Assembly (NCBI GenBank): GCA_014764485.1 | Contig: JACXWA010000120.1 | Coordinates: 1 to 50,652 of the forward strand | Source of the DNA: Candidatus Sulfomarinibacter kjeldsenii | GTDB lineage: Bacteria; Acidobacteriota; Thermoanaerobaculia; Thermoanaerobaculales; Sulfomarinibacteraceae | DNA: 50,652 bases | Direction: 5' to 3' | Shown here: one piece after another, positions 1-50,652 of the stretch | Position numbering within the stretch: the stretch's first letter is position 1 | Layout of the letters: every line of letters begins with the position of its first letter | Translations under genes and position numbers: made by a program | The notes under the pieces: model-generated | The model's database searches: none | Told to the model about the DNA's origin: nothing | What the model saw: only the letters and a program-made list of their open reading frames with translations

Positions 1-1298
1 TCGACTTTTTCGCCGTTGATGGTGACGGTGGCGCTGATTTCGGTCGCGCCCTCGAAGATAAACATACGGCCGAGTTGCTGCGGTTGGTTGACGATCAGTT
101 CTGGTGGGATGGAGTCTTCGAGGAGATGTTCGGATGAGGTCGAAGAGACCCGGAAACGGCGCAGGGCGCTCCACTCGGAGTAGGCTGTTCCGTCACCAAG
201 GGCGGCAACTCTCCAGAAATAGGTTCCTGGCGCCACCAGCCTGAGGCGGGCCTCGTCCTTCGCCAGGCGGGGAGCATCAACTTCGAGCTGCGTACTGTCG
301 AAGCTCTTGGAACGGCTCACCTGGAGGTGGACGGTACCGTTCCGAGGCCGACCACGCCAAGCCAGCGCGATCATTGGGTTTTCGACGAGGTCGAATCCGG
401 CGTTGTTGCGCGGTTCGACCGGGTACGGCGGAGCGGGAATTTTTTGCTTTTCGGTTATCGTGCCGCTGGCCATCGCTGCGACTGCTTCCCGCTCTCCGAT
501 CACGACCTCTCTGCCGCCGCGGTTGCTGCGCACCCGGGCTGAGCCTTGAAACGCGGCCACGGTTGTCTTCTGGTCATCCGCCGCGACGTCAACGGCGACT
601 CGGCTGTCGCGATCGATCTCTGTTGCGGCCGAATCGGTTGTGACTGTTGAGGGCGCCCCCGATGTGTAGACATTGATTCGCCCGGCGACCATCTTGATGG
701 TGCCCGGCGACTCCCGTGACATCTCGTGATGGATCTCGAGGAGCGAATTTGGAGAGATGCGATAGAGGCTGCCATCCGCGAACAGAATCTCGGCGTTGCC
801 ATCACGACCGGTACGAACGAAGTCTCCGTTAAAAACGGGGATATTCTGATGGGCGGTCTCCCACTCGGTCTGACCTGCCCGCTGGAGCTGCACGCGGCCC
901 TCGAGGCTGAAAAACCGTCCAACGCCGACCAGCTCCTGGTCGCCAGCGCCCGCAAGTGCTTCGAATTGTTTGCGCGCACTGTCCGCCAGAGGTTCAGCGT
1001 CCTCCCAGTTCTGTTCGGCGTACTCCGAGCGAGCCATGTTCAATTGGTCTCTTGCCTGTTCGAGCTCATCCTTCCAATGAGAGGGGAGGGGCTGGGTTTC
1101 GGCGTGAGCGAGGGCTGCATCGGCGCGCTCGATTGCGCGCCTCGCTCGTGCCTCGGGTGAGAGATTGAGACTCTTATAGGCCAGAAAAACGAGAACCGCA
1201 GCAACCAATCCGATGATCACGACTGCCAACACCTTGCGCAGCGGTTGCACACGGATAACGACCCAGTCGAGTTCCAATCCTCGCGCCACCTTGGCCAT
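1..1298 (-). CDS. FecR-domain-like membrane-anchored protein, C-terminus cut by window edge
   Basis: Not in the ORF track because it runs off the edge. My reading of the minus strand from ATG at 1298: MAKVARGLELDWVVIRVQPLRKVLAVVIIGLVAAVLVFLAYKS (one TM helix), a helical region, then FecR-like VGRFFSLEGRVQLQRAGQTEWETAHQN..GDFVRTGRDGNAEILFADGSLYRISPNSLLEI. The frame stays open to position 3. Confidence 0.75.
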   Translation of the reverse strand, partial: MAKVARGLELDWVVIRVQPLRKVLAVVIIGLVAAVLVFLAYKSLNLSPEARARRAIERADAALAHAETQPLPSHWKDELEQARDQLNMARSEYAEQNWEDAEPLADSARKQFEALAGAGDQELVGVGRFFSLEGRVQLQRAGQTEWETAHQNIPVFNGDFVRTGRDGNAEILFADGSLYRISPNSLLEIHHEMSRESPGTIKMVAGRINVYTSGAPSTVTTDSAATEIDRDSRVAVDVAADDQKTTVAAFQGSARVRSNRGGREVVIGEREAVAAMASGTITEKQKIPAPPYPVEPRNNAGFDLVENPMIALAWRGRPRNGTVHLQVSRSKSFDSTQLEVDAPRLAKDEARLRLVAPGTYFWRVAALGDGTAYSEWSALRRFRVSSTSSEHLLEDSIPPELIVNQPQQLGRMFIFEGATEISATVTINGEKV

Positions 1299-1485
1299 AC
1301 CTCCTCAATCACCGTAACATGAGCGTATTCAAGCGGCAAGCGCACCACGAGGGGTCCGCGACGACGGTCACAAAGGTGATGCCGGGGAGTGATCTTGGCC
1401 CTTTCTGGGAGACCACCGGCTTGCGCTAGTCTCAGCTCTTCGATAGACTTCGCTGTCCCGTTTTCGGGGCAGGTGGAGGACTGGA

Positions 1486-3444
1486 ATGGCTCTCAAATGG
1501 CTGCGAGATAATCTGCGTCACCTCAAGTTCATTCTCTGGGGTGTGGTACTGGTTTTCGTGCTCCTGGTTTTTGTGGATTGGGGAGCAGGCCGTGCCGGTG
1601 GTGGCGGAGGGGGTAAAGCGACGGTTCGGGTTGGCAACAGGAGCATTTCCGAGACCGAATTTCTCGACGAAATGCGACGTCTCGATCAGCGTTTTTCGCA
1701 GATTTACGGCGAGCAATGGAACGAACTTCGAGGCCAGGTCGATCTCGCACGGCAGACTGCAAATATGTTCATTGATCGCGAGCTCCAACTCACCGAGGCC
1801 CGGAGAATCGGTCTCGGGGTTTCCCGGGAAGAGCTCCAAGAAGTGATCTTGGAGGATCCGTCGTTCCGCGATGAAAGCGGCGAGTTTGTCGGCACAGAAA
1901 CCTACAAGCGGATCATTCGCGCATATTTCCAGACGACCCCGGAGACGTTCGAGGAACGCCTTACCGAGGATCTCCTGATCGGGAAGCTCAACACCCTGGC
2001 CGAGCGCAACGCGTGGATCAGTGATGATGAGGTCGATCGTGAGTTTCGACGGCAGCGGGAACTCAGCGATTTTGATGCTATTCAACTCCGATACGAGCCG
2101 TTCCTGAGCGAGGTCGAAATCTCTGAAGATGATGCTCGTGCAGCGTTTGAAGCGAACGCAGAGGACTACCATCGAGACGAGGAGCGGTTGATTCGGTACC
2201 TGCTCGTGGAAACCTCCCGATTGCGACGCACCCTGCCGGTCGATGAAGCTGAACTGAGGGCTTACTACGATCAGCACGTCGACGAATTCCTCGAGGGGGA
2301 GCAGGCGAGCGCCCGCCATATCCTATTCCGCCTGGCCCCTGACGCGACGGAGATTACACGGGGAGAGACCGAACTCCGTGCCAACGGTGTCGCAAACATT
2401 GTTCGGTCAGGCGGCGACTTTGCGGTATTGGCCGCCGAACACTCCGAGGACCCCGGATCGAAGGACATGGGTGGCGATCTCGGGTGGTTTGGTCGTGGGC
2501 AAATGGTGCCGGAGTTTGAGGATGTCGTCTTTTCTGCCAAACCGGGCGACATTGTCGGCCCTATCAAGAGCCAGTTCGGATACCACGTCATCAAGGTCGA
2601 GGGATTTCGGCCTGAGCACCAGCAGCCCTTCGAGGAAGTCCAGGAACAGGTCCGGTTTCGGGTTTTGGAGGACCGTGCAGTGGGTGAAGCCGAAGCCAGG
2701 GCTGGTGCCTTCGCCCGCCGGCTGAAGGCGGAGGGCCCGGATACCCAGGATCAATGGCAGGCGATAGCCGACGAAGACGAGGCAGTGGTGCTCAACCAAA
2801 GCCCCCCGTTTTCTGTTGGCGAAGCCATTGCCGGCGCGTCGGATGGACCGGAACTGGCGGATGCCGCGTTTGCCTCCTCGGTGGGCGAAATCACCGGGCC
2901 GGTGGCTGTGCCGCGTGGATGGATCGTCTGGCAGCTCGCCGAGGTTCGGGTGGCGGGCATCCCTCCCTTGGAGGATGTTCGGACGGAGGTCGAACAGAAG
3001 CTTCGCCGGGAGCGCGCTGTTGAGCTTGCGACCGACCAGGGACGGCAGCTTGCCGAACGATGGCGCGGTGGAGAGGACGGTTCGACGTTGGCTGCCGAGT
3101 ATGGTTCGAACGTAACCGAGGCTCGCCAGCACCGGCGCGGACAGCTTGTCGGCACTCTCGGTGTGATGCCCGGCCTCGATGGTGCGGTCTTCACGGCGAG
3201 CGAGGAAGAGGTGCTCGGACCGATCGTGGCGGGGGTTGCCGGTGGGGTTGTGGTGGCGAAGGTCAATACGCTGGACTTGGTGGATCCAGTCGAACTCTCA
3301 AGTTCGCGTGACGATCTTCGTGCCCGCTTGATGACCGAGAGGGGCGCCCAGCTCATGCGTTCCATCGTCAACGAGCGGCGGAGAGATACTGTAGTGACAA
3401 TAGACGACGAGTTCCTGCAACGATTCGCCCCTACCAGTTCATGA
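1486..3444 (+). CDS. PpiD/SurA-like peptidyl-prolyl cis-trans isomerase, N-terminal TM anchor
   Basis: 652 aa; N-terminal TM (LKFILWGVVLVFVLLVFVDWG); parvulin motif ASARHILFRL...GDFAVLAAEHSEDPGSKDMGGDLGWFGRGQMVPEFEDVVFSAKPGDIVGPIKSQFGYHVIKV. Confidence 0.9.
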   Translation: MALKWLRDNLRHLKFILWGVVLVFVLLVFVDWGAGRAGGGGGGKATVRVGNRSISETEFLDEMRRLDQRFSQIYGEQWNELRGQVDLARQTANMFIDRELQLTEARRIGLGVSREELQEVILEDPSFRDESGEFVGTETYKRIIRAYFQTTPETFEERLTEDLLIGKLNTLAERNAWISDDEVDREFRRQRELSDFDAIQLRYEPFLSEVEISEDDARAAFEANAEDYHRDEERLIRYLLVETSRLRRTLPVDEAELRAYYDQHVDEFLEGEQASARHILFRLAPDATEITRGETELRANGVANIVRSGGDFAVLAAEHSEDPGSKDMGGDLGWFGRGQMVPEFEDVVFSAKPGDIVGPIKSQFGYHVIKVEGFRPEHQQPFEEVQEQVRFRVLEDRAVGEAEARAGAFARRLKAEGPDTQDQWQAIADEDEAVVLNQSPPFSVGEAIAGASDGPELADAAFASSVGEITGPVAVPRGWIVWQLAEVRVAGIPPLEDVRTEVEQKLRRERAVELATDQGRQLAERWRGGEDGSTLAAEYGSNVTEARQHRRGQLVGTLGVMPGLDGAVFTASEEEVLGPIVAGVAGGVVVAKVNTLDLVDPVELSSSRDDLRARLMTERGAQLMRSIVNERRRDTVVTIDDEFLQRFAPTSS

Positions 3445-4007
3445 TCGGCCGACTCGAGGGACACCTGCATCGGGTGGACCCGGGCACTGTTCTGATCAGT
3501 GTAGGAGGCGTCGGGTACCTGGTCTCGACCACGCTGCGCGCTTTCCAGGCCCTGGCTGACCGCGAGGATGCAGCATTGTGGATTCATACCCAGGTGCGGG
3601 ACGATGCCATCGTCCTCTTTGGTTTCCCTGATCGTGAGGAACTCGAGGCCTTCTCCAAGCTTATTGCGGTCGCTGGAGTAGGGCCGCGGACGGCACTCGC
3701 GGTGCTCTCGACACTGACCGCCGACGAGCTCGCTGAGGTAGTCGATGCTGGGGATCTCGCCCGTCTTCAACGCACCCCAGGCGTTGGTCGCAAGACCGCC
3801 GAGCGGATTCTCCTCGAACTCAAGGACCGTCTGGTTGCGGGCTCACCCGGTGCTGGCGACCGGAGGGGAGATGCGGTGTCGGCCCTTGTCAATCTCGGGT
3901 ACTCGCAGCGCGACGCTCTCCATTCGGTGAATGCCGTATGGTCCGATGCTGGCGGCGCAGAGCTCGGTGAATTGCTCCGCCTCGCGCTGCAGAAGCTGAC
4001 GCGCTGA
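3441..4007 (+). CDS. ruvA: Holliday junction branch migration complex subunit RuvA
   Basis: 188 aa; MIGRLEGHLHRVDPGTVLISVGGVGYLV and HhH motifs (VAGVGPRTALAVLSTL, TPGVGRKTAERILLELKD). Confidence 0.95.
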   Translation: MIGRLEGHLHRVDPGTVLISVGGVGYLVSTTLRAFQALADREDAALWIHTQVRDDAIVLFGFPDREELEAFSKLIAVAGVGPRTALAVLSTLTADELAEVVDAGDLARLQRTPGVGRKTAERILLELKDRLVAGSPGAGDRRGDAVSALVNLGYSQRDALHSVNAVWSDAGGAELGELLRLALQKLTR

Positions 4008-4025
4008 ACATCGCGAGTAACCCGT

Positions 4026-4106
4026 AATCAGTCATCAGTGATCAGTTTGAGAGCCCGAGGGTGTGGGCCGTCGGAACTGGCTACTGATTACTGATGACTG
4101 ATCACT
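4026..4106. repeat. Imperfect inverted repeat built of three heptads per arm (NATCAGT x3 / ACTGATN x3)
   Basis: 4026-4046 aatcagt-catcagt-gatcagt; 4083-4103 actgatt-actgatg-actgatc. The arms are about 21 nt and complementary with 2 mismatches, separated by about 36 nt, in the ruvA-ruvB gap. Confidence 0.85.
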
Positions 4107-4144
4107 AGGTTGGGAGGGTGGAAGCGATGAGGTAGAGTCAACCG

Positions 4145-5179
4145 GTGAGTGACGAAGTGCTGACCACCGAGCCGCAGCCGGAAGAGCGTCCTTTCGAGGA
4201 GTCCCTCCGGCCGCGCCGTCTCACAGAGTTCGTCGGCCAGACCCGTCTTTCCACCAATCTCGGAGTCTTCATCGCTGCCGCGCGCGACCGCGGCGAAGCC
4301 CTCGACCACACGCTGTTCTTCGGCCCTCCCGGCCTCGGCAAGACTACCCTTGCGCATATCGTCGCCAACGAGATGGAAGCCCAGGTTCACGTTACCTCAG
4401 GCCCGGTCCTGGAGCGGGCCGGCGATCTCGCGGCAATGCTCACCAATTTGCAGCCTGGAGATGTCCTGTTCATCGACGAGATCCATCGTCTGCCGGCGGC
4501 TGTCGAGGAAATCCTGTATCCGGCGATGGAGGATTATGAACTCGATCTAGTGATCGGGCAGGGCCCCGCTGCGCGCAGCGTACGTCTCACATTGCCGCGA
4601 TTCACGCTGGTCGGAGCGACGACTCGCACCGGGCTTCTGACTGCCCCCTTGCGTGACCGGTTTGGCATTGTCCACCGCCTCGAGTTCTACCCGAGTGAGG
4701 ACCTTGCTGTGATTGTGGCCCGCTCCGCGGATATCCTGGAAATCAATATGGCGGAACAAGCGGGTGGTGAGATTGCGCGGCGTGCGCGCGGAACACCACG
4801 GATCGCCAACCGTCTCCTGCGCCGAGTTCGAGACTTCGCCCACCACCTCGGCAGCGATGTGGTGAGCCTCGAAGCCACACAGTGGGGGCTTGAGCAGATG
4901 GAGGTTGATGCATTCGGTCTCGACCACCTCGATCGGCAACTGCTCACTACGATCATCAATGTCTACGATGGCGGACCGGTGGGCCTCAAGGCCCTGGCGT
5001 CGTCGATCGGTGAAGACCGAGGGACACTCGAGGACATCCACGAGCCGTATCTGCTGCAGATCGGGTTGCTGCAGCGCACCCCACGTGGGCGCACGGTGAC
5101 TGCTGCCGCCTACCGTCACCTCGGGCTCGACCCGACGGGGTCCCCGGGTGCGCTATTCGATGGACGGAAGCCCGAGTGA
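4145..5179 (+). CDS. ruvB: Holliday junction branch migration ATPase RuvB
   Basis: 344 aa; [11 protein letters not shown], Walker [16 protein letters not shown], Walker [31 protein letters not shown]. Confidence 0.97.
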
Positions 5180-6069
5180 CCCCTGTCCCGGTAATTCTCA
5201 ACCCCGTCGCAGGTGGCGGCAGGTTGTTGCGCCAACAGGGCAGTCTCCAGGCGGTTGCCGCTGGCCGTGGGTCCGAGCTCGATATCTGGATTTCCGAAAG
5301 CCCCTCACACACAATCGAGCTTGCTGAAAAGGCGGCCTCCGCCGAGATCCCATTGGTGCTCGCCTATGGCGGTGACGGCACCTACAACGCGGTGGCCCGG
5401 GGTCTTTTGGGCAGCTCAACCGCGATGGGTGTGCTTCCAGGCGGCACGACATCGGTTCTCGCCTACGAGTTCGGTGTGCCGCGCCCGGCGCAGCGTTCTG
5501 TCGACGCGCTTTTGGGCGGCGAAGACCGGGCGATGCGGGTGGGCCGCACCGATGATGACGACATCGTTCTGCTGATGTTGTCGGCCGGTCCGGATTCGCA
5601 TGTGCTCGAGAGGCTGCGCCCGTCTTTCAAGAGGCTTGGTGGGCGGGTCGGTGTCGCGTTGCAGGCGATAGTTGAAGCGATGAGTGGTGGAGCTTTGCCG
5701 CGGATCCGGGTGACGTCCAATACGACTATCGATGAGGCGGGTTGGGTGATTGTCGGCAACTCACGGTGTTATGGGGGTAAGTTCTGCGCCACCCCGGGCG
5801 CCAGCCCGTTTCGTGACGACCTCGAGGTCGTGTCGCAGCGGAGCAATGGCCGCCGAGCAGCGGTGTCTTTCCTCTTCGGCATCCCCTCGGGCCGACATGT
5901 TTCGAGGGACGATGTCGTGCGAGAAGTTGTGGATCGGGTGCGGCTGGAGGCGGCCTCGCCGGGCGCCGAGGTGCCCTATCAGATCGACGGCGATGTCATG
6001 GGCGTATTGCCGGTGGAGGTCAGCATCGATCCGAATCCCCTTTGGATCCGTCTGCCGGCGCAACACTGA
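5176..6069 (+). CDS. Diacylglycerol/lipid kinase family protein (GTG start)
   Basis: 297 aa; [13 protein letters not shown] and [42 protein letters not shown], typical of the DAGK catalytic domain; GTG overlaps the ruvB stop. Confidence 0.88.
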
Positions 6070-6111
6070 TGACTCGCCGCTCTCGCCACGCAATCCGGTG
6101 AGATATGCCGG

Positions 6112-7041
6112 CTAGAGATCGGCGAAGAGATCGGTCGAGATGTAACGTTCGGAAGTCGAGGGTGCGACGAAAACCACGAGCTTGCCCTCCATCTCGTCAC
6201 TGGATGCGACCTTGAGCGCTGCGGCGCATGCAGCGCCGGTGGAAATACCACCCAGGATTCCTTCTTCGCGGGCAAGACGCCTGGCTGTCGTAAACGCCTC
6301 GTCATTCGTAATCGTGACCGCCTCATCGATTACCGAAGTGTCGAGATTGTCGGGCACGAAGCCTGCACCGATGCCCTGGATCTTATGGGAACCCGGCTCG
6401 CCACCGGAGAGTACCGGCGAGTCCGCTGGTTCAACGGCAACGATACGGACTGATGGGCGGCGTTCCCGCCACACCCGCCCAACCCCGGTGATGGTTCCGC
6501 CGGTTCCGACACCGGCGACAAAGACGTCCATTCTTCCGTCGGTGTCTCGCCACAGCTCGAGGGCGGTAGTGGTGGCGTGAACATCAGGGTTGGCCGGGTT
6601 GGAAAACTGCTGCGGCTCTACCGAATCCGGAATCTCCGCCAGCAGCTCTTCGGCTCGGGCGGAGGCACCCCGCATGCCGTCGGCAGCCGGCGTCAGAAAG
6701 ATCTCGGCTCCGAGCAGGTCAAGCACCTTTCGCCGCTCGAGAGACATTGACTCCGGCATCGTCAAGACGCATCGGTAGCCGCGTGCAGCAGCCACCATGG
6801 CGAGGGCAATGCCGGTATTCCCCGAAGTTGCCTCGACAATCGTCGAACGACCGGGCACCAATCGCCCTTCGCGCTCCAGAGATTCCACCATGGCAACACC
6901 AATGCGGTCCTTCACCGAGTGGGCGGGGTTGAAAAACTCGAGCTTGGCCGCCACCTGAGCCTGCGAGCCGGAGGCGATGTGGTTGAGTCGAACGAGTGGG
7001 GTGTTTCCCATAAGTTGTGTGATGTCGGAAGCAATGTTCAT
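6112..7041 (-). CDS. cysK: Cysteine synthase (O-acetylserine sulfhydrylase)
   Basis: [23 protein letters not shown]...[20 protein letters not shown]...[21 protein letters not shown]...[16 protein letters not shown]. The ORF track extends upstream to 7314; 7041 is the likely start. Confidence 0.95.
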
Positions 7042-7146
7042 GGCTGCTCCAGGGTGTTGTGATAATCCACACAACCCTTTTCGGTGGTCATTCCTTCCCG
7101 ACTGCTGGGTCGCTTCCTGGGTTACAATGGCTGCCGGGGAGGAGTT

Positions 7147-8136
7147 GTGGGGTTTATTGAACAACTCGCGGCCCGAGCTGCGGCTATTGGTGGTCGGGTT
7201 GTGCTCGCCGAAGGGCACGATGAGCGGATTGTCGACGCTGCGGGTGAACTGGTCGCCGGAGGAGGGTGTGAGGTAACCCTCGTCTGCCCCGGGGACCAAC
7301 GCCAACCGATCCATGATGAGCTCGCCGAACGAGGTGTCGACATCGCAGACCCGACTGCCGATTCACGCCGAGAAGATCTGGCGGATCACCTGCACCAACG
7401 ACGGGCGGCGAAGGGAATGTCTCGCCAGGAAGCGCTGGCAGCGGTAGAGGATCCACTCTATTTCGCCTCCCTGATGGTCGCAACCGGGGCCGCTGATGCT
7501 TCCGTTGGCGGTGCCGTCCGGACGACCGCGGACACGGTGCGCGCCGCTCTCCACTGCATCGGGCCCTCGCCAGGGCTGCGAACCGTATCATCGGCGTTCA
7601 TCATGATCCACCCCGATCCACGCTGGGGAGATGATGGGGTGATGGTCTTTGCTGACTGTGCGGTGCTCCCAGACCCGGATTCAGTGCAGCTGGCCGAGAT
7701 TGCGCTTTCAGCTGCCGCCACCTTCCGATCCATTGTTGGGGGCGAGCCGAAAGTCGCTCTACTCTCATTCTCGACCAACGGCTCGGCCAGACACCCGCTG
7801 GTGGACAAGGTGACCGCGGCACGGGCCGAACTCGAATCCAGAGGCGCGGATTTCGTCTTCGATGGTGAACTGCAACTGGACGCGGCACTGCTTCCAGGCG
7901 TTGGAGAGAAAAAGGCGCCCGGGTCGGCTGTGGCCGGAAAGGCAAATGTGCTTGTCTTTCCGGATCTCAACGCCGGCAATATCACCTACAAAGCGGTGGA
8001 ACGACTGGGTGGTGCGCGCGCCCTGGGCCCGCTTATGCAGGGGCTCGCAAAGCCCGCCAACGACCTCAGCCGCGGCTGCTCTGCGGGCGATATTGTCCAG
8101 ACCAGTTATCTGAGTCTGCTCCAGGCAAAGGGGTAG
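7147..8136 (+). CDS. pta: Phosphate acetyltransferase (PTA/PTB family)
   Basis: [16 protein letters not shown]...[38 protein letters not shown]...[50 protein letters not shown] at 7147 is a probable start within ORF 7084..8136. Confidence 0.9.
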
Positions 8137-8142
8137 TCGCCC

Positions 8143-9423
8143 ATGCGCGTACTCGTACTCGGTTCCGGCGCCCGCGAACATGCCATAGTCCACGCCCTGC
8201 GGCGTTCCCCCGGGGTGAGCGACGTCTTTGCCGCTCCGGGCAATCCAGGGATCGCACAGGCGGCGGATCTTCTGCCGTTGTCAGCAAACGATCTCCCAGG
8301 CGTCGCGGAGGCGGCTAGAGATTTCCGTATTGATGTCACTATCGTTGGCCCCGAGGTTCCTCTGGCGATGGGTGTCTGCGACGAGTTTTACCGCCGGGGA
8401 CTGCGCCTCTTCGGACCACGACGCGCCGCTGCCGAGCTCGAGTCGAGCAAGGTCTTCGCCAAGGAGTTTTGCCAACGCCATGACATTCCGACCGCCAAGG
8501 CAACTGTAGTTCGCTCGAGTGACGAAGCTGTTGCGGCGGCTCGCGATCTCGGGATGCCGGTTGTCTTCAAAGCAGATGGCCTTGCAGCGGGCAAGGGCGT
8601 GCTGATGATTCGAAACGATGACGACCTCGAACAGGCGATCGATGAGTTTTTCAATCAGCGTCGCTTTGGCGATGCCGGAGATCGAGTGCTGGTCGAGGAG
8701 TGCCTGGAAGGCGACGAGGTCTCATATATGGTGATCTCCGACGGTACCCGGATGGTGCCCGTCGCCACTTCTCACGATTACAAACGCGCGGGCGAGAATG
8801 ACGAGGGCCCCAACACAGGTGGCATGGGCGCCCATTCTCCTGCACTGGTAATCCCACCCGGTACAAGCAAGCTCATCCTCGAATCCGTCGTCCGTCCAAC
8901 AATTGCGGGCATGGCTGCCGAAGGCCGGGAGTATCGTGGGGTGCTCTATGCGGGTCTGATGGTGACATCGGATGGGCCCAAGGTGCTCGAGTTCAATTGC
9001 CGCCTCGGTGACCCGGAGACCCAGGCAACGTTCCTGCGGCTTGACGACAATTTTGCCGAGATCGCCCGCGATGCTTCCGAGGGTGTACTCAAGACTGGCG
9101 GCCTGAATTGGCGCAAGGAGGCGGTGGCCTGCGTTGTCCTCGCGGCAGAGGGATACCCTGGAAACCCGCGAAAAGGAGACGAAATCACCGGTATAAATGA
9201 GGCCATGGCTTTGTCCGGAGTGACGGTCTATCATGCCGGCACACGGCTGGAAGACGGGTGTCTGACCACCTCTGGGGGGCGCGTACTATCGGTCTGCGGG
9301 CGCGGACCAACCCTGTCAGACGCCCTCGATACCGCATACGAAGGGGTGTCGAAGATCTCTTTTGACGGCATGTGGTATCGATCGGACATCGGTCGCGACA
9401 CCTTGGCCAAGCTCGGTACATAA
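8143..9423 (+). CDS. purD: Phosphoribosylamine-glycine ligase
   Basis: 426 aa; MRVLVLGSGAREHAIVHALRRSPGVSDVFAAPGNPGIA, ATP-grasp KADGLAAGKGVLM, GVLYAGLMVTSDGPKVLEFNCRLGDPETQ. Confidence 0.97.
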   Translation: MRVLVLGSGAREHAIVHALRRSPGVSDVFAAPGNPGIAQAADLLPLSANDLPGVAEAARDFRIDVTIVGPEVPLAMGVCDEFYRRGLRLFGPRRAAAELESSKVFAKEFCQRHDIPTAKATVVRSSDEAVAAARDLGMPVVFKADGLAAGKGVLMIRNDDDLEQAIDEFFNQRRFGDAGDRVLVEECLEGDEVSYMVISDGTRMVPVATSHDYKRAGENDEGPNTGGMGAHSPALVIPPGTSKLILESVVRPTIAGMAAEGREYRGVLYAGLMVTSDGPKVLEFNCRLGDPETQATFLRLDDNFAEIARDASEGVLKTGGLNWRKEAVACVVLAAEGYPGNPRKGDEITGINEAMALSGVTVYHAGTRLEDGCLTTSGGRVLSVCGRGPTLSDALDTAYEGVSKISFDGMWYRSDIGRDTLAKLGT

Positions 9424-9960
9424 ATGACTGAAGTGAACTCCCAAGCGAACGCCGAGGTTCTGATCCTTATGGGGTCGGCAAGCGATTGGAAACACGTGCG
9501 AGGTGCAGCGGAAGTGCTCGAAGGACTCGGCGTCAGCTTCGAGGTCCACGTATCCTCGGCTCACCGCACACCCGCCCGAACCGTGGATCTGGTTCGATCG
9601 GCCGAGGCCGGAGGATGCAGCGTCTACATCTGCGCCGCCGGAATGGCGGCCCACCTGGCGGGGGTGGTTGCGGCCCATACGGTTCGTCCCGTGCTTGGCG
9701 TACCGCTGCCGGGAGGGGTGCTCGATGGGGTTGACGCGCTCCTTGCAACGGTACAAATGCCCGGAGGAATCCCGGTGGCGACCTTCGCCGTCGGCTCAGC
9801 TGGGGCGCGCAACGCCGCCTTCTTTGCCGCCCAGGTCATCGCAGGCGAACGGCCCGAGGTGGGTTTGGCCCTGGAAGACGCACGACGCGCTGACGGGGAG
9901 AAAATCGCGGCGGCAGATCGTGAGATCAACACCGAGATCAGCACCGGAAGAGACTCATAA
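9424..9960 (+). CDS. purE: 5-(carboxyamino)imidazole ribonucleotide mutase
   Basis: 178 aa; [72 protein letters not shown]; directly abuts purD. Confidence 0.95.
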
Positions 9961-10655
9961 TGGTGGAGCTCGTTCAATGCACAGTTACGGCTCGCCTGGA
10001 GGACTGGGTTCCGGTGGTGGTCGATCCCGATCTACCTCCGATGCCCTGCCGTGCCGGCAAGCTCGAATTGGACCACGGAGAATTTATCGTCGTCGACACT
10101 CCGGATGGGAAATTTCTCGGTAGGGTCACCGCGTTTGCCGCGCCGTCGGTCAAGAAGCCTCGCAAGCATGCGGCGCGCGTCGTACGCAGGGCAACGCCCG
10201 AGGACGAAAAGCGACATGAAGACACGGGCCACCTCGAAAGGGAAATCGAGCGCTACTTACGACGGCGGACGCGTGAGCTCGATCTCGATCTCCACCCCTT
10301 CAAGGTGCGACTCCCGCTTTCAGGCCGCAAAGCGGTGATTTACTTTTCGGCTGAGAAGCGGGTTGACTATCGACCGTTGCAGCGGGATTTGGGGCGACGC
10401 TATCGGAGGCGAATCGAGATGCGTTCGCTTGGGGTGCGCGATGGTGCCCGCCTCTGCGGCGGCCTCGGGCCCTGTGGTCGCTGTTTGTGCTGTACGACCT
10501 TTATGGATCGTTTTCATTCAGTGACGGTTCGGATGGCAAAAAGGCAGAACCTGAGCCTCAATCCGGCAAAAATTTCCGGCCTTTGCGGGCGGCTGATGTG
10601 CTGTTTGTCGCATGAGGTCGAGCTCTATCCCTCGGGCTCACGCGACCGCGACTGA
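9960..10655 (+). CDS. PSP1 C-terminal domain protein (RicT/YaaT-like)
   Basis: 231 aa; [59 protein letters not shown]...[17 protein letters not shown] with the Cys motifs; overlaps the purE stop. Confidence 0.92.
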
Positions 10656-10682
10656 GGCTCACCGAAGGCGCCGATCCGTACG

Positions 10683-10712
10683 AGATCCGGGAAGACACCC
10701 AACACCGGATCT
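10683..10712. other. Perfect 8-bp stem-loop in the PSP1-hfq intergenic region
   Basis: agatccgg (10683-10690) ... ccggatct (10705-10712), 14-nt loop; no U-tract. Confidence 0.5.
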
Positions 10713-10792
10713 GATAACCTGATCACAGAACCTACCGACTTCATGCTTCCGGAATCCCGTGGCCGCACAGCATGGGGCGCGAGGAGAGCTTA

Positions 10793-11128
10793 ATGTCTGA
10801 TCGTAAGCTGATCCGACCGTCGATGAATGAGATGATGGACAAATTCCCCACCAGGACAACCGGCCGCCGCAAACAGGTGCCCGCAGAGCAAACAAACGCC
10901 GAGAGTTTTTACTACCTCAAACAAATGCAGAATCGCACCGCGATGGTCGTGGTGCTGACCGACGGCACCGAGCTCAAGGGCTGGATCGAGTGGTACGACA
11001 AGAACTGTCTCAAACTCAATCGGGTAGATGCCCCAAACCTCCTCCTCTTCAAACACACCGTCAAGTTCATGTTCAAGGAGGAGGAACTACGCTCCCGCCG
11101 TCGCCGTCGCCCGCCAGCGTCGCGTTGA
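10793..11128 (+). CDS. hfq: Hfq-like RNA chaperone with N-terminal extension and Arg-rich C-terminus
   Basis: ATG at 10793 preceded by gaggagag. Sm fold: YYLKQMQNRTAMVVVLTDGTELKGWIEWYDKNCLKLNRVDAPNLLLFKHTVKFMFKEEE, with an FKH motif matching Hfq Y/F-K-H; C-terminal RSRRRRRPPASR. Confidence 0.8.
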   Translation: MSDRKLIRPSMNEMMDKFPTRTTGRRKQVPAEQTNAESFYYLKQMQNRTAMVVVLTDGTELKGWIEWYDKNCLKLNRVDAPNLLLFKHTVKFMFKEEELRSRRRRRPPASR

Positions 11129-11136
11129 GGGCGGCC

Positions 11137-11760
11137 TCACTCTGCTGACTGCAGCATCTGAAGAATGCGACTGATGACGAGGTCGAGTGCTACGGTATTG
11201 AACCCGCCTTCGGGGATGATCACATCCGCCCAACGTTTCGAGGATTCGACAAACTCCAGGTGCATGGGCCTAACCGTGGCAAGGTATTGATCGACCACAC
11301 TGTCGACCGTTCGCCCACGCTCCGCCATGTCCCGCCGGAGGCGCCGGATGAACCTCAGGTCTGCATCGGTATCGACAAAGATCTTGACGTCGAGAAGCTC
11401 CCGAATGGGTGGAATTGCGAGGATGAGGATCCCCTCGACGAGAATTACAGGCTGCGGATCGGCCCACTCGGTAGCGGCCACGCGAACGTGGCGCGCGAAG
11501 TCGTAGACCGGCAAGGGGGCCGACTCGCCGGCCTTGAGTAAGGCGAGGTGCTTCTCCAGGAGTTCCTCTTCGATAGCATCCGGGTGGTCGAAGTTGTGGT
11601 GCGAACGGTGGTGGCCGTCAAGATGGGCCAGGTCGTGGTAGTACCGATCCTGGTTGACGATGACGATCCGGTCCCGTCCGACGCGGCGCACGATCTCGTT
11701 GGCCACAGTCGTTTTGCCGGATCCGGTACCGCCCGCCACGCCGATACAGAGAGTCTTCAC
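11137..11760 (-). CDS. udk: Uridine kinase
   Basis: 207 aa; IGVAGGTGSGKTTVANEIV, DRYYHDLAHLDGHHRSHHNFDHPDAIEEELL, VILVEGILILAIPPIRELLDVKIFVDTDADLRFIRRLRRDMAERGR. Confidence 0.95.
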   Translation of the reverse strand: MKTLCIGVAGGTGSGKTTVANEIVRRVGRDRIVIVNQDRYYHDLAHLDGHHRSHHNFDHPDAIEEELLEKHLALLKAGESAPLPVYDFARHVRVAATEWADPQPVILVEGILILAIPPIRELLDVKIFVDTDADLRFIRRLRRDMAERGRTVDSVVDQYLATVRPMHLEFVESSKRWADVIIPEGGFNTVALDLVISRILQMLQSAE

Positions 11761-11787
11761 CGATCCGCCCTCTCCGTTAGCATCTCT

Positions 11788-12726
11788 TCAAAGGTATTTG
11801 ATCGTCTCCTCAGCAGTCGATGCCAGAGGCCCGTCGGGAGCAATCTCGAGGTACTTCTGGAGATGTGTCTTGGCCCCTTCCATATCGCCGGAGCGCAGCA
11901 GGAGCATCCCGTACTCGAAGTTGCATTCTGGAAAGTCGGGAGCCGCCGCGAGACATCTTTCTAGAAGTGGCCGCGCGCCCTCATCGTCCAGATTGTTGAG
12001 CAAGCCCGCGGCCTCATTGAAGAGGATTGTCGGGTCATCCGGATTCAGTTTCTGGTAAAGGACCATGTATTCGTCGCGCGAGGCCTCGTCGCCAAGCTCT
12101 CCGCTGGCGTTGATCGCGATGGCCAGGCATTGGATCGACTCCGGAGCCTTGTCGAGACAGCCGCGGGCAGCGGCCAGCGCGCCCTCCATGTCTCCCATGC
12201 CATAGGTGAGTTCGGCAAGGCGGGCGTAGGCCTCGAGGAGGTCCGGCCTGGCCGCGATGGCCTCCTCAAATTTCGTGCGCGCGGCTTCCTTGTCACCGGT
12301 GGTCATCAGCTCTTTTGCTTCCGCCAGCTCTTTGTATCCCGGTTGCTCGAGTTGTTGGATACCCCGGGCTGCAGCCGCCTGGTCCTCGGATTGAAGGTTG
12401 AAGTTAAAGGCATTGTCGGTCGACCCGGCCCCGACCTTGAACGGGCTCTCCAGCGGCTGAAATCCTTCTGCCTCGATGAGGAAGTTGTAGCCGCGGGTGG
12501 CGTCCAGGATGAGGGTCTGGAACTCGCCTTTTTCGTCGGTCGTGATGACCTTCTTGAACGTCGAAAGTTCGGTTGTAGTGATAGTGACGGTCGCAGCGGC
12601 AATCGGAGTTCCCGCTAGGTCCATCACGCGGCCTTCGATCTTGGCCTGGGTTCCGGCGTGAACCGTGGTGCTGATGACCAGCAGGCCGGCGACTGCGACA
12701 CAGGTCATGAGATGACGGTGCATCAT
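11788..12726 (-). CDS. Secreted carboxypeptidase-regulatory-like (CarboxypepD_reg) + TPR protein
   Basis: 312 aa; signal peptide (MTCVAVAGLLVISTTVHA), KIEGRVMDLAGTPIAAATVTIT...TDEKGEFQTLI, then TPR-like helical repeats. Confidence 0.8.
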   Translation of the reverse strand: MMHRHLMTCVAVAGLLVISTTVHAGTQAKIEGRVMDLAGTPIAAATVTITTTELSTFKKVITTDEKGEFQTLILDATRGYNFLIEAEGFQPLESPFKVGAGSTDNAFNFNLQSEDQAAAARGIQQLEQPGYKELAEAKELMTTGDKEAARTKFEEAIAARPDLLEAYARLAELTYGMGDMEGALAAARGCLDKAPESIQCLAIAINASGELGDEASRDEYMVLYQKLNPDDPTILFNEAAGLLNNLDDEGARPLLERCLAAAPDFPECNFEYGMLLLRSGDMEGAKTHLQKYLEIAPDGPLASTAEETIKYL

Positions 12727-12800
12727 TCGGGCCTCCTGCGCGGGTGCGCGCGAACGAGCATACCGTCTTTCGAAGGCGGTCTCAACGACCGCGAAACCAA

Positions 12801-13697
12801 CTACCGGAACATTGCCCGGACAACGTGGTGGGCGACGGTGGGATTTTCGCGTAGACGCCGTATTGAATAGGGGTACCAGTCCTTGCCGTAGGGTACGTAG
12901 ACTCGTAGCCGGTGTCCGTTGGCCAGGATGACTCGCCGCAGTTCAGGGTCGACTCCGAGCAACATCTGGAATTCGTAACGGTCGTGGTCCAGTCCAAGGC
13001 GGTCGACGATCTGCATCCCAGCCCACACCAGGTGTGGGTCGTGGGTGGCGATGCCGACATAGGCGCCCGAGGAGAGAAGCTTTTCAGTCGCGTAGACAAA
13101 GTTGGCGCGGATCGTCTCGAAGTCCTTCCAGGCGATCTCTCTCGGTTCGCGGTAGATGCCTTTGCAGATTCGGATGTTCGGAACGAGAGGCAAAAGGCTG
13201 TTGATATCGGCGATGGTTCGGTGGAGGTAAGACTGGAGTACGACACCAACCGAGGTTGGGTGTTCTTCGTGCATCTGGCGGAAGAGACGGATGGTGTTGT
13301 CCGTGCAGGTGTGGTCCTCCATATCGACTCGTACGAAGTTGTTGAACTGAGCCGCACGTGCGACGATTCGCAAGAGGTTTTCCTCGCAGAGGGACTGGTC
13401 GACGTTGAGTCCAAGCATGGTCGGTTTGATGGAAATATTGGCGTCGAGTTTTTCGTCCTCAATGCGGTCGAGTAGCCGCAAGTATTCCTCCACCGCGGCG
13501 GTCGCCTTGACCGGTTCTCGTACCTCCTCACCGAGGATGTCCACTGTACCCATCGCCCCTTCGTCGTTGAGCGCCCGCAATGTATGGACCGCATCGTCAA
13601 GGGTGTCACCGGCAACATATCGCCGAGCGACTCGGCCGACAATTGTCTTCGGCACGAAAGGCATTCCGTATTTCACCAAAGTATCGAATAGGCTCAT
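12801..13697 (-). CDS. Proline dehydrogenase family protein
   Basis: MSLFDTLVKYGMPFVPKTIVGRVARRYVAGDTLDDAV...NISIKPTMLGL...FVRVDMEDHTCTDNTIRLFR...GVVLQSYLHRT...RICKGIYREPREIAWKD...GIATHDPHL...FQMLLGV..RRVYVPYG-type PRODH barrel. Confidence 0.92.
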   Translation of the reverse strand: MSLFDTLVKYGMPFVPKTIVGRVARRYVAGDTLDDAVHTLRALNDEGAMGTVDILGEEVREPVKATAAVEEYLRLLDRIEDEKLDANISIKPTMLGLNVDQSLCEENLLRIVARAAQFNNFVRVDMEDHTCTDNTIRLFRQMHEEHPTSVGVVLQSYLHRTIADINSLLPLVPNIRICKGIYREPREIAWKDFETIRANFVYATEKLLSSGAYVGIATHDPHLVWAGMQIVDRLGLDHDRYEFQMLLGVDPELRRVILANGHRLRVYVPYGKDWYPYSIRRLRENPTVAHHVVRAMFR

Positions 13698-14425
13698 GAG
13701 AATCTCCTCGAATCGGGGGCATGGGCGCAAACGGCGCAGTAGACGGCACTTGCGCCAGCGTGGCGGAGTGCCTGGGCAGCCCGCTTGAGTGTTGTTCCAG
13801 TAGTCATCACATCATCGATCAGTAACGGGCTTCGACCATCGGCTTCTGATCGCGCCGAAAAACTCGTTTGGGATAACTCGAGGCGACGGGCCCTGGATCG
13901 GCCGGTTTGACGGACAAGGCCGTGCCGCCGCAGAAGCCGAATAGCCGGCCTCTCGATTCTCCTGGAAACTGACTCCGCGAGCAACTCAGACGCTGCCCAC
14001 GGTTTCTTCAGCCTCCTCCACGGGTGCGAAGGGATGGGTACTATGCAGTCGATCAGCGATGCCCACGACTCGGCTGCAACCGATGCCGCAAGGCGATCAC
14101 CGAGAGGTGCGGCAAGATCGTCGCGGCCACCGTGTTTGAGCGCCAGAATGGCGGTACGAAGTACCCCGTCATGTTCACCCCAGGCCACTGTCGCAGATTG
14201 CGGAGGAGGTGCCTGAAGGCAGGCCAGACAAGGCTCGGAGGAGTCTTGGATTGGGACGCCGCAGTGTCGGCAGGCGCTGCCGGCTCGGGGCACGGTCAGC
14301 GACCAGCACGAGCCACACAGACCACGGTCAGTTCCGTCGAGTGGATGATCGCAGTGTGGACACATGCCGGGAAGCAGGGCTTCAATCGCCGCGGCCAATG
14401 CGCCCCCCGTCTGCACGGCGTTCAT
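13694..14425 (-). CDS. ComF family protein (phosphoribosyltransferase fold with Cys zinc-finger N-terminus)
   Basis: 243 aa; CPHCDHPLDGTDRGLCGSCW...CRHCGVP...CLAC; PRTase loop LLIDDVMTTGTTLKRAAQALRHAGASAVYCAVCA. Confidence 0.92.
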   Translation of the reverse strand: MNAVQTGGALAAAIEALLPGMCPHCDHPLDGTDRGLCGSCWSLTVPRAGSACRHCGVPIQDSSEPCLACLQAPPPQSATVAWGEHDGVLRTAILALKHGGRDDLAAPLGDRLAASVAAESWASLIDCIVPIPSHPWRRLKKPWAASELLAESVSRRIERPAIRLLRRHGLVRQTGRSRARRLELSQTSFSARSEADGRSPLLIDDVMTTGTTLKRAAQALRHAGASAVYCAVCAHAPDSRRFS

Positions 14426-14511
14426 CCTACCAGAATGTCAGCCGGGTATGAAGGCCAGCCACCCTCATTGGAGAGTTGCTTCGGACGTCGTGTTGATAGG
14501 CTGGTTATACT

Positions 14512-14952
14512 TTGCTCATGGATGTGACCCAATTCGAGTTTGAGCTCGAGAGCGACGGCCACGGACACGTATACGATCTGACTGAAGATGTGGCGGCCTG
14601 GTTGGGGTCGATCGAGGCATCCGATGGTCAAATGACGGTTTTTGTGCCCGGTTCGACTGCCGTGATCACCACCATCGAGTTCGAGCCCGGCGCTGTTCGG
14701 GACCTCGTCGAGGCTCTCGAACGAATTGCTCCGTCCGACCGCTCTTATCACCACGATCTGCGATGGGGGGATGGCAACGGGTTCTCACACTTGCGTGCCG
14801 CCCTGTTGGGTCCCTCTCTGACTGTTCCCGTAGCCCGAGGACGATGTGTTCTCGGCACCTGGCAGCAGATCGTGCTAGTCGAGTGCGATCTCGCACCCCG
14901 GCGGCGCCGGGTGGTCCTTTCATTCGTCGGTGTGTGCCATCAGGAGGTTTGA
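14512..14952 (+). CDS. UPF0047/YjbQ family (secondary thiamine-phosphate synthase-like)
   Basis: 146 aa; GQMTVFVPGSTAVITTIEFEPG...HHDLRWGDGNGFSHLRAALLGPSLTVPVARGRCVLGTWQQIVLVECD. Confidence 0.9.
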   Translation: MLMDVTQFEFELESDGHGHVYDLTEDVAAWLGSIEASDGQMTVFVPGSTAVITTIEFEPGAVRDLVEALERIAPSDRSYHHDLRWGDGNGFSHLRAALLGPSLTVPVARGRCVLGTWQQIVLVECDLAPRRRRVVLSFVGVCHQEV

Positions 14953-15320
14953 TGCCGCACATCATTCTCACCGGAACGTTGGATTTTATGGCGGTTGCCT
15001 CGAGCCTCGATCGTGAACCTCAGCGCTGGCGGGCGGCGGTGCTCAAGAATGAGGCCTCATGGCATCGCTCAGATGGTCTCGCGGTTCTGGTCGAGGGAGT
15101 GGTGATCGAGCATTCGCGGCCGCTGCATCCGGTTGCTGTCATCAACCAGAGCCACGGCGATACGAGTGTGAGACTGTGGCGCCTTGCCCAGGTCGAACGC
15201 ACGCCCGCGGTACAACGCTGGCTGGCCTCGATCGCGCGTGAGCTGCAACGACTGGGTGCCGGCCCAATAAAAACAACAAATATCGCTGACGATCTGTTAC
15301 ACGGCCTCGATTTAGATTGA
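14952..15320 (+). CDS. Hypothetical protein
   Basis: ATG at 14952 overlaps the upstream stop (TGATG) with AGGAGG SD; MPHIILTGTLDFMAVASSLDREPQRWRAAVLKNEASWHRSDGLAVLVEGVVIEHSRPLHPVAVI. Confidence 0.65.
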   Translation: MPHIILTGTLDFMAVASSLDREPQRWRAAVLKNEASWHRSDGLAVLVEGVVIEHSRPLHPVAVINQSHGDTSVRLWRLAQVERTPAVQRWLASIARELQRLGAGPIKTTNIADDLLHGLDLD

Positions 15321-15364
15321 GTGCTCCGCCTCCGCAGCAGAGAGTTTATGAGAGGTGGAGGCTA

Positions 15365-15916
15365 TTATTGCTGGTTGAGCTCCTCGTCGAGCTCCTGATA
15401 GCGCTCCTGCTGCGACTGCTGGAGATTGTCGAGCCGATCGCGGACAGCGTCGGTGGCGAGGCCCGGACCGGGGCCGCCCGATGCAGCACCGCCAAACTGG
15501 ATCGCGTCCGAAGCGACATCGAGGTATCGGCGGGCCCGCATCAGGTGGGCGGTAGAGGGCCTTGTTGCCTGTGCCCGAAGCTCTCCGGCCGCTTTCCGGA
15601 TGGCCACCGCGGCTCGCAGCTCAGAGCTTGGTGACGGCGCCGCGTCCGCCCAGGCAGCGGCGGTGGCGGCAAAGGTCTTGAGATCTTCGATGTGATCGGG
15701 AAGGGTGTCCGGTGTGGCTAGGAGGCCTTCCATCGCGCCGATCATCTGCAGTGCGAGGTCGCGGTCAAGAGCCCTGCCGGTCACGCCCACTTCGCGGAGA
15801 TCTGTGGCGACCGCAGCAACAGCGTCGAGGCTCGAGGTCGCGTTACGACCCGTGAGATACATCATGTACCCGACTGCGATCAGGATGGTGAGGAACAGGG
15901 CCCCTGAGATTCGCAA
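15365..15916 (-). CDS. Hypothetical single-TM, helix-rich protein
   Basis: TTG at 15916 with GGAGG SD; LRISGALFLTILIAVGYMMYLTGRN TM, then a helical region ending QQSQQERYQELDEELNQQ. The ORF-track start at 16273 is judged too long. Confidence 0.55.
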   Translation of the reverse strand: MRISGALFLTILIAVGYMMYLTGRNATSSLDAVAAVATDLREVGVTGRALDRDLALQMIGAMEGLLATPDTLPDHIEDLKTFAATAAAWADAAPSPSSELRAAVAIRKAAGELRAQATRPSTAHLMRARRYLDVASDAIQFGGAASGGPGPGLATDAVRDRLDNLQQSQQERYQELDEELNQQ

Positions 15917-16065
15917 CCAAAAACCTCCACTCAGAGTATAGATGACGGCGGATCGGCAGTGTCCCCAGCAGTGGACATCATTTCGTTGGTTGACCACCGA
16001 CTGTCGCAGTGAATCACGGGTCAAGCGTGGCACGATCCTTGCGAGTTTGTTGGGCGGAGGCCGAA

Positions 16066-16989
16066 ATGCGCGAGAGAAAGACTGAATTAGGCGCGATTGG
16101 GCTGGTGGTTCTGATGATGGCTGTGGCCCCGTTGCCGATCGAGGCGCAGCTCGCTGCGGACTGGATGGTTCCGGCGGCGGCTCACAATCGCGGATCGCAG
16201 GACAGCTTCTGGAAAACGGACCTCTCGCTGCATAATCCGCATGAGTTTGACCTCCCGGTCGTGATTCAGGCACTTCCTAGCGACACGGTCAATCTCGAGG
16301 TCCCGACCCTGACATTCACTATCTATCCGTGGGAGACGATCAACTTGTGGGACGTGCTTGGTCCGGATGTCTTTGACGTGGATGGCACAGCGGCCATCAT
16401 CGCGTATGCCGATCCGGCGCTGCGGTGTGATCCGATCGAGGATTGCCATTTTCTGGTGACATCGCGCACCTATACCCCCGAGAAGGGCGGCGATGGTGAG
16501 TATGGTCTGACGGTGCCCGGCGCAGCGATATCGAGCGCCACTGATTGGTCTACCTTTGGTTATGCGGCTGGCGTGCTCAACGATGGTGACTACTTCAGGT
16601 GCAATGCCGGTGTCGCGTCCTGGACACCCGACTGGACCAGGGTGCGCCTCGATATCCAGGATTCCGACGGTCAGATCGTGAGCAGCGAGGTTTTCGACCT
16701 GCCGCCGTACGGCCATGTTCAGCGCCGCCTGGCGACATCCGGGTATGGGGGCTCTCTCGTTTTCTACCTCGAGTCAGGGCCCGATGACGCCTCGGTCTTT
16801 CCCTATGCAACGGTGATCAACCAGCGGACCGGAGATTCGAGCTACCTCTTCGCCTCATCTTCGGCGGTCGGTGTTTCGGTTGCGAAAAATCTCGGATCCA
16901 TCGGTGGCCGTCCCGGGGGTCCGTCGGCCTCGACGCGAGTTGTCACACCGGTGCGCAGAGGTCGGAAACCGGCCCACCGTCTGAAATAA
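16066..16989 (+). CDS. Secreted hypothetical protein
   Basis: ATG at 16066; signal peptide LGAIGLVVLMMAVAPLPIEAQ; WMVPAAAHNRGSQDSFWKTDLSLHNPHEFDLPVVIQALPS (beta-rich). Confidence 0.7.
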   Translation: MRERKTELGAIGLVVLMMAVAPLPIEAQLAADWMVPAAAHNRGSQDSFWKTDLSLHNPHEFDLPVVIQALPSDTVNLEVPTLTFTIYPWETINLWDVLGPDVFDVDGTAAIIAYADPALRCDPIEDCHFLVTSRTYTPEKGGDGEYGLTVPGAAISSATDWSTFGYAAGVLNDGDYFRCNAGVASWTPDWTRVRLDIQDSDGQIVSSEVFDLPPYGHVQRRLATSGYGGSLVFYLESGPDDASVFPYATVINQRTGDSSYLFASSSAVGVSVAKNLGSIGGRPGGPSASTRVVTPVRRGRKPAHRLK

Positions 16990-17054
16990 TCGCAGCTGGA
17001 CCTCCCGCGATGTAGAATTCATAGTAGGGGCGTCTATCACTCGTCGGGGGGCGA

Positions 17055-19256
17055 ATGGTCCAGTTCGACAACCAGCACCGCCAGATCAAGATCAAGATCG
17101 TCTATTACGGCCCCGCCGTGGGCGGCAAGACGACCTGTCTTCAGCACCTGCACCGGGTCACAGATCCCCAAAATCGGACCAAGCTCTACTCCTTGAATAC
17201 TGCAACCGATCGCACCCTGTTCTTTGATCTCCTGTCGTTGAACCTCGGAAGGATCCGAGGTTTTCGCCTGGCCCTTCAGCTCTACACGGTTCCGGGTCAA
17301 GTCCAGTACGACGCGACCCGCCGCACGGTGCTTGCAGGTGCTGACGGGGTGGTCTTTGTTGCCGATTCCCAGGTCGCACAACGCGAAGCCAATCTCGAAT
17401 CTCTCGAGAATCTGTGGGTCAACATGGCCGCCAACGGTCTCGATCAGAAGACTGTGCCGGTCGTCCTGCAATACAACAAAAGGGATCTCGACCCGATCCT
17501 GACGGTCGAGGAGATGGAGGCGGCCCTCAACGGCGATGGCCGGCCGGCCTTCCCGACCGTTGCGATTTCCGGTGAGGGAGTGTTCGAGGCTTTTGCGGCA
17601 ATCGGCGAGCACACACTGGCTTCGGTGGCCGACAAGCTCGGGGTTGGCACCAGCCCGCAGGCGGTTGAACGTCTCCAAGAGCAGATGCACAAGGCCGTAC
17701 AGCCCTTCATGGACGAGGATGGCGAGGCGCCGCCCACCAACGAGGATACTGTGGTCACGGTCACTGGGCCTGAAATCGAGGCCGGGCAGGTCCTGAGCGA
17801 AGACCTGCTGATCGGTGAGGCGGTCCGGGCAAACCTGGCTATAACTGACGTCACGACCCGCCTCGATATTGTCAGCCGGCAGCTCAAGCGCAAGGTGCGG
17901 GTGATGGACAGCATCTCCCTGTTCGGTCATGCGGTGAGTAATCAACGCGATCCCGCCAAGGTATTACGTCTGCTCATCACTGAAGCGATTCGCCTGCTCC
18001 AGCTGCAAGGGGCCTCAGTGATCATCATTCCCGGTGGTGGACGTGTTCGAGAAGCGGTGGTCCACGGATTTAAACAGGATCCACTGCTATACGCCGCAGA
18101 CTCAACCGGAGGGTCGGTCGCGACCGCGCTGCTCAACGAACGCAAGCCTCGGCTCTTCGTGCGAGAGGCTGAAGAAGAAAACGACGAAGCCGCTGTGGCC
18201 GCGGTCGATGGTGCGGGATTTACGTCTGCGCTTGCGGTACCCATGATGACCCAGGAGAAAGTGGTCGGATTGCTGACTGCGTACGGCGACAACGAGCGAG
18301 CCGACCTCGACGAAGACGACTTGCAGCTTGCCACAGTTCTCGCTTCCACCGCAGCCATGGGATACGCCAACGCTATAGCCTGGCGGCAGATGGAAGACTT
18401 CAACAAGGGGTTGGAAGCCAAGGTCGAGGAGCGGGCGGGTGAGCTCAAAAGAAGTCTCGTCGAGTCCCGCCGCCTCGCCACCGACCTCGAGGAAAAGAAA
18501 AACCTCCTCGAGACCGCCTATCGTGATCTCGAGGCGCTCGATGAGGTCAAAAACGAACTGATCAATCGACTGTCGCTCGATCTTCGGACGCCGGTCACCT
18601 CACTCTTCACTGCCGCCAAGATCGTTCGCCGCGAAAAGGAGGTGTCTCCGGAAAAGGCCGAGCGGCTTTTGAACATCATCTACGATGAGGGTAAAAAGCT
18701 CATGGAGATTGTCCAAAATGTATTCCAGGCATCGGTGATTGCCGCTGGCGCGCGGGATCTCGAGCGAAGATCCGTGCCACCACAGGATCTTTTCCGCAAC
18801 GCGATCTCACCCCTCCGTGATCTCGCCGCGGACCACGATGTGCGCATACAGGTCCTCATTCCGAGCGGTCTGGAGACGATTTCTTGTGAGCCGGAGAGCG
18901 CTGAAGCAGCGTTGCGGGCGGTGATCAAGAACGGCATTGAGTTCAGTAGTGGTGGAGAGGTGAAGCTCGAGGTGCGGCGGGCCACGTACGACGGGGACCC
19001 ATGGTTGCAGCTGCGGGTGAGCGATTCGGGATCTGGAATTTCGGAAGAAGATCTTGCGCACGTTTTCGAGGCCTTCTGGCAAGGTGACGATTCGAATGCG
19101 GGGAAACGCCATGGAATCGGGCTCGGTCTTACAATTGCCAAAAGGGTTGTGGAGAATCATGGCGGCACCATCGTCGTCGAAAGGGGAGCGAGTGGGGGCA
19201 CCGAGGTTGTGATGTCCCTGCCACAGGAAGTGGTGCAGGATACGGCGCCGGCCTGA
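17055..19256 (+). CDS. MglA-type Ras-like GTPase + GAF-like region + histidine-kinase-like (HATPase) fusion, H-box His missing
   Basis: 733 aa; YYGPAVGGKTTCLQHLH, TDRTLFFDLLSLNLGRIRGFRLALQLYTVPGQVQYDATRRTVLAGADGVVFVADSQ, QYNKRD; then a GAF-like region; KNELINRLSLDLRTPVTSL (SHELRTPL with H->L), N-box VIKNGIEFS, DSGSG, GIGLGLTIAKRVVENHGG. Confidence 0.9.
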   Translation: MVQFDNQHRQIKIKIVYYGPAVGGKTTCLQHLHRVTDPQNRTKLYSLNTATDRTLFFDLLSLNLGRIRGFRLALQLYTVPGQVQYDATRRTVLAGADGVVFVADSQVAQREANLESLENLWVNMAANGLDQKTVPVVLQYNKRDLDPILTVEEMEAALNGDGRPAFPTVAISGEGVFEAFAAIGEHTLASVADKLGVGTSPQAVERLQEQMHKAVQPFMDEDGEAPPTNEDTVVTVTGPEIEAGQVLSEDLLIGEAVRANLAITDVTTRLDIVSRQLKRKVRVMDSISLFGHAVSNQRDPAKVLRLLITEAIRLLQLQGASVIIIPGGGRVREAVVHGFKQDPLLYAADSTGGSVATALLNERKPRLFVREAEEENDEAAVAAVDGAGFTSALAVPMMTQEKVVGLLTAYGDNERADLDEDDLQLATVLASTAAMGYANAIAWRQMEDFNKGLEAKVEERAGELKRSLVESRRLATDLEEKKNLLETAYRDLEALDEVKNELINRLSLDLRTPVTSLFTAAKIVRREKEVSPEKAERLLNIIYDEGKKLMEIVQNVFQASVIAAGARDLERRSVPPQDLFRNAISPLRDLAADHDVRIQVLIPSGLETISCEPESAEAALRAVIKNGIEFSSGGEVKLEVRRATYDGDPWLQLRVSDSGSGISEEDLAHVFEAFWQGDDSNAGKRHGIGLGLTIAKRVVENHGGTIVVERGASGGTEVVMSLPQEVVQDTAPA

Positions 19257-19317
19257 TCTCAACCTCGATTTCTCAACAGCTTTCCGGCCTCGCAACGAAG
19301 ACTTGTGATATTGCTCG

Positions 19318-20694
19318 CTAAGACGAAAGGGCTTCCTCGTCAAACGTGTCCGCGACTTCACGAGCGGCGTCGGCGGCCAGAGCAAGGGCCGTCGGTGAAG
19401 CAATCTCGAGCATCGTCTCGGCTCCTCCAGGAATCGTCGACGGCCAGGTTGCCGCGGTCGACAGACACTCCCTGCCGAGGTGGAGGCAGACGCCAAGTGG
19501 TGTCGGCGAGCGTGGGTCCAACACCCTGCGGATCTCGGACGGAAAGTCGGCGAGGTGTGCGAGTCTCGAACCGACCCGCCGCGACAGATGCTCGAGCAAG
19601 GTCTTTCGCAGGCGCTGGTGCGGGACTGGAAGGGAAGTGAGGGCCCAGAGCACGAGGTCCGTTGGCACGGTCACGAGGTGAACTGCCAATGACGCGGTTT
19701 CAGGGGCCACATCGAGGTGTGGCGCAGCGGCCGCAGCCGTCTGTGACCAGGCGGCTACCACCTGCTGAATGAGTTCGTCCAGCTTTGCTGCTTTGGGACG
19801 TTTCAGAAAACCACTGCCGATCATTTCTTCCCACAGGTTGAGATCGGTTGCAATCGTCTCGAGCTCGGCGAGAGATAACGGCCCCGGATGGGTGTGGTTG
19901 CGAACCGTACAGGCGAGCACCATCTGGTTCCACGCAGCGTGGGGCCGTCCCGGCAGATAAAACGGCAGCTCGTTTTCGGAAGCCGCGAGCAAACCTTCGA
20001 TCTGCCCAGCCGGCAGAGGAACCAGGCCGGGGCTCGAGGACAGCCACTGTGAGAGCGTAGTGACGATGTCGCGCACCAAGTCGTGGAGACGGCTCAACTG
20101 GTTGCCATCGATTGCATCCTCTTCCGCTACCCCATCTCGAATCATCTGCCAGAAGAGGTCTTCGAACGCCTCGCCAGTAAAAGCGAGTTCATACGAACGT
20201 CGCTTCGCTTCGCCCGGCACATCCTCATCGGACCGACGCGCGGCCTCCATCAGAAGATGACTCGGCTCGACATTGAGGCTGAGTCCGAGAATGTCGAGGA
20301 CCGGGTGGTTGGGAATGAACTCGAAGCTGACTTCGGGTGATATCAAGATCCGGCTGGTAATGGCTTCGGCAAGATCGGTGAGGCTCGCCTGGAGGTCCTC
20401 TGGTGAGACTCGGCCCTCGCCAATGAGAAGGTCCGTGAAGAGGGCACGGCGGACCATCGAAGTGGCGAGGATACGGCGAAGCTCGCCGAGCGGAATCAGA
20501 CTGCGCCGGGTGAGCCAGGTGGCGAGCCTCTCCTCGGGGATCGTCGAAGAGGCGTAGCAGACCCGACCGTCGATGAAATCGAGCCGGCGCTCACCGCGAG
20601 TGTCTTTCAGAACCAGGCGTCCACTGACGCCACCCATCTGAAACCACTGCAGGAGGTCTCCAAAATGGAGACGGTCGAGGTTTCCCTTGATCAT
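19318..20694 (-). CDS. DUF4388 (PATAN-like) domain protein
   Basis: Start M at 20694: MIKGNLDRLHFGDLLQWFQMGGVSGRLVLKDTRGERRLDFIDGRVCYASSTIPEERLATWL. Confidence 0.8.
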   Translation of the reverse strand: MIKGNLDRLHFGDLLQWFQMGGVSGRLVLKDTRGERRLDFIDGRVCYASSTIPEERLATWLTRRSLIPLGELRRILATSMVRRALFTDLLIGEGRVSPEDLQASLTDLAEAITSRILISPEVSFEFIPNHPVLDILGLSLNVEPSHLLMEAARRSDEDVPGEAKRRSYELAFTGEAFEDLFWQMIRDGVAEEDAIDGNQLSRLHDLVRDIVTTLSQWLSSSPGLVPLPAGQIEGLLAASENELPFYLPGRPHAAWNQMVLACTVRNHTHPGPLSLAELETIATDLNLWEEMIGSGFLKRPKAAKLDELIQQVVAAWSQTAAAAAPHLDVAPETASLAVHLVTVPTDLVLWALTSLPVPHQRLRKTLLEHLSRRVGSRLAHLADFPSEIRRVLDPRSPTPLGVCLHLGRECLSTAATWPSTIPGGAETMLEIASPTALALAADAAREVADTFDEEALSS

Positions 20695-20834
20695 CGCCCC
20701 AGTATACCGGCTTACGAGCCTAAGCCGAATATGAGACGCGACCGAGTTGCGAGCGCCCCGGCACGCACCTCGTGCTTGGACAGGCTTTGAGCAGTGGTAG
20801 GAGATATCGGGAGAGGTTGCGCTACCATCTGTGG

Positions 20835-21701
20835 ATGCGTCTCCTGCTCTTGAGTGCTCGTCCAGATCTTCGTACAAACACTCGGTTCGCCGAAGCGGCG
20901 AACGATCTTGGAATCGACCTCGGGTTGGTCGACGGGATCACCGCTTCGGCGTCACTCATCGATGGCAATCTGAAACCGTTGGGAGTCGAGATCGATCGCG
21001 AACTCCCCGACGCTGTCCTCGCGCGGGTCGGTAACTGGCGGCCCGAGAGCTTGCTCGCGGTCCTCGAGGCGTTTGTCGCATGCGGCGTGGCGACGCCCAA
21101 CCCTCCCGCCGCTATCAGAATGGGCCGCGATCATTGGGCAACCACGATGGCCCTGACTGTAGCCGGTCTGCCGGTGCCGCCAACCCTTGCCGGCGCCGAC
21201 CCGGAGGCATTGGCAGCAGAGACCGTTCGTAGCCTTGGACTACCGGCGGTTGTGAAACAGAGGCGGTCGCGGATGGGCGTCGGAGTCATTCGGTGCGCCA
21301 CCCGCGATCATCTCGAGGCGATCCTCGACTCATTGTGGCGGATCGGTGACGAAATCGTCGTCCAGCGATGGCTGGCCGGAGGCGAGCACAGTCTCCGTTT
21401 GATGGTGGTCGGAGGGTCGGTTGTCGCTGCGGCGCGTTTCAGCGCTGCCAAAGGCGAATGGCGGTCCAACTCTGCCCGAGGGGGATCTGCCGAGGCCCAT
21501 GACGCGTCACCTGACGAGAAGAGGCTTGCCGTTGCCGCAGCGGCGGCACTCGGTCTCGGCCACTGCGGTGTGGACCTGGTGGGCAGTGAGGCGGGGCCGG
21601 TGATCCTTGAGATCAACCCCACGCCGGGATTTCTGCGCCTCGAAGAGGCGACAGGTATTGATGTCGCGCGTGCTCTGGTTGAGCACGCAGTTGCCAGATA
21701 A
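20835..21701 (+). CDS. ATP-grasp (RimK-like) ligase family protein
   Basis: MRLLLLSARPDLRTNTRFAEAANDLGIDLGLVDGI...GLPAVVKQRRSRMGVGVIRC...VVQRWLAGGEHSLRLMVVGGSVVAAARF...CGVDLVGSEAGPVILEINPTPGFLRLEEATGIDVARALVEH. Confidence 0.85.
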   Translation: MRLLLLSARPDLRTNTRFAEAANDLGIDLGLVDGITASASLIDGNLKPLGVEIDRELPDAVLARVGNWRPESLLAVLEAFVACGVATPNPPAAIRMGRDHWATTMALTVAGLPVPPTLAGADPEALAAETVRSLGLPAVVKQRRSRMGVGVIRCATRDHLEAILDSLWRIGDEIVVQRWLAGGEHSLRLMVVGGSVVAAARFSAAKGEWRSNSARGGSAEAHDASPDEKRLAVAAAAALGLGHCGVDLVGSEAGPVILEINPTPGFLRLEEATGIDVARALVEHAVAR

Positions 21702-21707
21702 CTCCGG

Positions 21708-22223
21708 CTACTGTGCCTCGGTTCCGGTGGCAACCGGTGCCGGTCGGCCGGCGAGTTCCCGATCGATCATCAGCAGGCCATGCGGACTGTCCTCGACCAT
21801 CTTCACCTGGTGGAAGAGCGTATCGGCGGTGGCTTCCTCCTCGACCTGCTCGTTCACATACCAGTGCAACATGACCGTCGTTGCGTGATCATTTTGGGCG
21901 GTAGCGAGGTCGACGATCTCGTTGATACGTTGACTGATGTGCCGCTCGTGATTGAGCACCGCCTCGATTGCCACCGACGGCGAGTCCCACTCCTTCTGCG
22001 GCCCGTCCAGCGCCATGAGTTCGACCGTGCCGCCACGTTCCGCGAGGTAGTCAAAGAGCTTCATCGCGTGACCAAACTCTTCCTGGGCCTGGATCCGCAT
22101 CCAGTGCGCAAAACCATCGAGGTGGTGGGCGGTGAAATATGCTGCGACAGAGAGATAGAGATAAAAAGAAAAGAACTCGGCGTGGATCTGCTCGTTCAAA
22201 GCCTTTTCGACCTTTGCGTTCAT
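21708..22223 (-). CDS. Ferritin (non-heme)
   Basis: 171 aa; MNAKVEKALNEQIHAEFFSFYLYLSVAAYFTAHHLDGFAHWMRIQAQEEFGHAMKLFDYLAERGG...HWYVNEQVEEEATADTLFHQV. Confidence 0.95.
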   Translation of the reverse strand: MNAKVEKALNEQIHAEFFSFYLYLSVAAYFTAHHLDGFAHWMRIQAQEEFGHAMKLFDYLAERGGTVELMALDGPQKEWDSPSVAIEAVLNHERHISQRINEIVDLATAQNDHATTVMLHWYVNEQVEEEATADTLFHQVKMVEDSPHGLLMIDRELAGRPAPVATGTEAQ

Positions 22224-22318
22224 TTGCGACTCCTTTGTAGTGATGGCTGCCGGCGGCAGAATTCACAGCCGAAAGCGCCCAACAGTATAACCCTCCCGGA
22301 CAGGATCTGAATTCCAGG

Positions 22319-23254
22319 TTACGGATCAACAAAGGGTTGAGCCGTTGTTGGGCGACCCCTGATCGACCACGGCTCGATCCACCCTCGTACGTTGTTGGAC
22401 GATTGGGCGGTTCCCCAGAGAATCCCGGCCGATTGCCCGTCGGCAAGTGGGCGTCCCGCGACCCACACAGAGGCCGCGAAAATCACTGCGGCCAAAGCCA
22501 GAGCGAAGATTTCTCCAGCTTGTGGTAGTTCGAGCGGGCGCACGTACGGGGCGGGGTATCGAAACCATGCGAAGGCGAGGCTGGCAATCAACGGCACAGC
22601 TGCAGCGATGATTGCCGGCATCAGAACGGAACCTCGAACAAGGGACACCAGGCCAAGCCAACCAACCGCCGGCACCCCGAGGTGGATGGCCACGACTAGC
22701 AGACGATAGCTGCGGCGGATGTCGGGGCGCCTTCGCCGCGCCAACTGGAGTAGGCGGAGCGTCGGCAGGAGTGCAGCGCCGGCCGCGAAGACTGGGGACA
22801 ACCACACCAGGGCAGTTGGCCAACCGTGCAGCGCGAGAAAACGGGCCAGGTGCCCATCTTCGCTATCGAGCACAGGCAGCACCGCTACCGCCACCAGAGA
22901 CATCGCCCAGGAGATCTGGATACAACCGAGCTGGGTGACAAGGGACCTTGCTCGCGGCAGAAAACCGATAATTGTCACCGCGAACACCAGCGGCAGGAGC
23001 ATCGATCCGAGCCAATATCCCCCGGCCCTGGGCAGGGAGGCGAAGTTCAGGAGCGGCTGATTGACCAACGCCCAGATCTGGCGGTCGAGCGGCAGTGCGA
23101 CTCCGATCCAGTGGCATCCGCCGATAAGAGCGCCCAACCCCTGGCCAATTGCGGCGCTGATCAGGGCGAAGGGAAGGGCCGCAGAGGCCCCCAGCCAGGA
23201 AATAGCAATCACCGAGGTTGACGCAGTCCCGGGTTCGGTGTCCATCGGCGGCAT
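22319..23254 (-). CDS. Multi-pass integral membrane protein
   Basis: Starts MPPMDTEPGTAS (23254) or MDTEPG (23245); several hydrophobic spans (LGASAALPFALISAAIGQGLGALIGG, WLGSMLLPLVFAVTIIGFL, etc.). Confidence 0.65.
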   Translation of the reverse strand: MPPMDTEPGTASTSVIAISWLGASAALPFALISAAIGQGLGALIGGCHWIGVALPLDRQIWALVNQPLLNFASLPRAGGYWLGSMLLPLVFAVTIIGFLPRARSLVTQLGCIQISWAMSLVAVAVLPVLDSEDGHLARFLALHGWPTALVWLSPVFAAGAALLPTLRLLQLARRRRPDIRRSYRLLVVAIHLGVPAVGWLGLVSLVRGSVLMPAIIAAAVPLIASLAFAWFRYPAPYVRPLELPQAGEIFALALAAVIFAASVWVAGRPLADGQSAGILWGTAQSSNNVRGWIEPWSIRGRPTTAQPFVDP

Positions 23255-23260
23255 GCTACC

Positions 23261-25273
23261 ATGACGCCCGCCATGAAGCTGCAAGGCGCGTATCTCCAGT
23301 GTTTTCTGTCGTTCGCGATGTTTTTGGGGGTAACCTCACCGATCGCCGCACAGGCTCTCTATGTGGATCGCCTCGACAGTGGCGTTGAGTTGTTGATTGT
23401 GGCCCAACCCCTTGCAGATGCGACCACGGTGGTTTGGCCCTCAGTTGTTGGAGGCGACGACACTCCGGTTGGTGTCACCAGCGGCGACCTGACCCTGGTC
23501 GCCAGCCTCGAGGCTGCGCTGGGTGATGACCTAGCCGTCGCCTCCCCAGCCGTAATCGTGGCAGTTGGCGGTGCCTCGGTGTCCGATCTCCGCACCCTGC
23601 TCGATAGGATTCTCGCGCATCGCCCCGTGGCCTCCGTCCCGCCGGTTCCCCAAGAGCTTCTCGTAGAAGGCCGACTGGAGCGTCGCCTGGGTGTTGCCGG
23701 CAGCGATGCAGGGATCCGGCTCGAGGTCACCTTGCCGGCCCCACAAGACCCAATGCGAAGCGCCACCGAAGTTCTCTGGGATCTTCTGCCGGAGATCCTG
23801 GCCGACGATCTGGTTGGTGTCCGGAGCCGGGTTGATGGAAATCAGGGGCTCCTCGAGGCTCGTACCGATTCCGCTTCAGCTGACGGTTCCGTCAGTCGAT
23901 TACGCCTCGGCCTCGCGCGCGTGGCCGAGAATCCGGCCGTACAGGAGGGGCTGGTCGAGGCTGCGGCGAGACGCCTGCGGGTACGTCGGCAAGCCAGTCT
24001 CGAGGAGCATCCGCAATCGGCGGAATTAATACTCGATCTATGGCTTCAGGGCGGTGTGGACGCCGTGCGGGAGTTTCTTTTCGGTGTTGATGGAGTGACA
24101 ACCCGAACGGTTCGTAGTGCGGCATCAAGCTGGCTCCCGCAACATCCGGGTAATGTCGTTGTAACGTTACCCCCGCGATCGTTCAATCCGCGTTTCGCCT
24201 CCCCGCCCGCGATGTTGCAGCTCGAGAATGGGCTGACCGCCGCGGTTCTCGAGAGAGCGGGTGCGCCGTTGGCGGCGCTGTGTCTGCGCCCGGTGGTGGT
24301 GCCGGATCTCGACAACGAGCTCGCGGCAACGGTCTTGGCTCGTGTCGCTCGCGAGCTTCGTGAACTCGAGCAGCGTCCAGGTTGGGTTCGGGTGGATTCA
24401 CGCCCCGCACAGATGCTCCTGGCGGCGCCGACCGAACAATTTAGCGAGCTCGTAGAGGTTCTCCGCGCTGCCATGGCGCTGGCCGAAGATGATCAGCGAC
24501 CCGTCATGGGCGAAGGCGGCAGCGCCCGCCGTCGTGCTCTGCGGCTGATGGCTGGCATTCTCGGCCTCGCCGAAGGATCGAGCTTGTCGCCCGCGACCCT
24601 GTTACGAACCGGGAATCTCTCGCTCGGTGTTGTTGCCGAGGATGTCGAAGCGGCATCGGAAGCTGTTCGAAAGTTTTGGACGACCGATCGGTCAATGTTT
24701 GAAAGCGCCACGGTGGACACGGTGGCTCCTGTCCCGCGGACCCGCGAGGCTGCCGCTGGCGACGACTCGGTGCTGGTCATCGCACTGGAACTCTCGATCA
24801 CCACGGATGAGGCGCAGACTCTCGTGTTGGCCGAAGTTCTGGCATCCCGTGGCGCAGCGTTGCTGGGTGCGGGGTCGGTGGAGATTCTGCATCCTTTCGT
24901 GCCCGGCCATAGGGTTTTGCTGGTCGTTGCATCGGCCCGGGCTACGATGGACACGGTCGAGGTGAGCGCCGGCAAGGGCTGGTCTGAATTTACACGGCCG
25001 GTAACCGAAGAAGAACTCGCTGAGGCTCGACGACGGGCGGCGGCAGCCCAAGCTGGAGCATGGAGCGGCGCCACCGGCCGCGCGTGCCGCTGTGCGGCGG
25101 TTGCGTCTGGTGCTGTGGAGTGGAGGACGGCGATGGATCTCGAGATGGCGATTCTGTCCGTGCCTGTCGAAATTGTGAACTTGACCCTTCAGAGTGTTGC
25201 CAATTGGGAGGTTCTCCAGAACACTGGCGCCGGCGTGTTGCCGATCGTAGAGTTCGGCGAACGCGAGGAGTAG
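23261..25273 (+). CDS. Secreted protein, possible degenerate M16-peptidase-like
   Basis: 670 aa; signal peptide (FLSFAMFLGVTSPIAAQ); LYVDRLDSGVELLIVAQPLADATTVVWPSVVGG and a second MLQLENGLTAAVLERAGAPLAALCLRPVV resemble M16 N-terminal strands; no HxxEH motif. Confidence 0.55.
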   Translation: MTPAMKLQGAYLQCFLSFAMFLGVTSPIAAQALYVDRLDSGVELLIVAQPLADATTVVWPSVVGGDDTPVGVTSGDLTLVASLEAALGDDLAVASPAVIVAVGGASVSDLRTLLDRILAHRPVASVPPVPQELLVEGRLERRLGVAGSDAGIRLEVTLPAPQDPMRSATEVLWDLLPEILADDLVGVRSRVDGNQGLLEARTDSASADGSVSRLRLGLARVAENPAVQEGLVEAAARRLRVRRQASLEEHPQSAELILDLWLQGGVDAVREFLFGVDGVTTRTVRSAASSWLPQHPGNVVVTLPPRSFNPRFASPPAMLQLENGLTAAVLERAGAPLAALCLRPVVVPDLDNELAATVLARVARELRELEQRPGWVRVDSRPAQMLLAAPTEQFSELVEVLRAAMALAEDDQRPVMGEGGSARRRALRLMAGILGLAEGSSLSPATLLRTGNLSLGVVAEDVEAASEAVRKFWTTDRSMFESATVDTVAPVPRTREAAAGDDSVLVIALELSITTDEAQTLVLAEVLASRGAALLGAGSVEILHPFVPGHRVLLVVASARATMDTVEVSAGKGWSEFTRPVTEEELAEARRRAAAAQAGAWSGATGRACRCAAVASGAVEWRTAMDLEMAILSVPVEIVNLTLQSVANWEVLQNTGAGVLPIVEFGEREE

Positions 25274-25277
25274 ATAA

Positions 25278-26519
25278 ATGGAGGTCGTGGTGCTGCCCGA
25301 GATTGATGACCATCTCAACTACCTGACGAAAGGCTGCGTTGACGTCGTACCGGCAGAACAGTTGGCAGAAAAACTCAGGAGTTCCAAGAAGACCGGTAAA
25401 CCCCTCGTGGTGAAGGTCGGTTTTGACCCTTCAGCTCCGGATCTCCATCTTGGCCACACCGTCGTGATTCGCAAGATGCACCACTTTCAACAACTCGGCC
25501 ACCGGGTGGTTTTTCTGATCGGAGACTTCACCGGGTTGATCGGCGACCCGACAGGCAAGAAGAGCACTCGCCCGCAACTCACACCGGAGGAGATCGAGGT
25601 CAACGCAGCGACCTATCGCCGCCAGATATACAAGCTGCTGGATCCCGAGACGACGATCATCGACTTCAACTCGCGATGGCTGGGTGCACTTGGCTCGGCC
25701 GACTGGATCCGGCTCGCGGCCAAGGTGACCGTTGCCCAGATGCTCGAGCGCGACGACTTCCGGAAACGCTACGAGAATCAGCAACCGATCGCTTTGCACG
25801 AGTTCCTCTACCCGTTGGCTCAGGCATACGATTCGGTTGCGCTGGAAGTGGACGTGGAGCTCGGCGGGACTGACCAGCTCTTCAATCTCCTGGTCGGTCG
25901 CCACCTCATGCGAGAACATGGGATGGAGCCACAGGTGGTGATGACCCTGCCGCTCCTCGAGGGTCTCGATGGGGTCGAGAAAATGTCGAAGTCGCTTGGC
26001 AATTACGTGGCGGTCGAGGACGCCCCGACCGAGATGTTCGGCAAGCTCATGTCGATCTCGGACGATCTCATGTGGAAGTACTGGCTTCTTCTCACCGATC
26101 GTAGCGCCGAGGAAATCGATGCCGATCGGAAAAAGGTTGCCGACGGTTCTATCCATCCGATGGATATGAAGAAAGGCCTCGCGACAACAATCGTCACCGA
26201 GTTTCACTCCGCCGAGGCCGCGGAGGCCGCGCGATGTGAGTTCGAGCGGGTCTTCTCTTCCGGCCATTTGCCGCAGGAGATTCCAGAACTTTCCCTCAGC
26301 CCTACGGGTGAGAAGATGTTGCTATCCAAGGTGCTGGCCGATGGTGAACTGGCAGCCTCGAACTCGGAGGCACGGCGCCTGATTCAGCAGGGCGGCGTCA
26401 GGGTTGATGGCGATGCAGTGCGCGAGATCAAGGCGGAGATCTCGACCACTGGCAGTGAACCGATTCTTGTCCAGGTGGGCAAACGGCGTTTCGCGAAAGT
26501 GAGTTTTTCAAAGGACTGA
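25278..26519 (+). CDS. tyrS: Tyrosyl-tRNA synthetase
   Basis: 413 aa; VKVGFDPSAPDLHLGHTVVIRKMHHFQQLGH, GGTDQLFNLLVGR, KMSKSLGNYV, C-terminal S4 domain. Confidence 0.97.
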   Translation: MEVVVLPEIDDHLNYLTKGCVDVVPAEQLAEKLRSSKKTGKPLVVKVGFDPSAPDLHLGHTVVIRKMHHFQQLGHRVVFLIGDFTGLIGDPTGKKSTRPQLTPEEIEVNAATYRRQIYKLLDPETTIIDFNSRWLGALGSADWIRLAAKVTVAQMLERDDFRKRYENQQPIALHEFLYPLAQAYDSVALEVDVELGGTDQLFNLLVGRHLMREHGMEPQVVMTLPLLEGLDGVEKMSKSLGNYVAVEDAPTEMFGKLMSISDDLMWKYWLLLTDRSAEEIDADRKKVADGSIHPMDMKKGLATTIVTEFHSAEAAEAARCEFERVFSSGHLPQEIPELSLSPTGEKMLLSKVLADGELAASNSEARRLIQQGGVRVDGDAVREIKAEISTTGSEPILVQVGKRRFAKVSFSKD

Positions 26520-26652
26520 GGGCCTGTCCTTCCACCAGTCAATTGGATCAACGGTCATACGGCAGAACGGCGTGACGGCCTGTCCGTCCATCCATAGGCA
26601 TCAACGCCAGTCGGTGGGACTCCCGCCGCGCTCTAAGCCGTAAAGCCCTAAC

Positions 26653-26683
26653 AAAAAACACCCCGCCGTTTCCAGCGGGGTGT
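26653..26683 (-). terminator. Rho-independent terminator for the fur gene
   Basis: acaccccgc-cgtttcca-gcggggtgt, 9-bp stem and 8-nt loop; upstream poly-A on + reads as a T-tract after the stem on the minus strand. Confidence 0.85.
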
Positions 26684-26704
26684 CGGGTGGTCGATGTCGA
26701 ATAA

Positions 26705-27172
26705 TCAGAAGAAAGAGGTGTCCTGCTCGACCTTTTGACCCTCTTCGCTCAACCCCTGGATTTGGATGGAGATAAAAGTCGGCCGGAATTTGTGCTCCTG
26801 GCACAAACGACGCAGCCGTTCATCGAGGTCGGCATCCCAGAACTCAATGATCTTGCCGGTAGCGGTGCAGACCATGTGATGGTGACCTCCGCCCGGTTCC
26901 ATCTTCTCGTAGAAATAGTGTTCGCGGCCAAGACGGCTCTTGCGAACCAGGCCGCACTGAACCAATAGGTCAAGGGTGCGGTAAACCGTTGCACGCGATA
27001 CCTTGCGCTGCTTGGTCTTCATCCGCGCCAACAGGTCATCCGCGTCGAGATGTTCATCGGTGGCGAAAATCTCGTCCAGCAAGGCGAGCCGTTCCTGGGT
27101 GACCTTGAGGTTATTTTCCCTCAAATATTGGATAAACAGTTTCTGTGCTCGTTGTGCAAGTTTACTGGTCAT
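26705..27172 (-). CDS. fur: Fur family ferric uptake regulator
   Basis: 155 aa; LRENNLKVTQERLALLDEIFATDEHLDADDLLARMKTKQRKVSRATVYRTLDLLVQCGLVRKSRLGREHYFYEKMEPGGGHHHMVCTATGKIIEF. Confidence 0.93.
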   Translation of the reverse strand: MTSKLAQRAQKLFIQYLRENNLKVTQERLALLDEIFATDEHLDADDLLARMKTKQRKVSRATVYRTLDLLVQCGLVRKSRLGREHYFYEKMEPGGGHHHMVCTATGKIIEFWDADLDERLRRLCQEHKFRPTFISIQIQGLSEEGQKVEQDTSFF

Positions 27173-27183
27173 ACTTTTAATCC

Positions 27184-27206
27184 AGTCTCATTATCATTGT
27201 CTCAAT
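27184..27206. promoter_or_regulatory. Possible Fur-type operator just upstream of fur
   Basis: agtctcattatcattgtctcaat; minus strand TGAGACaatgataaTGAGAC: an AT-rich core resembling a Fur box, flanked by a TGAGAC direct repeat. Confidence 0.3.
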
Positions 27207-27435
27207 CAAAGGTAGCGTTGATGAGAGCTTGTGTCAAGAGACGAAACAGTTGTTTTTTGCCACTCTCCAAGGCGGTGGAGATTGTCTCATAAGCTTCGAT
27301 CATTGTTGGCTGGTGCATCCAGAGCCATGGTGCCTAATCGACCGTTGTTCAAATGTACATTGTTGATTATGAAGGGTTTGCGCCACCTTGTCAGGAATGA
27401 TGTCGTGTCGCGCGAACCGCATTTCGGAGGATGAA

Positions 27436-27892
27436 ATGGATTATCCGATTTGGGAGTTGGCGATGGGCGCTGTGGACGACCGTGCTCCAGGTCGCAGATG
27501 GATTCCTGCTACTGATGCTGCTGCCGCGACCAGTACTGCGCGGAATCATGTCGGGCGGGGTTGCGACCCTCGGTCCGTTGACACTGGCAATTCTCGTCGG
27601 CATTGGTCTCCTGATGATGCTGGCGCGAGTTTCTAATCCGGTTGAGAAACCAGGACTCGTCACAGGCACTCTTGGGGCAATGACGTTGACGATCGCGGTC
27701 ATGAGCATCACCCGTCATCAGGTCCGGGCCCTTTACCTGGAGCCTTCGGCCGCCCAGTTCAATTTCCAGGTCGTGCCCCAGTGGGGCAACTTCGTACTCT
27801 TTGCGCTACTCCTTGTTGCAGGACTTGCAACAGTTGGTTTTATGGTGTGGCGTGTTTTGACATCTCCCGCCAGCGGGCCAGACGCGGCGTAG
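27436..27892 (+). pseudogene. Probable internally deleted/frameshifted membrane protein
   Basis: The SD (cggagg, to 27430) fits ATG 27436 (frame MDYPIWELAMG..., which then reads Arg-rich nonsense). The hydrophobic C-terminal part (RWALWTTVLQVADGFLLLMLLP...GPLTLAILVGIGLLMMLARVSNPVEKPG...ITRHQVRALYLEP...LLLVAGLATVGFMVWRVL) is in the frame of ATG 27431. Confidence 0.5.
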
Positions 27893-27949
27893 TTCGATGA
27901 CTCCCGGACGCCATGGTGAGGCTCCGGAGGAGAATTTTTCTATTGTGCT

Positions 27950-27970
27950 TTGTATACATTTTGTATACAA
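27950..27970. promoter_or_regulatory. Twin palindromic operator (2x TGTATACA) for the adjacent GntR regulator
   Basis: ttgtatacattttgtatacaa; TGTATACA at 27951-27958 and 27962-27969, 11 bp apart; consistent with GntR/FadR-subfamily TNGTNNNACNA-type sites. Confidence 0.75.
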
Positions 27971-27975
27971 TTCTT

Positions 27976-28671
27976 ATGATGGGTACAAAGACCGAGAACC
28001 GAGTGGCTGAAAAGTCCACCGCCGCCGAGCAGGTGTATAACGCTCTGAAACGCGACATCATCACCCTGCAACACCAACCGGGGGTCTCGCTGACGGAACA
28101 GCAGCTGGCGACGCTCTACGGCACCAGCCGGGTGCCGGTGCGCGAGGCTTGCAGGCGGCTTGGACAGGAGGGTCTCTTGACCGGGCGCCCGTACCGTGGA
28201 TACTCGGTCAACCATATTTCGCTCAAGGAGATCGGAGATTGCTTTGATCTTCGCCTCGGCTTGGAATCGCGGGCTCTTGAGCTTGCCGCACAACGTGCGA
28301 CGGCTGGGGACCTCAATCGGCTCAGCAACCTCGCGACCATCGAGTACACCTATCACGACTGGGATTCATACGTTGAGTTTCTCGATCGAAACCTCGACTT
28401 TCACATTCAGCTCGCCTCGCTATCGCGCAACGACCGGCTGGTGGCTGTATTGCGCGATCTACTCGGCAGCATGCAGAGGTTTTTCTTCCTCGGACTCGAC
28501 CTGGGCGATTTCGCTTCCGAAATGCGCTCGGAGCACGAGGAACTGGTGGCGCTGCTCTCGAGCGACAGCCCGGATCTTGCGATCGGCTGTCTGAACCGCC
28601 AAATCACATCGTCGCGGGACCGAATCCTGCGCGCGCTTATTGAAGACCGAATCGATCTACCTATCGGGTGA
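27976..28671 (+). CDS. GntR family (FadR/FCD-type) transcriptional regulator
   Basis: AAEQVYNALKRDIITLQHQPGVSLTEQQLATLYGTSRVPVREACRRLGQEGLLTGRPYRGYSVNHISLKEIGDCFDLRLGLESRALELAAQ; C-terminal FCD-like helices. Start could be 27976 or 27979; the track start at 27913 would place the operator inside the ORF. Confidence 0.92.
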   Translation: MMGTKTENRVAEKSTAAEQVYNALKRDIITLQHQPGVSLTEQQLATLYGTSRVPVREACRRLGQEGLLTGRPYRGYSVNHISLKEIGDCFDLRLGLESRALELAAQRATAGDLNRLSNLATIEYTYHDWDSYVEFLDRNLDFHIQLASLSRNDRLVAVLRDLLGSMQRFFFLGLDLGDFASEMRSEHEELVALLSSDSPDLAIGCLNRQITSSRDRILRALIEDRIDLPIG

Positions 28672-28679
28672 GGTGTCCA

Positions 28680-29885
28680 ATGTCTGACTTCGTGTATCTC
28701 GACAATGCCGCCACGACCTTTCCGAAGCCACCGGAAGTCATTCAGTTCATGTGTGACTTCTATCAGACCCGGGGGGTGAACCCGGGACGTACGGGATTCG
28801 ATCTCGCGCTCGAGGCCGAGGAGACGCTGGCCGATGGACGTCGCGCCCTGACTGAGTTCTTTGCGGGTGGTGATCCAAACCGGCTGGTCTTTTCATACAA
28901 TGTGACTGATGCTCTCAACCTGCTGATCTCGAGTGTGCTCGTACCCGGCGATCATGCCATAACCACATGCCTCGAGCACAATTCGGTGCTGCGACCGATG
29001 TATATGCATCGGGAGCGGGGTGTCGAGGTCGATTTCGTGCCCTTCGACGGGCGTGGCTATGTCGATCCGGACGACATTGCTCGCCGAATCCGTCCAAATA
29101 CCAAGCTCGTGGTCATGAACCACGGATCGAATGTGATCGGCACCATTCAACCGGTGGCTGAGGTCGGTCGGATCTGTCGGGAACGCGGCGTCCTCTTCGC
29201 TATCGATGCCGCCCAGACTGCAGGCCTGGTGCCGATCGACGTCAACGCGATGAACATCGATGTAGTCTGTTTCACCGGTCACAAGTCTCTCTTCGGGCCG
29301 TCCGGCACAGGCGGTATGTATATTTGTGAGCACGTAGAAATCACACCATGCCGCGCCGGTGGAACGGGTGTCATGAGCGCGCTCAAAGGCCAGCCAGATG
29401 CGTACCCATGGCGTATGGAATTCGGCACTGTTAACACGATGGGCGTCTCCGGGCTACTCGCTGCGCAGAAATGGATTGCCGACCGCGGCGGCGTAGGGGC
29501 TATCTACGAGCACGAGATGCGGCACGCGAAGAGGCTCCATGAGGGCCTTTCCGCCATAGATGGCGTAAAGCTCTACTGCGCCGATCTTGATCACGACCAC
29601 CTGCCAGTATTCGTCTTTAACATCGACGGAATGCCGGCCGACCAGACCGGTACCTTCCTCGATGTAGAGCACGACATCATCACCCGAACCGGGCTCCATT
29701 GCGCGCCGCAGGTTCACGAGGGGATCGGGACCTTTGAGACCGACGGGACGGTCCGCTTCTCGCCCGGTGTTTTCACAACCGACGAGGAGGTCGAGCGAGC
29801 GATCGAAGCGGTCGCAGAAACAGCCGAGATCGGTCAGGAGAGAATTGGAGCGGCAAAACAGCCGGTCCTGGCGACCAACGCGTAG
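28680..29885 (+). CDS. Cysteine desulfurase family (class-V aminotransferase fold)
   Basis: MSDFVYLDNAATTFPKPPEVIQFM...GVNPGRTGFDLALEAEETLADGRRALTEFF...VVMNHGSNVIGTIQPVAEVGRICRERGVLFAIDAAQTAG..DVVCFTGHKSLFGPSGTGGMYI. Confidence 0.92.
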   Translation: MSDFVYLDNAATTFPKPPEVIQFMCDFYQTRGVNPGRTGFDLALEAEETLADGRRALTEFFAGGDPNRLVFSYNVTDALNLLISSVLVPGDHAITTCLEHNSVLRPMYMHRERGVEVDFVPFDGRGYVDPDDIARRIRPNTKLVVMNHGSNVIGTIQPVAEVGRICRERGVLFAIDAAQTAGLVPIDVNAMNIDVVCFTGHKSLFGPSGTGGMYICEHVEITPCRAGGTGVMSALKGQPDAYPWRMEFGTVNTMGVSGLLAAQKWIADRGGVGAIYEHEMRHAKRLHEGLSAIDGVKLYCADLDHDHLPVFVFNIDGMPADQTGTFLDVEHDIITRTGLHCAPQVHEGIGTFETDGTVRFSPGVFTTDEEVERAIEAVAETAEIGQERIGAAKQPVLATNA

Positions 29886-29907
29886 CGAGCCGAAGGTCGG
29901 TTGAGCC

Positions 29908-30189
29908 TTACCCTGACCACTCTTCGGGGGTGAGGGTGCGCATCGAGAGGGCGTGGATGTCGTTCACCATCAAATCACCCAGAGCCTCATAGACGATACG
30001 CTGCGCAGCGATTCGGGACAGCCCGCGAAAACGATCTGAAACCACCAGAATCCGAAAATGTCCGCCGCCGCTCTGCGCGCCCGCGTGGCTCTCGTGGAGA
30101 GAACTCTGATCGAGGACCGTTACATACCGAGCCTCTAGCTTGTTGTGGAGGGCATCCTCAATCGCCTGTGCCCTGGCAGAAGTTCCCAC
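29908..30189 (-). CDS. BolA family protein
   Basis: 93 aa; RAQAIEDALHNKLEARYVTVLDQSSLHESHAGAQSGGGHFRILVVSDRFRGLSRIAAQRIVYEALGDLMVNDIHALSMRTLTPEEW. Confidence 0.93.
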   Translation of the reverse strand: MGTSARAQAIEDALHNKLEARYVTVLDQSSLHESHAGAQSGGGHFRILVVSDRFRGLSRIAAQRIVYEALGDLMVNDIHALSMRTLTPEEWSG

Positions 30190-30275
30190 AGCCTCACTCC
30201 TTCCTCATCTTCCCTCTCGAAGAGAAGAACCGAATCAGCGCGGAAGATCTTCCTGAAGTCCCCGATCCAAGGCAA

Positions 30276-31481
30276 CTATGTGCGGGTACGGGAAGTAGGT
30301 GATACCAGGCCGGCGGCGAGCTCCCGGGCGAGCTCCCAGTAAGGAATCGTGCGATTTCGACCAAGCTCTTTGGCCGCGTACATGCAGGTGTCGGCCTTGC
30401 GTAGGAGCTGGTCCTTGGCCTTTTTGGAATCGCGGTTCTCCGCACCGAGTTCAGGCATGATATCTGCCTGCAGGGTGGCGATTCCAATCGAGCAGGTCAC
30501 TACGCCCTCGATGCGAATACTCGTCACGCCGTCCGAGTTCTCGGGGTCAGCGCTGACCACAAATGCCCGATCAGCAATGTTCTGGCGAATGGTCTCGGCG
30601 ACCCAAAAGGTCTCCTGACGCCCTGCGCCCGGCAGGGCGATGACGAATTCGTCACCGCCATACCGAGCGGCCAACCCTTCGCCAGGGACAATCTGTTTGA
30701 GAGTCGCGCCGACCTCAGACAATAGTTGACTGCCGACAAGATGACCGTGCGTGTCGTTGACCTCTTTGAAATGGTCGAGGTCGAGGAAGATGACTCCACA
30801 TTCAGAGCCGTTCGCGACGGCATCGTCAATAATCCTCGACAAACTGCCGTGGAGATATCGATCGTTATAAAGCTCGGTAAGCTCGTCGCGTTTGGCGATT
30901 TCTTTTGATCGTTGAGCGTCGATAGCGTTTACCACCGAGAGGGAAATTGTCTGTGCGAAGATCCCAAGGAGGGCAAGATCGGCGTCGGAATAACCCTTAC
31001 CGCTCGAGTGATTGATGAGCTCGATCACACCGATCGTGCGCCCCTCGCCTTCGAGAGGTGCTCCAACGACAGAATCGATATTGAAGCCAATTCGGAGTCC
31101 GGGGCCACTTCGGAAGATCGGATCTGCGAAAGGTTCTGTACAGGAGTATGGCCGGCCGGTCCGATAGACCTCACCGATGATCCCCTTGCCGGAACTGAAT
31201 CGCTCCTCCATGAGATCGTCGGACTTGGGCCCAAATCCGGCGATCACCACGAGCGACAGCCTGTTGTCGTCCTCGTCGGTGTCCAAAGGGTCGTCCAGAT
31301 AAATGGTCCCCGCCTCCGACGGCAGGAAGTCGTTGGCGCGGTGGAGTAGCTCACGAAATATTCGGTTGAGATCAAGGTCGGCAACTGTCGAGGACCGTTG
31401 CTCGCGCTTCAAAAAATGTGCGAGCTTGGCGCTGCTGATGCAGCGAACGCCCGGCAAGCTCGATGAGGTATCTACAACCAT
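30276..31481 (-). CDS. GAF-GGDEF diguanylate cyclase
   Basis: 401 aa; GAF-like (EAGTIYLDD...GKGIIGEVYRTGRPYSC...VVGAPLEGEGRTIGVIELINHSSGKGYSDADLALLGIFAQTIS) then DELTELYNDRYLHGSLSRIIDD...FLDLDHFKEVNDTHGHLVGSQLL...ARYGGDEFVIALPG. Confidence 0.95.
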   Translation of the reverse strand: MVVDTSSSLPGVRCISSAKLAHFLKREQRSSTVADLDLNRIFRELLHRANDFLPSEAGTIYLDDPLDTDEDDNRLSLVVIAGFGPKSDDLMEERFSSGKGIIGEVYRTGRPYSCTEPFADPIFRSGPGLRIGFNIDSVVGAPLEGEGRTIGVIELINHSSGKGYSDADLALLGIFAQTISLSVVNAIDAQRSKEIAKRDELTELYNDRYLHGSLSRIIDDAVANGSECGVIFLDLDHFKEVNDTHGHLVGSQLLSEVGATLKQIVPGEGLAARYGGDEFVIALPGAGRQETFWVAETIRQNIADRAFVVSADPENSDGVTSIRIEGVVTCSIGIATLQADIMPELGAENRDSKKAKDQLLRKADTCMYAAKELGRNRTIPYWELARELAAGLVSPTSRTRT

Positions 31482-31532
31482 GCTATTTCAGAATAGCAGG
31501 TAGTGTCCAACTGGCCCCTGCCGAGCGGACCT

Positions 31533-31733
31533 TTAAGTATTGTTGGCGTCTTTGGTCGCGTCCTGCCCATTCTCGTCCGACGCCGTTTTTTCTTCAGTGC
31601 GCACCGAACTCTTGAAGTTGCGAATACCTTCACCGAGGCCCTTACCGAGCTTTGGTAGCTTGTTGACCCCGAAAATCAGGACGACGATCGCGAGCAAAAT
31701 CAAGAGCTCGGGAAGACCCAGACTTCCGAACAT
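31533..31733 (-). CDS. tatA: Sec-independent translocase TatA/E
   Basis: 66 aa; MFGSLGLPELLILLAIVVLIFGVNKLPKLGKGLGEGIRNFKSSVR. Confidence 0.95.
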   Translation of the reverse strand: MFGSLGLPELLILLAIVVLIFGVNKLPKLGKGLGEGIRNFKSSVRTEEKTASDENGQDATKDANNT

Positions 31734-31772
31734 ATCGACCTCCTAGGTTGGCGCCGCCCTATGACCTCTGTC

Positions 31773-32726
31773 TTAGCTCGCCGGATGCCGACGCCGCGAC
31801 AAGTCTAGCAGAAGGTCTACCAACTCTGAAGGGGCCTCCAGCGAGGCCAGTTCCGGCGCGATGCGGCGAACCATCTCCTCCGCCCAGATTTCGTATGCTC
31901 TGGCGCCATCTGCGGCAAGTCTCGCAAAGGTCCCGAGAACCTTGAGGCCTCGCTGCACGCTCACCAACCGCCACCGGTCCAGCCAACCCGCCTCTGCATC
32001 GGTATCCGCCGCCCACGACTCCAGGATCTGAATCCTCTCTGTCTTTTCGAGCACGCGCGGCATGCCGCGCTCACCAAGGAGTGATGCCACATCGTAGGAG
32101 TCTGGTCCGACCAGAATGTCCTGGTAATCGATCAGACCGACGGAGCCGTCCGCGAGGAGGAAAAGATTGTTGAGATGGTAGTCGCGGTGGCACACGCGTT
32201 GCGGATGTTCACCGATGGCTCCGGCAAGCTCGTCAAGCCAGTATCCAACGGATGGGGACGGCGTGACCTCGAGTTGGTGACGACAGAACCAAAGCTCGAA
32301 GCCGGCAAGTTCCCACCTGAGGCGCGAGCGATCCAGGGGCGGGTTCCACGCCGGCGAGTTGGTCGGCTGGAATCTTGCGAGGGTGACCAGGGGGGCGATG
32401 AACTGAAGACCCAGCGCTCTCCGGACACTCGGTGGAGCGTCTACCAGAGCACATTCTGCGTCGTCAGGCCCGAAATCCTCGAGTATGGCCCACCCCTCTC
32501 CAAGGTCGTGGTCGAGGAGGAAGGGTACCCGCAAGCCGTGGGCGCCACACCACGCTCGCACCTCGAGATCCCGGCTCATCTGACCTCGAACGTTTTTTGG
32601 GTAAAAGGTGAGCAATGCGGTCCGGTCGTGGCGATCCCAGAGCCGTACATAACGCCGAGAAGAGGCGTCGCCAGGCAAGGCCTGCTCGCGAATCCAGGGT
32701 TTCGGGAGGATGGTCGCGGAATCCAT
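31773..32726 (-). CDS. Aminoglycoside-phosphotransferase-fold kinase (AmgK-like sugar kinase)
   Basis: 317 aa; PGDASSRRYVRLW, GWAILEDFGPDD, VCHRDYHLNNLFLLADGSVGLIDYQDILVGPDSYDVASLL. Confidence 0.85.
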   Translation of the reverse strand: MDSATILPKPWIREQALPGDASSRRYVRLWDRHDRTALLTFYPKNVRGQMSRDLEVRAWCGAHGLRVPFLLDHDLGEGWAILEDFGPDDAECALVDAPPSVRRALGLQFIAPLVTLARFQPTNSPAWNPPLDRSRLRWELAGFELWFCRHQLEVTPSPSVGYWLDELAGAIGEHPQRVCHRDYHLNNLFLLADGSVGLIDYQDILVGPDSYDVASLLGERGMPRVLEKTERIQILESWAADTDAEAGWLDRWRLVSVQRGLKVLGTFARLAADGARAYEIWAEEMVRRIAPELASLEAPSELVDLLLDLSRRRHPAS

Positions 32727-32831
32727 AATCCAACGTCAGTGTACTCTGCCGCAACTGGCGCCGGCCGAATAGCAAAGTCAGCTGCGGCGGTTTGCACGAG
32801 CAATGGTGGCGGGCTCGGACGATGAGGTAGG

Positions 32832-33239
32832 ATGGGAAGACCTGGCATGGACGATGGGTTGTTCAGGTGGAGGACCATGGAAGAATCGCGCACCCAAAGG
32901 CTGCAGGAGCTGTTGCGAAAGCTGGGGAAGGCCCTGCACGCAACGGTCGTGCGCTCGGATGAGGTCCGGGAATGCCTCGAGGAACTGCACGAGGACGGGT
33001 GGCAGGCGGTGATGATGCTCGAAACCTCTCTGGCATGTAGAGAGGACGGTTCGGTGGAGATTGGCCGCGGAACCATGCGGCTCCACGTCGGGGAAAACGG
33101 GTCGATGCCCGAATATCGAATCGGCGTCGATGACGCCCAGTTTCTGTCTTCGATCGGAATTTCCATTGGGCGCCACCGCTCGCCGGCGAAGATTCTGCCG
33201 CGTCCGCAGTCCGATCCGGACAGCGATTTGAAGACGTGA
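32832..33239 (+). CDS. Hypothetical protein
   Basis: ORF of 135 aa between divergent/co-oriented genes; RTQRLQELLRKLGKALHATVVRSDEVRECLEELHEDGWQAVMMLE; start uncertain (32832, 32847 or 32877). Confidence 0.55.
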   Translation: MGRPGMDDGLFRWRTMEESRTQRLQELLRKLGKALHATVVRSDEVRECLEELHEDGWQAVMMLETSLACREDGSVEIGRGTMRLHVGENGSMPEYRIGVDDAQFLSSIGISIGRHRSPAKILPRPQSDPDSDLKT

Positions 33240-33254
33240 GCCGCCGCTCAAATC

Positions 33255-34289
33255 ATGGACGGTAGAACGAATCTTGTGGGCAGAAATTCGGTCGAGATCA
33301 CGGAGCTGATCGCGCCTCATGTCGATCGTGACTTCCGTGGTCGGCAAGTTGCGCAGTGGATTGTCGACCGCAATGCTTCAAGCTTTGGCGTTATGACCAA
33401 TCTGCCACTCGCCCTACGCCGAGACCTCGACACCCACTTCAGCCTCGAGGAGCCTGAAGTGCTGCAGGTGGTGGAGAGCTCCGATGGTTCCTGCAAATAC
33501 CTCCTCGGCTTTTCGGACGGTGTCGGGATCGAGAGCGTTTCGATGCGCGAGGGGGCCAAGGCGACCTTCTGCCTGTCTTCACAGGCCGGCTGTGCCGTCG
33601 GTTGTACCTTCTGTGTCACCGGTGCTGTTGGCGCCGGCCGAAACCTGCGGCCGGAAGAAATCGTCGGTCAATACCGGGTGATGTTACGCCGTCTCGATAC
33701 CGAGGTCGAGCGCGTCAATATCGTCTTCATGGGCATGGGAGAGCCCCTGCTCAACACCGGAAACCTCGGACCAGCTCTCACTGTCCTGTCCGAGCGTGTG
33801 AGTTTGAAACGGATCACCGTCTCCACCGCCGGTGTTCTTCCCGGGGTTCGCTGGCTCGCCGGGCTCGAGAAGCGGCCGAAGCTGGCCGTCTCGTTGAACG
33901 CTCCCGACCAGGAACGCCGGACCAAAATCATGCCAATCGCGCGCCGCTACCCCCTGGTCGACCTGATGAAGGCCTTGAGGGAATTTCCCTTGGAGCGTGG
34001 TCGGAGGATCACCTTCGAGTATGTGCTGATCGATGGTTTCAATGACGCCGAGAAGGATGCTCGGTTGACGGCTCGTCTCATCCGCGGTATTCCCGCCAAA
34101 GTCAACGTTATTCCGCTCAATGAAGATCGAGAGCACTTCCCGGATCTTCGGCGTCCGGCCGCCGCAGTGGTCGATCGTTTTGCTGCCGGCCTGCGGGACG
34201 CCGGGTTAACGGTGACGGTGCGCTGGTCAAAAGGTGAGGACGTCGCAGCCGCCTGTGGTCAGCTCAGGCAACGTCAGCCCATTCGATAG
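33255..34289 (+). CDS. rlmN: 23S rRNA (adenine2503-C2)-methyltransferase, radical SAM
   Basis: 344 aa; CFCLSSQAGCAVGCTFCVTGAVGAGRNLRPEEIVGQ (CxxxCxxC), RVNIVFMGMGEPLLN, RRITFEYVLIDGFND, VNVIPLNE. Confidence 0.93.
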   Translation: MDGRTNLVGRNSVEITELIAPHVDRDFRGRQVAQWIVDRNASSFGVMTNLPLALRRDLDTHFSLEEPEVLQVVESSDGSCKYLLGFSDGVGIESVSMREGAKATFCLSSQAGCAVGCTFCVTGAVGAGRNLRPEEIVGQYRVMLRRLDTEVERVNIVFMGMGEPLLNTGNLGPALTVLSERVSLKRITVSTAGVLPGVRWLAGLEKRPKLAVSLNAPDQERRTKIMPIARRYPLVDLMKALREFPLERGRRITFEYVLIDGFNDAEKDARLTARLIRGIPAKVNVIPLNEDREHFPDLRRPAAAVVDRFAAGLRDAGLTVTVRWSKGEDVAAACGQLRQRQPIR

Positions 34290-35005
34290 ATCATCGACCA
34301 TTGCCGCCCCGCGCCGACCCCGTCCCGACGGTAGGAGGCGAGCTCCGGAGTCAAGGCGGTACAGGGTCCTGAAATACCGATCATCGTGGATTCTAGGCCG
34401 AGATCTTCGAGTCGTGCGGCAAGGAATCCGCGCAGGTCGATCTGGCGCCCCTGCCGCCACCTCGCCTCGTCAAGATCGAATTGACGAAGGCCGTCGATGA
34501 CCTCTCGGCTGACTTCGTATTGCGGCCCCGAGATGGCTGGTCCGAGTATTGCTCGCAGGTGGTGCGGCGGAACGCCGTACTCGACTTCGAAACGACGGAT
34601 TACCGCCCCTGCGATATCGGCGACAGAGCCCCGCCATCCGGAATGTACGGCAGCGACGACACCGTCTCCAGTGATGAGAATCGGCACGCAATCAGCAGTC
34701 CATATCACCAGTCCGACTCCGGTATCAGCTGTCATCAAAGCGTCGCATCGTCCCACGCAGACGGCGTTCTCGAAGGGTCGGCCAGGTTCTGCTGCCAGCG
34801 ATGCGATGACCCGACCGTGGACCTGTTCACCCCAGCGAACGGCACCGATTTGGGTCCCAAGGTCTGTCATCAACCGACGCATCCGTTCTTCCGGCAACGC
34901 CGCCGGCCTCGCCGGGCCAATGCCGAATAGCATTCGTACGCCGTCCAGGTTGAAGTCCAGGGCAAGTTCGCTGGCGATTCTTGTCAGATTGTCTGATCGG
35001 TCCAT
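34274..35005 (-). CDS. pgeF: PgeF/YfiH family (polyphenol oxidase / purine nucleoside phosphorylase-like)
   Basis: VRWGEQVHGRVI..CDALMTADTGVGLVIWTADCVPILI..VVAAVHSGWRGSVADIAGAVI...LRAILGPAISGPQYEVSREVI...CTALTPELASYRRDG; start at 35005 (MDRSDN). Confidence 0.92.
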   Translation of the reverse strand: MDRSDNLTRIASELALDFNLDGVRMLFGIGPARPAALPEERMRRLMTDLGTQIGAVRWGEQVHGRVIASLAAEPGRPFENAVCVGRCDALMTADTGVGLVIWTADCVPILITGDGVVAAVHSGWRGSVADIAGAVIRRFEVEYGVPPHHLRAILGPAISGPQYEVSREVIDGLRQFDLDEARWRQGRQIDLRGFLAARLEDLGLESTMIGISGPCTALTPELASYRRDGVGAGRQWSMIYRMG

Positions 35006-35106
35006 GGCCCAATGATACAATTCAGGCCCTTGGGGGGTGTGTTGAGGGATCACTGTCAGGGGTGCGAAGCAGCCCGAAAAGCGTTATCGCGAGCGCTTTC
35101 TAGCTC

Positions 35107-35775
35107 GTGATTCGTCTCCGTTCCGTCTCCAAGGAATACGAGCGACGCACCATTCTCGATGCTCTCGACCTCCAGGTTGACGCCGGTGAATTCGTATTTC
35201 TAACCGGACCATCGGGCGCCGGCAAGACGACACTACTGCGCATGCTCTACGCCGCCGAACACCCGACCGAAGGCGAGGTGTGGGTAGCGGGTCGACGAAT
35301 CGACGAGATGGTGCGAGCTCAATTGCCGTTGCTGCGCCGCAAGATCGGCGTCATCTTTCAGGATTTCAAGCTTCTGCGTCGCAAGACCGTGCTCGAAAAC
35401 ATCACCTTCGTCCTACGCATCCATGGCATCGCACCCCGTGAAGCCCATCGCCGGTCCATGAAAGTGCTCCGGCGCCTCGGTCTGCAGAATCGACAGGCGG
35501 CGTTCCCGGATGCGCTCTCCGGAGGAGAACAGCAACGTGTCGCGATCGCCCGTGCCCTCGCCTACCAGCCACGGCTGATCCTCGCCGATGAACCCACCGG
35601 CAACCTCGATGCCGATCTCGCCTCCGAGCTTCTGAGTCTGCTGTGCGACATCAACTACCAAGGGGCGACGGTCCTGGTGGCCACCCATGATCACGCCATA
35701 CTCGAGTCGATCCCCGCCCGTACCCTGGTCCTCCATCAGGGCCAAATTCACTATGATGGGATGTGGCCGCCGTGA
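35107..35775 (+). CDS. ftsE: Cell division ATP-binding protein FtsE
   Basis: 222 aa; GTG start; LTGPSGAGKTTLLRMLY, IGVIFQDFKLLRRKTVLENITF, LSGGEQQRVAIARAL, LILADEPTGNLD. Confidence 0.93.
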   Translation: MIRLRSVSKEYERRTILDALDLQVDAGEFVFLTGPSGAGKTTLLRMLYAAEHPTEGEVWVAGRRIDEMVRAQLPLLRRKIGVIFQDFKLLRRKTVLENITFVLRIHGIAPREAHRRSMKVLRRLGLQNRQAAFPDALSGGEQQRVAIARALAYQPRLILADEPTGNLDADLASELLSLLCDINYQGATVLVATHDHAILESIPARTLVLHQGQIHYDGMWPP

Positions 35776-36626
35776 TCCGGCACGCCTTCGCCGAAGGCCT
35801 TATTGTCTTGCGTGAGCGGGCAGTAGTCAGTGTGATTCTGGCGTTTGCCCTTGGGGTGCCGATCGCTTTTGCCGGAGTCGGCCTGACCCTTCAGCACTGG
35901 TTGGGTCCGGTCGCGGACCTCTCCGGCCAGAAGAGTTCCGTGGCGGTGTTGCTGCATCCACAGATGGAGTCGGGCGAGCGGCGACGATGGATCGCAGAAA
36001 TAGCGATCGATCATCCGCGCTGGACCGTCTCGGAGGTGTCGAGCAGCGACCTTGCCGAACGCCTGCAACGCTGGTTTCCATACCTCGAAGACCTGATTAA
36101 TTCTGGCGATGCCGCATTGCCATCGCTTGTCGAGATCCTCACCGACAATCCCGATTCTGTGACAGTGCTCGAGGGTCGGGCGGAGGTACTCGCCATTGGT
36201 CCTCGTTCCTCGATCCAACAGACCCTCGGACGGGTCGCGCGTGGTCTGGCCCTGATTGTAGGTGTCGTCAGCTTTGTGCTGTTGGCGGTGGCGGTATTAC
36301 TGGCTGCGGTGTGGGTCCACCTCGAGCTCTATCGACATTCCGACGAGGTGATCATAATGCGTCTCGTCGGTGCAACCGAGGGCACAATTCGCGGCCCATT
36401 CCTGGTCGCGGTCGCGATTCCCGGATTGGTGGCCGGAATCCTCTCGGTGGTGGGTTCGCTCGTGACGGTGTCGGGCCTTTCGCAGCTCGCCTCCGCCCTC
36501 GGCCTCTCGGCGATGTCGATTCCTGCGAGCGTCCTCGCCGGGCAACTTGCGGCCGGTGTTTTCCTGCCACTGCTCGCGGCTGTGGTCACCCTTGCTCGGT
36601 ACGCCGCCGACGCCACCGAGGGCTGA
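35763..36626 (+). CDS. ftsX: FtsX-like permease
   Basis: Overlaps ftsE; N-terminal TM, extracellular loop, then VARGLALIVGVVSFVLLAVAVLLAAVWVHLELYRHSDEVIIMRLVGATEGTIRGPFLVAVAIPGLVAGIL. Confidence 0.9.
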   Translation: MAAVIRHAFAEGLIVLRERAVVSVILAFALGVPIAFAGVGLTLQHWLGPVADLSGQKSSVAVLLHPQMESGERRRWIAEIAIDHPRWTVSEVSSSDLAERLQRWFPYLEDLINSGDAALPSLVEILTDNPDSVTVLEGRAEVLAIGPRSSIQQTLGRVARGLALIVGVVSFVLLAVAVLLAAVWVHLELYRHSDEVIIMRLVGATEGTIRGPFLVAVAIPGLVAGILSVVGSLVTVSGLSQLASALGLSAMSIPASVLAGQLAAGVFLPLLAAVVTLARYAADATEG

Positions 36627-36641
36627 CAAAACAGAACCGTC

Positions 36642-36671
36642 AAAAAAAGCGCAGCCAATCGGCTGCGCTTT
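36642..36671 (-). terminator. Rho-independent terminator closing the exbB...TPR operon (possibly bidirectional with ftsX)
   Basis: aaagcgcagcc-aatc-ggctgcgcttt (36646-36671), 11-bp stem with tetraloop; A7 (36642-36648) on + becomes T7 at the minus-strand 3' side. Confidence 0.85.
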
Positions 36672-36697
36672 GAAGAGAAAATGTGGAAAACGTCGTA

Positions 36698-37930
36698 TCA
36701 GCGACAGCGTTCGGAGTAGTCCTTCTCGAGCGCTGGCAGTTGATCCAACAATTGCTGCGCACTGTCGTTATCACCGATTTTCTGGAGCTCGTCAACCTGA
36801 AGTCGGAGAGCGGCGATCGTCTTCTTGAAGTCCGCACATTCCTTGTCGGCTGCCTGATTTTGGGCAGCTTTGCTCTTTTTGTCTTCCATTTGGCGCACCA
36901 TCGATTGGTTGCCCGCCTCCTGATACCAGCTGATGGCGTTGTTGTAGTCTTTCTTCTTGTCGTAGATGAACGCGCCCTGGTTGTAGATCTGGTTTCGAAG
37001 TTTTCCAGAAGCGCCTATCTTCAGAGCCTGCTGGAGATCTGCGAGCGCAGGGTTGAGCTGGTTAATCTGTGTCTTGCACTGGGCGATGTAGTAGTAGACG
37101 AGGGCGTTGTTGGATTGCTGGGACCTGGCCTTGTCAAACGAGGCCTGTGCCTTCTGATACTGCTTGGCGCCAAGCCAGGCTTCACCCGCAAGAAGCTGGT
37201 GCTCAAAGGTCGGGGAGGCGTTGGCCAACCGGTCCGCGATCTGCCCGGCCTGGTTGTAATAGTTGCTTTTGCTCGAGTTTGAACTCGAACGCCGGGCGAC
37301 TGATATCGCCGCTTTCACCGCATTGCGGGCACTTGTGGCATCTTTGGCGTTGAGGTCGTATGCACTTTTATATGCCTCAAATGCCTTGGCTTCGTCACCC
37401 GAGGCGGTATATGCGGAGCCGAGGGCCTGTTGCAGACGGTAGTTCCTTGAGTCCGCTCGAGCTTGGGTCGTCAGGACACCGATGGCTTCGCCGGGCCGGT
37501 TTGTCTTGGTCGCTGCCTGAGCAAAGAGGAGAGCGTAGCTCGACCGATGTGAAGCGTCCATCGAACTCATGCTGAGAGGTTTCAACAACTCATAGGCATT
37601 CTGATACTGATCCGCCTGAAGAAGCGCCTGGCCAAGAGCGATCTTGTACGATGCCTGGCTGCCGTCGAGCTCCACCGACTTGCGGAGGCTGGCAATGGCG
37701 GGGCTCAACTGGCCAAGAGCACGTTGTGATACACCCAGCATGTAGTAGGCGCCCGCATAATCTGGGTTGGTCTTGGTGACCTCCTCGAACTCCTTGACGG
37801 CATCCGCCCAGTCCTTCTTCTTGTAGGCCTCGAGGCCCTTGTTCCACTCCGCGTGTGCCGGAAGCGCCGCCGCCAGCAACAACAGTGCTGCTGCTCCTGC
37901 GATCGTCGCACGGCTGACCCTCGATTTCAT
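36698..37930 (-). CDS. Secreted TPR protein
   Basis: 410 aa; signal peptide (TIAGAAALLLLAAALPAHA); repeated TPR units (WADAVKEFEEVTKTNPDYAGAYYMLGVSQRALGQLSPAIASLRKSVELDGSQASYKIALGQALLQ). Confidence 0.88.
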   Translation of the reverse strand: MKSRVSRATIAGAAALLLLAAALPAHAEWNKGLEAYKKKDWADAVKEFEEVTKTNPDYAGAYYMLGVSQRALGQLSPAIASLRKSVELDGSQASYKIALGQALLQADQYQNAYELLKPLSMSSMDASHRSSYALLFAQAATKTNRPGEAIGVLTTQARADSRNYRLQQALGSAYTASGDEAKAFEAYKSAYDLNAKDATSARNAVKAAISVARRSSSNSSKSNYYNQAGQIADRLANASPTFEHQLLAGEAWLGAKQYQKAQASFDKARSQQSNNALVYYYIAQCKTQINQLNPALADLQQALKIGASGKLRNQIYNQGAFIYDKKKDYNNAISWYQEAGNQSMVRQMEDKKSKAAQNQAADKECADFKKTIAALRLQVDELQKIGDNDSAQQLLDQLPALEKDYSERCR

Positions 37931-37965
37931 TTTCTGTGCCTCCAGTTGTTTTAACGCAATCTGAC

Positions 37966-38802
37966 TTACATTTGTTGCACTTCACCAAGCAACGGTCTGA
38001 CCTGTTCATCGAACATCGCCGCCGTGTCAGAACCCTTGAGAAGCGAAATCGCCTTCGTATGTTGCTCTACCATCTCTCGCAGAGCATCGAAACCCTCACC
38101 GCGTTCAATCAGGGTCCGCGCTGAAGTGTACTGCTTCTCGATCGTCCGTTCACCCCCCGAACCAACAACGTCGAGTGCTACCGAACGAATTTTCTCTGCC
38201 AGGCCGAGCAATGTCACCGGGTTGGGCCCGGACTGCCACCGCTGAATGCCATCGCTGGCATCTCCTGGATTACCGAGAGCCACCAGCCCTGTGGTGATCA
38301 TTCCGAAGAGCAGCTTCGATACGTCGAATGGCGCCCATTTGAGCTCGTTGGCAATCTCCTCGATGGTCAGCGCACCATCGATACGAGTGACCAGTATCCA
38401 CTCTTGTGGACTGAGAGTCACCTGGTCCGTTCCCTGCTCGCGCGAAGCAAAGTAGGGCACGAGATCCAGAGATGGGATTTTCCGCGAAAGCACGCGCCAC
38501 TCGTCGAGGCGGCGGGCCGCCTCCATCATGAGGCTGGCGTTAGACATGTGGATGGTGACGTGTTCCGATTCCTCGCCAGGGTTGAATGAGAAGGTGCCCT
38601 GGGTCCAGATGGCCATCTCGTATACTGCGCTGTCACCGCGGAGTCGCCCGACGAGGGCGTCAACTATCTGGCCGTCACGGAGGTAGATCTTTCCCTCTGC
38701 TTCATCGCATTGGATTTCGAACGCACCCGTTTTGCCTGAGACACTCACGAGTTGAATGACGTCCGGCAGCGGAAGCTCGTTCAAAGATCCTTGCAGCGAC
38801 AT
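37966..38802 (-). CDS. DUF4388 (PATAN-like) domain protein
   Basis: 278 aa; MSLQGSLNELPLPDVIQLVSVSGKTGAFEIQCDEAEGKIYLRDGQIVDALVGRLRGDSAVYEMAIWTQGTFSF. Confidence 0.85.
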   Translation of the reverse strand: MSLQGSLNELPLPDVIQLVSVSGKTGAFEIQCDEAEGKIYLRDGQIVDALVGRLRGDSAVYEMAIWTQGTFSFNPGEESEHVTIHMSNASLMMEAARRLDEWRVLSRKIPSLDLVPYFASREQGTDQVTLSPQEWILVTRIDGALTIEEIANELKWAPFDVSKLLFGMITTGLVALGNPGDASDGIQRWQSGPNPVTLLGLAEKIRSVALDVVGSGGERTIEKQYTSARTLIERGEGFDALREMVEQHTKAISLLKGSDTAAMFDEQVRPLLGEVQQM

Positions 38803-38811
38803 GTTCGAGGG

Positions 38812-39534
38812 TTACTGCAGGTTGAACCGCACCGTCAGGATGTAGAGAACCTCTACCGGCTTTCCGTTAAGGGTCGACGGCTCGAACTTCCATTTGTTGA
38901 CAGCATCCACCGCGGTTTCGGTCAGTCCGAGCGGGAGCCCCCGCAGGACTTTGACGCTCTGAACACTCCCGGTCTTGCCGATCACGCATTCGAGCACCAC
39001 GACACCCTGGATGCGCGCTCTGCGAGCGGCCTCAGGATAGACAGGATTGGGCCCGCTGATCTTCTTTGGTTCGGTGATGTTCCCACCTACCACAAAACGA
39101 ATCGGACCCTCGGGCTCTGGCGGTGGCGGCGCGTCGGGCACTCCGAGAACCAGGTTGTCATCCGGAATGAAATCAACATCCTCATCGGGTTCCTGGTCCC
39201 GAATCGGCTCGGGTTCATCGGGCGTAGGATCTGGAATCGGGACCTTTTGAATCTTGGGTTTCGGGATCTGCTGCATCTCTCTCCGTGGCGGCTGTTTGAA
39301 CTTGACCTGCTTGACCACGTAGATCTTGCTCTTCTTCTCCTTGGCATCAGAGAGCCCGCCGGCAAAGGATGGCCAGTGCATGGCGAAGATGATGATGTGG
39401 AATATGACCGCGATACCCAGCGACCACCGCGCTACCTTTTTGTCCTGCCCCTCCTCGAGGGCCAGCAGCTCGGCTGTGGTCATCGACATCTTGTCGTCTT
39501 TTTTCTTTGGCGCGGCTTTTGGAGAATCGCTCAT
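38812..39534 (-). CDS. tonB: TonB family energy transducer
   Basis: N-terminal TM (VARWSLGIAVIFHIIIFAMHW), Pro-rich linker (DPTPDEPEPIRDQEP), C-terminal PNPVYPEAARRARIQGVVVLECVIGKTGSVQSVKVLRGLPLGLTETAVDAVNKWKFEPSTLNGKPVEVLYILTVRFNL. Confidence 0.92.
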   Translation of the reverse strand: MSDSPKAAPKKKDDKMSMTTAELLALEEGQDKKVARWSLGIAVIFHIIIFAMHWPSFAGGLSDAKEKKSKIYVVKQVKFKQPPRREMQQIPKPKIQKVPIPDPTPDEPEPIRDQEPDEDVDFIPDDNLVLGVPDAPPPPEPEGPIRFVVGGNITEPKKISGPNPVYPEAARRARIQGVVVLECVIGKTGSVQSVKVLRGLPLGLTETAVDAVNKWKFEPSTLNGKPVEVLYILTVRFNLQ

Positions 39535-39545
39535 GGCTTCCCCCT

Positions 39546-40043
39546 TTACTGGATCCCGAGCATCGACCACAGGTTCTCGATCTCACGCCGGGTCGGGATC
39601 GAGATCGTTTGAATATCCGTCAGCGGCTTTCCGTGGACGTCCATGTGCAGCGGCTGGCCGTCGGCGTCCGTCCACTCGATCCTGGCCGTGCGCAGAGTGT
39701 CGAAGGCCCGGATCATGTCGCCATAAGTCGCATCAGGATCGGTGCGCAGAATCACCGGCTTTTCGGGATTCTGTTTGAGCTTGTCGAGAACATAGGGAAG
39801 CAATCCTTCGAGCGGCGTGCCATTGCCATCGATCTCGATCGCACCGCCGCGCAGGACGTGGACGTCGATCGAATCTTCCTGTTTGATCTCAGGTGTGTCG
39901 GTGTCCTCTGGAAGGGCGAAGTCGAGACCTCGATCAGCCGAAAATGCCGACGTAATCATGAAGAAGATGATCAACAAAAAGGAAATGTCGGCCATCGACC
40001 CGGTGAAGATCTCGGATTGGACTTCTTTCTTTTTGATCCTCAT
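39546..40043 (-). CDS. exbD: ExbD/TolR biopolymer transport protein
   Basis: 165 aa; FTGSMADISFLLIIFFMITSAF TM, periplasmic VILRTDPDATYGDMIRAFDTLR. Confidence 0.92.
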   Translation of the reverse strand: MRIKKKEVQSEIFTGSMADISFLLIIFFMITSAFSADRGLDFALPEDTDTPEIKQEDSIDVHVLRGGAIEIDGNGTPLEGLLPYVLDKLKQNPEKPVILRTDPDATYGDMIRAFDTLRTARIEWTDADGQPLHMDVHGKPLTDIQTISIPTRREIENLWSMLGIQ

Positions 40044-40055
40044 GGTCGCCCCCGC

Positions 40056-40505
40056 CTAATCTTTCACGGTCTTCTGTTCGGACAGCAAGTAGATGTTTTT
40101 GACCTTGGACTGTTTCAGAGCATCGAGCACCGCATCGACGTGCTCGTAGGGCACCTGTTCATCTGCCTTGATGATGAATTCTTTGTTCGGATCCCGCGCC
40201 ACCTCGGTGGAGGCGAATGTGACGACCTCCTCGGTGGTGCTGACCGGCAGTGACATCTCTTCACCTGTAGAAACCCGCACCGTCAACGGTGCAGTGATGT
40301 CGTCCGGCGGAGCGATCGAGATCACGGCTGCCTTTTCAGGAACCTTGCTCCGAATCCAAGTGTCCGGGAGATCCATCTTCGTTCTGTCCACCTCGACCTT
40401 GTAGGTGACGATAAAGAAGACCAATAACAAGAACACGATGTCCGCCATCGAGGCCGTGAAGATCTGTCCTGCAGGTTTGCGTTCTCTTCCGCGGATGAGT
40501 CCCAT
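40056..40505 (-). CDS. exbD: ExbD/TolR biopolymer transport protein (second copy)
   Basis: 149 aa; FTASMADIVFLLLVFFIVTYKVEVDRTKMDLP...FIIKADEQVPYEHVDAVLDALKQSKVKNIYLLSE. Confidence 0.92.
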   Translation of the reverse strand: MGLIRGRERKPAGQIFTASMADIVFLLLVFFIVTYKVEVDRTKMDLPDTWIRSKVPEKAAVISIAPPDDITAPLTVRVSTGEEMSLPVSTTEEVVTFASTEVARDPNKEFIIKADEQVPYEHVDAVLDALKQSKVKNIYLLSEQKTVKD

Positions 40506-40519
40506 CTGCGGGCTCCCTT

Positions 40520-41176
40520 CTAGGCCTGGCCCTCGCCTCCCGAACCATATCGCTGGCTGTCCATCTCGGTGAAGGTCTCGACCAGCATGTTCGAGGCGGT
40601 CTCGATATCGCGCACAAAGCGGGTGATCTTGGTGGTGTACCAGTTGTAGACCAGCTGAGCGGGAATCGCGATGATGAGACCGGTGGCAGTTGTGATCAAC
40701 GCCTCCGAAATTCCGACAGCGACCGCCGCCGGGTTGGTGAGACCCTGCTCGGCAAGCGTCGCGAAGGACTTGATCATCCCGGCGACGGTGCCGAGGAAGC
40801 CAAGCATCGGTGCGACGTTGGCGGTCGTCGCCAACACACCGAGGCGCTTCTCGAGCCGATCAAGCTCATACAGCGCTGCGTTCTCAATGGTCTTCTCGAC
40901 GTCCTCACGGGCATGGCCGTAGCGCAGCAGGCCGGCCTTCATCACCGAGGCAACGGGGCCCTTGCTCTGCTCGCAGATTTTGATCGCTTCCTTGACATTC
41001 CGATTGACAAGCAATGCCTTTCGGATTTTTGTCAGGAAATCGCTGACGTTGATCTTCGCCTTTGAAAAGACGATAAATCGCTCGATAGCTACGGTCGCAG
41101 CCAGCACCGAGAAGAAAAGAAGCGGGTACATGAAGATCCCACCCTGGCGAAAATACTCTGCTACCTGTCCAGTCAC
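40520..41176 (-). CDS. exbB: MotA/TolQ/ExbB proton channel
   Basis: 218 aa; MYPLLFFSVLAATVAIERFIVF; LGVLATTANVAPMLGFLGTVAGMIKSFATLAEQGLTNPAAVAVGISEALITTATGLIIAIPAQLVYNWY. Confidence 0.95.
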   Translation of the reverse strand: MTGQVAEYFRQGGIFMYPLLFFSVLAATVAIERFIVFSKAKINVSDFLTKIRKALLVNRNVKEAIKICEQSKGPVASVMKAGLLRYGHAREDVEKTIENAALYELDRLEKRLGVLATTANVAPMLGFLGTVAGMIKSFATLAEQGLTNPAAVAVGISEALITTATGLIIAIPAQLVYNWYTTKITRFVRDIETASNMLVETFTEMDSQRYGSGGEGQA

Positions 41177-41357
41177 GGCTATGCCTCCTCCTGGTTAGAG
41201 TCCTCAGGCAAGGATGAGTTCCAAACCCATCCGGGTTCTGTTCCTCATTGGTTCGAGGCGCTCAGCCAAACAGCCGATTACTCCGCGCCAATTCGGTTAT
41301 GTCGTGCCCCATTCGAGAATGAAAGGCAGGGCATCGTAGCATGAGCCCCAAGGGGCG

Positions 41358-41843
41358 TCAACGAGCTTTATTCCACGCTCCGAGATGGATGTGGGTGATG
41401 GCCACCGCCATGGCGTCCGCAGCGTCACTGGGTGGTTTATCATTGAGGGACAAAAGCCTCACCACCATATAGTTAACCTGTTGTTTTTCGGCCCGGCCGT
41501 GGCCGACGACTGCGGACTTGACCTCGGCGGGACTGTACGAAGAGACCTCGAGATCGAGTCCGCCGAGCACCGCCAGAATCACGCCCCGACTCTCGGCAAG
41601 CGCGAGGCCGGTCTTTGGATTGAGACCTAAAAACGAGGACTCCACCGCGGCACAGTCGGGTGCCAACTCCCCGACAACGTTGGCGAGGCGGTGCTGAAGA
41701 TCGGCCAACCGTCCGTGCCGGTGGTCGCCGCGCGGCCGGACAACGCCCGATTTCTCGAGCCGATAGCGATTTCCCTCGGCGATCACCAGTGCCCAACCAG
41801 TTGCTCTCGAACCGGGATCGATGCCGAGGACACGGACGCCCAT
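41358..41843 (-). CDS. ruvC: Crossover junction endodeoxyribonuclease RuvC
   Basis: 161 aa; VLGIDPGSRATGWALV, AAVESSFLGLNPKTGLALAESRGVILAVL, YSPAEVKSAVVGHGRAEKQQVNYMV, SDAADAMAVAITH. Confidence 0.96.
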   Translation of the reverse strand: MGVRVLGIDPGSRATGWALVIAEGNRYRLEKSGVVRPRGDHRHGRLADLQHRLANVVGELAPDCAAVESSFLGLNPKTGLALAESRGVILAVLGGLDLEVSSYSPAEVKSAVVGHGRAEKQQVNYMVVRLLSLNDKPPSDAADAMAVAITHIHLGAWNKAR

Positions 41844-41853
41844 GGTCCCCGGA

Positions 41854-42603
41854 TCAGCCCTCGGCCAGAATTTCGTCGTCGATGTCGAAGTTGGCCCAAA
41901 CGTTCTGCACGTCGTCGTGGTCGTCGAACGCTTCCATCAGACGAATCATCCGTTGTGCGGCCTTGCCTTCCAGTCGAGTAGTGCTCGACGGTTCCATTTC
42001 CATTTGTGCTGCTTCGACCACCAACCCCGCTGCCTCGATCTGGTCTTTGACCGTGTGCAGTTCGTCCGGTGCGGTGTAGATGCGGAAATAGTCGGTGTCG
42101 TCTGTGTCGAGATCTTCAGCGCCGGCCTCGAGGGCCAGCTCTAGGAATTCGTCTTCGTCAAGTTCTTCCGAGCGGGGAACCAGAATCATGCCTTTACGGG
42201 TAAAGAGCCACGAGACGCAGCCGTTTTCCCCGAGATTTCCTCCGTATCTCGTAAAGAGGTGGCGGATCTCCGGAGTTGTCCGATTGCGATTGTCGGTGAG
42301 CAACTCCAACATCACCGCGACTCCGCCGGGACCGTAGCCCTCAAAGCTGATCTCCTCGTATGACACACCATCGAGCACTCCGGTGCCGCGATCGATGGCA
42401 CGCTTAATGTTGTCGGCGGGCATGTTGGCCGCCTTGGCCGCGGCGACCGCGGCGCGGAGTCGGGGATTGCTGTCCGGGTCGCCACCCGCCTCGCGAGCCG
42501 CGACTGTGATCTCACGGATGATCTTGGTAAAGACCTTGCCGCGCTTGGCGTCGGCCCGCCCCTTCTTGTGCTTGATCGTGCTCCACTTACTGTGACCCGA
42601 CAT
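41854..42603 (-). CDS. yebC: YebC/PmpR family regulator (TACO1 family)
   Basis: MSGHSKWSTIKHKKGRADAKRGKVFTKIIREITVAAREAGGDPDSNPRLRAAVAAAKAANMPADNIKRAI. Confidence 0.97.
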   Translation of the reverse strand: MSGHSKWSTIKHKKGRADAKRGKVFTKIIREITVAAREAGGDPDSNPRLRAAVAAAKAANMPADNIKRAIDRGTGVLDGVSYEEISFEGYGPGGVAVMLELLTDNRNRTTPEIRHLFTRYGGNLGENGCVSWLFTRKGMILVPRSEELDEDEFLELALEAGAEDLDTDDTDYFRIYTAPDELHTVKDQIEAAGLVVEAAQMEMEPSSTTRLEGKAAQRMIRLMEAFDDHDDVQNVWANFDIDDEILAEG

Positions 42604-42617
42604 GAGGCCTCCCAACG

Positions 42618-42652
42618 CCTCCGCAGGGTAGCTGGCTATAGGCCTGCGGAGG
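42618..42652 (-). promoter_or_regulatory. Perfect 10-bp stem-loop in the 5' leader of yebC
   Basis: cctccgcagg (42618-42627) / cctgcggagg (42643-42652), 15-nt loop, about 14 nt upstream of the start codon ATG at 42603. Confidence 0.55.
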
Positions 42653-42814
42653 TGGGCGCATTATAGCCCGCATGTTTGACGAACAATCCACTGTGGCTAA
42701 ATATGCGCAGCAATCTGGGGCGGTTCTTCCCGTCGGGTTACGCGCCGCCTCCGTCGCCGCCGCTCATGGGCATTGGAGAACAATCCGTCATCGCGGTGCT
42801 TTGAGTCCAAACCC

Positions 42815-43016
42815 GTGACGCATGCAACGGACTACGCTGGAAATCCGCCCCGGCCTTGGGGTTGCACACGCAACCGTTCACTACGCCATCTTTGCCTCGC
42901 AAGGAAAGCTCCTGAGATATGCGGACCGGTGTCCTACACCTTCCGCGCGGTTGGTGAGGGTGTTCGAATACCCGATGGCGAGGCGTCAGCCTCGGTTGAC
43001 TTTGCACACCCGTCAC
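42815..43016 (+). ncRNA. ssrS: Probable 6S RNA (SsrS)
   Basis: CGCGGTTGGTGAG at 42946-42958 matches the recalled E. coli 6S segment CGCGGTTGGTGAGCATG, preceded by CTCCTGAGATAT and terminal hairpin GCGGAccGGTGTcctACACCttCCGC. Nested closing pairs: GCCTCGC 42894-42900/GCGAGGC 42978-42984; CAACCG 42871-42876/CGGTTG 42993-42998; TGCAA 42823-42827/TTGCA 43002-43006; GTGACG 42815-42820/CGTCAC 43011-43016. Small hairpin GGGTgttcgaatACCC sits in the 3' bubble strand. Ends are approximate. Confidence 0.7.
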
Positions 43017-43067
43017 CGATAATGAGGTCAGGACTCTTCGGTCAACGGAGAGATAGAGGGCGATTCA

Positions 43068-45941
43068 ATGAACGCGAGCATTTTAGTTATCGAATACGAA
43101 CCGCGTTACGTGGAACACCTGCGCGAAGCGCTTGCAGGGCCTGATTTTCATCTCGAAATCGCCGGCAATCTAGATGACGCGGTGAATCTCTGCGCTTCCT
43201 TCGAACCCGCCGTCGTCATCATCAATTCCGTTCTCCCCAATCTCAATATTGAGGATGCCATCACGCAACTTCGTGCTCGCGCAGGTTTGCGTGCGACCCC
43301 GTTTCTCATCCTGATGTCTGGTTATCGTGGAGAGACACCAAAAGAGGACGCGGTCCAATACGGTGCGCAGGACATTCTCGAGCGTCCATTCGGAGCGGAT
43401 GCTCTTCGTGAGCGTGTCGAGGAACTGATTCGGATCACACCCGATCCGGCTGCCACCCAGGCCATCCCGCAGGAGATGCTCGAGACTCTTCGCCGCAGCG
43501 CAGGCCTGTCTGACAGAGAGGCTCCCGTGACCTCTGACGACTTATTCGGGGACATTCTTTCAGACATGGAGGGGGGCGAACAACAGCCGGTGCAGGCGCC
43601 ACCCGAGATCACGACACCGCCGGTGGCCGAAGAATCCACCGAGGACTCGTCGCTCAACGAGGCACTTGCCGATATTCTTGAACCCGAAAAAGGAACCAAG
43701 CTGCGCACGACCAAGTCGACCGACGAGGAAGTGGACAAGCTGCTTTCAGATACCTTGTCCGGGCTCGATATTGCTGCCCTCAGGAAAAAACCGGTCGAGG
43801 CGGAACCCGTGGCGCAATCTGCCACCCCGACCTCACCTCCACAGGAAACCGAGAAACCGGCGGCTCCGCCGACCCCATCTGAACCTCCGGAGTCGTTACC
43901 GCCGGTTGAGGAGCCGGTTCCCGAGGAGAAACCGACGCATGTGACACCGCTTCCGGCGAAGCCTCCGCGGAAGAAGCCCCCTGGGCGGAAACCGCCGGCA
44001 GAGTCTGCGCCGCCAGACGCGTCTGAGAGCCCCGCGCCATCGGGCTCCGAGTTTGGCCAGTACGTTATCGAGGAGCATATCGCCACCGGTGGCATGGCTG
44101 ACGTTTACAAGGCCCGAATGATGGGCATGGAAGGGTTCCAGAAGACAGTTGCCATCAAGCGCATTCTCGGCAACCTCACTGACAGCGACGAATTTGTCCG
44201 CATGTTCATCGATGAGGCCAAGCTCGCCGCTCAACTCAATCACAACAACATCATCCATATCTACGACCTCGGAAAGGTCGATCGATCGCACTACATCGCG
44301 ATGGAGTACATCGAAGGACACGATCTTCGCTCAATTCTCGAATTGTGTCGTCAACGTGATGTGAAAATGCCGATCGAAGTCGCCCTCTACGTCACCAATC
44401 TGCTGGCATCGGCTCTCGACTATGCGCACAAGAAGCACGATTTTGAAGATCGAGCACTCGGGCTGGTTCACCGGGACGTGTCGCCCCAGAACGTCCTCAT
44501 CTCGTTCGATGGCGACATCAAGCTCTGCGATTTCGGCATCGCAAAAGCGGCCTCCAAGGCGTCTCAGACACGCTCTGGCGCGCTGAAGGGCAAGCTCCAG
44601 TACATGTCACCGGAGCAGGCGTGGGGTAAGGATATCGACCACAGGTCGGATATCTTTTCACTCGGCCTGGTGCTCTTCGAAATGCTGACAAACGAAAAAG
44701 TCTTCTCCGGCACGTCCGAGCTGTCGGTGCTCGAGCAGGTGCGAGACCCGATCATCACCGCACCGTCGATGAAAAACGCAGACGTCGACTCCGAGGTTGA
44801 TCGAATCATATTCCTCGCGTTGAGTGCTGAGCGTGATGAACGGTATCAGTCAGCTGAAGATCTCCAACGTGATCTTGAAAAGGTCATGCGCAAAAAAGGA
44901 TGGTCTGTCGATCGTTCGAATCTGGTTGCTTTCCTCGAAAGCCTCGATTCAGGGCGCCAGGTTCAGCCGGTCGCCGACGACGCATCCGTGACGCCGGTAC
45001 AGTCGGCCCCACCATCGGAGCCGCCACCGCCAGTCCCTCCCATCGAGCCGCCTGTTGAAGCCACTCCGGTGCCTCCACCAGCGGTAGAGCCTGAAGTTTT
45101 GCTTGCAGAGAATGATGGCCTCGATGGAGTCCTCTCTGTGACGCCGCCGATTTCAAGGAGTGCGGAATCCGGGATCGATGATTCCGGTTTCGGGCTCAAG
45201 AACGCAGCTGCCGGCGGCAATAAAAAGCGGTTATGGGTGGCGTTCGGCGCTTTGGCAGTGGTGTTGGCTGCGGCTGGGGGCTGGTTCTTCTTCGGTCGCG
45301 GAGGGCTCGAATCATCTCCGAGTTCGAGGGCTGTTCCAATCACGATTCCGGCAACCGAAACTCCTACACCGGAACCAACCGTGGGTTTGATGTCTGATCA
45401 GGAGTTGATCGAGAGAGCTCGAGAGGTTGCGGCTGCGGAGATCACCAAGCAAGAGGAAGAACTCCGCAAGCGCCTCGAAGAAGAGTTCCCAACACCGACA
45501 CCGATACCACCGACGCCGACGCCAACCGAAACTTCAACGCCCCTTCCGACCGACACACCGACACCGATTCCACCGACGCCGACCTCACCACCGCCGACGG
45601 CCACTCCGATTCCGCCGACTCCGACACCGTCGGTTCGCGAGGGTGACATTGTTGTCCCGGGCCCAGGCGTCATTCCGCCGGTGATAATTTACCGGGAACC
45701 ACCGAGGTATCCACCGGCAGCTCAGAGAATGGGTGAGTCCGGAGTAGTGGAAGCCGAGGCCTTGGTCGGAATCAACGGTGTAGTGGAGCAGGTTCGAATA
45801 ACCAAAGTCGAAGGCCGAAGTCTGGGATTTGAAAAGGCGGCCGAAGAAGCGATCTTCAAGGGTCGCTACAAACCAGCTACCAAGGGTGGGATCAAAGTCC
45901 GGGTGTGGGTGACGATCCGGGTGCCCTTCCAACTCGAATAG
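43068..45941 (+). CDS. Pseudo-receiver + Ser/Thr protein kinase + TM + Pro/Thr linker + TonB C-terminal domain protein
   Basis: 957 aa; N-terminal REC-like fold; kinase FGQYVIEEHIATGGMADVYKARM...VAIKRI...LVHRDVSPQNVLI...KLCDFGIAKAASKASQTRSGALKGKLQYMSPEQAWG; TM RLWVAFGALAVVLAAAGGWFFFG; PTPTPIPPTPTPTETSTPLPTDTPTP linker; TonB_C PPRYPPAAQRMGESGVVEAEALVGINGVVEQVRITKVEGRSLGFEKAAEEAIFKGRYKPATKGGIKVRVWVTIRVPFQLE. Confidence 0.92.
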   Translation: MNASILVIEYEPRYVEHLREALAGPDFHLEIAGNLDDAVNLCASFEPAVVIINSVLPNLNIEDAITQLRARAGLRATPFLILMSGYRGETPKEDAVQYGAQDILERPFGADALRERVEELIRITPDPAATQAIPQEMLETLRRSAGLSDREAPVTSDDLFGDILSDMEGGEQQPVQAPPEITTPPVAEESTEDSSLNEALADILEPEKGTKLRTTKSTDEEVDKLLSDTLSGLDIAALRKKPVEAEPVAQSATPTSPPQETEKPAAPPTPSEPPESLPPVEEPVPEEKPTHVTPLPAKPPRKKPPGRKPPAESAPPDASESPAPSGSEFGQYVIEEHIATGGMADVYKARMMGMEGFQKTVAIKRILGNLTDSDEFVRMFIDEAKLAAQLNHNNIIHIYDLGKVDRSHYIAMEYIEGHDLRSILELCRQRDVKMPIEVALYVTNLLASALDYAHKKHDFEDRALGLVHRDVSPQNVLISFDGDIKLCDFGIAKAASKASQTRSGALKGKLQYMSPEQAWGKDIDHRSDIFSLGLVLFEMLTNEKVFSGTSELSVLEQVRDPIITAPSMKNADVDSEVDRIIFLALSAERDERYQSAEDLQRDLEKVMRKKGWSVDRSNLVAFLESLDSGRQVQPVADDASVTPVQSAPPSEPPPPVPPIEPPVEATPVPPPAVEPEVLLAENDGLDGVLSVTPPISRSAESGIDDSGFGLKNAAAGGNKKRLWVAFGALAVVLAAAGGWFFFGRGGLESSPSSRAVPITIPATETPTPEPTVGLMSDQELIERAREVAAAEITKQEEELRKRLEEEFPTPTPIPPTPTPTETSTPLPTDTPTPIPPTPTSPPPTATPIPPTPTPSVREGDIVVPGPGVIPPVIIYREPPRYPPAAQRMGESGVVEAEALVGINGVVEQVRITKVEGRSLGFEKAAEEAIFKGRYKPATKGGIKVRVWVTIRVPFQLE

Positions 45942-45944
45942 ACC

Positions 45945-46184
45945 ATGGGGGAAAACATGTCCGGATTGACTGATGCGCAGAAGAAATTCTACGAAGATGC
46001 ACTAGAACAAACGAAGACAGAAATTCAGGACCTCGAGGGTCAGATCCAGGTAGAACTCGGGAAGGTCAAAGAGACGATTGCCGAACTACAAAATGCGCAG
46101 AAAGCCGCCAGGCAAATGTACGACGCCGCCTGCCAGCGGCTCGGGATACCCAACGACCTCGAGAACGACGAGTCGGGAAGCTGA
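45945..46184 (+). CDS. Small coiled-coil hypothetical protein
   Basis: 79 aa; LTDAQKKFYEDALEQTKTEIQDLEGQIQVELGKVKETIAELQNAQKAARQMYDAACQRLGIPND; 3 nt after the kinase gene. Confidence 0.65.
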   Translation: MGENMSGLTDAQKKFYEDALEQTKTEIQDLEGQIQVELGKVKETIAELQNAQKAARQMYDAACQRLGIPNDLENDESGS

Positions 46185-46302
46185 AGGCCCGGCATCGCGG
46201 AGCCGAACATTAGCGATGCCCGGGTTGACGTATTGAGGGCCGATCACCCGACGTCTTGATACCAATCGGGTCGGACGCGGCCGCGGAGAGACGGAGCTAT
46301 CG

Positions 46303-47103
46303 ATGGCCAATGACAAGAGCAGGTCTCAGGGTCTGTGGATCAAGTGTTCCGATTGCGGAGAGATCCTTTATCACCGCGAGGTGACCGGCAATCACCACGT
46401 TTGCCCACGCTGCGGGTACCATTTCAGGATTTCGGCGGAGCTGCGTTTCAAGATGTTTTTCGACAACGGAAAGTACAAGCGTCTTTTTGGCAAGATCCGT
46501 TCGTCTGATCCACTTGGCTTCGTTGACTCCAAACCGTACGCGGACCGGCTCAAGATCTACAACAAGAAGTTTAACGGTACTGACGCCGTGGTGGTCGCCC
46601 AGGGTGAGATCAACAAAATTCCGACGGTCATTGCGGCCATGGAATATGGATTCATGGGTGGTTCGATGGGCTCTGCGGTAGGAGAGAAACTGACCCGAGC
46701 CGTCGAACGATGCCTCGATCGAAAATTACCGTTGATCATAGTTTCATGCTCGGGCGGCGCGCGTATGCAGGAGGGGATCCTGTCTTTGATGCAGCTGGGG
46801 AAGGTTTCGGCGGCGCTTGCCCGACTGCGAGGCAAACGTCTCCCATATATTTCGGTGCTCACCGATCCAACCACGGGTGGTGTGACAGCGAGTTACGCGA
46901 TGCTCGGCGATCTCAACATTGCCGAACCAGGTGCCCTGATAGGGTTTGCCGGTCCGCGGGTCATCGAACAGACCATTCGCCAGACGCTGCCCGAAGGTTT
47001 CCAGCGCTCCGAGTTCCTTGTCGAACATGGCATGTTGGACATGGTAGTCCCACGACCCGAGCTCAAGGACACCGTCGCCCGATGCCTGTCGATGCTGCGG
47101 TGA
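46303..47103 (+). CDS. accD: Acetyl-CoA carboxylase carboxyltransferase subunit beta
   Basis: 266 aa; zinc ribbon WIKCSDCGEILYHREVTGNHHVCPRCGYHFRI; SCSGGARMQEGILSLMQLGKVSAAL...PYISVLTDPTTGGVTASYAMLGD. Confidence 0.97.
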   Translation: MANDKSRSQGLWIKCSDCGEILYHREVTGNHHVCPRCGYHFRISAELRFKMFFDNGKYKRLFGKIRSSDPLGFVDSKPYADRLKIYNKKFNGTDAVVVAQGEINKIPTVIAAMEYGFMGGSMGSAVGEKLTRAVERCLDRKLPLIIVSCSGGARMQEGILSLMQLGKVSAALARLRGKRLPYISVLTDPTTGGVTASYAMLGDLNIAEPGALIGFAGPRVIEQTIRQTLPEGFQRSEFLVEHGMLDMVVPRPELKDTVARCLSMLR

Positions 47104-48287
47104 AACTCAGGCCCCGATCTGTGGGCCGAATTCGGCCCGAGCTGGACGAGTTGCGGCGGGTACTCGCGGAGCGTGGCAACCCGCAACTGGACTTCCCCTC
47201 GATCCTGGTTGTTGGCACCAATGGAAAAGGTTCGACAGTAGCGATGCTCGAGGCCTTGCTCCGCACCCATGGCCTCGGTACGGGCCTTTTCACGTCACCC
47301 CATCTCGTACGGATCGAGGAGCGGGTGCGATTGAACGGTGTCCCGGTTGCCGAGACGGTGCTCGAATCGGCAATTGCATATTTTGACGAGTATCCGGACC
47401 TCACCTACTTTGAGACTATGACGGCGGCCGCTTTTGTCATTTTCTCCGAAGCACAGGTCGACGTGGCTGTTCTCGAAGCCGGGATGGGCGGGTCGTGGGA
47501 CGCTACCCGGCTGGCTGAAAGCGCGATTGCCGGTCTCACCAATATCGGCAGCGATCACGCAGGGTGGCTCGGCGCTGAACCGACCGAGGTTGCCCGAGAC
47601 AAGGGACGTGCATTGGTGGCCGCTGAAAAGGCGGTGATCGGATCTGGGGTGGATGACGATCTGGTGGATTGGCTCGGAGCGCCGGCGGCACAGCCTGCGC
47701 GATCGCTTGTCAGGTGCACGGATGCGGGCGGGGGCCGGGTTTCAATGAGCTGGGACGGCCGCGCCTCGAATGTCCGCATGCCTCTTGCCGGGGCCTATCA
47801 ATGTGACAACCTCGAACTTGCCATGGCGCTGGCCCTTGAAGCCGCGAACGCGGGTTGGGTGAGCCCGATCGAACCCCCCCGAATTCAAGTAGCACTCGAT
47901 GGACTGAGCTGGCCCGGCCGCCTTAGCGTTCACCGGTTTAAGGGGCGCGAAGTGCTGACCGATTGTGCACACAATCTCGAGGCTGCGAGAGCTCTGGCCG
48001 AACATCTTGATGAGCTCGAATGCCGCTACAACCTTCTTTTTTCCTGTCTCGACGACAAGCCGGTCGAGGCGATTGCGGAGATTCTCAAAGATCGTGTCGA
48101 TGAAGTGGTGGTCTGCCGGCTGGATGATGAGCGGGCGATGCCGCTCGAGCGCCTTGCTGCGGCCTTCCCCGGTGCCGAGGTTGCAGAAAACCCTCAATCT
48201 GGTCTCGATCGCACGCGCGATCCGGTTTTGGTGGCCGGGAGTATTCGGTTGGTTGGCGCTATTCTGGCGCTGGTGGAGAGGGCGTGA
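47082..48287 (+). CDS. folC: Folylpolyglutamate synthase/dihydrofolate synthase (Mur-ligase family)
   Basis: ATG at 47082 overlaps the accD end; ILVVGTNGKGSTVAMLEALLRTHGLGTGLFTSPHLVRIEERVRLNG...VDVAVLEAGMGGSWDATRL. Confidence 0.92.
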   Translation: MPVDAAVKLRPRSVGRIRPELDELRRVLAERGNPQLDFPSILVVGTNGKGSTVAMLEALLRTHGLGTGLFTSPHLVRIEERVRLNGVPVAETVLESAIAYFDEYPDLTYFETMTAAAFVIFSEAQVDVAVLEAGMGGSWDATRLAESAIAGLTNIGSDHAGWLGAEPTEVARDKGRALVAAEKAVIGSGVDDDLVDWLGAPAAQPARSLVRCTDAGGGRVSMSWDGRASNVRMPLAGAYQCDNLELAMALALEAANAGWVSPIEPPRIQVALDGLSWPGRLSVHRFKGREVLTDCAHNLEAARALAEHLDELECRYNLLFSCLDDKPVEAIAEILKDRVDEVVVCRLDDERAMPLERLAAAFPGAEVAENPQSGLDRTRDPVLVAGSIRLVGAILALVERA

Positions 48288-49621
48288 TGACCGAAACCAT
48301 CGTGCGCCGCCGGACCCAATTGGAGGTCGACGAGACGAGCCGTCTGTCCCTTCATGCCATTCGCTCTTCCGAGGCGACCCGTCGCCGGAAGGTGGAGGAG
48401 GATCCGTCGGACATTCGACTGGCGTTCCAGCGTGATCGCGATCGAATCCTTCACTCGCGCGCCTTCCGTCGCCTCAAGCACAAGACCCAGGTCTTCGTTC
48501 CTCATGTTGGAGATCATCCGCGCACCCGCCTCACCCACACCCTGGAAGTCGGTCAGCTGGCACGCACGATTGCCCGCGCGCTCGGCCTCAACGAGGACCT
48601 CGCGGAAGCCGCAGCACTGGGCCATGACCTCGGACATACGGCCTTTGGCCACACCGGCGAATCAGTCCTCGACGAGATCCTTCGCGGCGTCAACCATGAG
48701 TTTTCGCTTCCCGAGAACGTCTCCTCTGCGGTTGGCAGGTTCAAACACAACTACCAGTCACTGCGAGTGGTCGACCTCTTTGAGCGTCGCTATGACCTCC
48801 CAGGCCTCAACCTCTCGGACCAGGTCCGGGAGGCCATTCTCAAACATACTTCATGGAAGGTGGATTACCCATTTCCGGTACCTGATCCTGGCGGCCTTTT
48901 TCTCGATAAACCGTGCCACTTCGAGGGCCAGGCGGTGGCGGTGGCCGACGAGATTGCGCAGCAGACCCACGATCTCGAGGATGGCTTGAGAGCCGGGTCG
49001 GTGGATCTGGAAACAGTCGAGGAGCTGGCGGTCTCGCAACGGGTGATCTCGGAGATTGGATCGGACCCGTATTTCAGAAACCAGCCCTGGATTCGCCAAA
49101 ACAGTCTCATCCGCGGTCTCATCCGACTCTTTGTCCTGGACGTCGTCGAGTCCTCGGCAGCACGAATCGACCGTTTTCTCGGACGCCATGAAATCTCCGA
49201 CCACGAGAGCTTCTCGGGGCAGGCTCGGGAGGTGTCGCAGACAACGGTTTGGATGTCGGCCGAGGTCGAGGAGTTCTTTTTAGAGCTCAAGGGCTTCATC
49301 TACGCGAAGATCATCAATCAAGGACCGGTCAGCCGCCAGGATTGGCGGGCGCGGAAGGTGGTCACCGCCCTCTTTGGGGCCTACTGGTCGGAACCGACAA
49401 TTCTGCCCGACTACCTCCTGATGCGCGCCACTGAAGAGCTCGATCTCCCCCATATCCGCGATCTTCCGCTGAAACGCGTTGCGGCAACCGTCGCCGAACG
49501 GTACCATTCGACTCCTGGCTTCGCGCGACTCATCGTGGACCATCTGGCGGGGATGAGCGATCGCTTCGCCCTCGAGGAGTACCGCACCTTGCAGTTGCCG
49601 TCGCCGGACCAGGATATTTAG
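48284..49621 (+). CDS. dgt: Deoxyguanosinetriphosphate triphosphohydrolase-like (HD) protein
   Basis: 445 aa; DRDRILHSRAFRRLKHKTQVFVPHVGDHPRTRLTHTLEVGQLARTIARALGLNEDLAEAAALGHDLGHTAFGHTGE. Confidence 0.93.
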   Translation: MMTETIVRRRTQLEVDETSRLSLHAIRSSEATRRRKVEEDPSDIRLAFQRDRDRILHSRAFRRLKHKTQVFVPHVGDHPRTRLTHTLEVGQLARTIARALGLNEDLAEAAALGHDLGHTAFGHTGESVLDEILRGVNHEFSLPENVSSAVGRFKHNYQSLRVVDLFERRYDLPGLNLSDQVREAILKHTSWKVDYPFPVPDPGGLFLDKPCHFEGQAVAVADEIAQQTHDLEDGLRAGSVDLETVEELAVSQRVISEIGSDPYFRNQPWIRQNSLIRGLIRLFVLDVVESSAARIDRFLGRHEISDHESFSGQAREVSQTTVWMSAEVEEFFLELKGFIYAKIINQGPVSRQDWRARKVVTALFGAYWSEPTILPDYLLMRATEELDLPHIRDLPLKRVAATVAERYHSTPGFARLIVDHLAGMSDRFALEEYRTLQLPSPDQDI

Positions 49622-49630
49622 GAGGACTCC

Positions 49631-50068
49631 ATGATTGTCATCGCCTCCGACCACGCGGGAGTCGACCTCAAGGCGCGGATCGTCGAGCTCATCGGCGGGG
49701 CCGGGCATGACGTTCGTGACCTCGGTCCTACAGCAACGACTTCAGTCGATTATCCAGACTTCGCACACGCCGTAGCCAGGGCCGTGGCTGCGGGTGAGGC
49801 CGAGCTGGGAATCTTGATTTGCGGTACCGGCATCGGCATGAGCCTGGCTGCCAACCGTCACCCACACGTACGAGCCGCCCTGTGCCACGACGCCTTCACC
49901 GCCGAAATGGCGCGACGCCACAACGACGCCAACGTACTTTGCATCGGTGCGCGGTCAACTGGTTCAGGAGTGGCGGAACAGATGGTAGGAATCTTCCTCG
50001 AGACCGCCTTCGAGGGCGACCGCCATCAGCGACGGATAGATTTAATTGAGATCGAGCGGGGGAATTGA
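49631..50068 (+). CDS. rpiB: Ribose-5-phosphate isomerase B
   Basis: 145 aa; [87 protein letters not shown]. Confidence 0.96.
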
Positions 50069-50652
50069 TGACCGACAACCTCAAGGAACAGTTTTTTTCA
50101 GTTCACAACCAACTGGTCGAAGCGGCTGACCCCGAGGTGGCTCAGGCCCTCGAGAACGAACGGCTTCGGCAGAACGAGGGTCTCGAGCTGATTGCTTCGG
50201 AGAACTTCGTGACCCCAGCGGTGATGGCTGCGATGGGCTCGGTGATGACCAATAAGTATGCGGAGGGCTACCCCGGTCGCCGCTACTACGGCGGTTGCCA
50301 GTTCGTAGACATCGCCGAAGAGCTCGCGCGGGAGCGGGCCAAGGAGCTCTTTGGCGCCGATCACGCCAATGTTCAGCCGCATTCAGGTGCCCAGGCCAAC
50401 ATGGGTGTCTACTTGGCGGTCATGCAGCCTGGTGACACCCTGCTTGGTATGGACCTCACCCATGGAGGTCACCTCACCCACGGCCATCCTCTCAACTACT
50501 CGGGCAAGGAGTTCGAGGTCGTTGCCTACGGGGTCGACAAGGAGACCGAGACCATCGACTACGAGCGCCTGCGCGAGCTCGCGCTCGAGAACAAGCCGAA
50601 GCTCATCGTCTGTGGTGCCTCCGCATACCCCCGGACGATCGATTTCGAGCGT
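50068..50652 (+). CDS. glyA: Serine hydroxymethyltransferase, C-terminus beyond window
   Basis: Not in the ORF track (runs off the edge). My reading from ATG 50068: [118 protein letters not shown]. Confidence 0.95.

Follow-up and report, generated by a model that had tools for sequence, protein, structure and literature searches.

Pseudo-histidine kinases are known mainly through single cases, such as DivL of Caulobacter. DivL has a histidine-kinase core with a recognisable H-box and conserved N and G boxes in which the acceptor residue is replaced. The replacing residue is Tyr550, with Ala in one homolog, and DivL works without kinase activity and binds ATP poorly; its Y550H variant failed to recover autonomous activity (PMC4211667). 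It carries PAS sensors and no GTPase, and is still tied to the receiver DivK. MglA proteins of Group 1, as in Myxococcus xanthus and T. thermophilus, are single-domain GTPases that signal via separate partners, namely RomR, FrzS, AglZ and MglB. The actinobacterial conservons (AGPS; CvnA-D) combine a histidine-kinase-like protein with an MglA-type GTPase and a GAF protein that modulates the kinase (PMC13343842, PMC4316618). The components are separate proteins, including CvnB (MglB) and CvnC, and in CvnA8 the His (H183) is present and in use (PMC13343842). We found no description of an MglA-histidine-kinase fusion in the open-access literature searched.

We analysed a stretch of 50,652 nucleotides (the window) from a draft genome, 67% complete, that belongs to the order Thermoanaerobaculales (Acidobacteriota). 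On its forward strand, where all domains and motifs described here also lie, an open reading frame with an ATG start (17055..19256) encodes a 733-aa MglA-GAF-DHp-CA protein, a pseudo-histidine kinase. The fusion of an MglA GTPase to GAF and HisKA/HATPase modules proposed in the initial annotation was borne out by matches to MglA structures in the PDB and by Pfam, which assigned, all above cut-offs, an Arf-type GTPase (residues 10-160), GAF (298-435), HisKA (499-560) and HATPase_c (616-725). Likewise, the motifs listed there, Walker A GPAVGGKTT, LYTVPGQVQYDATRR, NKRD, DSGSG and GIGLGL, are all present. The GTPase domain (residues 1-200, 17055..17654) matches MglA in the PDB (E about 1e-59) and in Foldseek (6izw, TMt 0.86). 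Its residues 7-190 align with M. xanthus MglA (5ymx/6hjh, E about 1e-59) in identical register, with 53% identity to the Myxococcus protein in the structure alignment and about 41-54% to the Group 1 proteins of M. xanthus and T. thermophilus. Because the register is the same, Arg53 (17211..17213) and Gln82 (17298..17300) sit on the catalytic residues of MglA. These residues, together with the P-loop GKT of the Walker A/G1 motif (residues 19-27, 17109..17135), the TVPGQ switch of G3 and NKxD, give the domain the hallmarks of Group 1; unlike the stand-alone members of that group, the GTPase of the window is covalently joined to a GAF-DHp-CA sensor/kinase module.

Downstream of the GTPase, a first signalling helix or coiled coil (residues 249-295, 17799..17939), delineated from AF2 secondary structure, leads into the GAF domain (296-440, 17940..18374; Pfam GAF_2, E 2.9e-12). 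An S-helix coiled coil (441-494, 18375..18536) then runs into the DHp domain (495-562, 18537..18740; HisKA, E 1.8e-7), which is followed by the catalytic, ATP-binding CA domain (572-725, 18768..19229; HATPase_c, E 1.1e-22). The AF2 model, built on 30 sequences, reproduces this order (MglA, helix 249-295, GAF, a continuous helix 420-526, DHp hairpin and CA fold) with a mean pLDDT of 77.9 and a pTM of 0.37, at which the relative placement of the domains is unreliable. The modelled domains match structures of MglA, HK853 and DivL in Foldseek. The CA domain has the N, G1 and G2 boxes of a HisKA sensor kinase, and the acceptor His is missing. In a gapless alignment with T. maritima HK853, as in the ortholog column, Leu508 (CTC, 18576..18578) stands opposite His260, confirming the His-to-Leu replacement first noticed in the H-box. 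The N-box, described initially as intact, is not quite so: Asn626 is present, but the Lys that follows in HK853 (K383) is replaced by Glu629 here.

On these features, we read the protein as DivL-like in logic, not in ancestry. Among the systems described above, DivL is closest in logic and the conservons are closest in ingredients. The match to DivL (4q20_B, TMt 0.77) is one of many comparable matches to histidine kinases, and membership of the DivL family by ancestry was rejected, GAF and MglA standing in place of PAS. Conservon membership was rejected as well, with no adjacent cvnB (MglB), cvnC or cvnD around the window gene or its relatives. By full-length colinearity and tree placement, the protein belongs to an MglA-GAF-HK fusion family of Acidobacteriota that we define here.

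The absence of the His is an evolutionary loss that extends through the genus. Full-length orthologs are carried by nearly all genomes of the window's family (f1) and of its sister family Thermoanaerobaculaceae (f2, which includes Thermoanaerobaculum), those of f2 sharing 43-46% identity with the window protein over the full length. Five genomes of the window's genus were sampled, and their residues at the acceptor column are L, L, L, S and L. Elsewhere in f1, this column holds Ser in genus g5, Ala in g6, Ala, Ser and Ala in g3, and Asp and Asn in g9, and in g7 it is missing with the rest of the H-box; the His is kept in g2, g8 and g10, so that 13 of 16 f1 orthologs lack it. In f2, 15 of 16 retain it, with Ser in genome G030 as the only aligned exception. 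Other histidine kinases of the window's genome keep their His (10/10 distinct ones inspected). A sequencing error or recent point mutation, a concern raised when the CTC codon was first noted, is ruled out because orthologs across the genus (5/5) lack the His. It had also been stated that orthologs with His, combined with evidence of an error, would undo the claim; some of the more distant orthologs do have His, but the window's own genus does not, so there is no error.

We then gathered related MglA-[GAF]-HK proteins from other Acidobacteriota, and this census, which the initial annotation had called for, reached 62 aligned proteins, 38 with the His and 24 without. On a maximum-likelihood tree made without the H-box columns, there are at least six changes at the acceptor, or seven if they are counted as losses only. 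Because the AU test does not reject one loss at the base of f1 (p 0.063), we conclude that the His disappeared on at least five separate occasions, and on 6-7 according to the best tree. The independent losses counted are those in f1, G030 within f2, f46, f33/f49, and f78 with L065, tree support being weak for the nearest neighbour of G030 and for the placing of some long branches. The residues found in place of the His across these lineages are L, S, A, D, N, T, E, Q and G. Genome G190 has two paralogs (L219/L223), one without the His (SGDMGTP) and the other with it and with Gln at +1 (SHQIITP).

What selection keeps after the loss can be read directly from this family. In the 38 proteins with His, from f2 and other Acidobacteriota, which are orthologous or of the same architecture, Glu at H+1 and Thr or Ser at H+4 are invariant (38/38 each). 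Among the 24 without it, E/D persists at H+1 in 18 and Thr at H+4 in 7, the remainder having K, E, N, G, P or I. The ATP-site residues Asn626, Asp657, Gly659 and Gly661 are nevertheless retained in 23 of these 24, HATPase_c E-values are equally strong in both groups, and the MglA residues K25, T26, R53, Q82, N141, K142 and D144 (NKxD) are retained in 62/62. The ratio of DHp to CA divergence is 0.68 in f2 and 1.05 in the His-less f1 proteins, while the CA/MglA ratio is unchanged (1.71 and 1.77, respectively), and the most closely related His-less pairs give a CA dN/dS of about 0.1-0.4, several of them with saturated dS. Judging from these divergence ratios, the CA dN/dS and the near-complete ATP site, the phosphotransfer chemistry is gone from the His-less proteins and the ATP pocket is retained. 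The Lys after the N-box is replaced by Glu or Asp in almost every protein of f1 and f2, those with His included, and is retained in the other families with His; the His-bearing relatives in the order may therefore be atypical kinases.

The same comparison bears on several other readings of the protein. The kinase module as a whole could be drifting towards a pseudogene, with MglA alone of importance. DHp divergence is indeed raised relative to CA, the GAF domain and H-box are gone in G010, and the ATP boxes too are gone in L065/L226, but reading frames are full-length throughout, the ATP boxes persist in all but one of the His-less proteins, and CA dN/dS stays far below 1 between the nearest relatives. 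We regard such decay as very unlikely, and for the window's genus the pseudogene reading was rejected on these grounds. Still less credible is that another DHp residue, for example Ser507 or Asp509, is phosphorylated instead and the protein is still an autokinase: Ser507 is retained in the genus and other acceptors are used by some kinase-like proteins, yet there is no common replacement residue, and the neighbours of the His column vary too.

A loss of kinase activity alone is somewhat easier to accommodate. The DHp domain could bind a stand-alone receiver encoded elsewhere and dephosphorylate it via Asp509/Thr512; ATP/ADP bound to the CA domain would serve as the cofactor, and MglA or GAF would do the regulating. 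Several bifunctional kinases retain phosphatase activity after substitution of the His, and all five members of the window's genus retain D/E at H+1 and Thr at H+4. Such a role, which the initial annotation had raised as an alternative, is thus possible for lineages with Thr at H+4, including the window's genus, but not for most other His-less proteins, and because most of them have lost this Thr, it is no function common to the group. Moreover, no receiver gene adjoins the window gene. Overall, we consider this reading unlikely.

The surroundings of the gene differ between the two families. A co-directional gene for a putative secreted protein without a Pfam family (cluster c1), located upstream of the window gene (16009..16989, forward strand), is the most constant neighbour in f1 and f2. 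In f2, an operon-like row consists of the secreted-protein gene, REC-HK, MglA-GAF-HK, in some genomes a GAF-SpoIIE PP2C gene, a single-domain REC and RimK (row members at L159:1567-2715, L159:4888-6405 and L157:933-1319); its REC-HisKA-HATPase kinase has 383 aa and a canonical SHEIRTP. Within this row, a Ras-like GTPase comes together with two kinases, a PP2C and a receiver in an uncharacterised four-part signalling system. The f1 gene still has the secreted-protein gene upstream, but REC-HK and REC are gone from the row, and a convergent gene with a DUF4388/PATAN domain follows. This gene, which in the window lies at 19318..20877 on the reverse strand (DUF4388, E 3.4e-18; cluster c6), adjoins the MglA-HK gene across f1. 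REC-HK was absent from every f1 genome searched. Genera g6 and g9 still have a REC of the f2-row type elsewhere, beside a PP2C gene, so there the receiver was unlinked rather than lost. The deepest f1 member, G005, has both the His and a REC next door. Conversely, G030 is alone within f2 in lacking the His and alone in lacking both REC-HK and REC; its row is closed up from the secreted protein to MglA-HK to RimK, and this 82%-complete genome has no ortholog of REC-HK or REC elsewhere.

Across the 62 proteins, the His is missing only where no response-regulator gene lies nearby. A REC lies within 3 kb of 32 genes whose products have the His and of none without it; where there is no REC within 3 kb, 6 proteins have the His and 24 lack it. 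Fisher's test gives p 6e-12 but ignores the relatedness of the proteins, and an independent-pairs test finds three concordant and no opposite pairs, too few for significance, so we do not take the Fisher value as proof. Single REC absences are softer at G004, G008 and G011 (upstream) and at G016 and G200 (downstream) because contigs end there less than 1 kb from the gene. Receiver genes adjoin the His-bearing MglA-GAF-HK genes of f2, f20, f23, f41 and f76, and the later loci G240 and G213, with His and an adjoining REC, fit the association. G223 has the His and no REC within the 10.5 kb examined. The His-bearing copy in G190 with Gln at +1 has an HK and REC pair divergently upstream. Genomes G011 and G013 and family f31, in which the REC is absent and the His kept, suggest that the partner was lost first and the His later. 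Given the six His-bearing proteins without a REC in cis and the receivers elsewhere in g6 and g9, a receiver may act in trans for the His-less proteins. The family differs from DivL in that its His disappeared where there is no receiver gene, and in that its CA domain was kept.

The neighbourhood also informs on whether the protein could work as half of a heterodimer with another histidine kinase, either with its CA domain phosphorylating the partner's His or with the protein blocking that partner. The sister-family gene is encoded next to REC-HK, the window's genome has many other kinases with His, and the CA domain is as well conserved relative to MglA as in the His-bearing relatives. On the other hand, f1 has no adjacent HK gene, the REC-HK partner is missing from all its genomes, and DHp interfaces usually discriminate against heterodimers. 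This arrangement seems to us quite unlikely.

We favour, as moderately probable, a scenario in which the kinase was cut off from phosphotransfer once its receiver had become unlinked and is now an ATP-binding dimeric scaffold around the MglA switch. The ancestor would have been a working MglA-GAF-histidine kinase whose gene lay next to that of its receiver. Once the genes for the receiver and the partner kinase had become unlinked or had disappeared, decay would have reached first the acceptor His and later the nearby chemistry residues (Glu+1, Thr+4), with the GTPase, GAF and ATP-binding CA domains remaining under selection. The DHp domain and coiled coils would hold the dimer, and the dimeric DHp-CA part would act as an ATP-dependent allosteric scaffold whose conformation or dimer state is set by the GAF ligand and by ATP/ADP in the CA domain. 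That state would in turn control the access of the MglA domain to GTP, MglB or effectors, the kinase part probably being a nucleotide-sensing regulator of the GTPase. The MglA domain would be the output, and a standalone MglB the likely GAP that switches it off; on contig C40 of the window's genome, one MglB homolog (Robl_LC7) adjoins a separate single-domain MglA. ATP binding, GTP hydrolysis and their coupling in the window protein are predicted from motifs, and the poor ATP binding of DivL, the analogue studied best, counts against the scenario. The initial proposal of a pseudokinase, linked to a GTPase and possibly switched by it, that would retain ATP binding without canonical autophosphorylation is supported by the orthologs, tree, selection, structure and neighbourhood. 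We take PATAN and DUF4388 to be the same domain. The convergent DUF4388 neighbour is a candidate partner, as PATAN proteins have been reported near MglA and MglB genes (PMC4316618), although convergent genes form no operon.

The MglA-GAF-HK pseudo-kinase is real, conserved and repeatedly evolved, and the kinds of protein that it combines, pseudo-histidine kinases and MglA GTPases, are already known. Repeated loss beside relatives that keep the His is an unusual natural experiment, in which acceptor loss can be set against the presence of a partner gene, and in which the ATP site and the GTPase are seen to be what selection keeps. A single chain joining a Ras-like switch and a kinase core also makes their cross-talk testable, a question that arises too for MglA/Frz in Myxococcus and for the actinobacterial conservons. 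More tentatively, and a little short of what we would call probable, MglA-fused kinase cores may have turned at least five times independently into ATP-dependent allosteric GTPase regulators, each without a receiver in cis. If true, evolution would have a repeatable path that leads, within a single polypeptide, from two-component signalling to signalling by a G protein.

Histidine-kinase modules may have decayed in MglA fusions beyond this family as well. Other fusions of about 500-640 aa occur in Vicinamibacteria and other Acidobacteria (L068-L076 and L078) and in Acanthopleuribacter-like genomes (L079, L087 and L109); in the members aligned (L068, L079, L087 and L109) the C-terminus is kinase-like but degenerate, and neither an H-box nor a G2 box can be recognised. 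The window's genome (G000) itself encodes two more MglA fusions, one of 938 aa with a long Pro/Glu-rich repeat region (L140, contig C19) and one of 471 aa with an acidic linker (L139, contig C80). In genome G010 of genus g7, a 534-aa ortholog (L138, 2392-3993) lacks the GAF domain and H-box; with its HATPase and GTPase motifs intact, it represents a minimal two-nucleotide protein of GTPase and ATPase.
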